From Sulfurimonas sp. HSL-1656 (GTDB lineage Bacteria > Campylobacterota > Campylobacteria > Campylobacterales > Sulfurimonadaceae): a stretch of DNA of 64,000 nt. The notes beneath the pieces were generated by a model. That model did no database searches, had not been told where the DNA came from, and worked only from the letters and a program-made list of their open reading frames with translations. Both the position numbers and the translations under genes were made by a program. The stretch lies in assembly GCF_039645585.1 (NCBI RefSeq), contig NZ_CP147915.1:2356001-2420000 (forward strand). The letters run 5' to 3'. Of the stretch, positions 1-64,000 are shown piece by piece (position 1 is the first letter of the stretch; the number at the start of each line of letters is the position of its first letter).

Positions 1-332
1 TAGAGCCCAAGGGCTTCGGGCAGTTTCGTCCGCAGACGGCGTACCGTCTTGTAGCGGCGCGACTCCAGCACGATCAGCACGACGGTCAAAAGGATCATCG
101 CAATGTTCTCAAGGGTAAACTCGAGGTGCTTTGCCGCCATCATCACGGTCCCGGTAAAGGCCATTGCCGCGATCGCCATCACCGAAAAAGGCATGGCGAT
201 CCGCGCACGCCGCACATAATCGGGGGCCTGGACCGCGAACTGGAGCATGGCACCGTTAAAGACGATAATCCCGAGCCACACCAGAACAAAACCGAAATGC
301 AGCTGCAGGCTCATGCTGTACATAGTATCCAT
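1..332 (-). CDS. Small membrane protein, 3' end outside the window
   Basis: Reading leftwards from an ATG at 332 (second ATG at 323) the frame stays open to the window edge, giving at least 110 residues. It begins MDTMYSMSLQLHFG and shows three hydrophobic segments (about residues 10-32, 44-66 and 72-90), then a basic stretch (ESRRYKTVRRLRTK), so it is an integral inner-membrane protein with short loops. No catalytic motif is visible and I do not recognise the family. It is divergent from moeA, with 53 bp between the two start codons. The C-terminus is missing. Confidence 0.6.
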   Translation of the reverse strand, partial: MDTMYSMSLQLHFGFVLVWLGIIVFNGAMLQFAVQAPDYVRRARIAMPFSVMAIAAMAFTGTVMMAAKHLEFTLENIAMILLTVVLIVLESRRYKTVRRLRTKLPEALGL

Positions 333-357
333 AATCCGGATTTTACCCCACTTTATC

Positions 358-363
358 TATAAT
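358..363 (+). promoter_or_regulatory. -10 box of moeA
   Basis: TATAAT 22 nt before the moeA ATG, in the divergent gap with the membrane protein to the left. No convincing -35 is seen, which is usual for the vegetative promoters of this phylum. Confidence 0.5.
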
Positions 364-385
364 CGAACCAAAAAAGAGTCTCTCT

Positions 386-1612
386 ATGCCCGTTTCCGTC
401 GAAGAAGCCCTCGCCCGCATCCACGCCCACCGTCCGAAACTGCGCCGCGAATTCGTCCCCATTGAACATGCCATCGGCCGGGTACTGGCCCAGGACGTCA
501 CCGCCCGCTACAACCTTCCCCCCTTCGACAACTCCGCGATGGACGGGTACGCCGTCATCTGCGCCGACGCAGGCAAACGCGTTCCCGCCGAGCATACGAT
601 CTTTGCGGGGGACCGCGAACAGATCCGTATCGTCCAGGGCCAGGCCGCCCGGATCATGACCGGGGCGCGGATCCCCGAAGGCACGGAGTGTATCGTCCCC
701 ATCGAGGAGGTCACTGTCGACGGCGCGCATGTCACCCTGCCCGCCACCCTCAGGGCAGGCCAGCACATCCGGCTCTGCGGCGAAGACATCCAGACCGACG
801 ACACGCTGCTGACCCTGGGGGAGACCCTTTCGGCCTACCACATCACCCTCCTCGCTTCCCAGGGGATCACCCATGTCTGCGTCTACCACCGCCCGAGGGT
901 TGCCATTTTCGCCTCGGGGAGCGAACTGAAAATGCATCACGAACAGGTGGCGCCCTACCAGCTCTACAACACCAACTCCCCGACCTTTGCGGCCCGCGCG
1001 ACAGAGCTTGACTGCGACGTCCACTTCGTCGGGACGGCCGCTGATACCCTCGACGCCCTGCTCGAACATATCGACAGCGCCCTGCAGAGCGACCTCATCA
1101 TCACCAGCGGCGGGGTCAGTGTCGGCGATGCGGACTATACGAAAGAGGCCTTCGCCCACTTCAGCTTTGCCCCGCTGTTTGAAAAGGTCGACCTCAAGCC
1201 GGGGAAACCGACGACGGTCGGTACCATCGGCGACACGCTCGTGCTCAACCTGCCCGGGAACCCCATGGCCGCCGCCCTCTGTTTCGAACTCTTCGGGCAG
1301 GCCCTTATCGCCTGCCTGAGCGGAACCAATGCCCCGTATCACAACAGTATCGGGGCAAAGATGAAACAGGCCTGCAGCGTCCGTCCCGGCCGGCGGACGC
1401 TGCTGCCGGGCTATTACGACGGCACCCACTTCAGCGTCTGCGAGAAATTTGCCCCGGGCATGATCACGCCGCTGGCCCTTTCGAACGGTTTCATCATGCT
1501 CGATGAGGCATGCCATACGCTCGGGGAAAATGACGAGGTGCGCTTCATCCCGACCCGTTTCGTCTGGCGCAGCGGTACCCCCGTCTCCCTCGTCAGCACG
1601 ACAGAGGGGTGA
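386..1612 (+). CDS. moeA: Molybdopterin molybdenumtransferase MoeA
   Basis: Cytoplasmic enzyme of molybdenum cofactor synthesis; it inserts molybdate into adenylylated molybdopterin. 408 residues, the normal MoeA length. Family motifs in order: PPFDNSAMDGY (45-55), MTGARIPEG (91-99), then the MoCF-binding domain with SGGVSVGDAD (241-250) and LPGNPMAA (289-296). The ATG at 386 gives the expected N-terminus. It is monocistronic here and converges with nhaA, leaving 4 bp between the stop codons. Molybdoenzymes such as nitrate reductase or formate dehydrogenase would be the clients; none lies in this window. Confidence 0.96.
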   Translation: MPVSVEEALARIHAHRPKLRREFVPIEHAIGRVLAQDVTARYNLPPFDNSAMDGYAVICADAGKRVPAEHTIFAGDREQIRIVQGQAARIMTGARIPEGTECIVPIEEVTVDGAHVTLPATLRAGQHIRLCGEDIQTDDTLLTLGETLSAYHITLLASQGITHVCVYHRPRVAIFASGSELKMHHEQVAPYQLYNTNSPTFAARATELDCDVHFVGTAADTLDALLEHIDSALQSDLIITSGGVSVGDADYTKEAFAHFSFAPLFEKVDLKPGKPTTVGTIGDTLVLNLPGNPMAAALCFELFGQALIACLSGTNAPYHNSIGAKMKQACSVRPGRRTLLPGYYDGTHFSVCEKFAPGMITPLALSNGFIMLDEACHTLGENDEVRFIPTRFVWRSGTPVSLVSTTEG

Positions 1613-1616
1613 TGCC

Positions 1617-2807
1617 TCAGCTGTCCGGGGTCGCCTCCGGCTTCGTCCGCTTCAGCACCGCCGACAGGTAGAGCGCCCCCACGATACCCGACAACAGCGA
1701 CCCCATCAAAATCCCGATCCGCTCGTCCACCAGCGAGAAACAGACCCCTTCACTACATTCAAAGGCCAGAGAGCCGATAAAGAGACTCATCGTAAACCCG
1801 ATCCCGCCGAGGATGGCAACCCCGAACAGCTGCGCGTTCGTCACCCCTTCGGGCAGTTTTCCCAGCCGCAGGATGACGGCAAGACGGCTGAAGAGAAAGA
1901 TTCCGATGCTTTTACCGAAAAAGAGCCCGGCCGCGATCCCCATCGTCACGGAGTGCGCAAAGTCGCTCGCCGAAACGCTGCCGAAACTGACCCCCGTGTT
2001 GACGAAAGCAAAGAGCGGCAGAATGATGTAGTTGACCGGGGCATGCAGGGAGTGTTCAAGGTTATGGAAACTCTCCCGGTTGCCCCGCAGGGGGATCAGC
2101 AGTCCCAGTACGACCCCGGCGATCGTCGCATGGACCCCCGATTTCAGTACAGCGGCCCACATGACCAGCCCGATCAGGATATAAAACGTATTGTTCGTGA
2201 CGCCCCGCAGGTTCATAAAGAGCAGGATCAGCGCCATCGTCATCGCCGTGCCGAGTGCGGCGAAGGAGAGCCCGTGGCCGTAAAAGAGCGCGATGACGAT
2301 GATGGCACCGAGGTCATCGATAATCGCCAGCGCCAGCAAAAAAACTTTCAGCGCCGTCGGGACACGGTTGCCGAGCAGCGAGAGGATCCCCAGCGCGAAG
2401 GCGATATCCGTCGCCATCGGGATCGCCCACCCTTTCATCGCCGCCTCGTCACCGGTATTGAGCCCCCAGTAGATCAATGCGGGTACCAGCATCCCCCCTA
2501 GGGCGGCAAAAGCCGGGAGGGCGACTTTGGAGCGCTCCTGGAGGCTGCCCTCCAGCACTTCGCGCTTGATCTCCAGCCCCACCATGAAGAAGAAAACGGC
2601 CATCAACCCGTCGTTGATCCAGAGCAGCAGCGGCTTGGCAATGACAAATTCATCGAAACTGATGACGACGGGAATGTTGAGAAAATAGCTGTAAAAGCTG
2701 TGCAGCGGCGAGTTGGCCATCGCGATGGCCATCACCGTCGAGACGATCAGCAAAACGCCGATCGCGGATTCGCGCTTTAAAAACTGTAGCAGGGTCTCAT
2801 GTCGCAT
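1617..2807 (-). CDS. nhaA: Na+/H+ antiporter NhaA
   Basis: Inner-membrane antiporter that exports Na+ in exchange for H+. 396 residues, about 11-12 membrane segments. The ion-binding signature is intact: TDIAFALG (133-140) and the Asp pair of AIIDDLGAI (D164/D165, equivalent to E. coli D163/D164). I chose the start MRHETLLQFL at 2807; a longer reading frame upstream lies inside the preceding gene and looks non-native. The start overlaps the end of the sensor kinase gene by 11 nt, so the two are probably translationally coupled. This would fit salt or pH homeostasis in a marine or saline habitat (inference). Confidence 0.95.
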   Translation of the reverse strand: MRHETLLQFLKRESAIGVLLIVSTVMAIAMANSPLHSFYSYFLNIPVVISFDEFVIAKPLLLWINDGLMAVFFFMVGLEIKREVLEGSLQERSKVALPAFAALGGMLVPALIYWGLNTGDEAAMKGWAIPMATDIAFALGILSLLGNRVPTALKVFLLALAIIDDLGAIIVIALFYGHGLSFAALGTAMTMALILLFMNLRGVTNNTFYILIGLVMWAAVLKSGVHATIAGVVLGLLIPLRGNRESFHNLEHSLHAPVNYIILPLFAFVNTGVSFGSVSASDFAHSVTMGIAAGLFFGKSIGIFLFSRLAVILRLGKLPEGVTNAQLFGVAILGGIGFTMSLFIGSLAFECSEGVCFSLVDERIGILMGSLLSGIVGALYLSAVLKRTKPEATPDS

Positions 2808-4749
2808 CACTGTCCTTTCGCGGCAGATCCAGCATGAAACAGGCACCCGCCCCGCGGTTGTGGACGCTGACGCTGCCGTTCATGCTCTTCTCCATAATCG
2901 TTTTGACCATATAGAGGCCTATTCCCGTACCCTGCGACTTGAACTTCGTCGTGAAATAGGGGTCGAACACCCGGTCGATGATGTCATCGGCGACCCCGCC
3001 GCCGTTATCGCAGACGGCCACCATGATCATCTCCCTGGCCGTCTGCACGCGGATCGTGACCTGCGGCTTTTTGGTCCCGTGGTCGAGCATCGCATCCTTG
3101 GCGTTGTTCAGCAGGTTGAGCATCACCTGGGAAAACTCGTTCTCATGCCCCAGTGTCACCGGCCGTCCCTCGCACTTGAGATCGATCCCGATATTGTACC
3201 GGTTCAGTGTCGGCCGGAAGAGCTCCAGCACCTTTTCGATAGCACCGCAGATACAGAACTCCTCGCGCTCCCGGTCCGGCATGAAAAAGGTCCGGAAATC
3301 GTCAATGGTGTGCGTCATATACTCCATCAATGTCTCGGACTGCTCCTGGTAGGTCTGCATCTTCGCCTCACTGAGGTTCCCCAGCTGGTACTCAAAGAAG
3401 ATGTTGCTCTGGATCAGGGAGAGCTGGTTCAGGGGCTGCCGCCACTGGTGGGCGATATTCTCGATCATCTCCCCCATCGCCGCCTGGCGCGACTGCAGGA
3501 TCATGATGCGGTCCTTCTCGCGAAGCTCGTCGACCTTGAGGGCGATCTTCACCTGGAGCTCATCGTTGAACTCCCGCAGTTTCGCCATATGTTCATGTTT
3601 CATCATGTTGATCCGGTCTGCGAGGGCGAAAGAGAGCAGAATCATCTGGATAAGTGAACCGGCCTGCTGTGTATAGAGCATCACCGGATGCGTCGGTACC
3701 ACCCCGAGCTGGTTCAGCGCCACGAGGATCGTCGCCAGCAGGAAAACGATCCAGCCTGCCAGGTAATAACGGGCCGCATGGTAGTTGGGCAGCACCTTGA
3801 TCCCGGCGTAGATCAATACCCACGGGATGATCGCACTCCAGACGGCCGCCGCCGTAATCGCCGTATGGTAATCAAGCAGCAGTACCGAAAGCACCCCGAG
3901 AAAGGAGATGAACTCCGCAAAGGCGATGACGCGTTCCGCCTGCGGGGCATGGCGTTTGAGCATCAGGAAGTAGCGTGCGAAGCGAAACCCGAACATGGCC
4001 GAGAAGAAGATGAAAAAGGCCAGGCCGCTGTTGGCCATCCAGACGTTCCCCGGCCAGAGCCACTCGGGCCCCAGTCCGTCGAAATTGAGCTGGAAGAGCA
4101 TATAACTTGCCAGGAAGGCGAGATAGTTGAAGTAGTGGATCTCCCGGACGAAGATATAAAGCACCATGTTGTAGACAAGCAGCAGCAGCATAACCCCGTA
4201 GAAGAGGCCAAGAAGAAGGTTTGAAAAAGACTCTTCCCGATACGCCTCGGAGAGCCGTTCGACCGTCAAAGGGATCTGCAGCGCCCCCTGCGTTTTGACC
4301 TGGAGAAGGTAGGTGGCGGTTCCCTCCGCGGGCGGCAGCTTCTCCCAGAACATGCGGCTTGCATAGATACGCGGGGCGTTCACGGTATCGCCGTCGCGGC
4401 TCAGCAGCCTCAAGCCTTCTCCCTCCAGACGGTAGAGGCTGTATTCGTCGATGTGCGAGTTCCCGATGCTCAGAATCCACTCCGTCCTGTCGCCCGCGGG
4501 ACGGGAGAGTTCAAACCGTATCCAGATGGGTTTGTCGACGAACCCGAAGTTGTAGATGGTCGCTTCCGCCGCCCTGAAACGTGGCATCCATTCCGGGATC
4601 GTTCCCGGTGTCAAAGGCGCTTTGTCTTCCATCAGATAGGCACTGTGAGGGACAATGTTGATCGCGCCGCGATCCGAGGGGTCCAGCATGACCGTGCCGG
4701 CAACCGCATGCAGTGACAGAAGCAATACGATGATAATTGTACGGATCAT
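2797..4749 (-). CDS. 7TMR-DISM sensor histidine kinase
   Basis: 650 residues. Signal peptide at 1-18, an extracytoplasmic 7TMR-DISMED2-like beta domain (about 25-155), seven membrane helices (about 175-380), a coiled coil (about 385-425), then a HisKA domain with the phospho-acceptor in ENIAHQWRQPLNQ (H434) and an ATPase domain with the N box NLLNNAKDA (545-553), DNGGG (581-585) and GTGIGL (607-612). All kinase residues are present. The HQWRQPLN-type H box is common in Campylobacterota. No response regulator lies beside it, so the partner is unknown. ATG at 4749 has an AAGGGA ribosome site 3 nt away; it overlaps nhaA downstream, which may hint at a role in ion or envelope sensing (inference). 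Confidence 0.9.
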   Translation of the reverse strand: MIRTIIIVLLLSLHAVAGTVMLDPSDRGAINIVPHSAYLMEDKAPLTPGTIPEWMPRFRAAEATIYNFGFVDKPIWIRFELSRPAGDRTEWILSIGNSHIDEYSLYRLEGEGLRLLSRDGDTVNAPRIYASRMFWEKLPPAEGTATYLLQVKTQGALQIPLTVERLSEAYREESFSNLLLGLFYGVMLLLLVYNMVLYIFVREIHYFNYLAFLASYMLFQLNFDGLGPEWLWPGNVWMANSGLAFFIFFSAMFGFRFARYFLMLKRHAPQAERVIAFAEFISFLGVLSVLLLDYHTAITAAAVWSAIIPWVLIYAGIKVLPNYHAARYYLAGWIVFLLATILVALNQLGVVPTHPVMLYTQQAGSLIQMILLSFALADRINMMKHEHMAKLREFNDELQVKIALKVDELREKDRIMILQSRQAAMGEMIENIAHQWRQPLNQLSLIQSNIFFEYQLGNLSEAKMQTYQEQSETLMEYMTHTIDDFRTFFMPDREREEFCICGAIEKVLELFRPTLNRYNIGIDLKCEGRPVTLGHENEFSQVMLNLLNNAKDAMLDHGTKKPQVTIRVQTAREMIMVAVCDNGGGVADDIIDRVFDPYFTTKFKSQGTGIGLYMVKTIMEKSMNGSVSVHNRGAGACFMLDLPRKDSDAT

Positions 4750-4807
4750 ACATCCCTTCCCGCGTAACATTGGGGACTATTATAGGGTGAAATGTTGAAA
4801 AGGGGGG

Positions 4808-4826
4808 TAAAGGCGCCGGAGGCGCC
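4808..4826 (-). terminator. Probable terminator after tkt
   Basis: Just after the tkt stop codon the transcript contains GGCGCC-TCC-GGCGCC (4812-4826), a six-pair GC hairpin followed by TTTA and a C run. It separates tkt from the sensor kinase gene. The short U tract makes it a weak candidate. Confidence 0.4.
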
Positions 4827-4831
4827 GGAGA

Positions 4832-6754
4832 TCAGGAGAGCTGTGCGGTAATCGCGTCGGCCGTAAAGCCGAATTTCGTGAAGAGTTCGCCGGCCGGTGC
4901 GCTGGCACCGAAGGTGTCCATGCCGATGACCGTCTCAGCAAAACGGTACCACTCCATCCCGCGGGCCGCTTCGATGGCCACGGTCTTCGTACCCGGCTTG
5001 ACGATTTCGGCGATGTAGGAGGCGTCCTGCTCGAGGAAAAGGTCGAAACACGGCACGCTGACAACGTTCGCCTTGATCCCTTTGTCTGCAAGCTTCGCCT
5101 TGACCTCGACGGCCAGGCCGACTTCCGAGCCCGAGGCCATCAGCGTCATCGCCGCATCCGCTTCTTCGCTCAGCAGGTAGCCGCCCTGTGCCGCGCTTCC
5201 CTTGGCCGGGGCGTCGAGCAGCGGAAGGTTCTGGCGTGAGCAGACGAACGCCGACGGGGCGTCGGTCTTGGCCAGGGCCCACTTCCAGGCTTCGATGTTC
5301 TCGTTGCCGTCCGCCGGGCGCCAGACGTAGAAGTTCGGCAGGGCGCGGAACTGACCCAGGTGCTCGATCGGCTGGTGCGTCGGGCCGTCTTCCCCGACGC
5401 CGATGCTGTCGTGCGTCCAGATGAAGAAGTGCTGGATACCGCTCAGCGCCGCGATACGCGCCGCCGGCTTCATGTAGTCGCTGAAGACGAAGAAAGTTGC
5501 GCTGAACGGCATCAGCGGACCGTAAAGCGCCATGGCGTTCGTGATCGCCCCCATCGCGTGTTCGCGGATACCGAAGTGGATGTTCTTGCCGCGCGGGAAC
5601 TCACCGAGGTCCTTGAGCTCCGTCTTGTTGGACGGGCCGAGGTCCGCCGAACCGCCGAGGAAGCCCGGGATCGCCTTGGCAACGGCATTGAGGATCTTCC
5701 CGTTCGTGTTGCGCGTCGCATCGGCCTTGTCGAAGACCGGCCACTGGATGCGGGAGAAATCCGGGGTGGTCAGGGCACTCAGCGCTTCGTTCTGCTCAAC
5801 CAGCGGGAGGGTGGCAAGGCGGTGTTTCCATTCACGCTCAGCCAGGTCGCCCGCTTCAACGGCGCAGCGGAAACGGGCCAGGACGTCTTCGTCGACCTGG
5901 AACGCCTCGTTCGGGTTGAAACCGCAGTTCGTCTTCGCCTCACAGATGATCTCCTCACCCAGCGGTGCACCGTGGGAGTGGTGGGAGCCTTCCATCTCGC
6001 ACGCGCCCTTAGCGATCGTCGTATCGGCGATGATGAGTACCGGTTTCATGCGCGTCTTCGCTTCGGTGATGACGGCGTCGATCGCGTCGTAGTCGTGTCC
6101 GTCCACTTCAAGAACGTCCCACCCCTGCGATTCGAAGCGCTGCGCGACGTTTTCGCTGAGGCTCAGATCCGTCGAACCCTCGATCGTGATGCGGTTGGAG
6201 TCATAGATGAGGATCAGGTTGTCCAGTTGGTTGTGGCCGGCGATGGAACACGCCTCGTAACTGATCCCCTCTTCCAGGTCGCCGTCGCCGCAGAGGCAGT
6301 AGACGTGATGGTCGATCACTTTGGCCGTCTCGGAGTTCACCTGCGCACCGACGTACTTGGAGGCCATCGCAAAACCGACGGCATTGGCGACACCCTGGCC
6401 CAGCGGACCGGTCGTGATCTCGATCCCCTCCGTGTGGCCGTATTCCGGGTGGCCCGGCGTCTTGGAATCGAGCTGGCGGAACTGCTTGAGGTCCTCGATC
6501 TCGAGGCCGTAACCCCAGAGGTAGTAGAGCGAATAGATCAGGCCGGTCGCATGGCCGCCGGAGAAGACGAGGCGGTCGCGGTTGAGCCACTTGGGGTTCT
6601 TGGGGTTGTGGTTGAGGTGCTCGGAGAGCACGACGGCGATATCCGCCAGGCCCATCGGGGCACCCGGGTGGCCGGAGTTCGCCTTCTGGACCATGTCGGC
6701 CGCAAGGAAGCGGATCGTATTCGCCATTTTGGCGCGCATCGTATTGTCGCTCAT
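4832..6754 (-). CDS. tkt: Transketolase
   Basis: Thiamine-diphosphate enzyme moving two-carbon units between ketoses and aldoses in the pentose phosphate pathway and in carbon skeleton supply. 640 residues. Substrate loop SGHPGAPMG (27-35), ThDP/Mg motif starting GDGDLEEGISYEA (156-168), central pyrimidine domain and C-terminal domain all present. I chose MSDNTMRAK at 6754 because AAGGA lies 5 nt upstream; the ATGs at 6760 and 6775 have no suitably spaced site. The gene starts 17 nt after the ispA stop on the same strand, so ispA-tkt is likely one transcript. Confidence 0.96.
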   Translation of the reverse strand: MSDNTMRAKMANTIRFLAADMVQKANSGHPGAPMGLADIAVVLSEHLNHNPKNPKWLNRDRLVFSGGHATGLIYSLYYLWGYGLEIEDLKQFRQLDSKTPGHPEYGHTEGIEITTGPLGQGVANAVGFAMASKYVGAQVNSETAKVIDHHVYCLCGDGDLEEGISYEACSIAGHNQLDNLILIYDSNRITIEGSTDLSLSENVAQRFESQGWDVLEVDGHDYDAIDAVITEAKTRMKPVLIIADTTIAKGACEMEGSHHSHGAPLGEEIICEAKTNCGFNPNEAFQVDEDVLARFRCAVEAGDLAEREWKHRLATLPLVEQNEALSALTTPDFSRIQWPVFDKADATRNTNGKILNAVAKAIPGFLGGSADLGPSNKTELKDLGEFPRGKNIHFGIREHAMGAITNAMALYGPLMPFSATFFVFSDYMKPAARIAALSGIQHFFIWTHDSIGVGEDGPTHQPIEHLGQFRALPNFYVWRPADGNENIEAWKWALAKTDAPSAFVCSRQNLPLLDAPAKGSAAQGGYLLSEEADAAMTLMASGSEVGLAVEVKAKLADKGIKANVVSVPCFDLFLEQDASYIAEIVKPGTKTVAIEAARGMEWYRFAETVIGMDTFGASAPAGELFTKFGFTADAITAQLS

Positions 6755-6771
6755 TGTCATCCTTGTTGAAT

Positions 6772-7617
6772 TCATTTGTGTCGATTGATATAGCTTAAAA
6801 GCATCGGTGAGAGTTCTTTGTACAAACGCTCATCGAAACTTTCAAGCTGCGTTTCGAGTTCCGCGGCCAGTTTGTCGGCCTCCGCCACGGCACCGTCGAG
6901 TCCCAGGAGGGTGACGAAGCTGTTCTTCGCCTCGTCGTTGTTCGTCGTCTTGCCCGCCTCTTCGCTCGTCTGGGTCACGTCGAGGATATCATCCTGGATC
7001 TGGAAGAGCAGCCCCAGGTCGATCCCGAAGTCGTACAGCGGCTGCTCCAGGGTCTTCTGGCCGGCAATGACCGCCCCCATCTGCAGCGCGCACGCGATCA
7101 ACTTCGCCGTCTTGTTCGTATGCAGGAACTTCACCTCGTCGAGGGCGAGCTTCGTCTGCTCGAACGTACAGTCGATCGCCTGTCCCAGTACCATCCCGTC
7201 GCTGCCGCCGTTTTTGGCGAGCAGGTTGATGAGCCGCACCCGCGTCCGGTCCGAAAACGGTGCCTCGGAGAGGACTTCGAAGGCATGGGTGTTGAGGGCA
7301 TCGCCGACGAGGATCGCCGTCACCTCGTCATAGCGGGTATGCAGCGTCGGGAAACCGCGGCGCAGATCCGCATCGTCCATCGCCGGCAGGTCGTCATGGA
7401 TCAGCGAATAGGTGTGCAGCATCTCGATGGCCAGCGCCGCGTGGTTGGCCGCATCGACAAGCAGCGGGTTGAACGCGCGCACCACCCCCAGCAGCAGGGC
7501 CGGTCGGAAACGTTTCCCGCCGGCGGTCAGCATCAGTGAGAGGGCCGTATCGTAGTGGGGGTGAAAACTCTCCGCACGGGGCAGATTGTCCTGTAAAAAG
7601 CGTTCAAACTCTTCCAT
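6772..7617 (-). CDS. ispA: Polyprenyl synthetase (farnesyl diphosphate synthase type)
   Basis: Short-chain trans-prenyltransferase condensing IPP with allylic diphosphates, giving the C15 precursor for undecaprenyl phosphate and quinone side chains. 281 residues. It has GGKRFRP (33-39), the first Asp-rich motif DDLPAMDD (75-82) with the extra residues between the aspartates typical of bacterial FPP synthases, and the second motif QIQDDILD (206-213). Product length cannot be fixed from sequence; geranylgeranyl synthase is the alternative. It lies between ybaB and tkt in a minus-strand series. Confidence 0.92.
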   Translation of the reverse strand: MEEFERFLQDNLPRAESFHPHYDTALSLMLTAGGKRFRPALLLGVVRAFNPLLVDAANHAALAIEMLHTYSLIHDDLPAMDDADLRRGFPTLHTRYDEVTAILVGDALNTHAFEVLSEAPFSDRTRVRLINLLAKNGGSDGMVLGQAIDCTFEQTKLALDEVKFLHTNKTAKLIACALQMGAVIAGQKTLEQPLYDFGIDLGLLFQIQDDILDVTQTSEEAGKTTNNDEAKNSFVTLLGLDGAVAEADKLAAELETQLESFDERLYKELSPMLLSYINRHK

Positions 7618-7683
7618 GCTTCTTCCGTGCGGTTTAATGGTGAAATGGTAACATGAATTTGTACAAAGGGAGGTTATGCGGGA

Positions 7684-7998
7684 TCAGTTGCCGGCGAAGG
7701 GGTTCATGCCGCCGAGCATCCCCATTGCGGAGTGTTTTTTGTTGTCTTCGACCATCTTGACCGCGTCGTTGATGGCCGCGATCAGCAGGATCTGGAGCGA
7801 GGCTTTGTCCTCGAGCAGCGAGTCGTCGATCTCGAGATCGATGGCTTCGCCCCTGCCGTTCATCTCGAGCCGTACCATGCCCCCGCCCGTTTTGACGGTA
7901 AAGGTGCGTTCGGCGAGTTCCGCTTCCATTTCGGTGGCCTTCGCCTGCATCTGCTCGAGCATTTTGCCCATGTCGCCCAGATTCATTTTGTCAAACAT
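7684..7998 (-). CDS. ybaB: YbaB/EbfC nucleoid-associated protein
   Basis: 104 residues, the normal length for this small dimeric DNA-binding family. It has the N-terminal coiled helix (residues 1-35, GDMGKMLEQMQAKATEMEAE), the beta sheet with the conserved GGGMVRLEMNGRGEAIDLEID stretch split by short turns, and a helical C-terminus. In most bacteria it follows dnaX and recR; here it overlaps the end of panD by an ATGA and precedes ispA, so its expression is probably coupled to panD. DNA binding is known for the family; the target sites here are unknown. Confidence 0.9.
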   Translation of the reverse strand: MFDKMNLGDMGKMLEQMQAKATEMEAELAERTFTVKTGGGMVRLEMNGRGEAIDLEIDDSLLEDKASLQILLIAAINDAVKMVEDNKKHSAMGMLGGMNPFAGN

Positions 7999-8363
7999 CA
8001 GATCTCGTGCAGTACATCCGTGATGCCGTTGTCGTCGTCGACAAGGACGACGGTCGGCTTGTAGGTATCCAACTCACTCTCGTCAAAGGTCGCATAAGCG
8101 ACGATGATTACCTTGTCCCCTTTGTGCACCTTGCGCGCCGCCGCCCCGTTGAGGCAGATGTCGCGTTTGCCGCGTTCACCAAGGATGATGTAGGTTGAGA
8201 AGCGCTCGCCGTTGTTGATATTGAGGATCTCCACTTTCTGGCCTACCCGCATGCGGGAGGCTTCGAGCAGCTCCTCGTCAATCGTGATGGAACCGACGTA
8301 GTTGAGGTTCGCATCCGTGACGGTGGCACGGTGAATTTTGCTGTAAAGCATTTCGATCGTCAT
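7998..8363 (-). CDS. panD: Aspartate 1-decarboxylase (pyruvoyl enzyme)
   Basis: Converts L-aspartate to beta-alanine for pantothenate and coenzyme A synthesis. 121 residues as a proenzyme. The self-cleavage site is visible: YVGS with G24/S25, where Ser25 becomes the pyruvoyl group, in the family context [29 protein letters not shown] at 8363 is the conserved N-terminus. It begins 7 nt after the ferredoxin stop and overlaps ybaB by one ATGA. Confidence 0.96.
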
Positions 8364-8370
8364 GTATGTT

Positions 8371-8745
8371 TTATCTTCCCATCTGCTGCTGCATTGCTTC
8401 CGGCGAGATCGGTGCATCCCACAGTTCGCCCGGAATGATGTACTCTTCGACCGGCGTCCCGCCGATGATGTGTTCATCGATAATGCGCGTGATTTTGTCT
8501 TTGTTCAGACCGGCGTACATAAAATGTCCCGGTTCGACCAACATCACCGGGCCGACGTTACAGCGGTTAAGACACGCCGTACGGACCGGTTGTACTGTCG
8601 CAATTATACCCTTTTGCATCAAAGTCTGTGCTAAATGCTGGAAAAGATCCTGTGTCTGCGGGTTTACGCAGGACGGTTTGGGCATTCCCGGAGGGGAAGA
8701 TTGCTCACATTTGAAAATATAGAAAGCCGGCTGTGGTACACCCAT
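8371..8745 (-). CDS. Thioredoxin-like [2Fe-2S] ferredoxin
   Basis: 124 residues, cytoplasmic. Four cysteines sit in the pattern of thioredoxin-like ferredoxins: C13-X12-C26 and C58-X3-C62 ([10 protein letters not shown]), followed by the usual VMLVEP and YAGL strand. It probably works as a small electron carrier; the partner enzyme is not identifiable. The start [13 protein letters not shown] at 8745 has GGAGA upstream. It is the first gene of a run with panD and ybaB. Confidence 0.9.
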
Positions 8746-8785
8746 GGTATTCTCCGTTTTGAATAGAATTTGAAAAAACTCGCGT

Positions 8786-8791
8786 ATTATA
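8786..8791 (-). promoter_or_regulatory. -10 box upstream of the ferredoxin gene
   Basis: TATAAT on the minus strand, about 40 nt before the ferredoxin ATG at 8745 and downstream of the preceding lipoprotein gene, so the ferredoxin-panD-ybaB run can start here. A weak hairpin (AGCGCC/GGCGTT, 8847-8861) closes the gene before it. Confidence 0.45.
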
Positions 8792-8863
8792 GCCAACGGT
8801 CAAGCCGGCCGAATTTAGCGAAAAAGTTAGTGGGAAGGCTTAAGACAACGCCGAAGGCGCTGC

Positions 8864-9475
8864 TTACGGCATGACGGTGACCGTCAGCGAGGCATTGACG
8901 TCGTAACGCGTCACGTTGATATCGAGAGTGCCGTTGGCATCCCCCGTGTAGAGGGTACCGTTCTGCTCCAGGGTCGCGTTGCTCTCCCCGGCGTTGCCCA
9001 GTATCCACGTCATGCTCTCGGTCACGTCCAGCGTCGTATTGTCGTCAAAGGTTCCCAGCGCCTGGAGTTGCAACGTCTGTTCCTGCGAGAGATTCGTCTC
9101 GTTGTTCTCGATGGAGAGCGTGACCGATGTCAGGGCGTGGACGTGGATGACGGCCGTGTCGAAGAACTGGTTGTAGCTGCCGGTGATCTCGACATCGCCG
9201 CCGTCGCTGGCCCCCGCGACAAGCCCGCTGACATCAACCGTCGCGATCGAGCTGTTTGATTCGCTCCAGTCAATAAACTCCGTGACGTTGCTGTCGGGCA
9301 CGCCGTTCGTATAGGAGGCGACGGCGGTCATCTGGACGTTTTGGGTCGCGTAGAACGTGGTGGCGTTCGCCTCGACGGCGATCGACGCGATATCGCCGGC
9401 CAGCGGCGTGTTGCTGTTCTCGCCGCAGCCGACGAGCAGCCATGCGGCGGCAATAAGTATCCCTCTGCTGTACAT
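8864..9475 (-). CDS. Ig-like (BIG2-type) lipoprotein
   Basis: 203 residues. Lipobox LLVGC puts the lipid-bearing cysteine at residue 17. The mature part is Thr/Asn/Ser-rich and reads as two bacterial Ig-like modules (strands such as IASIAVEANATTFYA, VQMTAVASYT, then QTLQLQALGTFDDNTTLDV). Such domains are structural and adhesive; there is no catalytic motif. AGGAGAGGGC precedes the ATG. It starts 8 nt after the beta-barrel gene, so the two are probably one unit of an outer-envelope lipoprotein with its barrel neighbour (inference). Confidence 0.75.
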   Translation of the reverse strand: MYSRGILIAAAWLLVGCGENSNTPLAGDIASIAVEANATTFYATQNVQMTAVASYTNGVPDSNVTEFIDWSESNSSIATVDVSGLVAGASDGGDVEITGSYNQFFDTAVIHVHALTSVTLSIENNETNLSQEQTLQLQALGTFDDNTTLDVTESMTWILGNAGESNATLEQNGTLYTGDANGTLDINVTRYDVNASLTVTVMP

Positions 9476-9483
9476 GCCCTCTC

Positions 9484-10047
9484 CTAAAAACGGTAGTTGA
9501 TGCCGATGTACGGCTCGAAGATGGACGAGGCCGTCTCCGTCTGGTTGCTGATCATATCAGCATCTTCCCAGCTTTTGGCCCGGTAGATGACGGAGGCCTC
9601 CAGGTCAAACCCGAGTCCCAAGGGCAGATAGGAGCCGAGACCGGCGAAAAAGCTGCCTGAGCTGACCGATTTCGTCAGCGTGCGGCGCACCTCAAGCTCG
9701 CCGGCACCGAACCCGAGTTTGAAAAAGGGGTAGAAGCCCATATCAAAATCGAAGGCCTTAATGAGGCTGATGTCGAAATAGATGTAGTCGGTATCGCGTT
9801 CCGAGAAGATATTCTTATCGTAGCGGCCGTACCCCAGGTCGACTTCGACCGCGTACCCGCGGATGTCGCCGTAGCCCGCCTTGAGCTGTACGCCCTGCAG
9901 CGTTGCCGACGTTGTACGGTCGGACGTTCCGGGGTTCTCGACACGGAAATCCTCGCTCCCCGCAATGCCCCCGAGACCGACATGCAACGTCGCGTCGGCA
10001 TGCAGTACCCCGAGGCACAGCGCCGTAATAACCAAAAAACGTTTCAC
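9484..10047 (-). CDS. Small outer-membrane beta-barrel protein
   Basis: 187 residues from a GTG start (VKRFLVITALCLG) that has a purine-rich site (AAGGCGGTAGG) just upstream; an upstream TTG at 10080 would overlap murE and is less likely. Signal peptide ends at about LHADA. The mature protein alternates aromatic and small residues in strands (LHVGLGGIAGSE, GYDLGYG-like, YFDISLIKAFDF) and ends with a C-terminal aromatic (YIGINYRF), the signature of barrels inserted by BamA. Probably an OmpW/OmpA-like eight-strand barrel; no precise family is recognised. Confidence 0.75.
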   Translation of the reverse strand: MKRFLVITALCLGVLHADATLHVGLGGIAGSEDFRVENPGTSDRTTSATLQGVQLKAGYGDIRGYAVEVDLGYGRYDKNIFSERDTDYIYFDISLIKAFDFDMGFYPFFKLGFGAGELEVRRTLTKSVSSGSFFAGLGSYLPLGLGFDLEASVIYRAKSWEDADMISNQTETASSIFEPYIGINYRF

Positions 10048-10076
10048 CCTACCGCCTTTTTTAACCGTAATGATAG

Positions 10077-11372
10077 TCAAACCTCACTTAACAGTGAACG
10101 AATGACCTCACGGTCGTCGAAAGGAAACTGCTTGTCGTAGATGATCTGGTACTGCTCGTCCCCTTTTCCGAGGACGACGACGACTTCGTCCCCGCTGCGC
10201 GTTTCGAGCGCCTTGGCGATCGCCGCTCTGCGGTTGGGTTCGACCACGGCCTTCTCCGGGTGGGTCATCCCGCCGAGGATATCCGCGATGATCGCATCGG
10301 GGTCTTCGCTGCGCGGGTTGTCGCTGGTGATAAAGACCTTCTTGGCAAGGTTCTCCGCCACCCGGCCCATCAGGGGGCGTTTGGAGCGGTCGCGGTCGCC
10401 GCCTGCGCCGAAGACGACCAGCATCTCCTTCTCCTTGAGGGCGTTGAGCACCTGCGCCATCCCGTCGGGGGTGTGGGCAAAATCGACGATGACGAGCGGA
10501 GATTCGCTGACCACTTCCATCCGCCCGCTCACACCCGCGAATCCGCTGACGGCGTCACAGACCGCTTCGAGGTCATCGCCGGTGACGAGCTGCACCGCTG
10601 CGACGGCTGCGGTCAGGTTATAGACGTTGAAAAAACCGTGCATCGGGCTGTGGAAGGTGTGAACCTTCCCGAAGTGCTGCACGACGGCGCTGATCCCTTC
10701 GTTGAGCGAATAGGCCACCACCTTGTAGGTCGCCGGGTTCTCTGCCCCGTAGGTAAAGGCGTTTTTGATGTTGAAATCCGCCTTTGCCTCGTCCTTGTTG
10801 ATCAGTTTCTTCCCTTCGTCGGCAAAAAAGCTGTTCTTGACACGGATGTACTCCTCGAGCGTCTCATGGTAATCGAGGTGGTCCTGGGTGATGTTGGTGA
10901 GGATCTTCAGCGCAAATTCGATCCCCTCTGCCCGCGCCTGGACGATGGCGTGGGAGCTCACCTCCATGACGAAGTATTCGCACCCCGCGGCGACCGCCTG
11001 GTAGATATGGCGGTAGGTCTCCAGCAGCGTCGGCGTCGTGAGGCTTTTCCCCTCCACGACGGCATCGTTCATGAAAAAGCCGCGGGTCCCCTGCATCGCT
11101 GCCTTATGGCCGAGATCGAGCAGGATGGAGTAGATGGCGCTCGCCGTCGTCGTCTTGCCGTTGGTACCGGTAATCCCGATCACCTTGATACGGTCAAGAC
11201 CGAAGAGGGAAGCGACGTCGGCGGGGGAGATAACGGAGTGGACGCCGCGCGCCTTGGCATCGTCCAGGTAGCGGCGGTTCAGTCCGGTGAGAACGAACGC
11301 CGTCTCAGCGTCGCACTCCGCGGAGTTTTCCGTTACAAAACGGAACGGTTGATCAGGAAGCGCTATCTTCAA
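10077..11372 (-). CDS. murE: UDP-MurNAc-tripeptide (meso-DAP adding) synthetase MurE
   Basis: Cytoplasmic peptidoglycan enzyme; it adds meso-diaminopimelate to UDP-MurNAc-L-Ala-D-Glu using ATP. 431 residues, the shortened form I remember from Campylobacter. P-loop TGTNGKTTT (68-76), the MEVSSHA motif, and the DNPR motif that selects meso-DAP are present. The conserved N-terminus LKIALPDQPF starts at a TTG (11372), 20 nt inside the end of the TPR gene, so translation is probably coupled to it. No ATG fits the conserved N-terminus. Confidence 0.94.
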   Translation of the reverse strand: MKIALPDQPFRFVTENSAECDAETAFVLTGLNRRYLDDAKARGVHSVISPADVASLFGLDRIKVIGITGTNGKTTTASAIYSILLDLGHKAAMQGTRGFFMNDAVVEGKSLTTPTLLETYRHIYQAVAAGCEYFVMEVSSHAIVQARAEGIEFALKILTNITQDHLDYHETLEEYIRVKNSFFADEGKKLINKDEAKADFNIKNAFTYGAENPATYKVVAYSLNEGISAVVQHFGKVHTFHSPMHGFFNVYNLTAAVAAVQLVTGDDLEAVCDAVSGFAGVSGRMEVVSESPLVIVDFAHTPDGMAQVLNALKEKEMLVVFGAGGDRDRSKRPLMGRVAENLAKKVFITSDNPRSEDPDAIIADILGGMTHPEKAVVEPNRRAAIAKALETRSGDEVVVVLGKGDEQYQIIYDKQFPFDDREVIRSLLSEV

Positions 11373-11955
11373 CCGGGCGGCTCTTCAGAATGTCGCGCAG
11401 CAGGGCGCGCAGTTGGTCGTCGTTGGGGTACATGGAGAGGGCCGTCTCGATGTAATTCATGGCCATCTTGTGGTACCCGTGTCTATTCAGCTGGCTGAGG
11501 AAGTCGATGAACTCCTCTTTTTCGGTGATCAGCACCCGCGTGGAGAACATGATATTCTCGAAAATCGTTTTGAAATCCCCCTGCTCTTTGACAAGCTGGC
11601 GGAAATCGTCGTAGAGAATCCCGTCTTCGTAATCCAGGCGCTGGCGCATCGGTTCGGTAAAGAGTGACGTCAACTGGTCGACCGTCCCGTCCATTGTCTG
11701 CAGGATCTCGGCGATGACCGTATCGGCCTGTTCCGCATCCTCTTCGCGCAGAACTTCGTAGTAGTCGAACAGCGCCTCGGCCGCCTCTTCGCCGCTCATT
11801 GCCATCTCGGCGAGAATCGCGCCGTTAAAGGCCTCTTTGGATTCGGGGTAATCCTGGAGCACCTGCGCGTATTGACGCAATGCCTCTTCATAATTTTCCT
11901 GGTTGAAACTTTCGTTAGCAAGGGCAAGCGTTTTATATTTGTTGACTGGTTTCAT
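11353..11955 (-). CDS. TPR-like cytoplasmic protein
   Basis: 200 residues, acidic, no signal peptide. The N-terminus (NESFNQENYEEALRQYAQVL) and the C-terminus (GYHKMAMNYIETALSMYPND) are typical tetratricopeptide helices; the middle is helical and acidic. A scaffold role is likely but no partner is shown. The start MKPVNKYKTL has AAGGAAGAGC before it. The 3' end overlaps murE and the nfu-like gene is upstream, a neighbourhood I believe recurs in Campylobacterota, so it may serve wall synthesis (inference). Confidence 0.75.
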   Translation of the reverse strand: MKPVNKYKTLALANESFNQENYEEALRQYAQVLQDYPESKEAFNGAILAEMAMSGEEAAEALFDYYEVLREEDAEQADTVIAEILQTMDGTVDQLTSLFTEPMRQRLDYEDGILYDDFRQLVKEQGDFKTIFENIMFSTRVLITEKEEFIDFLSQLNRHGYHKMAMNYIETALSMYPNDDQLRALLRDILKSRPVEDSAS

Positions 11956-12042
11956 GCTCTTCCTTCTTTCAAAAATCGTATGCATTTCTCTCTCTAGAGA
12001 TAATCTATTATAACGTATTTTTTGTTATCTCTCGACGGGCGC

Positions 12043-12318
12043 CTACACGGCGTCCATCTGGTTTTCCATGCCCATGGGCAGGTTGACGACACTCAGCTCG
12101 GGGTGGATATCCATGCGCAGCTGGCGCTCGACCCCGTATTTAAGGGTATTGCCCGAGCTCCCGCACCCGACACAGGCTCCGCCGAGCTGCACGTAGACAA
12201 CACCGTTCTTGACGCCCAGCAGTTTGATATCACCGCCGTCAAGCGCCAGAGAGGGGCGTACCTTTTCGATGACGTTTTTCACCGGATCGTACAGTTCTTC
12301 ATCTGTAAACGGAATCAT
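12043..12318 (-). CDS. NifU C-terminal domain (Nfu-type) Fe-S scaffold
   Basis: 91 residues, a single Nfu domain. The cluster-binding pair is CVGC (C49, C52) within GGACVGCGSS, and the preceding VRPSLALDGGDIKLL is the family hallmark. Two such subunits hold a [4Fe-4S] cluster for delivery to apoproteins. AAGGA lies upstream of the ATG. First gene of the nfu-TPR-murE series. Confidence 0.93.
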   Translation of the reverse strand: MIPFTDEELYDPVKNVIEKVRPSLALDGGDIKLLGVKNGVVYVQLGGACVGCGSSGNTLKYGVERQLRMDIHPELSVVNLPMGMENQMDAV

Positions 12319-12420
12319 ATATGATTGTCCTTTTTTCGACACCTGTCGACAATTTTATGATCATAAAATAGGAAAAATGCGCTTAACAAGTCATAAATTT
12401 AACGAGCAGACGCCGATCCC

Positions 12421-13728
12421 TCAGTCAACGGGAAAGGCTTCGAGTATTGTGGCAACATAACGCGGTTTGCGCATGCCGAGCAGGACGACGTCAATTTCCG
12501 GCCGCTGCAGCAAAAATGCCAGGGCGCACTCCTGCAGCGGACGCTCACACGCTTCGAGCTGCGGCCCTATAGTATCGCGCACTTTCAGGCTGCACTCATG
12601 GGCCACGGCGGCACCGTAGGCCTCCAGGAAGAGCACCAGCTGCTGTGCGAGTGCACCGCGCTCGGCCTCGCCGAGTTTTTCGAGCACCTGGCGGATATGC
12701 GGCATCACCTGGCCGTAGAGAAACGACTCGTATTCGCCGACCCAGCCGAAACGGTGTTTCACTTCGTCGAGCTGCTGAATCAGGTTCCCAAGCGATGCCA
12801 GCGCGTCGTGATCGCACAGCTGCAGCAGTTCATTGAGGTGCGCATCGTACGACGGTGAGGGGGGATAGTCCGCCAGCCGGTACATCTGCGTGCCGTGCTG
12901 GGCGTTCAAAGGGCGGTTGGTAAGCACCCTCAGTCCGTGCTCCTTCGCCCATGCCGCACATTTGAGCCCCTCCGTCTCCAGCAGATTGAGCGGCAGCTGC
13001 ACCGTCGTAAAGTGGTTGTGGGCATTGCCCGCACTTTCCGCGGCGTGGATCGCCAGGGCGACGAGATCCTCGTAGGGGAGGAATTCCGGGTCAGACGCCG
13101 CTTTGGCGAAGCTGTTCGAACTGACGCCGTAGCCGTCGATCTTCCCGGCAGCCGCCGCCTTTTCCAGGGCAACAAACGCACGGTAGAGGCGGTCGTTCAT
13201 CGCATCGAGCACCTCGCTGCGCTCCTGACCCTTGTTGAGAGCGTCCAGCAGGAAGTACTCCGGGTTGTGGATCAGGTAGCACTCCAGTGACGCCGCCTGC
13301 AGCCGCTCCAGCGAACGCTCCAGCTGGTCCCACATGAAACCGGGGTGGATGCAGTGGAAAACGTGCGGCGCGTATTCGACAACCTCTTCGAACTGCTCCC
13401 CCGCTTCCAGACGCGCCATCGTACTGCCCTGGATATAGCCGAACTTGCTGACGATCTGCACCTTCTCCCGGGCGTCGTCCTCCATGAAACGCAGCGCTTT
13501 GGCGATGGCACGCTCCGCTCCGCCGTCCATGTAGTTCGTCGAGGTATCGATGAGCCTGACCCCTGCGCTCACGGCCATGCGCAGCGCCTCGATATGTTCG
13601 GGGTTCTCATCGCTGACACGGTAGGTGCCGAAACCGATCTCCGCCATCTTTTCTCCCTTTGAAGCAGCGCCGCGCTCCATGCTCTGGATGCCGGGCAGCC
13701 CCTGCTTTTGATTACCGAAGGATGCCAT
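12421..13728 (-). CDS. Aldo/keto reductase family protein
   Basis: 435 residues, cytoplasmic. The N-terminal half is the AKR barrel: EIGFGTYRVS, LIDTSTNYMDGGAERAIAKAL (catalytic Asp and Tyr), and VSKFGY with the lysine position. The remaining ~130 residues form an extra helical domain. No iron-sulfur motif is present. Substrate unknown; NADPH dependence is inferred from the family. Start at 13728 has AAAGGGGG 2 nt before the ATG; MAEIGFGTYR at 13647 with GGGAG 5 nt upstream is a serious alternative. It follows the glutamate-synthase-like gene by 22 nt. Confidence 0.8.
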   Translation of the reverse strand: MASFGNQKQGLPGIQSMERGAASKGEKMAEIGFGTYRVSDENPEHIEALRMAVSAGVRLIDTSTNYMDGGAERAIAKALRFMEDDAREKVQIVSKFGYIQGSTMARLEAGEQFEEVVEYAPHVFHCIHPGFMWDQLERSLERLQAASLECYLIHNPEYFLLDALNKGQERSEVLDAMNDRLYRAFVALEKAAAAGKIDGYGVSSNSFAKAASDPEFLPYEDLVALAIHAAESAGNAHNHFTTVQLPLNLLETEGLKCAAWAKEHGLRVLTNRPLNAQHGTQMYRLADYPPSPSYDAHLNELLQLCDHDALASLGNLIQQLDEVKHRFGWVGEYESFLYGQVMPHIRQVLEKLGEAERGALAQQLVLFLEAYGAAVAHECSLKVRDTIGPQLEACERPLQECALAFLLQRPEIDVVLLGMRKPRYVATILEAFPVD

Positions 13729-13750
13729 AGCCCCCTTTAGCCTTTCCTGC

Positions 13751-15499
13751 CTAGCCCGCGACCGCCGCCTCGAAATAGGCGTCGACGTCGCGAATCCGCC
13801 CGCCGCTGCCGTCCCGGACATCCAGGCGCGTATGATCCAGCTCCCCAAGCGAATGCACCCCCATCACTGCCATCAACCCCCGTATCCCCTCCTGCAGGTG
13901 CCGGTGGTAGTTCGCGACCCTTCGCGCCTTCTGTGCAATGAGGAAGGAGGCACGTTTTTTCCGGTCCTGCGTGGCGAGCCCGACGGGGCAGTGGCGCCCG
14001 TTGGCCCCGGAGCACTCCCGGGCGCGGATGCAGCCCGCCGACATCATGAAAGCACGTGCGATCGCAACATAGTCCGCCCCGAGCGCCAGCAGGAGCGTCG
14101 CATCGTCCGGCGTCAGCACCTTCTCGCTGGCGATGACCTTTACCTTCTCCCGCGCCCCGATACGTTTGAGGTCGCGGTCGACGACATAGAGGGCTTTTTG
14201 CAGCGTCATGCCGACACTCATCATCATTTCCAGCGGCGCCGCGCCGCTGCCGCCGTCGGCACCGTCGATGGTGATAAAATCGGGGAAAGCGTCCGACCCT
14301 TCCGCCAGGCGGGTCTCGATCAGTGCCGCATACGGCGAAAAGGCATCGGCGGAGGCAAGTACGATCTTGATCCCGACCGGTTTCTCCGAGAGCCGCTTCA
14401 ACTCCCCGACGAAATCAAACAGCTCCTCCAGCGTCCGGGCGTAGGGGAAACGGTTGGGACTGTTGATATCCTTGAACGCTTCAATGCCACGGTAATAGGC
14501 GACGGCATCGGTCACCTTCTCCGCCAACAGCTTTCCGCCCGTCTGCTTTGCCCCCTGGGCAAGCTTTACCTCGGTCATCCGGCAAAAGCGCATCACCTTC
14601 CGGTAGCGTTCGGCGTCAAATTTCCCCTCGCCGTTACGCACCCCGTAAAGCCCGCTGCCCATCTGGAAAATGATATCGGGCAGGTCCCCCGGCACGGTCT
14701 CCGGAAACGCTTCAAACGGTGCATTCCAGTCGATACGGTAGCCGTTCAGCGACACAGGGTCGAGCAGATACGTCTCCTCTTCTTTGGGCTCCAGCACCAT
14801 GTGCCGGTAGACCCGTTCGGCGATCGCCGGATTGGCGAGCAGCCGCATCAGCCGGTAGACCCCCCGGGCGAACAGGGTTCCCCGTACCGCCTGCATGTAA
14901 CGGCAGTTCTTGGGGTCGAAACGGTGCGTCATGAGAAAATTGGATGTCAGACCGCCCTCCCCCGTATTAATGGGAAAATTGCCCAGATATGCCCCCCACG
15001 CAAACGCCTTGGTCCCTTCGGGCGAAATAGCGCCGTCGCTCATTGCCGAACGCCCCACGACCGATGCGGCCGTAAAAGGAAAACGGACACTGCTGCCGAA
15101 CGTGACACTCAGGTGATCGGAGACTTCCTCCCTGTTCAGGACAATATTGGCATTTTTGAGGGTCAGGCGTGTTCCGTGCAGCGGCTGACCGGGGGAGAAG
15201 GAGGAGACGAGCCCCTTATTCTCCGCCGCATTATAGACCCATTTGACCTTGTCGAAGGAGTCGAAAAACTCCTCGTCACCGAAGTACTGACGCATCGGGT
15301 CGCGCAGGGCATAAAAGACATAGCGCATCCGTCCGATCAGCGGGTAGTTGATGAGCAGCTGGTTCTCGCGCTGGATATACCGGTCATAGATCAGGACGAT
15401 GACGGCCAGCAGCAGCAGGACCGCCCCCGTCCCCTCCAGCAGAAACGTCAGGATGGGAAATCCGTGTTCCCCCTGGATGAAGTCGAGAAGCTGATCCAT
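13751..15499 (-). CDS. Membrane-anchored glutamate-synthase-like FMN protein
   Basis: 582 residues. One membrane helix (about 17-38) anchors a cytoplasmic domain that matches the FMN-binding synthase domain of glutamate synthase (GltB central part): TIDGADGGSGAAPLEMM with the FMN-phosphate region, and the Cys-rich stretch AGCIRARECSGANGRHC near the C-terminus. The glutaminase N-terminal domain and the C-terminal GXGXG helix domain of full GltB are absent. Stand-alone members of this family are common but their reaction is not established. It starts 2 nt before the DoxX stop and is followed by the aldo/keto reductase. Confidence 0.85.
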   Translation of the reverse strand: MDQLLDFIQGEHGFPILTFLLEGTGAVLLLLAVIVLIYDRYIQRENQLLINYPLIGRMRYVFYALRDPMRQYFGDEEFFDSFDKVKWVYNAAENKGLVSSFSPGQPLHGTRLTLKNANIVLNREEVSDHLSVTFGSSVRFPFTAASVVGRSAMSDGAISPEGTKAFAWGAYLGNFPINTGEGGLTSNFLMTHRFDPKNCRYMQAVRGTLFARGVYRLMRLLANPAIAERVYRHMVLEPKEEETYLLDPVSLNGYRIDWNAPFEAFPETVPGDLPDIIFQMGSGLYGVRNGEGKFDAERYRKVMRFCRMTEVKLAQGAKQTGGKLLAEKVTDAVAYYRGIEAFKDINSPNRFPYARTLEELFDFVGELKRLSEKPVGIKIVLASADAFSPYAALIETRLAEGSDAFPDFITIDGADGGSGAAPLEMMMSVGMTLQKALYVVDRDLKRIGAREKVKVIASEKVLTPDDATLLLALGADYVAIARAFMMSAGCIRARECSGANGRHCPVGLATQDRKKRASFLIAQKARRVANYHRHLQEGIRGLMAVMGVHSLGELDHTRLDVRDGSGGRIRDVDAYFEAAVAG

Positions 15500-15500
15500 C

Positions 15501-15938
15501 TCAGTTTCCCTTGAAGAAAAGGTGGTCCAGACTGTACCTTCCCGGGCCGTGGCTGAAGAAAATACCGAGGAAGATGAAATAATAGAGCGGGATCTCAAAT
15601 CCGCTTTTGCTGCACTCGAATCCGTTGGGAAGATGGACCGTCAGGATCGCCGTCACCATAATGATCATCAGCGGTACCGTGATGAGACGCGTCAGAAACC
15701 CCAGCGCCAGCAACACGACCCCGATCACTTCAACCGAAGAGACAAGATAGGCGGTGAAGAGAGGAAAGGGATAGCCCAGCACGTCGAACCACTCTGCCGT
15801 CGCATTGATCGCCTCCCATTTGAGGTGGGCGGCTTCCGTGAACCCCGTAGCCACCGCCAGTCGTGCCGCCAACAGAAACAGGTGTGATCCGTATTCGCCC
15901 AGCCGCGAGAACTCCCCGTAGAACTTTCCGAACTGCAT
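15501..15938 (-). CDS. DoxX family membrane protein
   Basis: 145 residues with four membrane segments (about 20-40, 60-80, 85-105, 115-135). The conserved RLAVATGFTEAAHLKWEA N-terminal part and ALGFLTRLITVPL belong to the DoxX/SURF4-like family, which includes subunits of thiosulfate:quinone oxidoreductase and many undefined proteins. A thiosulfate role would suit a sulfur oxidiser, but DoxA is absent, so function stays open. AAAGGAG precedes the ATG at 15938. Confidence 0.85.
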   Translation of the reverse strand: MQFGKFYGEFSRLGEYGSHLFLLAARLAVATGFTEAAHLKWEAINATAEWFDVLGYPFPLFTAYLVSSVEVIGVVLLALGFLTRLITVPLMIIMVTAILTVHLPNGFECSKSGFEIPLYYFIFLGIFFSHGPGRYSLDHLFFKGN

Positions 15939-15965
15939 GAGCACTCCTTTGAAGCCTTCTGCTCC

Positions 15966-15971
15966 ATTGTA
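15966..15971 (-). promoter_or_regulatory. -10 box of the DoxX operon
   Basis: TACAAT 27 nt before the DoxX ATG, in the 126-bp gap after cytochrome 1. It suggests that the doxX / glutamate-synthase-like / aldo-keto reductase unit has its own promoter. Confidence 0.4.
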
Positions 15972-16064
15972 GCGAAAAGGCCTCCAAATGCTAAGACGTC
16001 CGAATCGTCTGGCACAAATGCCCCGATACCGAAAGGGGAACGACGGCGGGAACGTGGAGCGGCT

Positions 16065-17756
16065 TCAGTACCCTTCAGGGCCGTCGTGGCAGTCGTAACA
16101 GCTGACCATGTGGCCGGCTTTGAAATTTGTTGTTCCCCACGCCGTCGTGTAACTGCGCTCTGAGGATGTACCGGAAAGGATACTTCCGCGGTAATCGTCC
16201 CCGTGACACGCTTTGCACGATGCGCGATCATGGTTTGCCACCGTACTGTGCGGGTAAACCTCCGATGGATATACCGTGTGCATACCGTGCGGGCCTGCAT
16301 CGTGGGTATACGGTACGGTGTCGTGGCAGGCCGTACACTCGGCCACCGTCCCTCGATGCCCCTGCACCGTCATACTCTGGATATTGTCCTCATCATGCGA
16401 ACTCGGGTAGATTGCGTGCGTCGAACCGTGGCAGGCCGAACACTGCATACTGCCGTGCCCCGTGCTGTAACGGTAGAGACTCACCCCCGCCGCCGGCGTA
16501 TCCGGGTTCGTCGCAAAACGCGTATCGAGCGCCTCGCGCAGCGTACCTGTGCCCATATCCGTCACCGCCGTTTCAAAACGCATGCCCTCCTGGTGGCATG
16601 CCTGGCAGTTCGGCTCCTCCAGCCATCCGCTGCGCGTATGGGCCCCGACCGCACTCATCGTGCCGTGGCAGCTCTGGCACTGGATGTTGTCCTGTTTGCC
16701 CATGGCACCGCGCAGACACTTCGTCGCCGCACCCGGATGACAGCGGTAGCAGGCGTCGCGGTTGGTCGCACTGTTCAGCGTCAATCCGTTGTCCGGGTCT
16801 TTCACCTCCGAATGCAACGAATGGATCGCCTCCGTCAACGGCTTGATGCCGGCAATACCCGTACCCGGAAGCGCATTACTGCCGTGACAGGTCGCACAGA
16901 GCACCGGGTTGGCATTCTTGGCCGTCGGGTAGAGTCCTGCATCGTCGTAGCCGTTGTAGCCGGCCGTCTTCAGCTCCGGCCGGTGGTCCGATACCGCTGT
17001 CGGGAACTTCTCGTCGTGCAACCTCAGGATGTTCCATTTGAAATCCTTCTCAGCATCGGTGTCGAGTTCCCATCCCTCCGCCGGCCGTGCCGCGACGTAT
17101 CCGCTCGACGACCCGTGGCAGGCCCGGCAGTCCATCTCGTCGCTGACCGGCAGTACGACCATCGTCGTCGCCAGAAGCGCACCCGAGGTATCTTTGGCCG
17201 CGACACGGACCATCGGGTAATAGTTCTTGCTGCCGTCATCGTTATAGGGCGTCAGCGGCAGCCCCGTCGCTTCCCACCAGTTTGCTGTCGCATTGAAAGA
17301 GAGGTTGTGCTCGTCCAGGTCCGGTGTATGGTTGCCCGTCAGACCCGTATCGGGAAGGGGGGAGCCGTGGAACAGAATGTCCACAAAATCCCAGAAGTTT
17401 GTCTTGAGGCTGCTGTGATCGTTATAGAGGCTTGTCGTATTGTATTTGCCGTCCAGCGATGCTACCGCACTGTAGGTGATCGCCACCCCCGATGTCACGT
17501 GCTTACCTGACGTACCCGCCTTCTGGATAAGCTGGGCGTTGAGGTTGTTATAGGGCGGCAGGATGGAAAAAACGGAGAAGTCACTGCCGTCCATGCAGTG
17601 CATCCCCAGGTCATTCCACGCCAGGAGCGTATACGCACCGCTGTTGCCGAACTCCGCGGCAGCCACTTCCTCCGCTCTGCCGTCGTTCGACGTGCTGCCG
17701 CAGGCGGACAGTATAAAGACGAGTCCTGCCGTAATGATCTCTTTCACATACCGCAT
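16065..17756 (-). CDS. Nonaheme c-type cytochrome lipoprotein (paralog 1)
   Basis: 563 residues. Lipobox LSAC (Cys19) anchors it to a membrane, periplasmic or outer-surface side. Nine CXXCH heme sites at about residues 210, 287, 336, 360, 384, 439, 474, 514 and 553. The first 205 residues have no CXXCH and contain a conserved LLAWNDLGMHCMDG block (44-57) shared by all three copies here, followed by beta-rich sequence. Low-potential electron transfer is inferred; terminal oxidase or reductase activity cannot be read. AGGAGAAACG precedes the ATG. It follows rplQ on the same strand but has its own promoter (see 17784-17821). Lacks clear family assignment. Confidence 0.9.
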   Translation of the reverse strand: MRYVKEIITAGLVFILSACGSTSNDGRAEEVAAAEFGNSGAYTLLAWNDLGMHCMDGSDFSVFSILPPYNNLNAQLIQKAGTSGKHVTSGVAITYSAVASLDGKYNTTSLYNDHSSLKTNFWDFVDILFHGSPLPDTGLTGNHTPDLDEHNLSFNATANWWEATGLPLTPYNDDGSKNYYPMVRVAAKDTSGALLATTMVVLPVSDEMDCRACHGSSSGYVAARPAEGWELDTDAEKDFKWNILRLHDEKFPTAVSDHRPELKTAGYNGYDDAGLYPTAKNANPVLCATCHGSNALPGTGIAGIKPLTEAIHSLHSEVKDPDNGLTLNSATNRDACYRCHPGAATKCLRGAMGKQDNIQCQSCHGTMSAVGAHTRSGWLEEPNCQACHQEGMRFETAVTDMGTGTLREALDTRFATNPDTPAAGVSLYRYSTGHGSMQCSACHGSTHAIYPSSHDEDNIQSMTVQGHRGTVAECTACHDTVPYTHDAGPHGMHTVYPSEVYPHSTVANHDRASCKACHGDDYRGSILSGTSSERSYTTAWGTTNFKAGHMVSCYDCHDGPEGY

Positions 17757-17783
17757 CGTTTCTCCTCACTCGGAAATGAGTGG

Positions 17784-17821
17784 ATTATGTCAATGCACTA
17801 TGAAGATTTGATAAACATCGT
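17784..17821 (-). promoter_or_regulatory. Direct-repeat promoter of cytochrome 1
   Basis: Read on the plus strand, ATGAAGATTTG (17800-17810) is followed by a degenerate second unit ATAAACATCGT (17811-17821). On the coding (minus) strand the repeat precedes CATAAT (17789-17784) by exactly 10 bp. The same layout lies before the other two cytochrome genes. Confidence 0.65.
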
Positions 17822-17921
17822 AGCTGAATTCTGAAACCGTTTTGTTACCGATCTACTGTATAGGAGAATAACGCTGGCTCTGTGCCGGTGGGAGAAAATT
17901 GTTTTTAATTTCGGGAAAGGG

Positions 17922-17942
17922 ATCTTCCCATGAGGGGAAGAT
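17922..17942 (-). terminator. Hairpin after rplQ
   Basis: ATCTTCCC / GGGAAGAT, eight pairs with loop CTCAT, overlapping the first base of the rplQ stop region. No U tract follows directly, so it may be a processing or rho-assisted end of the alpha operon rather than a classical terminator. Confidence 0.4.
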
Positions 17943-18292
17943 TATACCAGTTCGATGAAAGCCATCGGCGCTGCGTCACCGCGGCGTGTTCTGGTTTTGA
18001 TGATGCGGGTGTAACCGCCGTTGCGCTCTTTGTATTCCGGTGCAACTTCGTTCATCAGTTTTTTGACCGCTTCTTTGCTCTGCAGGGAAGCGAAGACGGC
18101 GCGGTGCGCGTTGGAGTCACCTTTGCGTGCCGTCGTGATCAGCTTCTCGACGTAAGAGCGGAGCTCTTTCGCTTTCGGCAGCGTCGTTTCGATTTTTCCG
18201 TTTTCGATCAACGCAATGCTCATGTTTTTCAGCAGGGCGGCGCGGTGCGCGCTTGTGCGTCCGAGCTTGCGGTATCCGTGACGATGTCTCAT
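17942..18292 (-). CDS. rplQ: 50S ribosomal protein L17
   Basis: 116 residues, standard length. [17 protein letters not shown] is the invariant start and [15 protein letters not shown] follows. Binds 23S rRNA near the exit tunnel. Last gene of the alpha operon, 9 nt after rpoA; cytochrome 1 lies downstream. Confidence 0.98.
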
Positions 18293-18301
18293 GACAGTTC
18301 C

Positions 18302-19294
18302 TTATTCAGATTCAATTTTCTTTTTCAGTACGCTGATCGTCTCGTCGCTCATCTCCTGACCGACCTGGAAGCCGGCTTCTTCGAGCTTTTCAACGATCTC
18401 GTCATACGATTTTTTGCCAAGATTCTTAACGTTTTTAAGGTCATTCTGGCTCATCAGGACGATCTCACCGATGTATTTCAGGTCGGCACGGTCAAGGCAG
18501 TTGAAGCTGCGTGCCGAGAGGCCGAGCTCTTCGATCGGTGCCGTCAGCTTGCCGATCTCTTCGGAAGCTTCCGCACGTTCGATCGTTGCCGGGGACTGGA
18601 TGCTGATTTCGCTGCTGAAAACCGCCATCTGCGCATGCATGACGTTCAGGGCATTGCGGAAAGCGTCCAGCGGGCTGATCTGGCCATCGGTGACGATGTT
18701 GAGGACAACCTTCTCAAAGTTCGGGTTGTCTTCGACGAGGACATTCTGGATCGCATAGGTCGCTTTGCGGACCGGCGTAAAGAACGCGTCGAGAGCGATG
18801 TAGCCCTCTTCGACTTCGTCGCGGATATCTTCGCTCGGGACGTAACCGATCCCCTGGAAGATCTTCAGTGAGAAGTTCAGCGTCGCATCTTCGTTCAGCG
18901 TCGCGAGGAAAGCGTCCGGTGTAACGACGTCAACGTCGTCATTGATCAGATCGCTTCCTTTGATCTCGCACGGTCCGACGAAGCTGTAATCGATCGTCGC
19001 CTCTTTGGCATCGTTTTTCAGTTTGAAACGGATGCTTTTGAGGTTGATGATAAAGTCAGAAATATCTTCGAGCATACCGCGCACGGAGTCGAACTCGTGC
19101 TTGGCTCCCTCGATCTTGATCGCGATCGGCGCATAGCCTACCGAGCTGCTCAGCAGGAACCGGCGCAGCGGGTGCGCCAGTGAAACCGCATAACCTGTCT
19201 CGAACGGATAGGCAATGATATTCGCTTCGGTATCGCTGATCTGCTCGACGACGAACTCTTCGGGCAGAAGCGGAGCTGTTTTGATCTTTTTCAT
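18302..19294 (-). CDS. rpoA: DNA-directed RNA polymerase alpha subunit
   Basis: 330 residues. N-terminal dimerisation domain (1 to about 225, with [18 protein letters not shown]) and C-terminal DNA/activator contact domain (about 255-330, [21 protein letters not shown]). Both domains are complete. The alpha-CTD would be a contact point for the OmpR-type activator encoded at 26327. Part of the rpmJ-rplQ unit. Confidence 0.98.
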
Positions 19295-19315
19295 AAAGCG
19301 CCTTTCGTTTAAAGA

Positions 19316-19942
19316 TTATTTCGAGTAAAGCTCGACGATGAAACGTTCTTCCACTGGAATAACAACTTCTTCACGCTCCGGAAGGCGGGTAAAGATCCCG
19401 AACTTCTTCTCGCCGTCAACGTCAACCCACGGAGCCATGCCCGTCTGGTTAGTCAGTTCGATCGCGCGGACAACCTGAACGTTGTTCTTGCTCTTCTCGC
19501 GGATTTCGATCTTCTGACCCGGTTTGACGCGGTAAGAAGGGATGTCGACACGCTTGCCGTCAACCAGGACATGACCATGGGTAACGAACTGGCGTGCGAA
19601 ACGGCGTGTAGACGCGAATCCCATACGGTATACGACGTTGTCCAGGCGCTGCTCGAGCAGGAGAACAAGGTTCGTACCGGTGTTGCCTTCGCGGCGTTTT
19701 GCTTCAGCAAAGATCGCACGCATCTGCTTTTCGGAGATGCCGTACATGAACTTCGCTTTTTGCTTCTCGTTCAGCTGTGTGCCGTATTCAGACACTTTCT
19801 TACGGCGCTGGCCGTGCTGACCCGGAGCATAAGGACGTTTGTCGAGTGCAGATTTGCCTGCCAGACGACGCTCACCCTTCAGGTTAAGGCTGACGCCGAA
19901 TCTTCTTTCGATCTTTTCTACTGGACCTCTGTATCTTGCCAT
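19316..19942 (-). CDS. rpsD: 30S ribosomal protein S4
   Basis: 208 residues; primary 16S rRNA binder. [17 protein letters not shown] start, S4 RNA-binding domain with [20 protein letters not shown]. No zinc cysteines in the N-terminus (the C-minus form). In other bacteria S4 represses the alpha operon through its leader; a structured leader is seen at 20837-20950. Confidence 0.98.
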
Positions 19943-19953
19943 CTATAGCCCCC

Positions 19954-20346
19954 TTACACTCTACGACGTTTCGGTGCGCGGCAACCGTTGTGCGGCAGCG
20001 GAGTAACGTCTTTCATGAACGTCACGCGGACACCTTCGATTGCACCGACAGATTTAACTGCTGTTTCACGGCCTGAACCCGGGCCCTGAACCTTGATACC
20101 GACCTCTTTGATGCCGTGTACCATTGCTTTTTCCAAAGCGGCTTCAACCGCCTGCTGTGCCGCAAACGGAGTAGACTTCTTGGAACCCTTGAAACCAAGG
20201 CTACCAGCAGAACTCCATGCGATCATGTTACCCATTTCATCGGTAACGGTAACGAGCGTGTTGTTGAAAGACGCAGAAATATGCACGATACCGCGTGCAA
20301 TGTTCTTCTTGACAACTTTTTTACGAGTTACTTTACGTTTTGCCAT
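19954..20346 (-). CDS. rpsK: 30S ribosomal protein S11
   Basis: 130 residues, full length. [18 protein letters not shown] and the C-terminal [11 protein letters not shown] are family-typical. Platform protein of the small subunit; 11 nt before rpsD. Confidence 0.98.
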
Positions 20347-20357
20347 TCAATCGCTCC

Positions 20358-20720
20358 TTACGCTGCGCCGACAGTACGACGCTTCCCTTTACGGGTACGT
20401 GCGTTTGTCTTCGTTTTCTGACCGCGGCAAGGCAGTCCCTTACGGTGGCGGAGACCGCGGTAGTTACCGAGGTCCATCAGGCCTTTGATGTCCATTGCGA
20501 CTTGTTTGCGCAGGTCACCTTCAACCATGTATTTTTCGCGGATCTCTTTCGTGATGTTCGCGACATCGTCTTCGGAGAGCTCATAGACACGCTTGTTGTA
20601 ATCGATACCCGTAGCATCGAGGATCAGGCGTGACGTGTGGAGGCCGACACCATAGATGTAGGTCAGGCCGTACTCAACGCGTTTTTTCTTAGGAAGGTCT
20701 ACACCAGCAATACGTGCCAT
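20358..20720 (-). CDS. rpsM: 30S ribosomal protein S13
   Basis: 120 residues. [21 protein letters not shown] start and the basic C-terminus [19 protein letters not shown]. Contacts the large subunit (bridge B1). Starts 2 nt after the rpmJ stop; the AAGGA site lies within the end of rpmJ. Confidence 0.98.
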
Positions 20721-20722
20721 GT

Positions 20723-20836
20723 TTATCCTTGTCTCTGTTTATGTTTAGGGTTCTTACAGATAACTCTGACGATCCCTTTGCGCTTGATGACTTTACAGTC
20801 ATCACACATCTTCTTGACGGAAGAACGTACTTTCAT
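20723..20836 (-). CDS. rpmJ: 50S ribosomal protein L36
   Basis: 37 residues, [20 protein letters not shown]... ending KHKQRQG. C11, C14, C27 and H32 form the zinc site of the C-plus type. First gene of the alpha operon. In Campylobacter and Helicobacter rpmJ directly follows infA; here infA is 14 kb away. Confidence 0.96.
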
Positions 20837-21159
20837 TGTATGCCCTTGGTTGGTTTAATTGAAACACTCTCCCCACTCGGGGAAAATGGGTTCAGCCGCA
20901 TTCCGCCGTGCGGAAACGGCCCACGATAACCAGCGATACGCTTTACGCGTTTCAGGCGGGACTCTAACCCTGCCAATACTTGCAGCTGCCTTGTCAAAAA
21001 ACAGATGTAAATACTCAACGCATTGTGTTTAAAACGGTAAAGTGGAGGCGTATATTACTTAAAAATATCTGAATGTATTATTAAATTGCAGCATTATCCT
21101 CCCCCCGCCGGCCGAAGTGGCACCGGAAGAAGGAGAGGACGGCAGCGATGCCCTCTTTT
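20837..21159 (-). promoter_or_regulatory. Alpha-operon leader and promoter region (no gene)
   Basis: 323 bp without a credible gene. Near rpmJ the transcript would fold two hairpins: CCCC-GAGT-GGGG (20871-20882) and TTCCGC-ACG-GCGGAA (20901-20915). Further up are TTGACA (about 20992) and an AT-rich stretch (21040-21090) that could hold promoters; I cannot fix the start site. A 61-codon minus frame (21018-20833) has no ribosome site and runs through the hairpins, so I do not call it. The last ~60 bp are the 3' flank of cytochrome 2. Confidence 0.5.
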
Positions 21160-22854
21160 TTACGGACCGTCGTGGCAGTCGTAGCAGCTGACCGCATGCC
21201 CGGCATCAAAACTGACGCTCTTGCCGCTGACTGTGAAACTGCGTGCCGCAAAGGTCTCAGAAAGGAAACTGCCGCGGAAATCGCTGCCATGACAGGCCGC
21301 ACACTGCGTTTCGTCGCGTTTGGCAGCCGTACGGTGCTTGCTGATCCACTCCTGCCCTACGGTATGCATGCCGTGCGGACCGCCGCTGATCGTCGTCGGG
21401 ACCGTCTCGTGACAGGCCGTACATTCGGCAATAGTACCCTCGTGCCCCTGCACCGCGATGCTCTGCAGGTTGTCTTCCGCATGGGAACTCGGATAGATGG
21501 CGTGGGTCGAACCGTGGCAGGCCGAACACTGCATCTCACCGTGCCCCGTGCTGAAACGGTAGAGGCTCACGCCGGCCATCGGCGTATCGGCATTGGTCGC
21601 AAAACGGGTATCGAGCGCTTCGCGCAGTGTCCCCGTCTGCATATCCGTAACGGCCGTTTCGTAGCGCATGCCGTTCTGGTGACATGCCTGGCAGTTGGGC
21701 TCTTCAAGCCAGCCGACTCTGCCATGCTGCCCGACGGCGTTCATGCTGCCGTGACAGCTCTGGCACTGGATGCTGCTGATCTTACCCATTGCCCCGCGCA
21801 GACACTTCGTCGTCGCCCCCGGGTGGCAGCGGTAACACGCATCACGGTTTGTCGAGCTGTTCAGCGGCTGGCCGTTCACCGGGTCATCAACCTCGGCATG
21901 CAGGGAGTGCAGCGCCTCGGTCAGCGGCTTCGTCCCGCTCACACCCGCCGTCCCCAGCGCGTTGGTGCTGTGGCAGGTCGCACAGAGCACGGGGTTGCCG
22001 CTTTTGGCCGTCGTGTAGAGCCCCGCATCGTCATACGCAGTGTAGCCTGCAGCCTGCAGTTCCGCCTGGTGGGCACTCACCGCTGAGGGATGCTCCTCGT
22101 CGTGCAGGCGGAGGATATTCCATTTGAAATCCTTCTCCGGGTCGGCGTCGTTTTCCCAGCCCGAATCCGGCATCGCCTCGGCGTATCCGCTGGCACTGCC
22201 GTGACAGGCGCGGCAGTCCATCTCGTCGCTGACCGGCAACACGACCTTCGTCGTCGCCAGCACGTTCCCCGATGCATCCTTCGCCGTCACGTCGATCATC
22301 GGGTAGTAGTTCTTGCTCCCGTCGTCGTTATACGGGGTCACAGGAAGGCCCGTCGCCTCCCACCAGTTTTCCGCCGCATTGTAGTGCAGCGCATGCTCGG
22401 TCATCTCGGGGGTATGGTTCCCCGTCAGGCCGACATCGGGCATGGGGTTCGCCAGGAACAGCGCCCCCACGTAGTCCCAGAAGTTCGTCTTCAGCTCATT
22501 GCTGTCGGTATAGACACTCGTCGTGTTGTACTTCCCGTCCAGCGACGCCGCCGCCGTATAGGTAACCGTGACCCCCGAGGTTACATGTTTCTCGCCGCCG
22601 TCGGTTTTCATAATCAAGTGGGCATTAAGCGTATTGTAGGGCGGCAGGATGGAAAAGACCGAATAGTCTTTGCCGTCCATGCAGTGCATCCCCAGATCGT
22701 TCCAGGCCAGCAGCGTATAGGTCGCTGCCGCCGTTGTGTCGCCGCCCCCGCCTTTTTTGCCGCTGTTCGCGTCGCTTTTCGTATTTACACCCGATGCCGA
22801 CGCGCAGGCCAACGCCGCGCACAGGACACCGGCAACTATTTTTTTGCCTTTCAT
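21160..22854 (-). CDS. Nonaheme c-type cytochrome (paralog 2)
   Basis: 564 residues from MKGKKIVAGVLCAALA (AAGGAG 4 nt upstream). Same architecture as the copy at 16065: N-terminal LLAWNDLGMHCMDG block, then nine heme sites (CRACH, CATCH, CYRCH, CQSCH, CQACH, CSACH, CTACH, CAACH, CYDCH). Unlike the other two, its signal peptide has no clear lipobox (AALAC lacks Leu at -3), so it may be a soluble periplasmic or secreted form. Closer to paralog 3 than to paralog 1 by eye. It sits just upstream of rpmJ in the same direction. Confidence 0.9.
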   Translation of the reverse strand: MKGKKIVAGVLCAALACASASGVNTKSDANSGKKGGGGDTTAAATYTLLAWNDLGMHCMDGKDYSVFSILPPYNTLNAHLIMKTDGGEKHVTSGVTVTYTAAASLDGKYNTTSVYTDSNELKTNFWDYVGALFLANPMPDVGLTGNHTPEMTEHALHYNAAENWWEATGLPVTPYNDDGSKNYYPMIDVTAKDASGNVLATTKVVLPVSDEMDCRACHGSASGYAEAMPDSGWENDADPEKDFKWNILRLHDEEHPSAVSAHQAELQAAGYTAYDDAGLYTTAKSGNPVLCATCHSTNALGTAGVSGTKPLTEALHSLHAEVDDPVNGQPLNSSTNRDACYRCHPGATTKCLRGAMGKISSIQCQSCHGSMNAVGQHGRVGWLEEPNCQACHQNGMRYETAVTDMQTGTLREALDTRFATNADTPMAGVSLYRFSTGHGEMQCSACHGSTHAIYPSSHAEDNLQSIAVQGHEGTIAECTACHETVPTTISGGPHGMHTVGQEWISKHRTAAKRDETQCAACHGSDFRGSFLSETFAARSFTVSGKSVSFDAGHAVSCYDCHDGP

Positions 22855-22883
22855 ATAACTCCTTTTTATACAAAATGGCAAGC

Positions 22884-22921
22884 ATTATGAGAGAGCTAAA
22901 TGAAGATTGGATGAAGATGTA
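22884..22921 (-). promoter_or_regulatory. Direct-repeat promoter of cytochrome 2
   Basis: Plus-strand reading ATGAAGATTGG (22900-22910) and ATGAAGATGTA (22911-22921), an 11-bp tandem repeat; on the coding strand 10 bp later comes CATAAT (22889-22884). The start codon is 30 nt further. Confidence 0.7.
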
Positions 22922-22994
22922 ACAAAGAGTTCAGATTAGAGAAATTCTATGTTTGAAAATAACTAATTATCATACTTGTATTGTAAAAGAAATC

Positions 22995-23029
22995 AAAAAA
23001 GGGGCCGGGAGCAATGCAAGATCTGCCCC
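22995..23029 (-). terminator. Probable terminator of the BspA-like gene
   Basis: Downstream of the stop at 23102 the minus strand carries GGGGC...GCCCC followed by TTTTTT (23029-22995). A second small stem GGATAG/CTATCC (23035-23051) lies just before it. Confidence 0.45.
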
Positions 23030-23101
23030 TCGCAGGATAGAGAGCCTATCCCGCGTCACGATGTTCGCCTGCTCCTTACGCCACGACACTATCTATGGCG
23101 T

Positions 23102-24310
23102 TTACGGCCAAACCGGTTCGGTATTTCCGGAACCCCAGCCGACACTGAACATAAAATAATCCGTGACGCTTGCCACGTTCCATACGCTCAGGTCATGATT
23201 TGTAAAGCTTCCTGCATTGGCAAACATGTAATTCATGTTGGTGACACTGCCCGTGTTCCAGTTTTCAATATAGCCGTTGAAGGCAGAGGCAGCTCTGAAC
23301 ATCTGGCTCATGTTTGTCACACTGCCGACCTTCCAAAAACCGAGATAGCGGTTGAACGAGCTTGCACCGTAAAACATGCTTTGCATATCCGTTACACTGC
23401 TGACGTCCCAGAAGCCGATATCTTTGTCAAACGCAGTCGCCAGATAGAACATGCTGGCCATACTCGTCACGCTGCTGACGTCCCAGCCGCCGATGGGCTG
23501 GTTAAAGGAGTCTGCCTGACTGAACATGCCTATCATGCTCGTGACACTACTGACATCCCAGGAGCCGATGGGCTGGTTAAAGGAGTCAGCATTGAGAAAC
23601 ATACCTGCCATCGTCGTCACGCTGCCGACATCCCAGACACCGATGGGCTGGTTGAACGCACCGGCATAATTGAACATATTGCTCATATCCGTCACGCTGC
23701 TGACGTCCCAAGCACTGATGTCCTGATTGAACGCGCCGGCATACCAGAACATACCGTTCATACTCGTCACGCTGCTGACGTTCCAATCCCCGATATCAGA
23801 ATTGAAGGCCGTCGCCCGCATCAACATGCGGCTCATATCCTGAACCTGCGAAAGATCCGGCTGATCCACTGCATCAAACTGCAGATTGGAGCAGCCCTTA
23901 AAAGCGCTGGCCATCGAGCTCCACCGGCCTGTCCCCCACTGCTTTACGCTGAGCAGTTTGTCACTGTCGTATGCCTCGTTGAAATAGACCCGCGGGAACG
24001 CACCGGTGATGGAAACGGTGTAATTCCCCTCCGCGGGGTAGGTACAGATATAATCCCCCGTAACATTGACATCTTCAACGGCGCCGTCGCTGTCGCAATC
24101 GACGCTGTAGTCGTATCCAATTCCCGTCGTCGGGATCCGGAACTCCGTGCTCGTCGTCGTACCGGGATTATCCGTTTTGACGGTTATCATAAATGCATCG
24201 GTATTGTCGCCCGCACCGCCCCCCGACGATCCTCCGCCGCATCCGGCCAGCAGTGTCATCACCGCTGCCGTCGCCAAAATGACATTTTTATTATGGTTAA
24301 TATATTGCAT
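23102..24310 (-). CDS. BspA/DUF285-type repeat lipoprotein
   Basis: 402 residues. Lipobox LLAGC (Cys23) then a Gly/Ser linker, an Ig/PKD-like region (about 38-105, ITVKTDNPGTTTSTEF...), and from about 165 on eight to nine 25-residue repeats of the form AFNQPIGxWDVSSVTSMxxMF. These repeats (DUF285 / 26-residue repeat class) form LRR-like solenoids on bacterial surfaces and are usually adhesive or structural. The protein ends with a repeat cap (DYFMFSVGWGSG). It lies between two cytochrome genes in the same direction, but its upstream region has no ATGAAGATTTG repeat, so control differs. AAGGAG precedes the ATG. Confidence 0.9.
   Translation of the reverse strand: MQYINHNKNVILATAAVMTLLAGCGGGSSGGGAGDNTDAFMITVKTDNPGTTTSTEFRIPTTGIGYDYSVDCDSDGAVEDVNVTGDYICTYPAEGNYTVSITGAFPRVYFNEAYDSDKLLSVKQWGTGRWSSMASAFKGCSNLQFDAVDQPDLSQVQDMSRMLMRATAFNSDIGDWNVSSVTSMNGMFWYAGAFNQDISAWDVSSVTDMSNMFNYAGAFNQPIGVWDVGSVTTMAGMFLNADSFNQPIGSWDVSSVTSMIGMFSQADSFNQPIGGWDVSSVTSMASMFYLATAFDKDIGFWDVSSVTDMQSMFYGASSFNRYLGFWKVGSVTNMSQMFRAASAFNGYIENWNTGSVTNMNYMFANAGSFTNHDLSVWNVASVTDYFMFSVGWGSGNTEPVWP
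23136..23811 (-). repeat. 75-bp tandem coding repeat
   Basis: About eight and a half in-frame 75-bp units encoding the 25-residue repeats of the BspA-like lipoprotein. Units 3-5 (about 23436-23660) are the most alike at DNA level, including the shared block gatgggctggtt, which points to recent unit duplication. Confidence 0.8.
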
Positions 24311-24433
24311 AACAGTCTCCTTCTTTTTAAAGAGTACTTATAAATGTCATAAGAAATGGTTAAATGCTCCAATAACGGTGAGAACAGACTTTTGAGCGTT
24401 GTGAAAACAGGAATAGTGAAATGTATAAAATTG

Positions 24434-24462
24434 CAGGAAAGAAGCGTGCCCGGACGGCACGC
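24434..24462 (-). terminator. Terminator of cytochrome 3
   Basis: GCGTGCC-GTCCG-GGCACGC, seven perfect pairs (24462-24444), followed by TTCTTTCCTG on the minus strand, 10 nt after the cytochrome stop codon. It would isolate the cytochrome from the BspA-like gene. Confidence 0.65.
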
Positions 24463-24472
24463 AGACAGGGGA

Positions 24473-26191
24473 TCAATCCCCGCCGGGACCGTTGTGACAG
24501 TCGTAGCAGCTGACCGCGTGGCCTGCGGCGAAGGTCTTCGTCCCCCACTCGGTGCTGAAGCTGCGGGCCGAGAAGGTCTTGGAGAGGAAGGTGCCGCGGT
24601 AGTCACTGCCGTGGCACGACGTACAGCCGATCCGGCTGCTTTCGGCGACATCACCATGTTCACCTACCCAGTACTGCCCCACGCTGTGCATACCGTGCGG
24701 GCCGCCGCTGCTGGTCCGCGGAACGGTATCATGACAAGCCAGACACTCATTGACGGTCCCCTCATGTCCCTGCACCGCGATGCTCTGGAGATTATCCTCC
24801 GCATGCGAACTCGGATAGATGGCATGGGTCGAACCGTGGCAGGCCGAGCACTGCATATCCCCGTGCCCTGCGCTGAAACGGTAAAGGCTGACGCCCGATG
24901 CCGGTGTGTTCGGGTTCGTGGCAAAACGGCTGTCCACGGCGTCGCGCAGCGTCCCCGTCTGCATATCCGTCACCGCCGTCTCATACCGTTTCCCGTCCTG
25001 GTGACAGGCCTGACAGTTAGGCTCTTCCAGCCAGCCGACCCTGCCCTGTGCCCCGACGGCGCTCATGTTACCGTGGCAGCTCTGGCACTGGATGGTACCG
25101 ACCTTGCCCATCGCCCCGCGCAGACACTTCGTTGCCGCCCCCGGGTGGCAGCGGTAGCAGGCGTCACGGTTCGTTGAACTGTTCAAGGTCTCCCCGTTCG
25201 TCGGGTCCGTCACCTCGGCATGCAGAGCGTGCAGTGCCTCCGTCAGCGGTTTCGTCCCGCTCACCCCTGTTGTGCCCAGGGCATTGGTGCTGTGGCAGGT
25301 CGCACAGAGCACCGGGTTGCCGCTTTTGGCGGTCGTATAAAGGCCGGCATCATCATAGCCGTTGTAGCCCGCTGCCTGCAGCTCCGCCTGATGCGCGCTG
25401 ACCGCCGAAGGGTGTTCCTGGTCATGCAGCCGCAGGATGTTCCATTTATAATCTTTCTCCGGATCGGCATCGTTTTCCCAGCCTCCCGCCGGCATCGCGT
25501 CCGTGTATCCGCTCGCACTGCCGTGGCAGGCGCGGCAGTCCATCTCGTCACTGACCGGCAGTACGACCTTGGTCGTCGCCAGCACGTTCCCCGATCCGTC
25601 TTTTGCCGTGACGTTCACCATCGGGTAGTAGTTCTTGCTGCCGTCATCGTTGTAGGGTGTGATCGGCAGCCCCGTCGCTTCCCACCACTGCTCTGCCGCG
25701 TTGTAGCTCAGCGTATGTTCGCTCAGCTCCGGCGTGTGGTTGCCCGTCAGGCCCGTATCCGGCGCGGGAGTCGCATTGAACAGTGCCCCCACGTAGTCCC
25801 AGAAGTTCGTCTTCAGGTCGTTACTGTCGGTATAAACGCTCGTCGTGTTGTACTTCCCGTCCAGCGACGTCGCGGCGACATACGTCATCGTCACCCCGCC
25901 GGTCACATGCTTGTCGGAAGTCCCCGCCCGTTTGATCAGCTGGGCGTTGAGGTTGTTATAGGGAGGCAGGATCGAAAAGACCGAATAGTCATTCCCGTCC
26001 ATGCAGTGCATCCCCAGATCGTTCCAGGCCAGGAGCGTGTAATCGGCCGCCGTGCCTTCCCAGACCGTCCCCCCGCTGCTGACGGTGTCGTCACTCTCAC
26101 TCTCGCCCGATGTCGTCGCCATCTGGCATCCTCCCAGCCACAGGACTGCAAGTCCGGCCATCAACAGCTTTCGCCAAAGTCGCGTTTCCAT
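24473..26191 (-). CDS. Nonaheme c-type cytochrome lipoprotein (paralog 3)
   Basis: 572 residues from METRLWRKLLMAG; AGGAG lies upstream, and an ATG-less extension to 26230 is unlikely. Lipobox WLGGC (Cys22). Same plan as paralogs 1 and 2: LLAWNDLGMHCMDG block, then CRACH, CATCH, CYRCH, CQSCH, CQACH, CSACH, CLACH, CTSCH and CYDCH. The linker between lipid Cys and the conserved block is Ser/Glu/Asp-rich and about 20 residues longer than in paralog 1. It is divergent from the response regulator, sharing the repeat site at 26261-26282, the strongest link between the cytochromes and that regulator. Confidence 0.9.
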   Translation of the reverse strand: METRLWRKLLMAGLAVLWLGGCQMATTSGESESDDTVSSGGTVWEGTAADYTLLAWNDLGMHCMDGNDYSVFSILPPYNNLNAQLIKRAGTSDKHVTGGVTMTYVAATSLDGKYNTTSVYTDSNDLKTNFWDYVGALFNATPAPDTGLTGNHTPELSEHTLSYNAAEQWWEATGLPITPYNDDGSKNYYPMVNVTAKDGSGNVLATTKVVLPVSDEMDCRACHGSASGYTDAMPAGGWENDADPEKDYKWNILRLHDQEHPSAVSAHQAELQAAGYNGYDDAGLYTTAKSGNPVLCATCHSTNALGTTGVSGTKPLTEALHALHAEVTDPTNGETLNSSTNRDACYRCHPGAATKCLRGAMGKVGTIQCQSCHGNMSAVGAQGRVGWLEEPNCQACHQDGKRYETAVTDMQTGTLRDAVDSRFATNPNTPASGVSLYRFSAGHGDMQCSACHGSTHAIYPSSHAEDNLQSIAVQGHEGTVNECLACHDTVPRTSSGGPHGMHSVGQYWVGEHGDVAESSRIGCTSCHGSDYRGTFLSKTFSARSFSTEWGTKTFAAGHAVSCYDCHNGPGGD

Positions 26192-26244
26192 CTTCTTCTC
26201 CTCTTGGTAGCCGGGGAAAGCCCCGGACACTTTTCTCCACTGCC

Positions 26245-26282
26245 AGTATGGAACAACTGTATGAAGATTTGATGAAGGGTTG
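26245..26282 (-). promoter_or_regulatory. Shared operator between cytochrome 3 and the response regulator
   Basis: ATGAAGATTTG (26261-26271) and ATGAAGGGTTG (26272-26282) form an 11-bp tandem repeat. For the cytochrome, CATACT (26250-26245) follows after 10 bp; for the regulator, TATAAT (26294-26299) follows after 11 bp on the plus strand. The repeat thus overlaps the -35 zone of both promoters, as expected for OmpR/PhoB-type activators. Confidence 0.7.
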
Positions 26283-26293
26283 CCAACCCCTAG

Positions 26294-26299
26294 TATAAT
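26294..26299 (+). promoter_or_regulatory. -10 box of the response regulator gene
   Basis: TATAAT, 27 nt before the GTG start, directly downstream of the tandem repeat; suggests autoregulation. Confidence 0.55.
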
Positions 26300-26326
26300 G
26301 ATGGATAGATTTCAAAAGGAGGCGAA

Positions 26327-26989
26327 GTGGATATCCTGATCGTCGAAGACGAAACCGTCGTGGCCCGGCAGCTTGAAGAGACCCTGCACCAGGAGGCATA
26401 CAAAACCGTTGCCGTCGGCAGCGTCGCCGGGGCCAGACACGCCATGCAGGAGCAGAACTTCGACCTTATCCTTTTGGACTGGAACCTCCCCGACGGCGAC
26501 GGCATTACGCTGCTGCACGACTGGCGGGAGCAGAAAATCCCTATCCCCGTCCTTGTGCTTTCGGCCAACATTACCGTTGACGACCGGGTCCACGCCCTCA
26601 ATACCGGCGCCGATGACTACCTCTGCAAACCCCACTCGAGCATCGAACTCCTTGCCCGGGTCCGTGCGCTCCTGCGCAGAGACGCGCCGCTGAAGACCTC
26701 CAAACTCAGTGCCGACGACGTCGTCGTCGATATTATCGCCAGGGATGTCAGCGTGGCCGGCACCCCCGTCAAACTCAGCCTGGCCGAGTTCGACCTGCTG
26801 ACACTGCTGATGCAGCACCAGGGCATCGTCCTGACCCGCTTCCAGCTCAACGAACACATCAGCAAGGATTTCGACCGGATTTCGGTCAGCAACCTTATCG
26901 ACGTGCATATCCGCAATATCCGCAGGAAACTTGACCGCCCGGAGCTGATCCAGACCGTCCGCGGCGTCGGCTACACCATTAAAACGTAA
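26327..26989 (+). CDS. OmpR/PhoB-family response regulator
   Basis: 220 residues from a GTG start with an AAAGGAGG site 6 nt upstream. Receiver domain with acidic pair E7/D8, phospho-acceptor D51 (LILLDWNLPDGDG), S79 and K101 (YLCKPHSS). C-terminal winged helix (about 125-218) with LSLAEFDLLTLL, the recognition-helix region NLIDVHIRNIRRKL and the wing RGVGYTIKT. Such regulators bind tandem 11-bp half-sites, which is what lies in front of it and of the three cytochrome genes. The adjacent histidine kinase is on the opposite strand, converging with a 20-bp gap. Confidence 0.93.
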   Translation: MDILIVEDETVVARQLEETLHQEAYKTVAVGSVAGARHAMQEQNFDLILLDWNLPDGDGITLLHDWREQKIPIPVLVLSANITVDDRVHALNTGADDYLCKPHSSIELLARVRALLRRDAPLKTSKLSADDVVVDIIARDVSVAGTPVKLSLAEFDLLTLLMQHQGIVLTRFQLNEHISKDFDRISVSNLIDVHIRNIRRKLDRPELIQTVRGVGYTIKT

Positions 26990-27009
26990 CGCCAGCCGGG
27001 GATTGTGCC

Positions 27010-29046
27010 CTACAGCGTCGTCAAGCAGAGACGCGCCGTACTCCCCCGTCCCACGCCGTCGCTGGCGAGCGTCAGTTCCGCACCGATATGCTGGGCATAC
27101 CGCCGGCTCAGGGCCAGTCCCAGGCCGCTGCCGCCGCGTGCCCGATCCCTTTTCTCAGACTGCACAAAGGGTTCGAAGACATGTTTCAGCGTCTCGGCCG
27201 TCATCCCCCGCCCCGTGTCCTCTACCCGGAGACAGAGTACCGACTCGGCGGTATCGAACCCGCACGTTATGCTGCCGCTGTCGGTGAACTTCACGGCGTT
27301 GGAAAGCAGGTTGAGGATGATCTGCCGCAGAAAACGGCGGTCGGCAACCACGGTCGTGTCCGGCACGGACTCCGGCAGAAGGAGTGTCACCCCCTTTTGC
27401 TCCGCCAGGGGGGCAAGCAGCGCCCCGACCTCATCGAACATTTCAGCGATCTCCGCCGTCTGGAGGGTTTCGAGTTCCGGCTCATATTTACCGGCATCCA
27501 GCCGTGCCAGGTCCAGCAGATCGTTCACCATTCCCAGCAGTTGCTGCGCGGCATGTTCGATCCCCCCGATGCGTTCAAGCGCCCCCGCTTCGAGCTGCCC
27601 GTAACCGACGAGGAACTGGGTCTGGGACAAGATGGCGTGCAGCGGGGTGCGCAGGTCGTGGGAGAGGTGGGAGATAAACGCCGTTTTGGCCGCCGAGTCG
27701 CGGCGCAGCCGGTTATAGGCACGGATCTGCCCGATGCGCGCCGCAATCATCGAGGCAACCGCACGGAAAAACGCCTGCTCCTCCTCCGCCAGCCCTTCGG
27801 GCAGGATGAGCGAGCCGTAATATTTGAGCGTTTCATGCTCAAAGTCGTAGACAAAGAGCGTCGGCATCGCTTTTGACGCGCCGGCACGGGCAAAGCGGAC
27901 ATTGTACTCGGGGGCGAGCGTCTTCAGTTCGGTCAGGGCGGTTTTCAGACAGGCGCTCTCCTCCTCCGTCTCCATCAGGCGGTGGAAAAGCGCGATCATC
28001 TGCGTCAGACGCTGCAGGCGGAACACATTTTCCCGCTCCAGGGCTTCGAAGGCCTGGCGGATGTCCCCCGCCATCGCGTTGAACGCCTGTGCCAGCTGCC
28101 CGATCTCGTCCGTACGGCCGCTGTCAACGGGGAGGCTGTACTGGCCGGTCCGCACCATATCCGACGCCTGGCGCTGAAGGGCCCCGAGCGGTGCGACAAT
28201 ACGGCGGGAAAACCAGAAGGCGGCCGCGGCAATCATTCCGACGCCAAAGAGCAGCAACAGCGTCAGCAACCGGTTGAGGTCATCGATCAGTGAACGCTGC
28301 AGTGCACGGTCCATATGGTACCCCACGTACCATCCCGACAGCTGCGGTGCCAGCGCCCGGTAAAACCAGACCGACCGCTTCGACTCTACCGTCCCCGTCT
28401 GCCCCTCCACCGTGAACGGCGGCAGTGCGCCCCCGATACTGTACTGCGTCTCGGGGTTGAACAGCAGGGTTGACGCCGAGGGCCCCTCCAGGTTGAAACG
28501 CTGCAGGTTCGCTGTGCGGTACTCCATCACCAGGTAACCGATGATCCGGTCCGATCCCATCGCGGCACGCACCGGCACATCCAGCAGGAGGGTCTTTTCG
28601 TCCGCCTGGTAAGGAGAGGTATGCCCCACCGCCGACTCGAAAGCCCGGTAGCGGGCATAGGGCTTCCCCGTCTGCATCACTTCCGTGGAGGCGATCACGC
28701 GGCCGTCAAGGCCGAGTGCCAGCAGGGAAAAATCAAGATCATACACGGCTTTGTAACGCTCCAGCAGTGATGCCACCCGCCGGTCAAGGTCATTGATGAG
28801 GAGATCGTCCATTACGACCGAACCGGCCAGAAAGTGCAACTCACGGTAGAGCTGCGCGATGTGATGCTCGACGTCCGCAGCCACCTGGGCCATCCGTCCC
28901 TGCTGCTCGTCGTAAAAGCGCTCCGTATAGAGCTTTTCTTCGCTGACGAGCGTATAGGCGAGAATCGCCGCATACGGCACCACGCCGACCAGGAAGATAA
29001 GCAGAAGCAGCTTGACGGCCATATGCCGCCGGACCCAGGCGATCAT
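27010..29046 (-). CDS. Cache-HAMP sensor histidine kinase
   Basis: 678 residues. Membrane helices at about 12-34 and 259-279 enclose a ~225-residue periplasmic double-Cache-like sensor (LDFSLLALGLDGRVIAS). Then HAMP (280-332), a GAF-like linker (about 345-445), HisKA with SHLSHDLRTPLH (H463) and an ATPase domain with NLLSNAVKF, EDTGRGM and GGSGLGLAL. All catalytic boxes are complete. Likely partner of the convergent OmpR-type regulator. Its ATG overlaps the stop of the periplasmic-binding-like gene (ATGA), so sensor and binding protein are made together; a ligand-loaded binding protein may signal to the Cache domain (inference). Confidence 0.9.
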   Translation of the reverse strand: MIAWVRRHMAVKLLLLIFLVGVVPYAAILAYTLVSEEKLYTERFYDEQQGRMAQVAADVEHHIAQLYRELHFLAGSVVMDDLLINDLDRRVASLLERYKAVYDLDFSLLALGLDGRVIASTEVMQTGKPYARYRAFESAVGHTSPYQADEKTLLLDVPVRAAMGSDRIIGYLVMEYRTANLQRFNLEGPSASTLLFNPETQYSIGGALPPFTVEGQTGTVESKRSVWFYRALAPQLSGWYVGYHMDRALQRSLIDDLNRLLTLLLLFGVGMIAAAAFWFSRRIVAPLGALQRQASDMVRTGQYSLPVDSGRTDEIGQLAQAFNAMAGDIRQAFEALERENVFRLQRLTQMIALFHRLMETEEESACLKTALTELKTLAPEYNVRFARAGASKAMPTLFVYDFEHETLKYYGSLILPEGLAEEEQAFFRAVASMIAARIGQIRAYNRLRRDSAAKTAFISHLSHDLRTPLHAILSQTQFLVGYGQLEAGALERIGGIEHAAQQLLGMVNDLLDLARLDAGKYEPELETLQTAEIAEMFDEVGALLAPLAEQKGVTLLLPESVPDTTVVADRRFLRQIILNLLSNAVKFTDSGSITCGFDTAESVLCLRVEDTGRGMTAETLKHVFEPFVQSEKRDRARGGSGLGLALSRRYAQHIGAELTLASDGVGRGSTARLCLTTL

Positions 29047-29462
29047 CGTGCACCCCCGGCATCATAATGCAGCACGGTCACATTCGCATCCAAGGCCATA
29101 TAATAGGGGACGTAACCCACAGCCCCTTCGACCTGCTGCACATAGGCGAGGACCGCCTCGGCGGAGCCCACGACCTTCGGGGGCCGCTGGCCGAGGTAGT
29201 GGCGCCGGATCCACCACTCCCTCAGTGCCGCACGGGAGAGCTTCAGGGTCTCCCTTTCAAACTGCTGCCGCAGCGGTTCGCCCGCCCCCAGTTGCAGCGG
29301 GAAGAGCCTGAAGTCCCCTACATAGCGCATTTTGCCGAGGTAGATATCGCGTATCTGGCCCGTATTCAATGTCTTCAGAGGAGCATCCGCCCGGATAACC
29401 AGTACCCACTCCTGCGCGCCCAGTACCATTGCGAAGAGGAGCAGGAGCAGCTGTTTCGTCAT
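29043..29462 (-). CDS. Periplasmic phosphate-binding-like (PstS-type) small protein
   Basis: 139 residues. Signal peptide MTKQLLLLLFAMVLGAQ. The rest matches the short PBP-like proteins: LNTGQIRDIYLGKMRYV and the later GSAEAVLAYVQQVEGAVGYVPY, as in C-terminal halves of phosphate-type binding proteins. Only one lobe can be made, so it is unlikely to work as a normal ABC binding protein; no ABC genes are near. Start at 29462 has AGGA 8 nt upstream; ATGs at 29471 and 29498 have none. It lies between the porin and the histidine kinase in one operon. Confidence 0.8.
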   Translation of the reverse strand: MTKQLLLLLFAMVLGAQEWVLVIRADAPLKTLNTGQIRDIYLGKMRYVGDFRLFPLQLGAGEPLRQQFERETLKLSRAALREWWIRRHYLGQRPPKVVGSAEAVLAYVQQVEGAVGYVPYYMALDANVTVLHYDAGGAR

Positions 29463-29472
29463 GACCCGCATC

Positions 29473-30483
29473 CTAGAAAAGCATCGAGAACGATACAATC
29501 ATCATGTCCTCGTTCTCCCGGGTATGGAACTGGTATTCTCCCTTCAGGGCCACGGGGAAGAGCGGCCGGTACGTGTAGCCGACAACGGCGATGCCGTCGT
29601 CGGAGTTGGCGATATAGTCCGTGGTGTACTCCAGGCGCAACACCGCGTAGTGCTTCAGAAAGAGCTGCTGTGACCCCTGGATGTATCCGCCTGCGTTGCT
29701 GCGGGTATTGTCATCGTTCTGCCGGTAACCGGCTTCGGCCATGATCCTGGTCTGCGCCGTACGGTACTGGCCCGATGCATAAAGGTAGCTCCACGACTCC
29801 TCTTCGACCCGCTCCTCATAGCGCCCGGCATTCACGCCGGACGACCAGACGCCCTGCTCCAGGATCACCCCGATCCCGCTTTGGCGTTCGATATCAAAAT
29901 TGTTATAGAGGTTTTCGCCGTTGAATGCCGCATCCAGATCGGGGGTCATCTGTATCAGGACATTGACGCTGACGATACCGGTCATGATCTTGGCATCGAT
30001 CCCCGTTGTAAAGCGGGGGAAAACTTCCTCTGTGATGCGGGGACTCGAGGTCGTGTCGCGCAGGACATTGACCGGCATCCGGTTCCAGTACCCTACCGGG
30101 GTATTGAACTTTCCGACCGTCACCTGCAGGCGTTCGGAAGGTTCGTACTGCGCGTAGACGCGTTCCGCGTGGGGAGTGCCGTCGATATCGGTCTGGGCGC
30201 CGTACCCGTAGCGCTTCCGGTAGAGGTCACCCCACTCCACCTCCGCCAGGCCGCTCCACGCTCCCTTGGAGCCGTAGAGCATGACGGCCAGGTCATCCAC
30301 AACAACCTCGCTCGTCCCCTTGAAGTTGTTCCAGTAATTCAGCGAGAAATACCCGCCGAGATAGAGCGGCGTTTTACCGACCTGCATCCCTTCGCCCAGA
30401 CGGTATTCGTCCGCGTCCGCCCCCGTCAGTGTCAATAGTGCCAGGAGCCCCGCGGTCCAAACCCGCCCCATCGTCTTCATCAT
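29473..30483 (-). CDS. Outer-membrane porin-like beta-barrel
   Basis: 336 residues. Signal peptide to about LTGADA; mature barrel starts YRLGEGMQVGKTPLYLGGYFSL and closes with MMIVSFSMLF, a terminal Phe as BamA requires. Strands such as VYAQYEPSERLQVTVGKFNTPVGYWN resemble the phosphate-selective/OprO-P-like porins. It is first in the operon porin / PBP-like / histidine kinase. TATAAT lies only 5 nt before the ATG, so the mRNA may be leaderless; a second ATG follows at 30480. No substrate can be read. Confidence 0.85.
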   Translation of the reverse strand: MMKTMGRVWTAGLLALLTLTGADADEYRLGEGMQVGKTPLYLGGYFSLNYWNNFKGTSEVVVDDLAVMLYGSKGAWSGLAEVEWGDLYRKRYGYGAQTDIDGTPHAERVYAQYEPSERLQVTVGKFNTPVGYWNRMPVNVLRDTTSSPRITEEVFPRFTTGIDAKIMTGIVSVNVLIQMTPDLDAAFNGENLYNNFDIERQSGIGVILEQGVWSSGVNAGRYEERVEEESWSYLYASGQYRTAQTRIMAEAGYRQNDDNTRSNAGGYIQGSQQLFLKHYAVLRLEYTTDYIANSDDGIAVVGYTYRPLFPVALKGEYQFHTRENEDMMIVSFSMLF

Positions 30484-30488
30484 GCCCC

Positions 30489-30494
30489 ATTATA
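30489..30494 (-). promoter_or_regulatory. -10 box of the porin operon (leaderless type)
   Basis: TATAAT on the minus strand with GGGGC between it and the ATG, so the predicted start of transcription is at or within the start codon. It is back-to-back with the promoter at 30528. Confidence 0.5.
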
Positions 30495-30527
30495 CAATGA
30501 CTCCTCCCAACGGCGGAGGCTTTGGGC

Positions 30528-30533
30528 TATAAT
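30528..30533 (+). promoter_or_regulatory. -10 box of the CvfB-like gene (leaderless type)
   Basis: TATAAT with GTCGGT before the ATG at 30540 (6 nt). No ribosome site is possible in such a short leader. Confidence 0.5.
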
Positions 30534-30539
30534 GTCGGT

Positions 30540-31394
30540 ATGAATAGTACCCTCACCCCTACCCTTGACTTCGGCCGCATCAACATGCTCCGGATCGACC
30601 GCTTTGCCGTCCCCGGCGCCTACCTGATGGCCAAGGACGGCAGCGACGTCCTGCTGCCCAACCAGTACGTCACCGATGATATGGCAATAGACGACCTCCT
30701 CGAGGTCTTTGTCTATACGGACTCCGAAGACCGCCCCGTCGCGACCACCGACCGGCCGACGGCGATGCGCGACGAATTCGGCTTTTTCCCCGTTGTCGAC
30801 GTCGCCAAATTCGGCGCCTTCGTCGACTGGGGGCTCCCCAAGGACCTGCTGGTACCGAAGAACCGCCAGAAAACCCCCTTCAAAGTCGGAGAGAAGCGTT
30901 TTCTGCGGGTTGTCAAGGATGAAGAGTCCGACCGTCTCGTCGGGGTGGAGCGAATCAGCAAGTACCTCTCGCATTCGCCGCGGGGCTACCACCCGAACAA
31001 AGAGGTGAAGCTGCTCTTTATCGCCAAAACGCCCCTGGGGTTCAAGGTGATCGTCGACGATGCCTTCGAGGGGCTCGCCTTCGATAACGAGATCTTCGAA
31101 CCGGTCGAAGTCGGCGACAGCCGGACCGGCTATGTGAAACAGGTCCGCGCCGACGGCAACTTTGACGTCAGCCTGCAGCCCGTCGGCAAAACGGCCCGCG
31201 CCGGCAGCGACCAGGCGAAGGTTCTCGGCCCCCTCGACGCGGCGGGCGGCATGCTGCCGTATAACTCCAAAAGCGATCCGGATCTCATCACCAAGACCTT
31301 CGGCCTGAGCAAAAAAGCCTTCAAAAGAGCCCTTGTCCAGCTGCAGGAGAGCGGCGATATCGAGGTCAAAGAGACCGGAATCTACCGTAAATAG
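30540..31394 (+). CDS. S1-type RNA-binding protein, CvfB/YitL family
   Basis: 284 residues, cytoplasmic. The N-terminal S1-like repeats (LRIDRFAVPGAYLMA, and FGFFPVVDVAKFGAFVDWGLPKDLLV) are followed by a third S1-like module and a C-terminal winged-helix segment (LSKKAFKRALVQLQESGDI). CvfB binds RNA and affects virulence regulators in Staphylococcus; no role is known in Campylobacterota. The ATG at 30540 gives the natural N-terminus MNSTLTPTLDFG; a TTG at 30522 is not needed. Confidence 0.9.
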   Translation: MNSTLTPTLDFGRINMLRIDRFAVPGAYLMAKDGSDVLLPNQYVTDDMAIDDLLEVFVYTDSEDRPVATTDRPTAMRDEFGFFPVVDVAKFGAFVDWGLPKDLLVPKNRQKTPFKVGEKRFLRVVKDEESDRLVGVERISKYLSHSPRGYHPNKEVKLLFIAKTPLGFKVIVDDAFEGLAFDNEIFEPVEVGDSRTGYVKQVRADGNFDVSLQPVGKTARAGSDQAKVLGPLDAAGGMLPYNSKSDPDLITKTFGLSKKAFKRALVQLQESGDIEVKETGIYRK

Positions 31395-31398
31395 CGCG

Positions 31399-31596
31399 AT
31401 GGCGAAAAAAAGAGCGGCCGAATCCTATGCCGATTTGAATATCGTATTCGAACATGAACAGGAGCTCTGGCAGCTGCTGCGCCTCGACCCCAACAGTATG
31501 AACGTCATCCTGCGCGCGCAAGCAAGCGGCAAAGAACGCACCCTCCCCTTCGCCCACCTGCCCAAAAGCGTCAAAAAAAAGATCCGCCCGCTCTAA
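31399..31596 (+). CDS. Small conserved basic protein, unknown function
   Basis: 65 residues, MAKKRAAESYADLN to SVKKKIRPL. A basic head and tail flank an acidic centre (VFEHEQELWQLLRLD). It begins 4 nt after the CvfB stop on the same strand, so it is probably cotranscribed. I do not recognise the family; coding is supported by position and by its in-frame codon usage. Confidence 0.6.
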   Translation: MAKKRAAESYADLNIVFEHEQELWQLLRLDPNSMNVILRAQASGKERTLPFAHLPKSVKKKIRPL

Positions 31597-31629
31597 CGCC
31601 CTCTTCCTGCTGCAGTCTCCCGAATAGTG

Positions 31630-31635
31630 TATAAT
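31630..31635 (+). promoter_or_regulatory. -10 box of the radical SAM gene
   Basis: TATAAT 65 nt before the ATG at 31701, after the end of the small protein gene. Confidence 0.45.
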
Positions 31636-31700
31636 GGAATATAAGAAGTTCCTATTCAGGCGACCCGTTTTCTCACCCGACACCGTTGAAAGGAGAATAT

Positions 31701-32726
31701 ATGTCAGCCCCTGCATGGTTATCAAAAAAACTCGATGACGGCCGCATCCTCTGCGAAGCATGCCATCAACACTGCAAACTTTCAGAAGGCGAGTACGGCG
31801 TCTGCGGCATCCGGAAAGTCGAAGGAGGAGAGCTTCAGCTGCTGACCTACGGGCTGGCTGCGGCGGTCAATGTCGACCCCGTCGAAAAAAAACCGATGTT
31901 CCACTTCCTGCCGGCGAGCAGGGCCTTCTCTTTTGGAACAGTCGGATGCAATTTTTCGTGCAAATTCTGCCAGAATGCGGACATCTCCCAGTACCCCAAG
32001 GAGCATCACCACGAGATCACGGGACAGCCGCTCAACCCCGAACAGATCGTCTCCCTGGCCCAAAAATACGGCTGCGATTCGATCGCCTATACCTATAACG
32101 AACCGGTCGTTTTTTTCGAATATACCTACGACACGGCCAAACTTGCCCACGAAGCGGGCCTCAAGAACATCTACGTCACCAGCGGTTTCGAGACCCACAA
32201 GGCCATCGACACCCTGCTGCCCTACCTCGACGGGATGAACATCGATATCAAGGGGTACACGGAAGATTTCTACGAAGATATCTGCGGTGCCAAACTCAAA
32301 CCCGTGCTCGACACCGTCAAATATGCCCACGACAAAGGGATCTGGATCGAAGTGACGACCCTGCTGATTCCCGGCAAAAACGACAGCGACGAGGAGATAA
32401 GAAAGATCGCCCGTTTCGTGGCCGACCTCGATGTCAACATCCCCTGGCACGTCAGCGGCTTCTACCCGATGTACAAAATGCTCGACGTCCCGCCGACGCC
32501 GCCGGCCACCCTGATCCGTGCCTACGAGATCGGCAAGGAAGCGGGCCTCAACTTTGTCTACATCGGCAACTACGACGACGAGGACCGCGAATCGACCTTC
32601 TGCCCCCACTGCGGTTTCAAAGTGATCGAGCGCAGCGGCCACATCGGCCAGTTTGTACAGAACCACCTTACCGAGCAGGGGAACTGTCCGCAGTGCGGGA
32701 CCCATATTCCGGGAGTATGGTCGTAA
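31701..32726 (+). CDS. amrS: AmmeMemoRadiSam-system radical SAM enzyme
   Basis: 341 residues. Radical SAM triad in VGCNFSCKFCQN (C83, C87, C90). N-terminal Cys pattern C18/C21/C25/C35 and two C-terminal CPxC pairs form zinc- or cluster-binding ribbons. The overall layout with FGTVGCNFSCKFCQNADIS and CGAKLKPVLD is that of AmrS, the radical SAM member of the AmmeMemoRadiSam system. Its usual partners AMMECR1 and Memo are not adjacent. The substrate is not established for the family. AGGAGA precedes the ATG. Confidence 0.88.
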   Translation: MSAPAWLSKKLDDGRILCEACHQHCKLSEGEYGVCGIRKVEGGELQLLTYGLAAAVNVDPVEKKPMFHFLPASRAFSFGTVGCNFSCKFCQNADISQYPKEHHHEITGQPLNPEQIVSLAQKYGCDSIAYTYNEPVVFFEYTYDTAKLAHEAGLKNIYVTSGFETHKAIDTLLPYLDGMNIDIKGYTEDFYEDICGAKLKPVLDTVKYAHDKGIWIEVTTLLIPGKNDSDEEIRKIARFVADLDVNIPWHVSGFYPMYKMLDVPPTPPATLIRAYEIGKEAGLNFVYIGNYDDEDRESTFCPHCGFKVIERSGHIGQFVQNHLTEQGNCPQCGTHIPGVWS

Positions 32727-32737
32727 CGGCCGGCCCC

Positions 32738-34006
32738 TTACATGACGGTTCTGTTACGGCCCAGCTGTTTGGCGCTGTAGAGGTTCATATCCGCCTCGAA
32801 CACGAGATGGCGGGGGTTGTCACGCAGCCGTTCACTGTATTCGGCGATGCCAATACTCACCGTGACCGGCGTCGTAATGACACACCCCTCCCATGTATGG
32901 ACTTCAAACGCCTTCCGTATTTTTTCACAGATCGCAAACGCCTCTTTTGCCGTTGTCCCCGGCAGGATCGCCAGGAACTCTTCGCCGCCGTACCGAAAAA
33001 TGTGATCCGTCTTGCGCAGATGGGCTGAAAGCGTTTGCGCCATCCCGACGATGACCGCGTCCCCGTCCTGGTGGCCGCAGGTGTCATTGACGGCTTTAAA
33101 GTGGTCGAGGTCGAACATGACGACGCAGAAGAGACTGCCGATAAGGCCGTGCAGCCGGATCTCGCTGCTGAGGATCTCCATCAGGTCCCGGCGGTTCAGC
33201 AGCCCCGTCAGGGCATCCTTGGAGACGTCGTCAATCAGCGTCTGCTGCGTCACGTTGATATTGAGTTCGTTGTAGAGGTACATCGACTGGCGGACCAGCA
33301 TGACGTAGTCGATAAAGATCTTGTGGTAGTCTTCGCGGCGGATGGATCGGTAGATATTCTTGGTTATCAGGTGGATCTCCCGGTGCGTATCGAGCATATC
33401 TTTACGCACCATCGCGTCCGGAATAAACTTGATAAGCTCCTCGCTGTGCAGCCAGCTGCCGCACATGCAGCGGTGTTCATCAAACTCGATCCGCGCTTCG
33501 GGGTTCATAAGCCGGATATCCTTAATAACCTCGAGGATCCACTCCAAATGCTCTTTGACCGCAGGGATACCGATCTGCTGTTTGATCTGCCGCTCGAGGG
33601 TCTTCTGGTCGTTGTCCAGGTTCGGCTCCAGGTAACCGGCGGCACTAGCATTGATGGCCCGGCGGATATAGAGCTCAATCGCATCCGGCAGGCCCGTGAT
33701 GTCGTTCACCTCTTCGAGTTCTTCGATCAAAAACGCATAGAGCGTATCGAAGGCACCGCGGTACTCGACATAGGGCAGGCCCATTTTGAAATGGAAGAGC
33801 CCCAGCTGTTTGAAGCGTGCAAAAAAAGCTTCATCCTCATCATATACGGCCTCAAGAAAACTGCTGAGCTGGGACTGTTTGAGGCGGGCGAGGTCGACCC
33901 CTTTCAAAAACTCCTCGACATAGGCGTTCTTGATCAGGTCCTCATAAAAACGGTCAAAGGCACGGTGCAGTACCCCTTCGAAAAGGGAGATGTTCGATTT
34001 GATCAT
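32738..34006 (-). CDS. Globin-like / CZB / GGDEF diguanylate cyclase
   Basis: 422 residues, cytoplasmic. Residues 1 to about 130 resemble a globin-coupled sensor, with FKQLGLFHFKMGLPYVEY giving a candidate proximal heme ligand at H72. Residues about 150-245 fit a CZB zinc domain: H153, C180 (HRCMCGSW), H208 and H212, spaced 27-28-4, as against 30-27-4 in E. coli DgcZ. The GGDEF domain has GGEEF at 340-344 and RKTD (331-334) five residues before, an intact inhibitory site. It makes c-di-GMP; the two sensor domains suggest gas/redox plus zinc input. Converges with amrS. Confidence 0.85.
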   Translation of the reverse strand: MIKSNISLFEGVLHRAFDRFYEDLIKNAYVEEFLKGVDLARLKQSQLSSFLEAVYDEDEAFFARFKQLGLFHFKMGLPYVEYRGAFDTLYAFLIEELEEVNDITGLPDAIELYIRRAINASAAGYLEPNLDNDQKTLERQIKQQIGIPAVKEHLEWILEVIKDIRLMNPEARIEFDEHRCMCGSWLHSEELIKFIPDAMVRKDMLDTHREIHLITKNIYRSIRREDYHKIFIDYVMLVRQSMYLYNELNINVTQQTLIDDVSKDALTGLLNRRDLMEILSSEIRLHGLIGSLFCVVMFDLDHFKAVNDTCGHQDGDAVIVGMAQTLSAHLRKTDHIFRYGGEEFLAILPGTTAKEAFAICEKIRKAFEVHTWEGCVITTPVTVSIGIAEYSERLRDNPRHLVFEADMNLYSAKQLGRNRTVM

Positions 34007-34117
34007 CCTCTCTCCTTTAACCGTTATAAATTATTCTAATGTGAATTTATATGAGCCAACATAATCATTATACACAAAATTTTGATACCTGATCGTTTGG
34101 CGCTGTGTCCTCCGACC

Positions 34118-34768
34118 CTAGCTGATGATCGCGTCGTGCCACTGCACCAGGGTCAGCCGGTAGCCGTCGGACACAGGAAGGACCTCGTGGCTGTAGATGG
34201 GATTGCTCGGGAAAATGACCATATCCCCCGCCTTCGGACGGAAACGGACAGGCCTGCTCTCCGCATCAAAGAGGTAGTTAAAGACCAGTTCGCCGCCGCC
34301 GAACTGCAGCCCGTCGCCGCCGTTATCCCGGTGCGACGTTGCAAAAAGCACCGTCGTGATCTTCCGCTCGGGCGCGACCTGGGCAAAACCGACCGTTTCC
34401 CCCTCACTGTTGACAAGCTCGTTCGAGTCATCGGCATGTTTGATATAGAAGCCGCCCCGCGTGTACTCCAACGCCTGCACCTCCGTTGCCGTCGTCAGTG
34501 CCACGCTGAAATAGTCTTCGATCTGTTTCTGGTAATAGGCAAAACTGAGCTTATACCCTTCGAGCAGAATGTCGGGCAGTTCGTGGATTGCCGTCTTTCG
34601 GATATCCTCCTCAAGCTCGGGAACCACCACACCGTGGAAGTTTTTTTTGACTTTGGCCCGCTCCCCCTCACTTTTATCGTGGGTATACGCCGCAATCTCG
34701 GCGCAGGCTTCGGCCGAGAGAAAGTTCTCGATGATGAGATAGGGATAGTCGTAATAGGGGTTTGCCAT
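34118..34768 (-). CDS. PKHD-type 2-oxoglutarate/Fe(II) oxygenase
   Basis: 216 residues. Jelly-roll iron ligands are YIKHADDSN (His-x-Asp) and the later IYSHEVLPVSDGYRLTL with the second His and the Arg that grips 2-oxoglutarate, plus GGELVFNYL. Start MANPYYDYPYLIIENFLS at 34768 is chosen from family resemblance; no good ribosome site precedes it, and an upstream frame from a TTG at 34888 is possible. The substrate (protein side chain or small molecule) is unknown. Last gene before the tRNA, on the same strand. Confidence 0.75.
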   Translation of the reverse strand: MANPYYDYPYLIIENFLSAEACAEIAAYTHDKSEGERAKVKKNFHGVVVPELEEDIRKTAIHELPDILLEGYKLSFAYYQKQIEDYFSVALTTATEVQALEYTRGGFYIKHADDSNELVNSEGETVGFAQVAPERKITTVLFATSHRDNGGDGLQFGGGELVFNYLFDAESRPVRFRPKAGDMVIFPSNPIYSHEVLPVSDGYRLTLVQWHDAIIS

Positions 34769-34915
34769 CAGGCGGGTCTCGTAGCGCAGCTCGGCGATGA
34801 AGTCATCGCAGTAGACATAGTTGCTGATTTGCCGCAAAGGGTTCTCCGTGCCTGAAAAGGCGAAAGTGAAATCTGAAATAGTAACCAAAATTTGAAAAAG
34901 AGAATCGGTGAAAAG

Positions 34916-34993
34916 TGGTCGGGATGACTGGACTCGAACCAGCGACCCCCAAGCCCCCAGCTTGGTGCGCTAACCATACTGCGCTACATCCCG
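34916..34993 (-). tRNA. tRNA-Pro (GGG)
   Basis: Cloverleaf on the minus strand: acceptor CGGGATG/CATCCCG, D-arm GCGC...GCGC, anticodon stem CCAAG/CTTGG with loop CTGGGGG (anticodon GGG), T-arm CTGG-TTCGAGT-CCAG, and an encoded CCA (34918-34916). Its 3' end faces the block that separates it from rpmJ. Confidence 0.95.
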
Positions 34994-35005
34994 ACGAGGA
35001 GGGAA

Positions 35006-35011
35006 ATTATA
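35006..35011 (-). promoter_or_regulatory. -10 box of tRNA-Pro
   Basis: TATAAT 12 nt before the tRNA 5' end, downstream of the infA gene, so the tRNA can be made independently of the ribosomal transcript. Confidence 0.5.
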
Positions 35012-35082
35012 TCCAAAAAGTTTAAAAAAAGATGCGCAAACCGCCCTGAAAATCAGGGGGATTTCCGCAGGGGGAAAGGGCC

Positions 35083-35301
35083 CTATTTGTAACGGTAAGT
35101 GATACGGCCCTTGTCCAGGCTGTACGGCGTCAGTTCGATCTTGACGCGGTCGCCCGGGAGGATCTTGATATAGTGCATCCGCATCTTGCCGGCAATGTGG
35201 CACAGGATCACGTGGCCGTTCTCAAGCTCTACACGAAATGTTGCATTCGGCAGCGCTTCAACTACTGTACCGTCAACCTCAATGACATCATCTTTTGCCA
35301 T
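35083..35301 (-). CDS. infA: Translation initiation factor IF-1
   Basis: 72 residues, the standard S1/OB-fold factor: [20 protein letters not shown] and GRITYRYK at the end. Blocks the ribosomal A site during initiation. Directly abuts map. Downstream, instead of rpmJ, come a CCCTGA/TCAGGG hairpin (about 35041-35060), tRNA-Pro and the 14 kb block. Confidence 0.98.
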
Positions 35302-36069
35302 TTATGCTCCTTGGGGTAATGATAAGATTTCCGCTTTGCCGCCGATGACAGCAACCGTGTGTTCGTAATGCGATCCGCGGAGGTTGTCGCTGCTGACAAC
35401 ATCCCATCCGTTTTCCAGGATCACCGCTTTGGCCTCTTTTTGGCAGATCATCGGCTCAATGCAGAAAACCATGCCGTTTTTGATCTTCGGTCCCGCTTTC
35501 GGGTTGGATCCTTCCAGGTAGTTGGGGATCTCAGGCTCCTCATGCGGGCGCTTCCCGATGCCGTGTCCGCAGAATCCGCGCAGCGGCACAAAGCCGCGCT
35601 CGAGAATAAACTGCTCAATCGCCATGGAAAGCTCTTTGAACCGCATGCCCTCTTGGATAATATCGATGGCGTAATAGAGTGAGTCTTTGGCACAGGCGAT
35701 CAACGCCTCATCCTGTTCCGTAACCTTCCCCACCGGGACGGTGATGGCCGAATCACCGTAATAGCCGTTGAGTTCCGTACCGATATCATAGCCGATGATA
35801 TCGCCTTCCTGCAGCTTGTAATCATTGGGAATACCGTGAATAATCACTTCATTCAGGGAAGTACAGACGGCGTTGGGAAAACCGTAGAGCCCTTTGAAGG
35901 AGGGACGTGCTCCGTGGCTGCGGATGTAATCCTCGGCCATGGCATCAAGTTCCTTCAGGCTCAGTCCCGGACGGGTCTCTTTTCGGAGAAGGTCAAGGGT
36001 ACCGCCGACAATGGCGTTGGCGGCACGGAGTTTTTCGATTTCTTCAGGTTTGCGCAGCGCGATGGCCAT
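35302..36069 (-). CDS. map: Methionine aminopeptidase type I
   Basis: 255 residues. Removes the initiator Met. Metal-ligand motifs of the pita-bread fold are present: IGYDIGTELNGYYGDSAIT (two Asp), GHGIGKRPHEEPEI (His) and FCIEPMI (Glu). It is 5 nt after secY, as in other Campylobacterota. Confidence 0.97.
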   Translation of the reverse strand: MAIALRKPEEIEKLRAANAIVGGTLDLLRKETRPGLSLKELDAMAEDYIRSHGARPSFKGLYGFPNAVCTSLNEVIIHGIPNDYKLQEGDIIGYDIGTELNGYYGDSAITVPVGKVTEQDEALIACAKDSLYYAIDIIQEGMRFKELSMAIEQFILERGFVPLRGFCGHGIGKRPHEEPEIPNYLEGSNPKAGPKIKNGMVFCIEPMICQKEAKAVILENGWDVVSSDNLRGSHYEHTVAVIGGKAEILSLPQGA

Positions 36070-36074
36070 GGGAG

Positions 36075-37337
36075 TTACAGACCAACCGCGCTGAGGGTTT
36101 CATACTTGCTCATATAGATCTGCGCTTCGATCTTGCGCATCGTATCAAGAGCAACCTGAACGACGATAAGGACGGCCGTACCGCCGAAGTAGAACGGTAC
36201 CCCCATCCCCTTGACGATGATCCACGGCAGTGTCGCGACCAGGCCAAGGTAGATCGCCCCGGTGAACGTCAGGCGTGACGCCGTCTCGTTCAGGAACTCT
36301 TTCGTCGCTTCACCCGGGCGTACACCCGGGATGAAGCCGCCCTGGCGCTTGAGGTTATCGGAGATATCCTTGGCGTTGAAGACGATCGACGCGTAAAAGT
36401 ACGCGAAGAAGACGACGAAGAGGAATGTCAGGAAGTTGAAGAAGTAGCCGCTCGGATTGAGCAGGTCCGCGACCGCCTGGACATACGGGTTGGTGCTGGA
36501 TGAGAGAACCGTCATCGGGAACATCAGGATCGCCGAAGCGAAGATGACCGGGATGACGCCCGAAAGGTTGACCTTGATCGGGATGTAGTTCATCACGCGC
36601 TTGTTCTGGTTCGCCATCATCGTCTTTTTGGCGTAGGTCACCGGGATACGGCGTTCGCCGAGTTCCACGTAGATGATGACGCCGACGGTGACGAGGATCA
36701 GCAGCAGGATCGCAATGACCGTAATAAAGCTGATCGCACCCGTGTTGAGCATCGTGACCGTCTGACCGATCGCGGAAGGGATCGCAGAGACGATCCCGGC
36801 GAAGATGATCAGAGAGATACCGTTACCGACCCCGCTCTGCGTGATCTGCTCACCGATCCACATCAACAGCATCGTACCGGCGAGCATAGAGATCGCCGCG
36901 ACCATGACAAAAGTGCCGTGGTCCATCAGGATCGCACTGCTGCCGTCTTTTCCTGTCATGCTCTGCAGACCGATGCTGACGCCGACCGCCTGTACCAGGG
37001 TAATGGCGATGGTGGAGTAGCGGATGATCTGCATATATTTGACCATACCGTCACGCTCTTTCTTCATCTGTCCGAGGTTCGGGAACGTCGCTGCGAGCAG
37101 TTCCATGATGATCGACGCGGTAATGTAAGGCATGATACCGAGTGAAATGATGGAGAGGCGTTCGACAGCGTTACCGCTGAACATGTTGAACAGACCGAGA
37201 GCGTCGGAGGAGTGTGAATCGAAGAATGAGGCGATGACGGCAGTGTCTACGCCCGGCACCGGCACGTAGGCCAGCAGCCGGTAGAGGAACAGAAACCCGA
37301 TCGTAATGAGGATCTTGTTAATGAGCTGCTGGTTCAT
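36075..37337 (-). CDS. secY: Protein translocase subunit SecY
   Basis: 420 residues, ten membrane segments, central channel of the Sec translocon. [20 protein letters not shown] start, GIMPYITASIIMELL and GGFIPGVRPGEATKEFLN are family blocks. Shares one base with rplO. It exports the many Sec-dependent cytochromes and lipoproteins found in this window. Confidence 0.98.
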   Translation of the reverse strand: MNQQLINKILITIGFLFLYRLLAYVPVPGVDTAVIASFFDSHSSDALGLFNMFSGNAVERLSIISLGIMPYITASIIMELLAATFPNLGQMKKERDGMVKYMQIIRYSTIAITLVQAVGVSIGLQSMTGKDGSSAILMDHGTFVMVAAISMLAGTMLLMWIGEQITQSGVGNGISLIIFAGIVSAIPSAIGQTVTMLNTGAISFITVIAILLLILVTVGVIIYVELGERRIPVTYAKKTMMANQNKRVMNYIPIKVNLSGVIPVIFASAILMFPMTVLSSSTNPYVQAVADLLNPSGYFFNFLTFLFVVFFAYFYASIVFNAKDISDNLKRQGGFIPGVRPGEATKEFLNETASRLTFTGAIYLGLVATLPWIIVKGMGVPFYFGGTAVLIVVQVALDTMRKIEAQIYMSKYETLSAVGL

Positions 37338-37735
37338 TACTTGCCGGTTGTTGTAACGTTTTCGTCTTTGATCTTGGAGGCAAGGTCTTTCGCAGAAGCG
37401 CCGACCAGTTTAACCTTCGTCACGGATTTGCCCAGCTTGTGAACACCGCGGATCGCTTCGACGGTGATCTCGTCGAGTGCCGCAACCGCTGTAATGCGGT
37501 CAACGTTGATAACGTACGGTTTAACAACACGTGACGTGAAACCGATCTTCGGCAGACGGCGAGCCAGCGGCTGCTGACCACCCTCGAAGTTACGCTTTGC
37601 ATTGTAACCTGAGCGGGCTTTCTGCCCTTTGTTACCTTTACCTGCGGTTTTACCGTTACCGCTACCCTGACCGCGGCCCAGACGCTTTGTATTGCTTGTG
37701 GAGCCCGCTGCAGGTGTCAAGTTTTCAAGTGCCAT
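37337..37735 (-). CDS. rplO: 50S ribosomal protein L15
   Basis: 132 residues. [21 protein letters not shown] start with the Gly/Lys-rich loop. rpmD (L30), which lies between rpsE and rplO in many bacteria, is absent, as in Campylobacter and Helicobacter. Confidence 0.97.
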
Positions 37736-37739
37736 ATGC

Positions 37740-38183
37740 TTATCCTTTCATACGCGCAAGCGCTTCGATTGTCGCGCGGACAACCGAATTCGGATTGTTC
37801 GAACCGATGGATTTCGTCAGGATGTCCTGGATACCCGCGAGTTCGAGAACCGGACGCATCGCACCACCGGCGATAACACCGGTACCTTCGGAGGCCGGTT
37901 TCATCAGGATGCGGCTTGCGTTGAACTTGTGCTCGATATCGTGCGCAATTGTAGTCCCTTTAATCTTAACATCCGTCAAGTTTTTGAACGCTTCGTCTAC
38001 CGCTTTGCGGATAGCGTCCGGGACCTCTTTGGCCTTACCGTAACCGAAGCCGACGACGCCGTTCTTGTTGCCGACTACGACAAGTGCTGTGAAACGGAAG
38101 CGACGACCACCTTTGACAACTTTAGTGACCCGACCGATGTGTACGATCGATTCTTCGAATTCTTCTCTGTTGACAGTTTTCAT
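37740..38183 (-). CDS. rpsE: 30S ribosomal protein S5
   Basis: 147 residues. [20 protein letters not shown] and [20 protein letters not shown], the double-stranded RNA-binding fold important for decoding accuracy. The next gene, rplO, starts 4 nt later. Confidence 0.98.
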
Positions 38184-38193
38184 CGATCAGTCC

Positions 38194-38550
38194 TTAAAAC
38201 TTAATTTCGTTCGCGCGAAGTGCATCGGCAAAGGCCGCAACGACGCCGTGGTAGACGTAACCGTTACGGTCAAAGAAGATCTCGCTGACGCCGGCTGCTT
38301 TGAGCTTGCCTGCGAAATCTGCTGCCAGTGCTGCCGCACCCTCTTTGTTCGCTTTCGCACCCAGCGGCTTCGTGTTGGAAGCTGCCAGTGTCACCGCGCT
38401 CGCGTCGTCGATTGCCTGGACGCTGAGGTAGCGGTTTGAGCGGAAGATGCTGACGCGCGGCTTCGCTGCCGTACCGTTGATGTTTGCACGGATGCGGCGC
38501 TTGCGCTGAACACGTTTTGAAACTTTTGCTTTCAATACTTTTGCATTCAT
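38194..38550 (-). CDS. rplR: 50S ribosomal protein L18
   Basis: 118 residues. Binds 5S rRNA. Basic N-terminus [18 protein letters not shown] then [19 protein letters not shown]. Confidence 0.98.
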
Positions 38551-38561
38551 CTGCTCACCCC

Positions 38562-39098
38562 TTATTTCTTAGATGTCTTACCGGCTTTGCGGACAATATG
38601 CTCTTCAACATATTTGACACCCTTGCCTTTATAAGGCTCCGGCGGACGGAAAGCGCGGATCTCGGCAGCCATCTGGCCGATCTGCTGGTTGTCAGCACCT
38701 TTGAGGGTGATAACGTTCTTGTCAACAGCAACTTCAACGCCCGCTGGGATGTCGTAGTTGATGTCATGGGAGAAACCAAGCTGCAGGTTCAGGACTTTGC
38801 CCTGGACCGCGGCACGGTAACCGACACCGTTGATCTCGAGCTTGCGTTCGAAACCTTCAGTGAGGCCCTTGACAATGTTCGCTGCGAGGGCACGGTATGT
38901 TCCCCAGAAAGCGCGGTGTTCGCGTGCATCGGACTTGGATGCAAACGTCAGCGTGTTGCCTTCGATGTTGAAGTCAACGTTGCCTTTCGTGTCGAGGGTA
39001 CGTGTGTTGTTGCCTTTTTTGAAAGTGATAACCTCACCGTCAGCCGTTACGTTCACATCGGCCGGGAATGCGACCGGAGCTTTACCAATACGTGACAT
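38562..39098 (-). CDS. rplF: 50S ribosomal protein L6
   Basis: 178 residues. [12 protein letters not shown] start and the C-terminal [19 protein letters not shown] block. Located near the GTPase centre. Confidence 0.98.
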
Positions 39099-39109
39099 GT
39101 GTTATCTCC

Positions 39110-39505
39110 TTACCAAACTGTACAAAGTACTTCACCGCCGACGCCGAGCTCGTAAGCTTTATCGTTCGGGATGACACCTTTGGAAGTACTGACGATGATC
39201 GTACCGTAGCCGTTTTTGAAACGCTTGATTTCGTCACGGCCTTTGTAGATACGGCGTCCCGGTTTGGAAACGCGTTTCATCTCGTTGATGACGGTTTTAC
39301 CCGCTTCATCATACTTCAACACAACGTTGATGCTTTTCTTGTTACCGTCTTCGACAACGTTAAAGCTATCAATGTAGCCCTTCTCTGCGAGAATACCAAC
39401 GACTGCTTCGACTGATTTGGAGTGCATAAGCGTTGTGACGTCGAGGCGACGCATCGCTGCATTCCGGATACGGGTCAAAGAGTCTGCAATAAGATCATTT
39501 ACCAT
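39110..39505 (-). CDS. rpsH: 30S ribosomal protein S8
   Basis: 131 residues. [16 protein letters not shown] and the C-terminal [20 protein letters not shown]. Primary 16S binder; in E. coli also the spc-operon repressor. Confidence 0.98.
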
Positions 39506-39541
39506 TTTATTTTTCCTTGCTAACAGTCAGGAGTTTCAAGC

Positions 39542-39727
39542 TTACCAGCTTGACTTTCTGACGCCTGGGATCAATCCCTCATTTGCCATTTTTCTAAAGC
39601 AAACACGACAAATACCGAAGTCACGGAGTACAGAGTGCGGGCGGCCGCAGATCTGGCAACGTGTATAAGCACGAACCGCGAATTTCGGTTTGCGCTGCTG
39701 TTTTGCGATCATGGACTTCTTAGCCAT
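39542..39727 (-). CDS. rpsN: 30S ribosomal protein S14 type Z
   Basis: 61 residues, the short zinc form: CQICGRPH and CRVCFRKMA supply the four cysteines. Its start overlaps the rplE stop by one base. Confidence 0.97.
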
Positions 39728-40272
39728 TACTCTCTCCCTTTCGCGAACGGCATACCCATAGCTTCGAGCAGGGTCAATGCCTCTTTGTCACTCTGTGTTG
39801 TTGTGACAATCGTGATGTTCATCCCGTGGATCTGCATGATGGAATCATAGTTGACTTCCGGGAAGATCAGCTGCTCGTTCAGACCGAAGTTGTAGTTACC
39901 GCGGCCGTCGAAACCGTTGCGCGGGATACCACGGAAGTCTTTCACGCGCGGCAGTGCGACAGCGATCAGTTTGTCCAGGAAGGTGTACATGTTCTCACCG
40001 CGCAGGGTGACTTTGACACCGACCGGCATCCCTTCACGGACTTTGAAGCCTGCAACGGATTTACGAGCATCGACGACTGTCGCGTGCTGACCGGCGATCA
40101 GGCTGATCGTGTCCTGGATGTTCTGGATCAGTTTGTTATCTTTCATCGCGAAGCCGGTACCGACAGAGATGATGATCTTCTCGACCGCCGGGATCTGCAT
40201 TGCGTTCTTGATCTCAAGCTTGCTCTGCAGTTCCGGTTTCATTGCGAGATATTTATCTTTCAAACGTGCCAT
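39727..40272 (-). CDS. rplE: 50S ribosomal protein L5
   Basis: 181 residues. Binds 5S rRNA and contacts the P-site t[21 protein letters not shown] and [20 protein letters not shown] are family blocks. Confidence 0.98.
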
Positions 40273-40275
40273 AAC

Positions 40276-40506
40276 TTACGCCTCCACTTTGCGGACATTG
40301 GATGCATCAATAGGCATCTCTTTGCTCATAAATCCGCCCTTCGGGTTCTCTTCTGTCGGCTTAACCGCTTTTTTCGCGAGCTTGCAGCCTTTGACGAGGA
40401 CCTTGTTCTCTTTCGGCATGACCATCAGAACTTCTGCCTTGGTGCCTTTATCGTCACCGGCAATGATCTCGACCATATCGCCTTTTTTGAAGTTAAACTT
40501 TGCCAT
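40276..40506 (-). CDS. rplX: 50S ribosomal protein L24
   Basis: 76 residues, the short form. KOW motif GDMVEIIAGDDKGTKAEVL; early assembly initiator. Shares one base with rplN. Confidence 0.97.
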   Translation of the reverse strand: MAKFNFKKGDMVEIIAGDDKGTKAEVLMVMPKENKVLVKGCKLAKKAVKPTEENPKGGFMSKEMPIDASNVRKVEA

Positions 40507-40874
40507 TACACAACCTCCGGAGCCAGGGATACGATCTTCATGAACCCTGCATAGCGTACTTCACGGCTAACAGGACCGAAGATACGGGTACCGATCGGCT
40601 CTTTTTTCGCGTCGAGGATGACGGCGGCGTTGTCATCGAAACGGATCAGAGAACCGTTTTCGCGCTGTACTTCTTTTTTCGTACGGACAACGACGGCCTT
40701 GACGACCTGACCTTTTTTGACTTTTCCGGTCGGGAGCGCTTTCTTCACGGAAGCAACGATAACGTCACCTACAGAAGCGTAACGGCGCTTGGAACCGCCC
40801 AGAACCTTGATACACATGATCTCTTTCGCACCAGTGTTGTCGGCAACGTTCAGACGAGTAAAGCTCTGGATCAT
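40506..40874 (-). CDS. rplN: 50S ribosomal protein L14
   Basis: 122 residues. [20 protein letters not shown] and the [15 protein letters not shown] block; inter-subunit bridge protein. ATGA overlap with rpsQ. Confidence 0.98.
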
Positions 40875-41122
40875 GACTCTACTCCTGTCGCTACAACGCT
40901 TTTGAGTTCAAAAGACTTCGTCTTGGACATCGGGCGACACTCGATCGCGATCACTTCGTCGCCGACGTTAAGCGTGTTGTTCTCATCGTGGATGAGATAT
41001 TTTTTGAAGCGCTTGACCGTTTTGTGGTAGCGCGGGTGCATAACACGGCGTTCAACGACGACTGTCGCTGTCTTGTCACCGGCTTTCTTGACGACTACAC
41101 CCTGAATTTCACGTTTAGACAT
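40871..41122 (-). CDS. rpsQ: 30S ribosomal protein S17
   Basis: 83 residues. [20 protein letters not shown] and [21 protein letters not shown]-fold 16S binder. Confidence 0.98.
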
Positions 41123-41132
41123 CCGGGTCTCC

Positions 41133-41318
41133 TTACTTCGCTGCGCTGAGCGCAGTGTTGATACGGGCGATATCTTTGCGTACGTTACGCAGTTCGCTCG
41201 TGTTCTGCAGTTGCATCGTTTTTTGCTTCAGTCTCAGCGTGAAGAGCTCAGTCTTCTTCTCTTTGAGCATTGCGCTCAGTTCTGCTGAGGTCTTCTCTGC
41301 CAAATCAGTATACTTCAT
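41133..41318 (-). CDS. rpmC: 50S ribosomal protein L29
   Basis: 61 residues, helical hairpin at the exit tunnel ([19 protein letters not shown]). Its start lies 14 nt inside the end of rplP, so the two are probably coupled. Confidence 0.97.
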
Positions 41319-41730
41319 TGTCCATCTCCGCCGTTACAATTTTCGTTTTGAATGGCAGCTTGTGCATCGCAAGCGTCAGCGCTTCGCGTGCCAGGGACTC
41401 TTCAACGCCACCCATTTCGAAGATGATACGACCCGGTTTAATGTTCATAACCCACTGGTCGATCGCACCTTTACCTTTACCCATACGTACTTCAAGCGGT
41501 TTCGCTGTGAGCGGCTTGTCCGGGAAAACACGGATCCAGATCTTACCCTGGCGCTTGATGTGACGGGTTGCCGCGATACGCGCAGACTCGATCTGGCGGG
41601 AGTTGATACGGCCCGCTTCGATTGCCTTGATCGCGATATCGCCGAACGCAAGTTTGTAGCCGCTACGCGCTTTACCGCGGTTGCGACCCTTCATGTACTT
41701 GCGGAATTTCATTCTTTTTGGCATCAACAT
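41305..41730 (-). CDS. rplP: 50S ribosomal protein L16
   Basis: 141 residues. [19 protein letters not shown] start, [20 protein letters not shown] block. Shapes the A site of the peptidyl transferase centre. Confidence 0.98.
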
Positions 41731-41732
41731 GA

Positions 41733-42437
41733 TTAATCCGCCTTTCTCGGAGCACGACCGCGGCGCTCACGTTTTACTTCTTCTTCTTTCGGCTCCGGCT
41801 GGATACCTTTGGAAAGGACTTCACCTTTGAAGATCCAGACCTTGATACCGATGATGCCGTAAGTCGTGTGCGCTTCGGCAAAACCGTAATCGATCTTGGC
41901 ACGGAGCGTATGCAGCGGCACGCGGCCTTCGCGGTACCACTCGGTACGTGCCATTTCAGCACCACCGAGGCGGCCAGCGACGGCGATACGGATACCCTTG
42001 GCACCGGCACGCTGTGCATTCTGCATTACTTTCTTCATCGCACGGCGGAACGCAACACGGCGCTCCAGCTGTGTCGCAACGTTCTCAGCAACGAGCTGCG
42101 CCGCGATCATCGACTTTTTCTCTTCTTTGATGTTGACGGCAATATCTTTGCCGATCAGGTTCTGAAGCTTCGTTTTGAGCTTCTCGATATCAGCACCTTT
42201 TTTACCGATGATGATACCCGGGCGTGCTGCGACGATGGTGACGCGCAGACGCTTGACCGTACGCTCGATGATGATGTTGTTCACACCCGCATAGTAGAGT
42301 TCCTTTTTCAGGAAAGTACGGATTTTGTGGTCTTCGCCCAGGTTGGCCGGTGCGTTTTTGAAATTCGGATACCAGCGGGACTCCCAGTTACGGTTGATGC
42401 CCAGACGGAATCCGATCGGATTGACTTTCTGACCCAT
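41733..42437 (-). CDS. rpsC: 30S ribosomal protein S3
   Basis: 234 residues. [16 protein letters not shown] start, KH domain with [17 protein letters not shown], and a basic C-terminal tail [15 protein letters not shown]. Starts 2 nt after the rplV stop. Confidence 0.98.
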
Positions 42438-42439
42438 AA

Positions 42440-42757
42440 TTATTTACCCTCTACTTCTACTAAGATGTGTGCCGTCGGTTTGCGGATCCCGCTAGCCATA
42501 CCGCGAGCACGCGGACGGAAGCGCTTGAGAACCGGACCGTTGTCAACACGGCAAGAAGTGATCACACAGTCGCTGGCATCGTTGCCGCTGTTCGCGACAG
42601 CCGATGCGACGACTTTGGAGATGATCTTCGCCGCTTTGTTCGGCGTGAACTCCAGTGCAGCGATCGCTTCTTCAGCGTTCATGCCCTGGATTTCGCGTGC
42701 GATGAGGCGAGACTTCGTCGGAGAGACGCGGATAAATTTCAACAGTGCTCTTGCCAT
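42440..42757 (-). CDS. rplV: 50S ribosomal protein L22
   Basis: 105 residues. [19 protein letters not shown] and the tunnel-lining hairpin [20 protein letters not shown]. Confidence 0.97.
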
Positions 42758-42760
42758 CTT

Positions 42761-43036
42761 TTAGCCCTTTCTCTGTACAGAGCCCTTGTGGCCCTTGAAA
42801 GTACGTGTCGGAGCGAACTCACCGAGCTTGTAGCCGATGTGGTTCTCTGTCACGTAGACCGGTACAAACTGGCGTCCGTTGTGGACGTTCATAGTCAGAC
42901 CGATCATATCCGGCAGGATCACGCTGCGGCGTGACCATGTCTTGATAGGCTTATTGCTCTTCGCTTCTTTGGCTGCGAGCACTTTTTTCATCAAATGGTC
43001 GTCTACGAACGGACCTTTTTTTACTGAACGTGCCAT
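42761..43036 (-). CDS. rpsS: 30S ribosomal protein S19
   Basis: 91 residues. [19 protein letters not shown] and [20 protein letters not shown]. Head protein of the small subunit. Confidence 0.98.
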
Positions 43037-43039
43037 CGA

Positions 43040-43870
43040 TTAACCTTTCTTACGACGAGTGATAATAAGCTTATCGCTCGCTTTTTTACGACGCGTTTTC
43101 GCACCCTTGGTCGGTTTACCCCACGGAGTAACCGGGTGACGACCGGAGTTTGTTTTACCTTCACCACCACCGTGCGGGTGGTCAATCGGGTTCATCGCGG
43201 AACCGCGCGTCTGCGGACGGATACCCATGTGGCGTGTACGGCCGGCTTTCGCGAAGACGATGTTGCTGTACTCTTCGTTACCGACAGTACCGATCGTCGC
43301 CATACACTCGCCGAGGACGTAGCGCATCTCACCGGAAGGCAGACGCAGGGAGACGTACTTGCCGTCACGACCCATGATCTGAGCAGATGTACCGGCAGAG
43401 CGGACCATCTGGGCACCTTTGCCCGGCTTGAGCTCGACATTGTGGACGGTAGTACCGACCGGAATGCTTTTGAGCTTCATCGCGTTGCCCGGCTTGATGT
43501 CGAGCCCTTCTGCTGCTGCGGCAACAGCGTCACCGACAGTCAGGCCTTTCGGCTGAAGGATGTAACGCTTTTCACCGTCCGCGTAGTTGATCAGCGCGAT
43601 GCGGCAGTTGCGGTATGGATCGTATTCGATCGCAGCGACTTTGCCCGGAACGCCGAACTTGTTACGTTTGAAATCGATGATACGGTACAGTTTCTTCGCA
43701 CCACCCTGCTTGTGGCGGGATGTGATGCGCCCGTTGTTGTTACGACCAGCGCTAACCGGCAGTTTGACCAGCAGAGAGCGGACAGATGCCTTTGCTGTAA
43801 TGTCACCGGAGTCGATGTTCGTATAGAAACGGCGACTCGGGGTAATTGGTCTGTAGGTTTTAATTGCCAT
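43040..43870 (-). CDS. rplB: 50S ribosomal protein L2
   Basis: 276 residues. [20 protein letters not shown] and the peptidyl-transferase-associated [20 protein letters not shown], both intact. Confidence 0.98.
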
Positions 43871-43872
43871 GA

Positions 43873-44154
43873 TTACACCGCCATCGATTCGATTGCCGCG
43901 CCTTCAGGCAGCTTTACGTAGAACTTTTTAAAGTCGTTCTGCTTGCCCATGACACCGCGGAAGCGTTTTGTTTTACCGCTTTGGTTCAGTGAGTTGATAC
44001 GTGTCGGGATGACACCGAAGTACTCACGGAACACCTCTTTGAGACCGCTTTTGGTCATGCGCGGGGATGTCTGAACAACGACGACACCCTCTTCCTGCAG
44101 ACCAAGCGTTTTCTCAGTGTAAACGATTGATTTAATATCTGTAATATCAGCCAT
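43873..44154 (-). CDS. rplW: 50S ribosomal protein L23
   Basis: 93 residues. Docking site of trigger factor and SRP at the tunnel exit; [19 protein letters not shown] and the C-terminal [10 protein letters not shown]. Confidence 0.97.
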
Positions 44155-44155
44155 C

Positions 44156-44767
44156 TTAGCTCTCTTTAGTCAGATTTTCCCATACCGCTTTTTCGATAAC
44201 GACAGCGCGGTATGCTGATGCCAGGAATGCATTCAGTTCATTCTCTTCAACCAGGTAAGTTGACTGGATGTTACGGAAGGCCAGGAACGTGTTCTCATCA
44301 ACGATGGACTTGACGAGCAGCGCATCGCGGACGCCCAGCTTGTCAAACATTGCCTTGGCATCTTTCGTTTTGCCTGATGCGATCTCGATCGAATCAACGA
44401 TGAAGAGTTTGCCTTCATTCGCCAGAGCGTCAAGGGCAAAGTTCAGCGCGAGCTTCTTCTGCTTCTTGTTGACTTTCTGGTCGTAGTTACGGCCGGTGTT
44501 CGGACCGTGAACGACGGCACCGCCAACCCATACAGGAGAACGGCGTGAACCGGCACGTGCACCACCGCGGCCCTTCTGTGCCCACGGTTTCTTGCCGCCG
44601 CCGCGAACCTCGGAACGGGTCTTCGCGGAAGCAGTATCAGCGCGCAGACCCGCCTGATATGCTTTCACATACAGGTAGAGGTTGTGCGGGTTGATACCCG
44701 AAAAGCTTTCCGGCAGTGCAAGCTCGGATGCTTTTTCAAAATTTTCATTCAATACGATAGCGCTCAT
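44156..44767 (-). CDS. rplD: 50S ribosomal protein L4
   Basis: 203 residues. Tunnel loop [20 protein letters not shown] and [20 protein letters not shown]. In E. coli it represses the S10 operon; no such loop was identified here. ATGA overlap with rplC. Confidence 0.98.
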
Positions 44768-45339
44768 TTAACAACCTTTACACGACCCATAGCACCGTTT
44801 GCGCCCGGGATGGAACCCGCGACGACGAGGATGCCGTTCTCTGCGTCGTAAGAAATCACTTCGTTTTTGACGGTGACCTGAGTGTTACCGTACTGACCGG
44901 CCATTTTGCGGCCCGGCTGGACGCGGCCCGGCCATTCACAGTTACCGATAGAACCCGGACGGCGGTGGAAACGTGAACCGTGTGCACCCGGACCACCGGC
45001 AAAGTTCCAGCGTTTCATAACACCGGTATAACCGCGACCTTTTGTGTTGAAAGAGGCTTTGACCACTTTCGCTTCACCCAGGGGTGCAGTTTCGAGATCA
45101 CCGGCTTCCGTGTTGCTGACAGTCAGCGTGACGAAACGGTTGAACTCTTTCGGAAGGTCGTATTTCTTCTGCTGACCTTCGATAGACTTGTTCATCTTTT
45201 TGCCGTCATTGTATGCAACGATCGCGCGGCCGTTTTCGACTTCGCAGACCTTTGCTTCCTTGACTTTCAGAAGCGTTACCGGAGTACTCGGAACGCTGAT
45301 AGTACGGCTCATACCGATTTTTTCAACAATATATTCCAT
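44764..45339 (-). CDS. rplC: 50S ribosomal protein L3
   Basis: 191 residues. [14 protein letters not shown] start; [20 protein letters not shown] contains the glutamine-methylation region loop of the family. Early assembly protein. Confidence 0.98.
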
Positions 45340-45350
45340 TGTGTTACTCC

Positions 45351-45662
45351 TTACTTGTCCATCGAGCGGACTTCTACATCCACTTCCGGCGCCAGATCAA
45401 GTTTCATCAGAGAGTCGACCGTGTCCGGCGTAGCGGAGACGATGTCGATCAGACGGGCGTGCATACGGATCTCGAACTGCTCACGGCTGTCTTTGTTGAC
45501 GTGAACGGATTTGAGAACCGTATATTTACGGATTTTTGTCGGAAGCGGAATCGGACCGCGGATTTCCGCACCCGTACGCTTTACAGCTTCTACAATAGAA
45601 CTAACCGAACGATCCAGTACACGGTGATCGTACGCTCTCAGTTTCAAACGAATCTTTTCCAT
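45351..45662 (-). CDS. rpsJ: 30S ribosomal protein S10
   Basis: 103 residues. [19 protein letters not shown] and [17 protein letters not shown]. First gene of the S10-spc cluster, transcribed leftwards from a promoter at about 45721. Confidence 0.98.
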
Positions 45663-45685
45663 AGTTTTTCCTCATTAAAGAACTC

Positions 45686-45726
45686 GTTGGATCTTCTCCA
45701 ACTATTATAAAGGGAGCGGAATTATA
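45686..45726 (-). promoter_or_regulatory. S10 operon promoter and leader hairpin
   Basis: TATAAT boxes on the minus strand at 45726-45721 and 45709-45704; between the first and rpsJ the transcript carries the hairpin GTTGGA-GAAGA-TCCAAC (45702-45686). The hairpin is a candidate control element of the ribosomal operon. Confidence 0.5.
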
Positions 45727-45789
45727 CTGAGATCACTTTCCGAATTCAAGGGTTTTAGGGGGGTAAAAGCCAATTTTGTATAAATTTAT

Positions 45790-45816
45790 TTCCTTCTAAA
45801 AAGGAAATGATAAAAT
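45790..45816 (+). promoter_or_regulatory. Inverted repeat and -10 box of the AAA ATPase gene
   Basis: TTCCTT-CTAAA-AAGGAA (45790-45806) is a perfect inverted repeat, followed at once by TAAAAT (45811-45816), a possible -10. The repeat would lie in the -35/-10 spacer, an operator-like position. Confidence 0.4.
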
Positions 45817-45841
45817 CATACAGATCAAACAGGGGAGTGCC

Positions 45842-46912
45842 ATGACCGAACTGCTGGAAAAATATTACCGCCAGGACCTTCACGCGGGCGGCTACGTCGA
45901 ACGCAAGTTTTCGGTGCCTGAGCACTCCTTCTGCCTCAGCGGCGTCGCCCTGAGCGGCAAAACCATGCTCGTCAAACACTATCTGCTGCAGCAGCGCAAG
46001 GCCTCTTACCTCTACATCGACTGCAGCGACATCCGACTCGATACCGACCGCTTCAACGCCCAGATCCGCTCGTTCTGCAATACCCATGATATTGAAACCG
46101 TTGTGCTGGACAACTACCGGCCGGAGCTGCTGCGCCCCGCCGTATCGCAGCTGATCCTCATCGGCCGCGAGCTCACTAACACCGGGGACCTTGCCCACTA
46201 CCGTCTCTTCCCCCTGGATTTTGAGGAGTTCCTGGCGTTTGAGCGCAAGTACGATGAGAGTGCCCTCAACGACTTCCTGCAGCTGGGGGGATTCCCGGTG
46301 ATGCACAAGACCCCTTCCGAGGAGCGCAACCTTCTGCTGCAGCGTACCTTCAAAACCGCCCTCGGCGACATCGGCTTCGACCTGATGCAGCTGGCCGCAC
46401 GCCTCTACACCCAGAAGGTCTCCGCCTTCATGCTCTACGAACGGCTCAAGAGCGAACGCAAGATCTCCAAAGACATGCTTTACCGGCACTACGACAAACT
46501 GATTGCGGAGGGGTACCTGCACGCCGTGGCCAAGTTCAACCACCCCCGGGCAACAAAAAAACTCTACCTCTGCGACATCGCCCTCAAAACCGCCCTGGTC
46601 TTCCAGAAACACTTCGGGCGCCTTTTCGAGAATATGGTGCTGACCGAACTCGTCAAACACCACGGCGATATCTTCTACGAAGAGCAGATCGACTTCTACC
46701 TGCCCGAAAGCGGCCGCGTCATTCTCTGCATGCCCTTCGGGACCAAGGAGATCCTCTTCAAAAAGATCGAACAGGCCGAAGCCTTCATCGTCACCCACGG
46801 GGTGAAGAAGGTCGAAGTCATCACGATGAGCAGCGAATCTTCCCTGCACCACCCCTTCGTCGAAGCGGAAATGATCCCCTTTTCACAATGGGCGCTGGGG
46901 GATGAGGGATGA
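45842..46912 (+). CDS. AAA_14/DUF4143-type ATPase
   Basis: 356 residues, cytoplasmic. Walker A GVALSGKT (34-41), Walker B-like ETVVLDNYRP (about 80-88), the characteristic FPLDFEEFLAFE and LQLGGFPVM, then a winged helix (KISKDMLYRHYDKLIAEGYL) and a C-terminal nuclease-like DUF4143 domain (FENMVLTELVKHHGDIFYEEQIDFYL). Such proteins are widespread and unexplained; some are toxin-like. The Walker A has Ala-Leu-Ser rather than the usual Gly-rich spacing. Its own promoter and an inverted repeat lie upstream. Confidence 0.88.
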   Translation: MTELLEKYYRQDLHAGGYVERKFSVPEHSFCLSGVALSGKTMLVKHYLLQQRKASYLYIDCSDIRLDTDRFNAQIRSFCNTHDIETVVLDNYRPELLRPAVSQLILIGRELTNTGDLAHYRLFPLDFEEFLAFERKYDESALNDFLQLGGFPVMHKTPSEERNLLLQRTFKTALGDIGFDLMQLAARLYTQKVSAFMLYERLKSERKISKDMLYRHYDKLIAEGYLHAVAKFNHPRATKKLYLCDIALKTALVFQKHFGRLFENMVLTELVKHHGDIFYEEQIDFYLPESGRVILCMPFGTKEILFKKIEQAEAFIVTHGVKKVEVITMSSESSLHHPFVEAEMIPFSQWALGDEG

Positions 46913-46938
46913 TCTCATCATTAAAACACAAAATAGAG

Positions 46939-46944
46939 TATAAT
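46939..46944 (+). promoter_or_regulatory. -10 box of the GGDEF/EAL gene
   Basis: TATAAT 23 nt before the ATG at 46968, just after the AAA ATPase gene. Confidence 0.45.
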
Positions 46945-46967
46945 AGCCCGAAAAATGAAAGGCACGG

Positions 46968-49286
46968 ATGAAGGGATCGTCACTGCTCCACCTCTCCAAG
47001 CATTTCCGGGAAGCCGACAACATCCGGCTGCGGCTCATACGGCTTCTCTACGACAACTTCTCGGGTGCCGCCGTCGTCATCTGGTTCAATGCATCGCTTT
47101 TCGTCTATATCCTCTGGCCGGTCGCGGACCACACGCAGCTGCTGTTCTGGTACGCCTTCATCTCGGGTATCACGCTGATCCGTGTCGTCGATACGAGCCT
47201 CTTTTTCCGGCAGAAGTCTCCGAACTACAATCAGTGGTACAGGCGTCTGTTCATCGGGGTCTTCTTTTCGGCAATCGCCTGGGGGGCCATCCCGCTGATC
47301 TTCTTCGCCTCGGTCGCCCCCATCTACCAGATGTTCATCATCATTCTGACCGTGGGGATGAGTGCGGGTGCGCTCAGCACCCTTGCCGCGGATCTGCGCC
47401 TCTCGTTCATCTATCTCTTCGCACTGCTCATCCCCCTGGCCTACCGTCTGCTGGAAGCGGATTCACCGATCTATTTCGCCTCCTTCATCCTCGTCCTCGC
47501 CTTCATTATCGTCGTCATCCGCACCGCCCGTGAGTTTCACCTCAGCCTGGTCGAGAGCTACCGCAACCTCGAGCTGTACCACCACGCGAAAGCACGGCTG
47601 GGCAGCAGCCAGAAACGGCTGCACATGATGTTCGAACAGGCCCCCATCGGGATCTTCTACTACGATAACGACCTGGTCATCGTCGATGCCAACAACGCAC
47701 TGTGCACTTTCCTCCATGCCAAACGCGACGAGCTTGTGGGGCTGCACCTGCGGGAGCTCCCCGATCAGCGCCCCCTGCAGAGCGCCTACCACGACAACAA
47801 CTATACCCGTTACGGCGTCTACGAAGGTCCGTACCATACCAAGCTGCGGGGCCTGGACCTCTGGATCAAAGTGGAGTTCATCCCCATCGTCGATGACCGC
47901 GGCGGTATGATCGGCGGCATGGCGATGTTCACCGACAAAACCCAGGAGCACAACGCCATGAAGCAGGCGGAGTTCCTCGCCCTGCACGATCCGCTGACAC
48001 GGCTGCCCAACCGGGAGCTGCTCAAAGAGCGCATCCGCCAGCTGCTCAAAGAGGACCGCCGTCTCGCCCGCTACTCGGCGCTGCTCTTTCTCGACCTGGA
48101 CCGCTTCAAGCACATCAACGACAGCGCCGGCCACCTTGTCGGAGACCAGCTGCTCGTCGAGACGGCCCGGCGGCTGGAGACGCTGCTGCGCGAAAGCGAT
48201 ACCCTCAGCCGCCTCGGGGGCGATGAATTCGTCATCCTGCTGCCGGTCATCGCCAGCGATGAGGACGGGACCGTGCGCCACGCCTTCCAGGTCGCGGAGA
48301 AGATCCATGAGGCCCTGCGGCAGCCCTACCCCATCGAAGGCCACCAGCTCTACACCTCCTGCAGTATCGGGATCACCACCCTGGAGAGCTTCCCCGACGA
48401 CATCGACGAAGTGCTGCGCCGCGCCGATACGGCCATGTACCAGGCCAAGGAGGAGGGGCGCGACCGCACCCGTTTCTACGATCCCGAGATGGACCAGAAA
48501 GCCCGCGACTACCTCCATACGCAGCAGCGGCTCCGCCATGCGATCGATACGGGAGGCTTCACCCTCTGTTACCAGCCCATCGTTCAGATCGCGACCGAGC
48601 GCGTCATCGCGGCCGAAGCCCTGCTGCGCTGGCACGACGAGATCGGCAACGAGATCCCCCCGGCCCACTTCATCCCGGTTGCCGAGGAGTCGGGGATGAT
48701 CAAGGCCATCGGCGAATGGGTCATAGACGAAACGTGCCGGCAGATCAGCACCTGGAAAGCGGAGGGGATCTTCAACCTGGAGTACATCTCCGTCAATATC
48801 AGTCCCCGCCAGCTTATTGAAAGCGACTTTGTCGATGTCATCGTCGAAAGCGTCAGGCGCCACGGCATCGCTCCTCGGCAGCTGCGGCTCGAAATCACGG
48901 AGACGGCACTGATCGAGAACTTCGACAAGACGAAAAAGCTTATCGAGGCGCTCAATGCCGAAGGAATCAAATTCATCATCGACGACTTCGGTACCGGCTA
49001 CTCCTCGCTCTCCTACCTCAAGCAGTTCGCCTTTTCCGCCCTCAAGATCGACCAGAGCTTTATCCGGGACATCCTGCAGGACCCCAAGGACGCGGCACTG
49101 GTACGCGCCATTATCGACATCGCTCGCCAGTTCGGCTACCAGGTCATCGCGGAGGGGGTCGAGGAGGAAGCACAGCGCGAGATGCTGCGCGAGAATGACG
49201 CCGCCGTCGCCTACCAGGGGTACCTCTGCAGCGAGGCGAAAGACGCCGAGGCCTTCGCGGTACATCTGCACAAAGAGGGGTGTTAA
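46968..49286 (+). CDS. Membrane PAS-GGDEF-EAL c-di-GMP protein
   Basis: 772 residues. Five or six membrane helices (about 25-195), a PAS domain (about 210-335, MMFEQAPIGIFYYDNDLVIVD), GGDEF domain with LGGDEFVI at about 415 and EAL domain with AAEALLRW at about 546-553, plus later TEIAL and DDFGTGYSSLSYLKQF. Both active sites look complete, so the direction of c-di-GMP turnover cannot be predicted. It converges with the diheme lipoprotein gene. Confidence 0.94.
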   Translation: MKGSSLLHLSKHFREADNIRLRLIRLLYDNFSGAAVVIWFNASLFVYILWPVADHTQLLFWYAFISGITLIRVVDTSLFFRQKSPNYNQWYRRLFIGVFFSAIAWGAIPLIFFASVAPIYQMFIIILTVGMSAGALSTLAADLRLSFIYLFALLIPLAYRLLEADSPIYFASFILVLAFIIVVIRTAREFHLSLVESYRNLELYHHAKARLGSSQKRLHMMFEQAPIGIFYYDNDLVIVDANNALCTFLHAKRDELVGLHLRELPDQRPLQSAYHDNNYTRYGVYEGPYHTKLRGLDLWIKVEFIPIVDDRGGMIGGMAMFTDKTQEHNAMKQAEFLALHDPLTRLPNRELLKERIRQLLKEDRRLARYSALLFLDLDRFKHINDSAGHLVGDQLLVETARRLETLLRESDTLSRLGGDEFVILLPVIASDEDGTVRHAFQVAEKIHEALRQPYPIEGHQLYTSCSIGITTLESFPDDIDEVLRRADTAMYQAKEEGRDRTRFYDPEMDQKARDYLHTQQRLRHAIDTGGFTLCYQPIVQIATERVIAAEALLRWHDEIGNEIPPAHFIPVAEESGMIKAIGEWVIDETCRQISTWKAEGIFNLEYISVNISPRQLIESDFVDVIVESVRRHGIAPRQLRLEITETALIENFDKTKKLIEALNAEGIKFIIDDFGTGYSSLSYLKQFAFSALKIDQSFIRDILQDPKDAALVRAIIDIARQFGYQVIAEGVEEEAQREMLRENDAAVAYQGYLCSEAKDAEAFAVHLHKEGC

Positions 49287-49304
49287 CGCCTACGCTTCAG
49301 TGGT

Positions 49305-51077
49305 TTACTGCAGCGGGTAGCGTTCCATCGTGACGGCCCTGATACCGGTCGGGGTGTCGATTGACACCTGCTGGTGCACGTTCACGGCGGGCGAAACGTG
49401 GGCATCGCGGCCGTAGACATAGCTCTGGTCATCCACGATGACCCTGTAAGCCTTGTTCAGCATCAGCGCCCGCGCTTCCGAAGGGATGATAAGGCGGGAG
49501 ACATCGCTGTGCAGCGCTTCGACTTCAGCCGGTTTCAGGCTCCCGTTCGTATCGAAAAAGCGCATCATGACCTCATCGTTGCCGCGGAATTCATCCCCGG
49601 CGTGGTTCGCTTCCAGGTAGAGGGTATACTCATAACGGCCGTCAGCCAGCAGCGGCTCTTTGATACCGTTAAAACCGCTGTCCGACTGCGTCCAGTGGTA
49701 CCATCCCATCTGTTTCGCCCCCGCATCGAATTTGCGCGGGAAGACAAAGGTGCTGTCGACGACGGCACCGATGCCCGAGTGGCAGCCGATGCAAAAAAGC
49801 GTCTCCTCGTAGGTCTGGGGACGCAGATACCCCTCTTTGTCCTCGATAAAGCCCTGGTAGACCCAGCCCAGACCCGTATTGAGCCCCGTCTCCTCGTTGC
49901 CGGTGATCGTTCGCAGGCGGTTGGGGAAGGCGTCTTTATCCTTGATCTCCGCCTGGGCCGCGTTGGAGAGCTGCGGGTAGGTGTTCCAGGCGCTCTTGCG
50001 TCCGTAGCGCAGCTCCTTCATCCGCGGGGCCATCCCGACGCTGCCGTTGGCATCCACGTCGAGATAGCGCACCGTATGCAGAAACTCCGTCTGCTCGGGG
50101 TAGAGACCCGGGGCCATGTGCAGCGCGTTGTCGATCTGCGCGTTTTGCGCGCGCCCGACGTAGTACATCGAGTAGTTGTAGAATCGCTTCGCCTCGAAGT
50201 CGTACGAGGGCGCCGCCCAGCGGTAGACGACCTTTGACGCGCTGTCAAGCGTACCGTTCTGGTTCAGGTCCACGCCGTACACCTTCTCGTCCACAGGGTC
50301 GATCGCGATGTCGCTGCGTTTGATCAGCGCCTCCACGATGGCGAGGTTAAGCTTGTACACCGCTATGTCGAAGACGCCCTCCTTGTTCTGCCGCATCACT
50401 TCCGGCAGCCGGATCAACACGTCGTCCGTGGAGCCGTTCGTCGGCCAGAAAGTGCCCAGGAACGGGTAGTAGGCAAAAGCCCGCCAGCCCGTATAGTCAC
50501 CGTCCGGGTCGCGGTCGAACCCCTCCCCGTCGAACGCGAAGTAGCAGTCCGGGACGAAGCCGCCCCACTGCCCGTCATGATTGTAATCCCAGGCATCCGG
50601 TACATGCTTCAGGATCTCGCCGAGCATGATGCTGCCGTTGGCATCGAAGTAGTTGTCCCCGCGGACGTAGTCGAGGATCGCCGCGTCGGAGACGGCGGCC
50701 ACGGCACCCGTGCGGTCGACAAAGAGGTTGCTCCACGGGTTCTTGTAGGTCGCTTCGCTGAAAGCGTAGCGCTCCTGCAGGGCCGCATCGTCGATATAGT
50801 TGGGTTCGACCGAGTTGATATGACACGTAAAACAGGGGTTATGTACGCTGCCGCCGGTCTCTTCCGTCTTCGTATAACACTGCGACGTCACATAGGCGCC
50901 GTAACTGTTCCTGACGGTCATCGCCGTCACGTCGGTAAAGACCTGGTCCGTTTCATAGAGACTCACATTCGCCTCGGGAAGCGGGGTTGACGTCGTATTG
51001 TCGTCACCGGTAGGAGTGTCGCTGCTGCAGCCAGCAAAGAGTAAAACTGCGGCCAGTAGACAAGAAGGGTACTTCAT
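49305..51077 (-). CDS. Diheme lipoprotein, unknown function
   Basis: 590 residues. Lipobox LFAGC (Cys17). Two heme sites, NPCFTCH (82-86) and FCIGCH (about 428), so at most two c hemes in a large, otherwise beta/alpha enzyme-like sequence with no recognised catalytic motif. Repeated Asp/Asn-rich turns (DLNQNGTLD, DVDANGSVG) look calcium-binding. Surface or periplasmic redox protein is my best guess. It follows the PhoX-like gene by 87 bp, with a strong hairpin between them; AAGGATAG precedes the ATG. Confidence 0.8.
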   Translation of the reverse strand: MKYPSCLLAAVLLFAGCSSDTPTGDDNTTSTPLPEANVSLYETDQVFTDVTAMTVRNSYGAYVTSQCYTKTEETGGSVHNPCFTCHINSVEPNYIDDAALQERYAFSEATYKNPWSNLFVDRTGAVAAVSDAAILDYVRGDNYFDANGSIMLGEILKHVPDAWDYNHDGQWGGFVPDCYFAFDGEGFDRDPDGDYTGWRAFAYYPFLGTFWPTNGSTDDVLIRLPEVMRQNKEGVFDIAVYKLNLAIVEALIKRSDIAIDPVDEKVYGVDLNQNGTLDSASKVVYRWAAPSYDFEAKRFYNYSMYYVGRAQNAQIDNALHMAPGLYPEQTEFLHTVRYLDVDANGSVGMAPRMKELRYGRKSAWNTYPQLSNAAQAEIKDKDAFPNRLRTITGNEETGLNTGLGWVYQGFIEDKEGYLRPQTYEETLFCIGCHSGIGAVVDSTFVFPRKFDAGAKQMGWYHWTQSDSGFNGIKEPLLADGRYEYTLYLEANHAGDEFRGNDEVMMRFFDTNGSLKPAEVEALHSDVSRLIIPSEARALMLNKAYRVIVDDQSYVYGRDAHVSPAVNVHQQVSIDTPTGIRAVTMERYPLQ

Positions 51078-51089
51078 GATTCTATCCTT

Positions 51090-51121
51090 GCAGACCGTAC
51101 GGAGGAGGCGGTACGGTCTGC
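51090..51121 (-). promoter_or_regulatory. Strong hairpin between PhoX-like and diheme genes
   Basis: GCAGACCGTAC / GTACGGTCTGC, eleven perfect pairs with a 10-nt loop. It ends 12 nt before the diheme start codon and is not followed by a U tract, so it is more likely an intercistronic stability or processing element than a terminator. Confidence 0.55.
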
Positions 51122-51164
51122 ACGAAAAGAAGGCGGGATGCCCTCCCTGAACGCCCGGAGGCGA

Positions 51165-53039
51165 TCAGAACTTGAACGGTCCGACGACACCGACAAAGGA
51201 CTCTTTCTGTGCATCCGTCGCCTGGCCGACAAGGCCGTACTCCGCGTCACCGCTGGAGACTTCACCGAAGGGGTGCTGTGTGACGACGGTAAGGTAGTCG
51301 TACCCTTTGACGTCGCGCTCCCAGTACGGGGACGTCGTCTCGGAACCGTACGGCGTAGAGATGATACGGGTCAGCTTCTCGCTGACGACATCGTAGGCCC
51401 AGACGAAGTCGTTCGGGTGCGCCCCGGTATCTTCGCCGATCGCCAGGATGTTCTGACCCGCAAGGTAAGTCACGTTGTCCGGGTTGGCGATACCGCTGAC
51501 CGCACAGGTGTAGCTCTCATACGCAGAACCTTCCGGGTAGGTTGCCGGGGCACCTTCGACAACCGCATGCATGTTGTGAACGACATACTTGCTGTCGATC
51601 ATCGCCTGCTCCGTGTCGTAGGCTGTCTGCGTCTCGCCGTTGATGTTCAGGCCGTAGACCGCACCGCACTTGTTCTCGGAGAGCTGGATATCGCCCTCGC
51701 CGTCCGTCATCCCCTTGCGGACTTCGCTCATCGCGACGAACAGGAGGTTGTGATCAGGGTCGAAGGTAACACCCTCTTCTTTTCTGAACTCGGTCGTTGC
51801 GCCCTTCATTGCAGCGTAACGGCGTGTTTCGAGGAATGCCGCCGCTTTTTCCATGCCGGTCTTGACCTGCAGACACTCTTTGCCCATGGCCGTATTGACG
51901 AAAGTGTATCCCGGGTTACAAGCATCGGAAACAGGCGCTTCGTATGCGAAGATATCGCTGAAGACCGGCTCGCCGGCAACGATCGTACGGATCTCCGCAT
52001 CCGTCGCGTGGCCCAGCTTGATCCACATCAGGTCCGCTTTGCCCGCACCTTCGTCGGACGTCTGGATCCACTTGGCCGCGTAGAGTGTTCCTGCGCTCAG
52101 ATCCTGCGCCGCATCGGCAAGGTACATGTAGAAACCGACGTTCGTGCCGTCATCGGTGAGGTACGCCGTACGTTCATCCGGCATAACGTAGGCGAGTTCC
52201 CACGCCGCACGCCCCATGCTGAAGTGTTTTGTATAGTCGAAAACCGGTGTCGCTACAGATGCGTCCACTTTGACTTCCGGGATCCAGCCGTAGAAGTACG
52301 GGTTGTTGTCCGCCGTCGTGTTCGCGTTGTTCTCGTCTTTCCAGTAGAACTTCGTCACCTCGTTGAAGCGTGAATTGCCTGTCAGCTTCGTGGACGCATC
52401 GAGTGTATCCTCGATTTTTTTCGCATCGGGCTCGTACTCTTCGGAACCGAGGTGGGATTCCCACGGCGTCGTCATACCGGCACAGTGAACCCAGCCGCCG
52501 AAATCTGCCTTCTGGCTGATATACTGCATGGAGTCCGGTTTGACGGAGAGCGTACCGTTGTTCTGCTGCAGCTCCATCCCGTACATGCCGCCGATGCCGC
52601 ATTCGAACTGGTTGACCATAAAGATACGGCCGTTGGCGCGCAGGATGGAGGAGTGGTCCAGACCCGAACCGTCGCCGCTGTTCGTACCGTTACAGATGTA
52701 CGGGCTGCCGTCGGTGAAACTGATCGCCGTATCCGTATGGTCTTTGAGCAGACCGAAGGTCTCGCCGTTGTTCACATCGGCCGTCGCCATCAGCTTCATA
52801 AAGCCGATGGACGCCGTTTTACCCGTTTTGAGGTAAGTGACGCTGTCCGTTGCGCGGAGGCTGGACTTCTCCTCGTCGAGCACAGGGGCGCTCAGCTCCG
52901 AAAAGGAGATCAGCGTCGCTTCGTTGACGTTCGGGGTGATCCCGTCAACGCCGTTGGAGCCGTCTTCGGTACAACCGCTCAGCATCAGCAGTGCTGCTGC
53001 CGAGGCGGATAACATCGTAATGGTTTTATCAAACTTCAT
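51165..53039 (-). CDS. PhoX/DUF839-type secreted phosphatase-like lipoprotein
   Basis: 624 residues from MKFDKTITMLSASAAALL; lipobox LMLSGC (Cys23). The mature part reads as a PhoX-type beta-propeller: WVHCAGMTTPWESHLGSEEY, NGTNSGDGSGLDHSSILRAN, and FSMGRAAWELAYVMPDERT, then DNVTYLAGQNILAIGEDTG and DFVWAYDVVSEKLTRIIST. PhoX is a Ca/Fe-dependent alkaline phosphatase in other bacteria; activity here is inferred. The start has AAGGA 7 nt before it. An in-frame ATG at 53147, 10 nt after the barrel stop, would add 36 residues with another hydrophobic segment. Confidence 0.85.
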   Translation of the reverse strand: MKFDKTITMLSASAAALLMLSGCTEDGSNGVDGITPNVNEATLISFSELSAPVLDEEKSSLRATDSVTYLKTGKTASIGFMKLMATADVNNGETFGLLKDHTDTAISFTDGSPYICNGTNSGDGSGLDHSSILRANGRIFMVNQFECGIGGMYGMELQQNNGTLSVKPDSMQYISQKADFGGWVHCAGMTTPWESHLGSEEYEPDAKKIEDTLDASTKLTGNSRFNEVTKFYWKDENNANTTADNNPYFYGWIPEVKVDASVATPVFDYTKHFSMGRAAWELAYVMPDERTAYLTDDGTNVGFYMYLADAAQDLSAGTLYAAKWIQTSDEGAGKADLMWIKLGHATDAEIRTIVAGEPVFSDIFAYEAPVSDACNPGYTFVNTAMGKECLQVKTGMEKAAAFLETRRYAAMKGATTEFRKEEGVTFDPDHNLLFVAMSEVRKGMTDGEGDIQLSENKCGAVYGLNINGETQTAYDTEQAMIDSKYVVHNMHAVVEGAPATYPEGSAYESYTCAVSGIANPDNVTYLAGQNILAIGEDTGAHPNDFVWAYDVVSEKLTRIISTPYGSETTSPYWERDVKGYDYLTVVTQHPFGEVSSGDAEYGLVGQATDAQKESFVGVVGPFKF

Positions 53040-53157
53040 CGTCCAATCCTTGTTTAAAAAAGATGGCGAATTGTAGGCGGCGAATATTACGCCCGCGATG
53101 CCGATTGATATCGCAACCGTTACGGCAAGGATACGTTTTGAAAACATTTGTCTCTCT

Positions 53158-54297
53158 CTAATAACTGGCCTGCCACTCCAGGTAGAAGCGCTCGCCGTAG
53201 GGGCCGAATGCGCTGCTGTCGCTGCCGAAACCCAGCAGCATCCCGGCCGTGAAGGTGTTGTGGTCATTCAGCGTGTAGGTCAGCGACGGGGCGACAAAGC
53301 GGCTGTTCGCCTCGTCGAAACTCTCTATATAAAGAAAGGAGCCGCTGAAGGCGAGGTTGAAATCATACACGAAAGTCGTCCCGGCGTAAAAGGGGGACTG
53401 CACCATATTGCCGACCAGTTCATCCGCATAGTTGTCAAGGAGCTGCGTATAGGTGAAGGTTTCGGAACTGTAGAGCGCTTCGACGACCCAGGTGATGCCG
53501 TTCTCGAAGCCGTAGTCGAACCCGGCGATCCCCTGGAAAAATTCCGTGTCCAGGAGGTCGCTTTTGAAATACCCCCCTTCGCTGCGCCACTCCGCCCCGG
53601 TAGTGAAAAAATTTCCTTCGAGCTCGTACCCCACCATCAGGGTATCTTCGCTGCGGATAAAATCAATGCCGACGTCGGCAAAGGAGAGGTACCCCTTCGC
53701 ACGCGCGGCATATTTGAACGTGCGGTCGTGGCGCAGCGAGACCACCGCAGTGACCGTGCTGAGATCACTCGGCGCGTAGCTGTAGGTCGCCGCCAGCACG
53801 CCGTACACTTCGTCGGGCTCCAGGGCGTAGCTGTTTTTCGCGTTGTAAAGGTCCGTCGGCGTCCAGATCCGTCCCACCCCCATGCTGATCTTCTGGATCC
53901 CGGCGGTAATCCGCTGCACACGATCCTCGTAGCCGCCGTAGAGGCGGTGGATCCGCGCATGGGCCGCCCCCGGCCCGTAATGCTGTGCCTCGGTGCGCAC
54001 TTCAAAGGGGATGTCCGCGCGGACATCGTCCAGCAGCGCGAACTCATCACTGTGCACATACCCTTCTCCCAGATAGTTGACCACGTCGCCGATGCCCGTC
54101 AGGAAATACCCCCCGCTGCGCCAGCCGCCGCTGAGCCGGAGCCGGTCATAGTCATAGGTGTATGCCGTGTCGTCGAGACCGGAGTGCTGCTGCAGCAGGA
54201 AATTCGTATTTTCGATCGTGAAGGTCGTCTCCCCCGCCTGCAGGGGCATCAGGGCCAGAAGTAACGATGCGCCGGCAGCGAAACGCCACAGGGTCAT
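53158..54297 (-). CDS. Outer-membrane beta-barrel of the ABC/LolA-like cluster
   Basis: 379 residues. Signal peptide to about LMPLQA; barrel strands follow and the protein ends WQASY with a terminal aromatic. ITAGIQKISMGVGRIWTPTDLYN resembles the GRQ-WG-GR-NPTDLFN strand of DUF1302-type barrels that go with LolA-like and FtsX-like ABC genes. It may be the outer-membrane exit or acceptor for what the ABC system moves. ATGA overlap with the ATPase gene. Confidence 0.8.
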   Translation of the reverse strand: MTLWRFAAGASLLLALMPLQAGETTFTIENTNFLLQQHSGLDDTAYTYDYDRLRLSGGWRSGGYFLTGIGDVVNYLGEGYVHSDEFALLDDVRADIPFEVRTEAQHYGPGAAHARIHRLYGGYEDRVQRITAGIQKISMGVGRIWTPTDLYNAKNSYALEPDEVYGVLAATYSYAPSDLSTVTAVVSLRHDRTFKYAARAKGYLSFADVGIDFIRSEDTLMVGYELEGNFFTTGAEWRSEGGYFKSDLLDTEFFQGIAGFDYGFENGITWVVEALYSSETFTYTQLLDNYADELVGNMVQSPFYAGTTFVYDFNLAFSGSFLYIESFDEANSRFVAPSLTYTLNDHNTFTAGMLLGFGSDSSAFGPYGERFYLEWQASY

Positions 54298-54962
54298 GGC
54301 ACGACTTGCCCGTCGTTGAGCTTAATGATCCGCCGCGCCTGCTCCACGACGTAATCGTCATGCGAAGAGAAGAGGATCGTGATCTTTTCGACCGCGTTGA
54401 GCTGCTTCATCATCGCCATCAGGTGTTCGGAGTTGCGCGAATCGAGGTTCGCCGTCGGCTCGTCGGCGAGGATGAGCTTCGGTTTGGCGGCCACCGCCCG
54501 GGCCACGGCGACGCGCTGCTGCTGGCCGCCGCTGATGTGGCCGGGCATGGCATCGAGTTTCTCCTCTATCTCCAGCAGCTTCGCGACTTCCGCCACCCGC
54601 TGTTCGATCGCTTCGGGCTCAAAACCGCGCAGTTTCATAATGAAGCCGATATTTTCGCGCACCGTGAGGACGGGTACGAGGTTGTAGGCCTGGAAGACGA
54701 AACCGATCTGCTCCAGGCGCAGCCGCGATCGCGCCCCTTCGTCCAGGCCGGAGAGTTCGGTACCGTCGATGGTAATGGAGCCGCTGTCGATGGCATCAAG
54801 CGCCCCGATGGCATTGAGCAGCGTCGTTTTGCCGCAGCCCGAAGGCCCCGTGATGACCCCGTACTCCCCCGTCGCGACGGTAAGGTCGATATCGCGCAGG
54901 GCGTGCACCTCGCGCTCCGTATCCTTGTAAAAGTATTTATTGACTCTGCGCAGTTCGATCAT
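54294..54962 (-). CDS. ABC transporter ATPase, LolD/MacB type
   Basis: 222 residues. Walker [10 protein letters not shown] (39-47), Q-loop [12 protein letters not shown], signature SGGQQQR (144-150), Walker B LILADEP (163-169) with the catalytic Glu, and a SSHDD switch region. It powers the two FtsX-type permeases next to it. Type VII (mechanotransmission) ABC proteins of this kind move lipoproteins, lipids or act on the wall rather than transport solutes. Confidence 0.94.
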
Positions 54963-56194
54963 ACCTGTATCACCTCGATAGGATTTAGCTTTTTGAGCCG
55001 TCGCATCGGCATCAGCACCGACACGATCGCCGCCGCGATAATGGCCAGGAACGTATTGGTAAAGTAGCGGCTCTTGATATCGGCATAGACGACGGCGTTA
55101 TAGCCGAAGGCCTCCAGTCCCGCCGCGTATTCGCGCAGGTCGAGCCCCTGCGTCTGCAGGTACCACAGGGCGGCGTAGCTTGTGAACGCCCCCAATACGA
55201 AGCCGACCACACCCAGCACCAGCGCCTCCGCGGCGACCTGCGTGCGCAGCTGCGACTGGGGTGTCCCCAGCGCAATGAGGATGCCGAACTCGCGCGTACG
55301 TTCCAGCACCGAGACGAGCATGACGCCGAAGATGCCGATGAGGACCACGAGCATGACAATGGCAAAGGTGATGGAGTTGAAGATGACCATCATCTCCTGC
55401 ATCTGTTTGAGCACCGGGTAGAGCGTCTGCCACGTCTCCACCTCAAGCCCCGGGAAGACGGCCTGCAGCCGCGCGGCAACGGCTTCCGTCTGTGCAGGCA
55501 CCGCCAGCCGCAGCGCCACCTGCGTCGCGCCGTTCGCACCCAGTCCTGAGAAGGTGCGGCTCCGCGGCAGGGCGACGTAGATCGTCTGGTTGTCGATGAG
55601 CAGGTTCGACGTCTGCACGATCGCCGTCACATAAAGCGAGACGGCGCTGATGTCCCCCTGGGCGTTCTGCGACGAGAAGACCAGGCGGTGCCCCACCTCG
55701 ACGCCCAGGTCCTCCGCCAGTTTCTTGCCGATAGCGCAGCCGTTTAGCCGCCGTCCCCAGTCGATCTTCCCCGCTTTGATAAAGCCCGAGAGCTGCCCGA
55801 AACGCTCTTCGGCCTCCAGGTCGATACCGACCAGCCGCCCCATCGCCGACTTGCGCGCGGTCGAAGCCAGGCCGGTCTGCGAGAGCCGGACGGAGTAGGC
55901 GGCGACCGCCGGGTCCGCATCAAGCGCTTCCAGCAGCGGCCGGTCGTCGGCGATGGCGTACTCCAGGCTCTGGTAGAGCCGGAACTTCGGGGCGTAGACG
56001 GAGATCTCGCCGCTGTCGCTGCGGATCGTGCTCTCGCGCATCGTTTTGACCATCCCGTCGTAAAGCCCCTCGATGGCGAGCATCGCCGTCATGCTGCCCG
56101 CGATCATGAGGATGACGAGTCCGGAGCGGCGGGCGCGGCGCCACAGGTTGAACCACGCCATCTTCAGTGCCAGCGTAAAGGTCGTCCTAGACAT
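54959..56194 (-). CDS. FtsX/LolC-type ABC permease (second copy)
   Basis: 411 residues, MSRTTFTLALKMAWFN; the longer frame upstream runs inside the other permease. Four membrane helices (about 22-42, 265-295, 315-340, 370-395) enclose a ~220-residue periplasmic domain. Conserved LIALGTPQSQLRTQVAAEALVLG loop. Overlaps the upstream permease by 8 nt and the ATPase by ATGA. Confidence 0.9.
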   Translation of the reverse strand: MSRTTFTLALKMAWFNLWRRARRSGLVILMIAGSMTAMLAIEGLYDGMVKTMRESTIRSDSGEISVYAPKFRLYQSLEYAIADDRPLLEALDADPAVAAYSVRLSQTGLASTARKSAMGRLVGIDLEAEERFGQLSGFIKAGKIDWGRRLNGCAIGKKLAEDLGVEVGHRLVFSSQNAQGDISAVSLYVTAIVQTSNLLIDNQTIYVALPRSRTFSGLGANGATQVALRLAVPAQTEAVAARLQAVFPGLEVETWQTLYPVLKQMQEMMVIFNSITFAIVMLVVLIGIFGVMLVSVLERTREFGILIALGTPQSQLRTQVAAEALVLGVVGFVLGAFTSYAALWYLQTQGLDLREYAAGLEAFGYNAVVYADIKSRYFTNTFLAIIAAAIVSVLMPMRRLKKLNPIEVIQV

Positions 56195-57404
56195 GGTGCA
56201 TCGCCTCCACGGGGGTGTTGCGCTTGACGACCGCAATGGGATAGAGGACGGCCAGCATATTGAGGGCAAAGACGACCCCCGCGTTCCAGCCGATGGTGAA
56301 TCCGTCGAAACGCATCGGGATCTGGTCGTCGACGATCCCGTAGTCTCTATACGCCTCCGCGATCCCCTCGATAACGATGGGGTGCAGTTCATAGTACCAG
56401 GCGATCGGCGCCCCTACTGCCACGGAAGCCCCAACGGCCGCGAGGGCAATCAGCAGCATCTCCAGCAACAGCAACGCGGAGACGTTCCGGGGAGAGAGAC
56501 CGATGGCGCGCAGCATCCCGAGCTCCCGCGTCCGCCCGACAATGTTGAGAAAACTGAAGATCATGATGACAAAGAAGATGACGACAAAGAATACCCCCAT
56601 CGAGATGTAACCGAAGACGCTGTCCACCTCCATGGCCTCCACCTGCGCATGCATCAGTACCGTCCACGGCACGGCCTCGAGCCCCTCGGCCAGCCCGGAC
56701 TGCACCGCTTTGACCGTCTGCGGCAACGCGCTAAGATCATCGACGGAAACGACAATGTACGACGCCATATCCCCGCTCAGCATCAGGGTATCGTAGTACG
56801 CCTTGTTCACAAACGCGGAAGAGGCGTCGAATTCGAAGAGGCCCGTCTTGAAGATGCCGACGACCCGGAAGTTGTCCGCGGCAAATGAGTCGTCCGTCGC
56901 CGTGCCGATGAGCGCCACCGTATCACCGACGCCCACCTTCAACCTGACCGCCAGTTCGCTGCCGATGTAAAGCGCATTGGTATCGTTATCCTCGAGGTAG
57001 CGCCCCTCGCGGCGTGCTTCGGCCATTTTGGAGAGCCGGCGCTCCCGCCCGGGGTCGATGCCCACGACCATCGCCCCGACGGAATCCCGGGGGGTGGAGA
57101 GCAGCGCGAAACTCTCCAGGCGCGGCGCGTAGGCCGCGATCCCCGCCGTGCGCGCCAGCAGCGCCTCCTCCGCGGAGACGTCGGTCAGCAGGTAGTCGTA
57201 CCCGCCCTCTTCACGGTACCCTTTTTGATAGATATGCAGGGCGTTTTCATAGACGTCGAGGGCGCTTTTGAGCATATGTGCATGCGAGCCGTCCATCAGG
57301 GCAACGTAGACGATAAAGAGCAGGGAGCTGAAAAAGGTCAGGGCGAAGGTGACGACGGTCCGCCCCTTGTAATGCAGGATGTTTTTCAGCGCCAGTCCGA
57401 ACAT
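56187..57404 (-). CDS. FtsX/LolC-type ABC permease (first copy)
   Basis: 405 residues with the same four-helix plan: one helix near the N-terminus, a periplasmic domain (about 40-260), and three C-terminal helices. ELGMLRAIGLSPRNVSALLLL is the coupling loop. The two permeases are homologous but distinct, as in LolCE. It starts 9 nt after the LolA-like gene. Confidence 0.9.
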   Translation of the reverse strand: MFGLALKNILHYKGRTVVTFALTFFSSLLFIVYVALMDGSHAHMLKSALDVYENALHIYQKGYREEGGYDYLLTDVSAEEALLARTAGIAAYAPRLESFALLSTPRDSVGAMVVGIDPGRERRLSKMAEARREGRYLEDNDTNALYIGSELAVRLKVGVGDTVALIGTATDDSFAADNFRVVGIFKTGLFEFDASSAFVNKAYYDTLMLSGDMASYIVVSVDDLSALPQTVKAVQSGLAEGLEAVPWTVLMHAQVEAMEVDSVFGYISMGVFFVVIFFVIMIFSFLNIVGRTRELGMLRAIGLSPRNVSALLLLEMLLIALAAVGASVAVGAPIAWYYELHPIVIEGIAEAYRDYGIVDDQIPMRFDGFTIGWNAGVVFALNMLAVLYPIAVVKRNTPVEAMHHV

Positions 57405-57413
57405 CGCAAGCCC

Positions 57414-58145
57414 TTAGCGCGAATAGCGTTTGAGCGCCTGCTTGGTGAAGTAGCTGCCGCTCACGCCCCGGTCGTAGACGACGTCGGAGAGAAGCACCAG
57501 CGTCTCGTTCTTCTCCTTGCCCTTCTCCAGCGGCTTGATCCGCATCACCGTGGGGAGATGGTGGCTGCCGAAGGTCTTGACGTCGCTGTAGAACATTTCG
57601 CGTACCTTGCTGCCGAAATCGTCGTAAAAAACGTCGTGGATCTGGGTGTAGGTCCGCCGGTCGATCTTTGAGACGATCCGTCCCCACACCACGGCCGCAT
57701 CGGGTTTCGGGGTAAACGCGATGGTCACCGTCTCCGCCGTCTTTTCGAGGATCTCCGCATCATAGTCGTCGACCATCGAACTCTCTTTGACCATGTCGTC
57801 GTTGGTAAAGTCGCTCCCCATCCAGCTCTGCAGCATCATCGACGGCGGGATCTTGACGATGCGTTCGATCTTCGGCACGTACTGCCACAACTGCTTGTCG
57901 AGCTTCAAAAAGGTGATGCCGCGGTCTTTGGGGGGGTAGAGGATCTTCATAAAGCTCTTCGTCTTCCCTTCGGCCCAGCTCTCGATCCGCACCGTACGCT
58001 TGTGGCGCGCCGAGGTGATCACCATCTCCAGCTTCATGTAGACGTCTTTGCCCCGAAGGTTGTCCTCTACCTTTTTGACAATGTCGGACGCTTCGGATCC
58101 GAACAGCAGGAGTGTCATCGATAGCCAGAGCATCAGTAACCGCAT
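57414..58145 (-). CDS. LolA-like outer-membrane lipoprotein-sorting protein
   Basis: 243 residues. Signal peptide to about FGSEA; the rest is a half-barrel of the LolA/LolB-like kind (ESWAEGKTKSFMKILYPPKDRG, QLWQYVPKIERIVKIPPSMM, the PF17131-type family). Such carriers pick up hydrophobic cargo from an FtsX-type ABC exporter. First gene of the cluster; TATAAT at 58178-58173 and a GAGGGGAGGG site lie upstream. Confidence 0.9.
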   Translation of the reverse strand: MRLLMLWLSMTLLLFGSEASDIVKKVEDNLRGKDVYMKLEMVITSARHKRTVRIESWAEGKTKSFMKILYPPKDRGITFLKLDKQLWQYVPKIERIVKIPPSMMLQSWMGSDFTNDDMVKESSMVDDYDAEILEKTAETVTIAFTPKPDAAVVWGRIVSKIDRRTYTQIHDVFYDDFGSKVREMFYSDVKTFGSHHLPTVMRIKPLEKGKEKNETLVLLSDVVYDRGVSGSYFTKQALKRYSR

Positions 58146-58172
58146 CGCGCTTTCCCTCCCCTCGTTTTACCG

Positions 58173-58178
58173 ATTATA
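58173..58178 (-). promoter_or_regulatory. -10 box of the LolA/ABC cluster
   Basis: TATAAT 27 nt before the LolA-like start, back-to-back with the rnhB promoter. Confidence 0.5.
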
Positions 58179-58201
58179 GCTATATTTGGGCCGGAACACC
58201 C

Positions 58202-58207
58202 TAAAAT
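58202..58207 (+). promoter_or_regulatory. -10 box of rnhB (leaderless type)
   Basis: TAAAAT with ATCCGA before the ATG at 58214 (6 nt), leaving no room for a ribosome site. Confidence 0.45.
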
Positions 58208-58213
58208 ATCCGA

Positions 58214-58774
58214 ATGGAAACAGCACTACCTCTTTGCGGGATCGACGAAGCGGGGCGGGGCCCCATCGCCGGTCCGCTCGTCATGGCGGGCGTCATTTTG
58301 CACGCGCCACTTGACGGCCTGAACGATTCGAAAAAACTGACGGAAAAAAAGCGCGAAGCGCTCTACGCGCGCATTACGGCAAATGCCGCCTACCACATCG
58401 TCCGTTTTTCCGCGCAGCAGATCGACGATGACGGCATCTCCGCCTGCCTCTCAAAAGGGCTCAAAGAGATCATGGAAGTTTTGGGGGAAGCCGACTACCT
58501 CTTTGACGGCAATTCGACCTTCGGGGTCAGGGGGCTGCGGACGCAGGTGAAGGCCGATGCCGACGTCGCCGAAGTGAGCGCGGCCTCCATCCTCGCCAAG
58601 GTCACCCGCGACCGGGAGATGGTCGCCCTGGCCTCAACCTATCCGCAATACGGTTTTGAAAAACACAAAGGGTACGGTTCGGCGGCGCATATCGAGGCGA
58701 TCAAGGTCCACGGCTACAGTGACGTCCACCGTCGCAGCTTCCGCCTGAAAGCCCTGCAGCCTACGCTGTTTTAG
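58214..58774 (+). CDS. rnhB: Ribonuclease HII
   Basis: 186 residues. DEAGRG (11-16) with the catalytic Asp-Glu, NDSKKLTEKKREALY, the third acidic site YLFDGN and ASILAKVTRDREM. Removes RNA from RNA/DNA hybrids and misincorporated ribonucleotides. Overlaps the end of plsC by 14 bp (convergent). Confidence 0.96.
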   Translation: METALPLCGIDEAGRGPIAGPLVMAGVILHAPLDGLNDSKKLTEKKREALYARITANAAYHIVRFSAQQIDDDGISACLSKGLKEIMEVLGEADYLFDGNSTFGVRGLRTQVKADADVAEVSAASILAKVTRDREMVALASTYPQYGFEKHKGYGSAAHIEAIKVHGYSDVHRRSFRLKALQPTLF

Positions 58775-59477
58775 CCGCGCCCTCTTTCGCAGCGTTCATA
58801 AAGACGCGGTACTGCTCCTCGATGTTCTCCAAAGCGAGCGGTTCTCCGATGTGGATGTGTACTTCATAGGGCTGCTTGAACGGGGAAGCCTGGTACACTT
58901 TTTCGAGCTGGTCGTCGATATAGATCGGGACGATCTGCATCTTGTTCGCCTTGGCGATCTTCTCCGCGCCCGGCTGGAAGGGCCCCACTCCCTCGCCGCC
59001 GAAACGCTCCCCCTCGGGGAACATAAAGAGGTTCAGGTCCGGGGCGACCTGGAAAATATGCTTGATCTTTTTGAAGAAGGCGAGCATCCCCTTGCCCGCT
59101 TTGAGGTCGACCGCGATACATCCGCTGTATTCAAAAAACTTCCCGTAGATCTTGTTGTCCAGCAGTGTCTGCTTGGCAATCCACATCCCCGCCTTCTGCT
59201 GCGTCGAAAAGAGCGATTCGATGCTGATGATATCGAGCAGACTGCGGTGGTTGGCGATATAGAGCACCCGGTTTGATTCAGGCAGGTCGCCGTGCATCAA
59301 GGGAGTAACGTTGAGGTATTCCAATACGCTGAGCGAATAGTTCTGGCGTTCCTTCGAGAGGGCATGGTAGCGGTCGTGTTCATCCAGCTGCGTGTCCAGG
59401 TAGACATGGCGGAAAATGGGGATGAATTTCTTCCCGAGCCAGATCATATAGAGGTATTTGCGGAGGTTTTTAAACAT
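58761..59477 (-). CDS. plsC: 1-acyl-glycerol-3-phosphate acyltransferase-like protein
   Basis: 238 residues from MFKNLRKYLYMIWLG; membrane-associated N-terminus. Acyltransferase motif NHRSLLD (76-82, H77/D82) and FPEGER (about 150). Transfers acyl chains to lysophosphatidate in phospholipid synthesis; another acyltransferase of the family cannot be excluded. TATAAT lies 7 nt before the ATG, so its transcript may be leaderless. Confidence 0.9.
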   Translation of the reverse strand: MFKNLRKYLYMIWLGKKFIPIFRHVYLDTQLDEHDRYHALSKERQNYSLSVLEYLNVTPLMHGDLPESNRVLYIANHRSLLDIISIESLFSTQQKAGMWIAKQTLLDNKIYGKFFEYSGCIAVDLKAGKGMLAFFKKIKHIFQVAPDLNLFMFPEGERFGGEGVGPFQPGAEKIAKANKMQIVPIYIDDQLEKVYQASPFKQPYEVHIHIGEPLALENIEEQYRVFMNAAKEGAAKTA

Positions 59478-59484
59478 GGGGCGC

Positions 59485-59490
59485 ATTATA
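59485..59490 (-). promoter_or_regulatory. -10 box of plsC (leaderless type)
   Basis: TATAAT on the minus strand, with GCGCCCC between it and the ATG at 59477. Confidence 0.45.
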
Positions 59491-59538
59491 GCAGGTTATA
59501 CCAGTAAGAATGCCTCTGCCCAGCAGGGCACAGCGTAC

Positions 59539-60045
59539 TCACCGCAGCAGGACCGGTTTGATCCACTCCGGCTCGGCGTAATCGACCTCCGGGAGGGTGT
59601 TCAGGCGGTTGGTCTGCCCGATCAGCTCTCCGGTACCGGCGGGCGCGAAAAGGTAGATTCCCGCCCGCTCGTTAACGCACTTCAGCAGGGTCACGCCCTG
59701 CGCTGCGGCAAAGGCTTCGGGTGCAGTCCCCGGCTGCAGACGGACCAGGAAATTGCCCGTTGCAATAAAACGGTTGCGTTCACTCCGGTGCTCGGAAGTG
59801 TAGAACACCCGGCGGTATTCGGAGCCGGAAGCAGCCGTCTTCGCCGCTACTTCGGCCGGGACGGCCGTCACGACCCGCTTTGCCGCGGCACCGGCAGCCG
59901 AAGCATCGACCATCTCATCCTCGGCGCGGTAAAAGACCATCGCACTCTGTTTCGTCTCCAGCACCTGCTTCGTCATCATCGGACGCTCCGCCGAAAACAC
60001 CGTTCCCGCGAGTAAACCCGCAACCAATCCAATCGTTCGTATCAT
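59539..60045 (-). CDS. Stand-alone subtilisin-propeptide-like protein
   Basis: 168 residues, start MIRTIGLVAGLL (AAAGGA 8 nt upstream; the ATG at 60054 has none). Signal peptide to about VFSA. A variable Ala-rich middle is followed by a domain (about 90-168) with NFLVRLQPGTAPEAFAAAQG, GIYLFAPAG and a final VDYAEPEWIKPV, the pattern of the inhibitory propeptide (I9-like) at the N-terminus of secreted subtilases. No protease domain follows in the same chain; the gene sits 12 nt after the S8 protease stop. Confidence 0.75.
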   Translation of the reverse strand: MIRTIGLVAGLLAGTVFSAERPMMTKQVLETKQSAMVFYRAEDEMVDASAAGAAAKRVVTAVPAEVAAKTAASGSEYRRVFYTSEHRSERNRFIATGNFLVRLQPGTAPEAFAAAQGVTLLKCVNERAGIYLFAPAGTGELIGQTNRLNTLPEVDYAEPEWIKPVLLR

Positions 60046-60057
60046 TGTGCGCATCCT

Positions 60058-62457
60058 TTAACGCCCCCGGATCTGCAGAGACCAGCTTTTGAATGTTCCG
60101 GCGGTCCCGGAACGCAGGTCTTTGACGGTCAGGTTCCAATCACCCGCCGCGTTTTCGTCAAGGCAGCGGACGGTGGAGAAGCGCCAGTTGGAATAACTCC
60201 CCTCCAGATAGTACTGCCCGCCGTAGGCCAGGTGGCTCATCGTGCCCTGGGGAGACTTCAGCCAGATATCAAGGTCACCCGGACGGGCATGATCAATGGT
60301 CACCCAGACGTCAACGTGTTCCACGCTCAGCGTCTGCGGTTCGTTGATGGTCGCCGTCAGGCCGACAGTGTTGTTGTCCGGGACGGTCGTATCCGTCACG
60401 TCATTCGTTCGTTTGGGCAAAACGACCTCGGCGCCCAGCGAGGTGAAATTTTCCGCCGCGGTGACGGCGGCCTCCGCGTCCAGCAGGCCGAAACCGTAGT
60501 TATGATTGATATGCCAGCCCGCGGCGTTGGTCGTCCAGTTGCCGTCGTGTATATCATTCATCTTTGCCGTTGTCGCCAGAAGGTAGCGCACGTCACGGTA
60601 GGTCAGAGCGGGGTTCGCGCTCAGCATCAGTGCGGCCACGCCGCTGACCATCGGCGTGGCCGCGGAGGTCCCGTTCATATAGTTCGTATAATCGCCGTTC
60701 CCGTTGCCCGCGACATCAAAGTACACTCCGCTCCGATAGGTATCGACAAAGCCCGTCGATTCAAATCCGTAGTCGTACCCCGTGTAATCCGTCGTCACGA
60801 TCGCCGCACCGTTGGCAGGATCATACTGCTCGCCGAACTCGCCTCCCGGTGCCGCGAGCAGGATATTGGCTCCGAAGTTGGCATAGGAGGAGTAGGTCCC
60901 GTCCATATCCGTCGCCGTGACGGTAATGACATAAGGGTTGTTCGCAACACCGGCATTGTTCGCGTTACCAATTTTCAATGGTGAATATCCGCTATAGCTG
61001 CGGTCATTCCCCGCCGCCATGACATAGACGATCCCCTTAGCGTCACGCCCCTGCTCCGCTCCCGTCTGCATACTGTCGATCAATGTAAGATCAGCATAAA
61101 GGATTTCGGAAGGGTCGCCCCAGCTGTTCGAGGAGATGTCCACCGGTTTGGAGAGCGCATCGCTGAAAGCAACGTCCGTCAGCGTCGCCAACGAGAAGAC
61201 ATTGTATCCCGCCAGTTTGACAAAAGGCGCCACCCCCTTGACACCGATGTTATTCCAGCCCGAGGCGGCGACGAGCCCTGCACAGGCCGTCCCGTGGGCG
61301 GAAAGATAGGGATCCGAAGCCAACTGGTTGGTATCAGGTGACGGGTCATTCGAACCATCCGAATAACGGTAGCTTTTTGCGAGGTCAAGGTTGGAAACCA
61401 AATCGGGATGCACGGCCTGCACCCCTGTATCGACCACGCCGACATAGATGTTGCGGCGCCCCGCGTAGGACGCCCAGACCGCTTCGACATTGATATCGTT
61501 CTGCTCGTTCGCATCGAGGTGCCACTGGTACGGTGTCAGGATGTCTTCATAGTCCGCCGTGTCTTTGGAGAGGGGGTCACTTCCCGCATAAAACTCGCCA
61601 TAATCACCGAGCGCATCCCCATCACTATTTTTTAATGCCGGGGAAGTGCCGACCAGCAGTTCGAAATCATCAAACAGGGCGTCGTTGTCCGTATCCTGCA
61701 GCAGATGGGTTGTTCCCGTATACAGTTCCTGTATGGTCACCGATGCCGCCGTGTCTGCATAGGACTGCGAATCAGACAGGAGGGCCAGATCTTCCATCAC
61801 ACCGCCCGTGCTCAGTTTGGCCGGGTTGAATGCACTAAGCGCCGTCCCTGAAACCTTGAAGAGACGCTCGGAAAGCTTGGCAAGCACCGATTTTATCTCC
61901 GTTTCGTTTGTCAATTTCTCCTGACGGATCCACTCCGCGGCAATCGTGGTGAATACGTTCACCCGCACATTGTTATTGAGCAGATCCGCTACCGTCACAT
62001 ACGCATAAAGGCTACCCTGCACCGGTTTGACCTCGGCTTTAACATACTGGCCATCGTCGTCGGGGTCAATATCCTCGCCCCCCTCGCTTTTCACCAGCAC
62101 CAGCCGTGTCGAGGCCAAGCCGCCAAGTGACGAAACGGTAAACTTTCCGACCGTCTGCTCCGCGTACGGCACCAACGTCAGATTGTCATCCATCAACTCT
62201 GTTGCAGCATTGAATGTTGTTGTTTCCGTTTGGTAGAGACTCTGCCCCGCAACATCCCATACGGTGACCGTTGCCCCGCTGATGGGGCCAAGGGCGATAC
62301 TGTTTGCGACCGTTGCTGTCGGATCAGTCGGAACGACCGGGTCATCCGGCGTCGACCCCGAACTCGTGCTCGTCCCGCAGCCGCTGAACAACAGTGCCAG
62401 TCCGAATATCATCATACTGCTGCCCGTCGCCACCCGGCGGAATACATTCTGCTGCAC
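60058..62457 (-). CDS. Subtilisin-like lipoprotein protease with P domain
   Basis: 799 residues from a GTG start with an AAAGGGG site. Lipobox FSGC (Cys27). N-terminal beta domain (50-240), two calcium-type (thrombospondin-3-like) turns DTDNDALFDDFE and NSDGDALGDYGE (255-287), then S8 peptidase domain with D343 (VDTGV), H388 (HGTACAG), N484 and S598 (NGTSAATP). C-terminal P/Homo B domain (695-797), the partner domain of kexin/furin proteases. There is no propeptide segment directly before the catalytic domain. All catalytic residues intact; lipid anchoring would place it on the cell surface or in the periplasm. Confidence 0.93.
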   Translation of the reverse strand: MQQNVFRRVATGSSMMIFGLALLFSGCGTSTSSGSTPDDPVVPTDPTATVANSIALGPISGATVTVWDVAGQSLYQTETTTFNAATELMDDNLTLVPYAEQTVGKFTVSSLGGLASTRLVLVKSEGGEDIDPDDDGQYVKAEVKPVQGSLYAYVTVADLLNNNVRVNVFTTIAAEWIRQEKLTNETEIKSVLAKLSERLFKVSGTALSAFNPAKLSTGGVMEDLALLSDSQSYADTAASVTIQELYTGTTHLLQDTDNDALFDDFELLVGTSPALKNSDGDALGDYGEFYAGSDPLSKDTADYEDILTPYQWHLDANEQNDINVEAVWASYAGRRNIYVGVVDTGVQAVHPDLVSNLDLAKSYRYSDGSNDPSPDTNQLASDPYLSAHGTACAGLVAASGWNNIGVKGVAPFVKLAGYNVFSLATLTDVAFSDALSKPVDISSNSWGDPSEILYADLTLIDSMQTGAEQGRDAKGIVYVMAAGNDRSYSGYSPLKIGNANNAGVANNPYVITVTATDMDGTYSSYANFGANILLAAPGGEFGEQYDPANGAAIVTTDYTGYDYGFESTGFVDTYRSGVYFDVAGNGNGDYTNYMNGTSAATPMVSGVAALMLSANPALTYRDVRYLLATTAKMNDIHDGNWTTNAAGWHINHNYGFGLLDAEAAVTAAENFTSLGAEVVLPKRTNDVTDTTVPDNNTVGLTATINEPQTLSVEHVDVWVTIDHARPGDLDIWLKSPQGTMSHLAYGGQYYLEGSYSNWRFSTVRCLDENAAGDWNLTVKDLRSGTAGTFKSWSLQIRGR

Positions 62458-62735
62458 AGATCCCCTTTTTATAAAAACTATCTATTCAGATTATACATGA
62501 TGGCCGGCAAATACACGGAGCGGTCATCTTCCCTCTTTCAGAACACCCTATAAATAAAATACTATATTATATTTTATAACATTTAAACATTTAAATCAAA
62601 TAAAATTCTTAGGGATAAAAAATGCCTTTAGAAAATCAGACGCATCAAAATGGCACTGGATTATGATGTGATGTTATATCTCGGCGGAGACGAAACTCTC
62701 TTTTTGGCGATCTACAGACATGGGAGGAGAACACC
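62458..62735. other. AT-rich divergent spacer with a possible leader peptide
   Basis: 278 bp between the protease and the choice-of-anchor-P-like gene, markedly richer in A+T than its surroundings (62560-62620 is almost pure A/T). On the plus strand a 14-codon frame (ATG 62622 to TGA 62666, with AGGGA upstream) precedes the gene, followed by a small hairpin GAGA/TCTC and a T5 run near 62700. No known riboswitch was recognised. Confidence 0.4.
62490..62495 (-). promoter_or_regulatory. -10 box of the protease operon
   Basis: TATAAT about 32 nt before the GTG start of the protease, inside an AT-rich divergent spacer. It would drive protease plus propeptide-like gene. Confidence 0.5.
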
Positions 62736-64000
62736 ATGAAAAAAAATCGAATCGCTTCGATAACGGCTATCGGTCTTTGTGCGCTTATGACAGTTGGCGG
62801 CCCTTCTTTATACGCAGGAAAAGGCGGTGTTAAAGGTCCCGGCGGTGGCGGCGGGAATGACGGCGGTGGCACAACCACCCCAACCTACGATATCTCCAAA
62901 GGAATCGTCAGCGGCGATGCCTACAGTCTGGGAGTAGACGCTTCCCTCCTGAGCGGTGCCGTCCTCATTGATGTCGGTCCCGTTCCCGAAGTGCAGCTCT
63001 GCCCTACCGGTGGCTTCGACGAAGCAACCCTGCTAAAGGTTGATCTGCTCGGCCTCGTTCAAAGCAAAACGCTCTTCAATGCCACGGCAGGCGGGATCGG
63101 TGGAAATAAAGCGGGTGCACATAGCGTCAGCACTGTTGAAGATCTCAGTCTGCTCCGGGGGTTGATCAAGGCCAAGCTGCTGAGCGCCTCATGCAGCAGC
63201 TTTTCAAATGCAACGACGGCTGGCAGCAATGCAGGCAGCGTTATCGTCGGACTTTCCATCTGCGAAACAAACATCAATATCGGTGCGGCGGCCAATACGG
63301 AAGTCGCCTTAATCGATCTCACGCTTGTCAAAGGTCTGCTTGGCATCGGTAACAAAGTTGTGATTAAGCTGTTTGATAAAACCGGTACGCTGCTTTCGAG
63401 TACCGACTGTCTTGTCAGCAGTCTCAGCGGAACGCTGCAGTCTCTGCTCAATTCCGTGCTCGGACTTCTTGACAGTCTTCTCGGCGGAAGCATTCAGCTC
63501 GCCACCATCACAATCAATGAGCAGCTCCCGTCGGGCAACGGCGTTAATGTCACCGCCATGACTAACAGCGCCCTGCACGTTCATCTCGACACGAATCTGC
63601 TTGCACTTTTGAACCTCGGCGGCAGTGATCTTCAAATCGCCGGCGGAGACATTTACATCTCCGCGACACAGTGCGGCGTCGAAGTGAATGACGGCGGCGA
63701 TGAGCCCGAACCACCGATACCTCCCGGAGATGAAACAGGCTTCGTAACCGGCGGCGGTACAATCGGCCATGGCAACGACAGCGCCTCTTTTGCCTCTTTC
63801 GGCTTCAATGCGCGTCCGGACAAAGGGCACATCAACGTCGTAGACCATGACCTTGGAGTCCATATCCAGGGTTACTCCGTCAGCAGTTTCAATGTCAGCG
63901 GCACCTGTGCAACATTCTCGGGAATGGCGAAGGTCGACCATCAAAGCGGCTACACCTATACGGCTGAAGTGTGCGATAACGGCGAACCGGGGGATACGGA
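62736..64000 (+). CDS. Choice-of-anchor-P-like secreted protein, C-terminus outside the window
   Basis: At least 421 residues, open to the window edge. GGGAGGAG precedes the ATG; signal peptide MKKNRIASITAIGLCALM..SLYA. A Gly-rich linker, then a domain beginning ISKGIVSGDAYSLGVDASLL, typical of the choice-of-anchor P family, with four or more cysteines and repeated LLxxLL motifs. After a Pro/Asp/Glu linker (about 323-335) follows TGFVTGGGTIGHGNDSASF, as in the post-COAP domain. Surface anchoring signals, if any, would lie beyond the edge. Confidence 0.8.
   Translation, partial: MKKNRIASITAIGLCALMTVGGPSLYAGKGGVKGPGGGGGNDGGGTTTPTYDISKGIVSGDAYSLGVDASLLSGAVLIDVGPVPEVQLCPTGGFDEATLLKVDLLGLVQSKTLFNATAGGIGGNKAGAHSVSTVEDLSLLRGLIKAKLLSASCSSFSNATTAGSNAGSVIVGLSICETNINIGAAANTEVALIDLTLVKGLLGIGNKVVIKLFDKTGTLLSSTDCLVSSLSGTLQSLLNSVLGLLDSLLGGSIQLATITINEQLPSGNGVNVTAMTNSALHVHLDTNLLALLNLGGSDLQIAGGDIYISATQCGVEVNDGGDEPEPPIPPGDETGFVTGGGTIGHGNDSASFASFGFNARPDKGHINVVDHDLGVHIQGYSVSSFNVSGTCATFSGMAKVDHQSGYTYTAEVCDNGEPGDT

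Follow-up and report, generated by a model that had tools for sequence, protein, structure and literature searches.

The window analysed here, a 64,000-nucleotide stretch of the Sulfurimonas sp. HSL-1656 genome, encodes what is probably a soluble diguanylate cyclase, homodimeric and built like DosC (a globin-coupled sensor), in which the middle domain is a true zinc-binding CZB domain, activity is gated by both a heme-bound gas and a zinc/thiol state, and an ancestral two-site state has been kept. Its three domains, a predicted heme ligand with a distal Tyr, a candidate 3His/1Cys site, and a GGEEF motif with an I-site, together with their conservation and purifying selection, are established by the sequence. 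The arrangement of globin, CZB fold and GGDEF is already known from DosC, and the novelty is smaller than was first claimed. What is new is that both sites appear intact in a DosC-type diguanylate cyclase; among 60 aligned relatives, this holds for the clade of the window protein (clade A) alone, with loss of one site or the other in the groups around it.

Gene and domain architecture

The reading frame and its parts, numbered by position in the window, are as follows.

32738..34006, minus strand: whole gene, ATG at 34006 and stop at 32738 (stop codon included), 422 aa (P0001)
34008..34016, minus strand: Shine-Dalgarno-like AAAGGAGAG (AAAGGAG-type), just 5' of the ATG, read from the sequence
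33617..34006, minus strand: Protoglobin (globin-coupled-sensor) domain, residues 1-130, from Pfam PF11563, PDB profile matches and VIA
33944..33949, minus strand: predicted distal heme pocket, Phe20-Tyr21, aligned with DosC Phe42-Tyr43
33791..33793, minus strand: predicted proximal heme ligand His72 (F8), aligned with DosC His98 and identical in 5/5 clade-A proteins
33332..33568, minus strand: CZB / DosC-type middle domain, residues 147-225, from Pfam PF13682 (sub-threshold) and NCBIfam NF007380
33548..33550, minus strand: predicted zinc ligand His153 (DgcZ His22 by alignment), followed by Trp156
33461..33469, minus strand: predicted zinc ligand Cys180 (DgcZ Cys52 by alignment) and the extra Cys182, in a clade-specific CxCGxW
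33383..33385, minus strand: predicted zinc ligand His208 (DgcZ His79 by alignment)
33371..33373, minus strand: predicted zinc ligand His212 (DgcZ His83 by alignment)
33221..33331, minus strand: helical linker from CZB to GGDEF, residues 226-262 (model helix 227-259, low pLDDT; near-identical between species)
32744..33220, minus strand: GGDEF diguanylate cyclase domain, residues 263-421, from Pfam, a model with pLDDT mostly >90, and 3ign
32975..32989, minus strand: active-site GGEEF (340-344), read from the sequence
33005..33016, minus strand: inhibitory-site RxxD (R331-K-T-D334), five residues ahead of GGEEF

The original prediction that this frame joins a globin-like domain, a CZB domain and a GGDEF domain is borne out by the Pfam matches to Protoglobin, CZB (sub-threshold) and GGDEF and by alignments with DgcZ and DosC. 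The residues that it singled out (H72, H153/C180/H208/H212, GGEEF and RxxD) are all present where it placed them, and they are unchanged in four orthologues with 97, 92, 90 and 60% identity to the window protein. It had overlooked Cys182, the distal Tyr21 and the homology of the middle domain to that of DosC.

The catalytic domain is the clearest of the three, with a Pfam GGDEF score of 135.5 bits over residues 263-419 and an rmsd of 1.4 between the predicted model and the GGDEF domain of 3ign. The cyclase signature is complete, comprising GGEEF at 340-344, the metal-binding Asp D299 and RKTD at 331-334. In a structure model of the full protein, built from a thin alignment (mean pLDDT of 72.5), the GGDEF domain is well predicted and the sensor part lies mostly between 40 and 80. 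Against its counterparts in three congeneric species, the window gene has a dN/dS of 0.04-0.09 whether the globin, CZB or GGDEF part is taken, so that purifying selection acts on all three.

Globin fold and predicted heme pocket

The window protein matches Protoglobin (PF11563) over residues 12-99 with 26.3 bits against a cut-off of 25, and three orthologues score 23.7, 24.3 and 15.7 bits; for this clade, the Protoglobin scores are marginal. Searched against the PDB with phmmer, the N-terminal 262 residues alone gave nothing convincing (best E of 0.23). A profile of clade A combined with its sister clade B, by comparison, matches 2w31, a globin-coupled sensor from Geobacter (E=7e-4), and HemAT 1or4 (E=4e-3), plus several truncated globins. 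The globin part modelled alone has a mean pLDDT of 54. With this low-confidence model, all 50 Foldseek matches listed are globins, but with E >0.1, and the VIA matches, nearly all of them globins too, are led by the globin domains of DosC and AfGcHK, both with Z of 7.6 (rmsd of 4.5 and 3.7 over 124 and 119 residues, respectively). The VIA values are insufficient on their own to assign a fold to the modelled domain, but they agree with the sequence evidence for a globin.

The original prediction was to fall if the N-terminal domain lacked a globin fold or if H72 varied. The sequence profile matches globins, the predicted fold does so weakly, and H72 is kept in all orthologues. In the most distant of these, L085, the distal Tyr is replaced by Phe and the His72 position is retained. 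In DosC, the corresponding Tyr43 has a described role in the heme pocket, and an intact globin and an intact middle domain both matter for function (PMC5549716).

CZB middle domain and predicted zinc site

The CZB model (PF13682) covers residues 153-218 of the window protein at 22.3 bits, below its cut-off of 29.4, which E. coli DgcZ itself passes with just 31.0 bits. All clade-A proteins fall below this cut-off (19.9-27.3 bits), and homologues from clades C and D exceed it (32-47 bits). The NCBIfam DgcZ model NF007380 aligns to residues 149-421 with 165.8 bits, its own cut-off of 256 not being reached. At the level of residues, H153/C180/H208/H212 align with DgcZ H22/C52/H79/H83 and reproduce its 3His/1Cys set and spacing. 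W156, three residues past the first of the zinc His positions, is invariant in 60/60 aligned rows; a Trp at this place is a mark of CZB cyclases (PMC8262984). In the published scheme, DgcZ-like proteins carry CZB at the N-terminus (PMC8262984), and the window protein instead has its globin domain ahead of CZB.

The middle domain is also distinct from that of DosC. PF21118, the "DosC CZB-like middle domain" family, scores 166.7 bits on E. coli DosC and finds no match in the window protein or the rest of its genome, and Ser188-Glu189 sit at the columns of DosC's essential His223-Lys224, so the window protein is not of the DosC subfamily proper. E. coli DosC is thus itself made of a globin, a CZB fold and a GGDEF domain, and lacks the zinc site.

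The alpha-3 motif of the window protein, C180-M-C182-G183, has the Cys at position 1 and the Gly at position 4, and its Cys at position 3 is unusual for CZB. The full stretch reads C-M-C-G-S-W, and the pattern C-x-C-G-x-W occurs in 5/5 clade-A proteins, with all other zinc-bearing rows of the 60-protein alignment having C-x-F-G-x-W. Placed beside the zinc Cys, the Cys182 thiol could form a disulfide or supply another ligand. A variant compatible with our main reading would make C180-x-C182 a reversible thiol switch that responds to oxidant stress rather than to zinc level, with the heme reporting O2. It draws on the restriction of CxC to clade A and on the CZB domains of DgcZ and TlpD, which sense HOCl via the zinc-binding Cys (PMC8262984); as C182 could simply occupy the hydrophobic position of the Phe, we consider this variant somewhat doubtful.

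Distribution of the two sites among relatives

The search for relatives took in ~200 genomes from the family and 397 from the phylum, two further phyla sampled around an Azonexus genome (398 genomes) and a Desulfobulbaceae genome (198), and smaller samples from two others. With the full-length window protein as query, the genome-contig search returned mostly relatives that share GGDEF only, and a search of viral contigs with A6 returned no relative. The alignment holds 60 representative proteins, namely DgcZ and the five groups below.

Clade A: n=5, two genera; heme ligand and zinc site both present
Clade B: n=6; heme ligand and distal FY, zinc site lost
Clade C: n=32, including two Azonexus proteins; zinc site, with neither F8 His nor distal Tyr
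Clade D: n=3; zinc site, Gln at F8
DosC type: n=13; heme ligand and distal Tyr, zinc site lost

Predicted sites for heme only are found in 19 of the 60, for zinc only in 36 (DgcZ included) and for both in 5 (clade A); since the representatives were collected with a profile built from clades A-D and the DosC type themselves, these counts are not a census. His72 and the 3His/1Cys set occur together in 5/5 clade-A rows and in 0/55 others. Losses are complete on either side: both groups without a zinc site, the DosC type and clade B, lack all four ligands, and every heme-free clade has neither the F8 His nor the distal Tyr.

That heme and zinc are strictly exclusive everywhere outside clade A is ruled out by P0005, a Desulfobacterota protein of 672 aa (L239:430-2445, minus strand, genome G982) with a globin bearing FY and the F8 His, then a CZB domain with 3His/1Cys (31.8 bits) and an EAL domain; its Protoglobin score is below the Pfam cut-off. 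Elsewhere the two sites nearly exclude each other, which suggests that few lineages need both.

In the large heme-free group (L090-L110, L117-L127 and L130-L138, with L140/L141 from Azonexus), the N-terminal domain ahead of the CZB-GGDEF core looks like a globin fold that has lost its heme ligand. The clade C profile matched no globin in the PDB, and its N-terminal domain is thus called globin-derived solely through homology to clades A and B. Pfam detects no globin in the scanned members of the large Campylobacterota group, which therefore probably pass as plain DgcZ-like proteins.

These patterns bear on the idea that the window protein is a DosC-type O2-sensing cyclase responding to heme only, with CZB as a dimerising relay and the zinc residues vestigial or structural. 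In its favour, the DosC-type and clade B proteins lack the zinc ligands; DosC activity requires a middle domain that is without zinc (PMC5549716); and the window CZB is sub-threshold in Pfam. Vestigial residues are nevertheless hard to reconcile with the presence of all four ligands and Trp156 in 5/5 clade-A proteins, even at 60% identity, with the low dN/dS of the CZB part, or with two zinc-losing groups that each lost the entire set, and we regard this explanation as unlikely.

Phylogeny and a likely two-site ancestor

In a tree of the CZB and GGDEF parts with the zinc columns removed, clades A and D group together (96/74) and B joins that pair (95/85), and clade C and the DosC type form separate clades. 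In a tree of the globin part with the heme columns removed, A again groups with D (88/76), and C is split from the rest (95/87). The two trees therefore agree on A+D and on the separation of C from B/A/D. The topology, read with the residue patterns, is most simply explained by an ancestor with both sites; the DosC type and B would then each have lost zinc, C and D would each have lost heme, and A would have kept both. As the trees are unrooted and the deep branches long, this ancestral state is likely rather than established.

Heme-free globins are known from stressosome proteins. A DgcZ-like cyclase responding to zinc only, its heme-free globin fold merely transmitting or dimerising as in clades C and D, would fit the Gln at the His72 position of clade D (nearest to A in the CZB+GGDEF tree), the predominance of heme-free versions in this bacterial family and the marginal Protoglobin scores, but it is improbable, as every heme-free clade is without F8 His and distal Tyr alike, a pair that the window protein and three orthologues keep (L085 keeping the His), and the window globin lies above the Pfam cut-off.

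Gene neighbourhood and genome

Directly upstream of the cyclase gene, on the same strand and 111 bases away, lies a gene for a 2OG-Fe(II) oxygenase, an O2-dependent enzyme (34118-34888, minus strand). The cyclase gene adjoins this oxygenase gene, map and secY in the window and in three congeneric species (4/4), and the most distant orthologue, L085 from another genus, has a different location beside another GGDEF gene. An operon with a phosphodiesterase partner was considered and rejected, as none adjoins the cyclase gene and the conserved neighbour is the oxygenase. In two of the four species, ~4 kb separates a radical-SAM gene from the cyclase gene (L214:3482-7345 and L216), and in L214 this includes a REP-type transposase-like ORF.

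The genome as a whole has 21 GGDEF and 15 EAL matches. A GGDEF-EAL protein is encoded in the same window (about 47979-49235, plus strand, in an open frame of 775 aa). At G000:C1:1842500-1843900 (L249), the genome also encodes a DgcZ-like CZB-GGDEF protein whose HCHH set is intact, and at G000:C1:779100-780000 (L250) a small stand-alone CZB protein, in an open frame of 165 residues, that has the zinc residues; with these two, the organism may read zinc via CZB elsewhere too. In another genome of the same bacterial family, G085, we observe a globin-coupled hybrid histidine kinase with Protoglobin, HisKA, HATPase and receiver domains (L242:830-3178, plus strand).

Proposed mechanism

We infer cofactor binding, the direction of each effect and the interplay of the two inputs as follows. 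His72 would bind heme in the globin domain, with O2 (or CO/NO) bound next to Tyr21, and zinc would be held by His153/Cys180/His208/His212 in a CZB domain whose helices form the dimer core. Because zinc inhibits DgcZ (PMC8846402), we propose that it likewise restrains the GGDEF pair here, and that the pair would be released once zinc is lost or Cys180/Cys182 are oxidised, as in DgcZ, for which HOCl relieves the inhibition by zinc (PMC8846402, PMC8262984). As in DosC, gas binding at the heme would act by shifting the same helices. With heme and zinc both acting on these helices, c-di-GMP output is proposed to depend on both signals, and RxxD would add product inhibition.

Several observations count against this account, which we nonetheless favor as the probable one. 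The clade-A CZB domains are below the Pfam cut-off, with Cys182 in place of a conserved Phe of the motif; the globin evidence includes the marginal Protoglobin scores, the distal Phe of L085 and the poor model; and the near-exclusion of the two sites in other lineages suggests that a two-cofactor sensor is seldom needed. The unrooted trees with their long deep branches also weaken its evolutionary part. More tentatively still, and at less than even confidence, clade A could be what is left of an ancestral c-di-GMP switch with two inputs, a heme gas site and a zinc/thiol site on one helical relay, of which all other branches, DosC included, dropped one cofactor, and could today work as a coincidence detector of O2 and zinc/oxidant with a CxC thiol switch.

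Comparison with known systems

DosC is the oxygen-sensing enzyme of E. coli and the model globin-coupled cyclase. DosC/YddV and BpeGReg-type cyclases share with the window protein the order of a protoglobin with F8 His and distal Tyr, a CZB-fold middle domain and a GGDEF domain, and the middle domains of DosC and the window protein align between globin and GGDEF with a conserved W156 and GxW. In the DosC type, the four zinc ligands are gone (Ile/Ala/Ile/Asp in DosC) and an FxHKG motif is present, whereas the window protein keeps 3His/1Cys and lacks both the His223-Lys224 motif and a DosC_2nd match. DgcZ/YdeH, the CZB-GGDEF cyclase of E. coli, has the 3His/1Cys site, the His-x-x-Trp and the GGEEF output in common with the window protein, but it has no globin domain and reads C-Q-F where the window protein has CxC. 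The Campylobacterota clades B, C and D share length, domain order and full-length homology with the window protein, but each keeps one site (heme in B, zinc in C and D) where the window protein keeps both. Perkins et al. list Sulfurimonas proteins as DgcZ-like (PMC8262984); judged by genus, these may be clade C proteins in which a degenerate globin was overlooked.

The original prediction knew of no chain with both sensors. As put, this does not stand, given the DosC build itself and further cases. Acidithiobacillus AFE_1712, published as Protoglobin-GGDEF-EAL-CZB (PMC6416229), combines globin and CZB in one c-di-GMP enzyme like the window protein; compared by published domain order, it differs in its C-terminal CZB and GGDEF-EAL output. 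Perkins et al. (2021) list globin among the domains that accompany CZB (PMC8262984). P0005 has a heme-type globin and an intact CZB site, as in the window cyclase, but an EAL (phosphodiesterase) output with no recognisable GGDEF. Both sensors in one chain are thus rare, not unique. The part of the claim that stands is the narrower one, of both sites intact in a DosC-type cyclase; the literature searched on DosC with DgcZ, or on globin-coupled sensors with CZB, yielded no description of such a protein.

Clade A offers a hint as to why relatives lost zinc or heme time and again, and bears on whether O2 and zinc/oxidant signals merge ahead of c-di-GMP synthesis. Wan et al. found the DosC middle domain to be essential, yet not classifiable by sequence (PMC5549716); a relative with a complete predicted zinc CZB domain and heme pocket allows the reading of one relay with two cofactors to be asked of this family directly.
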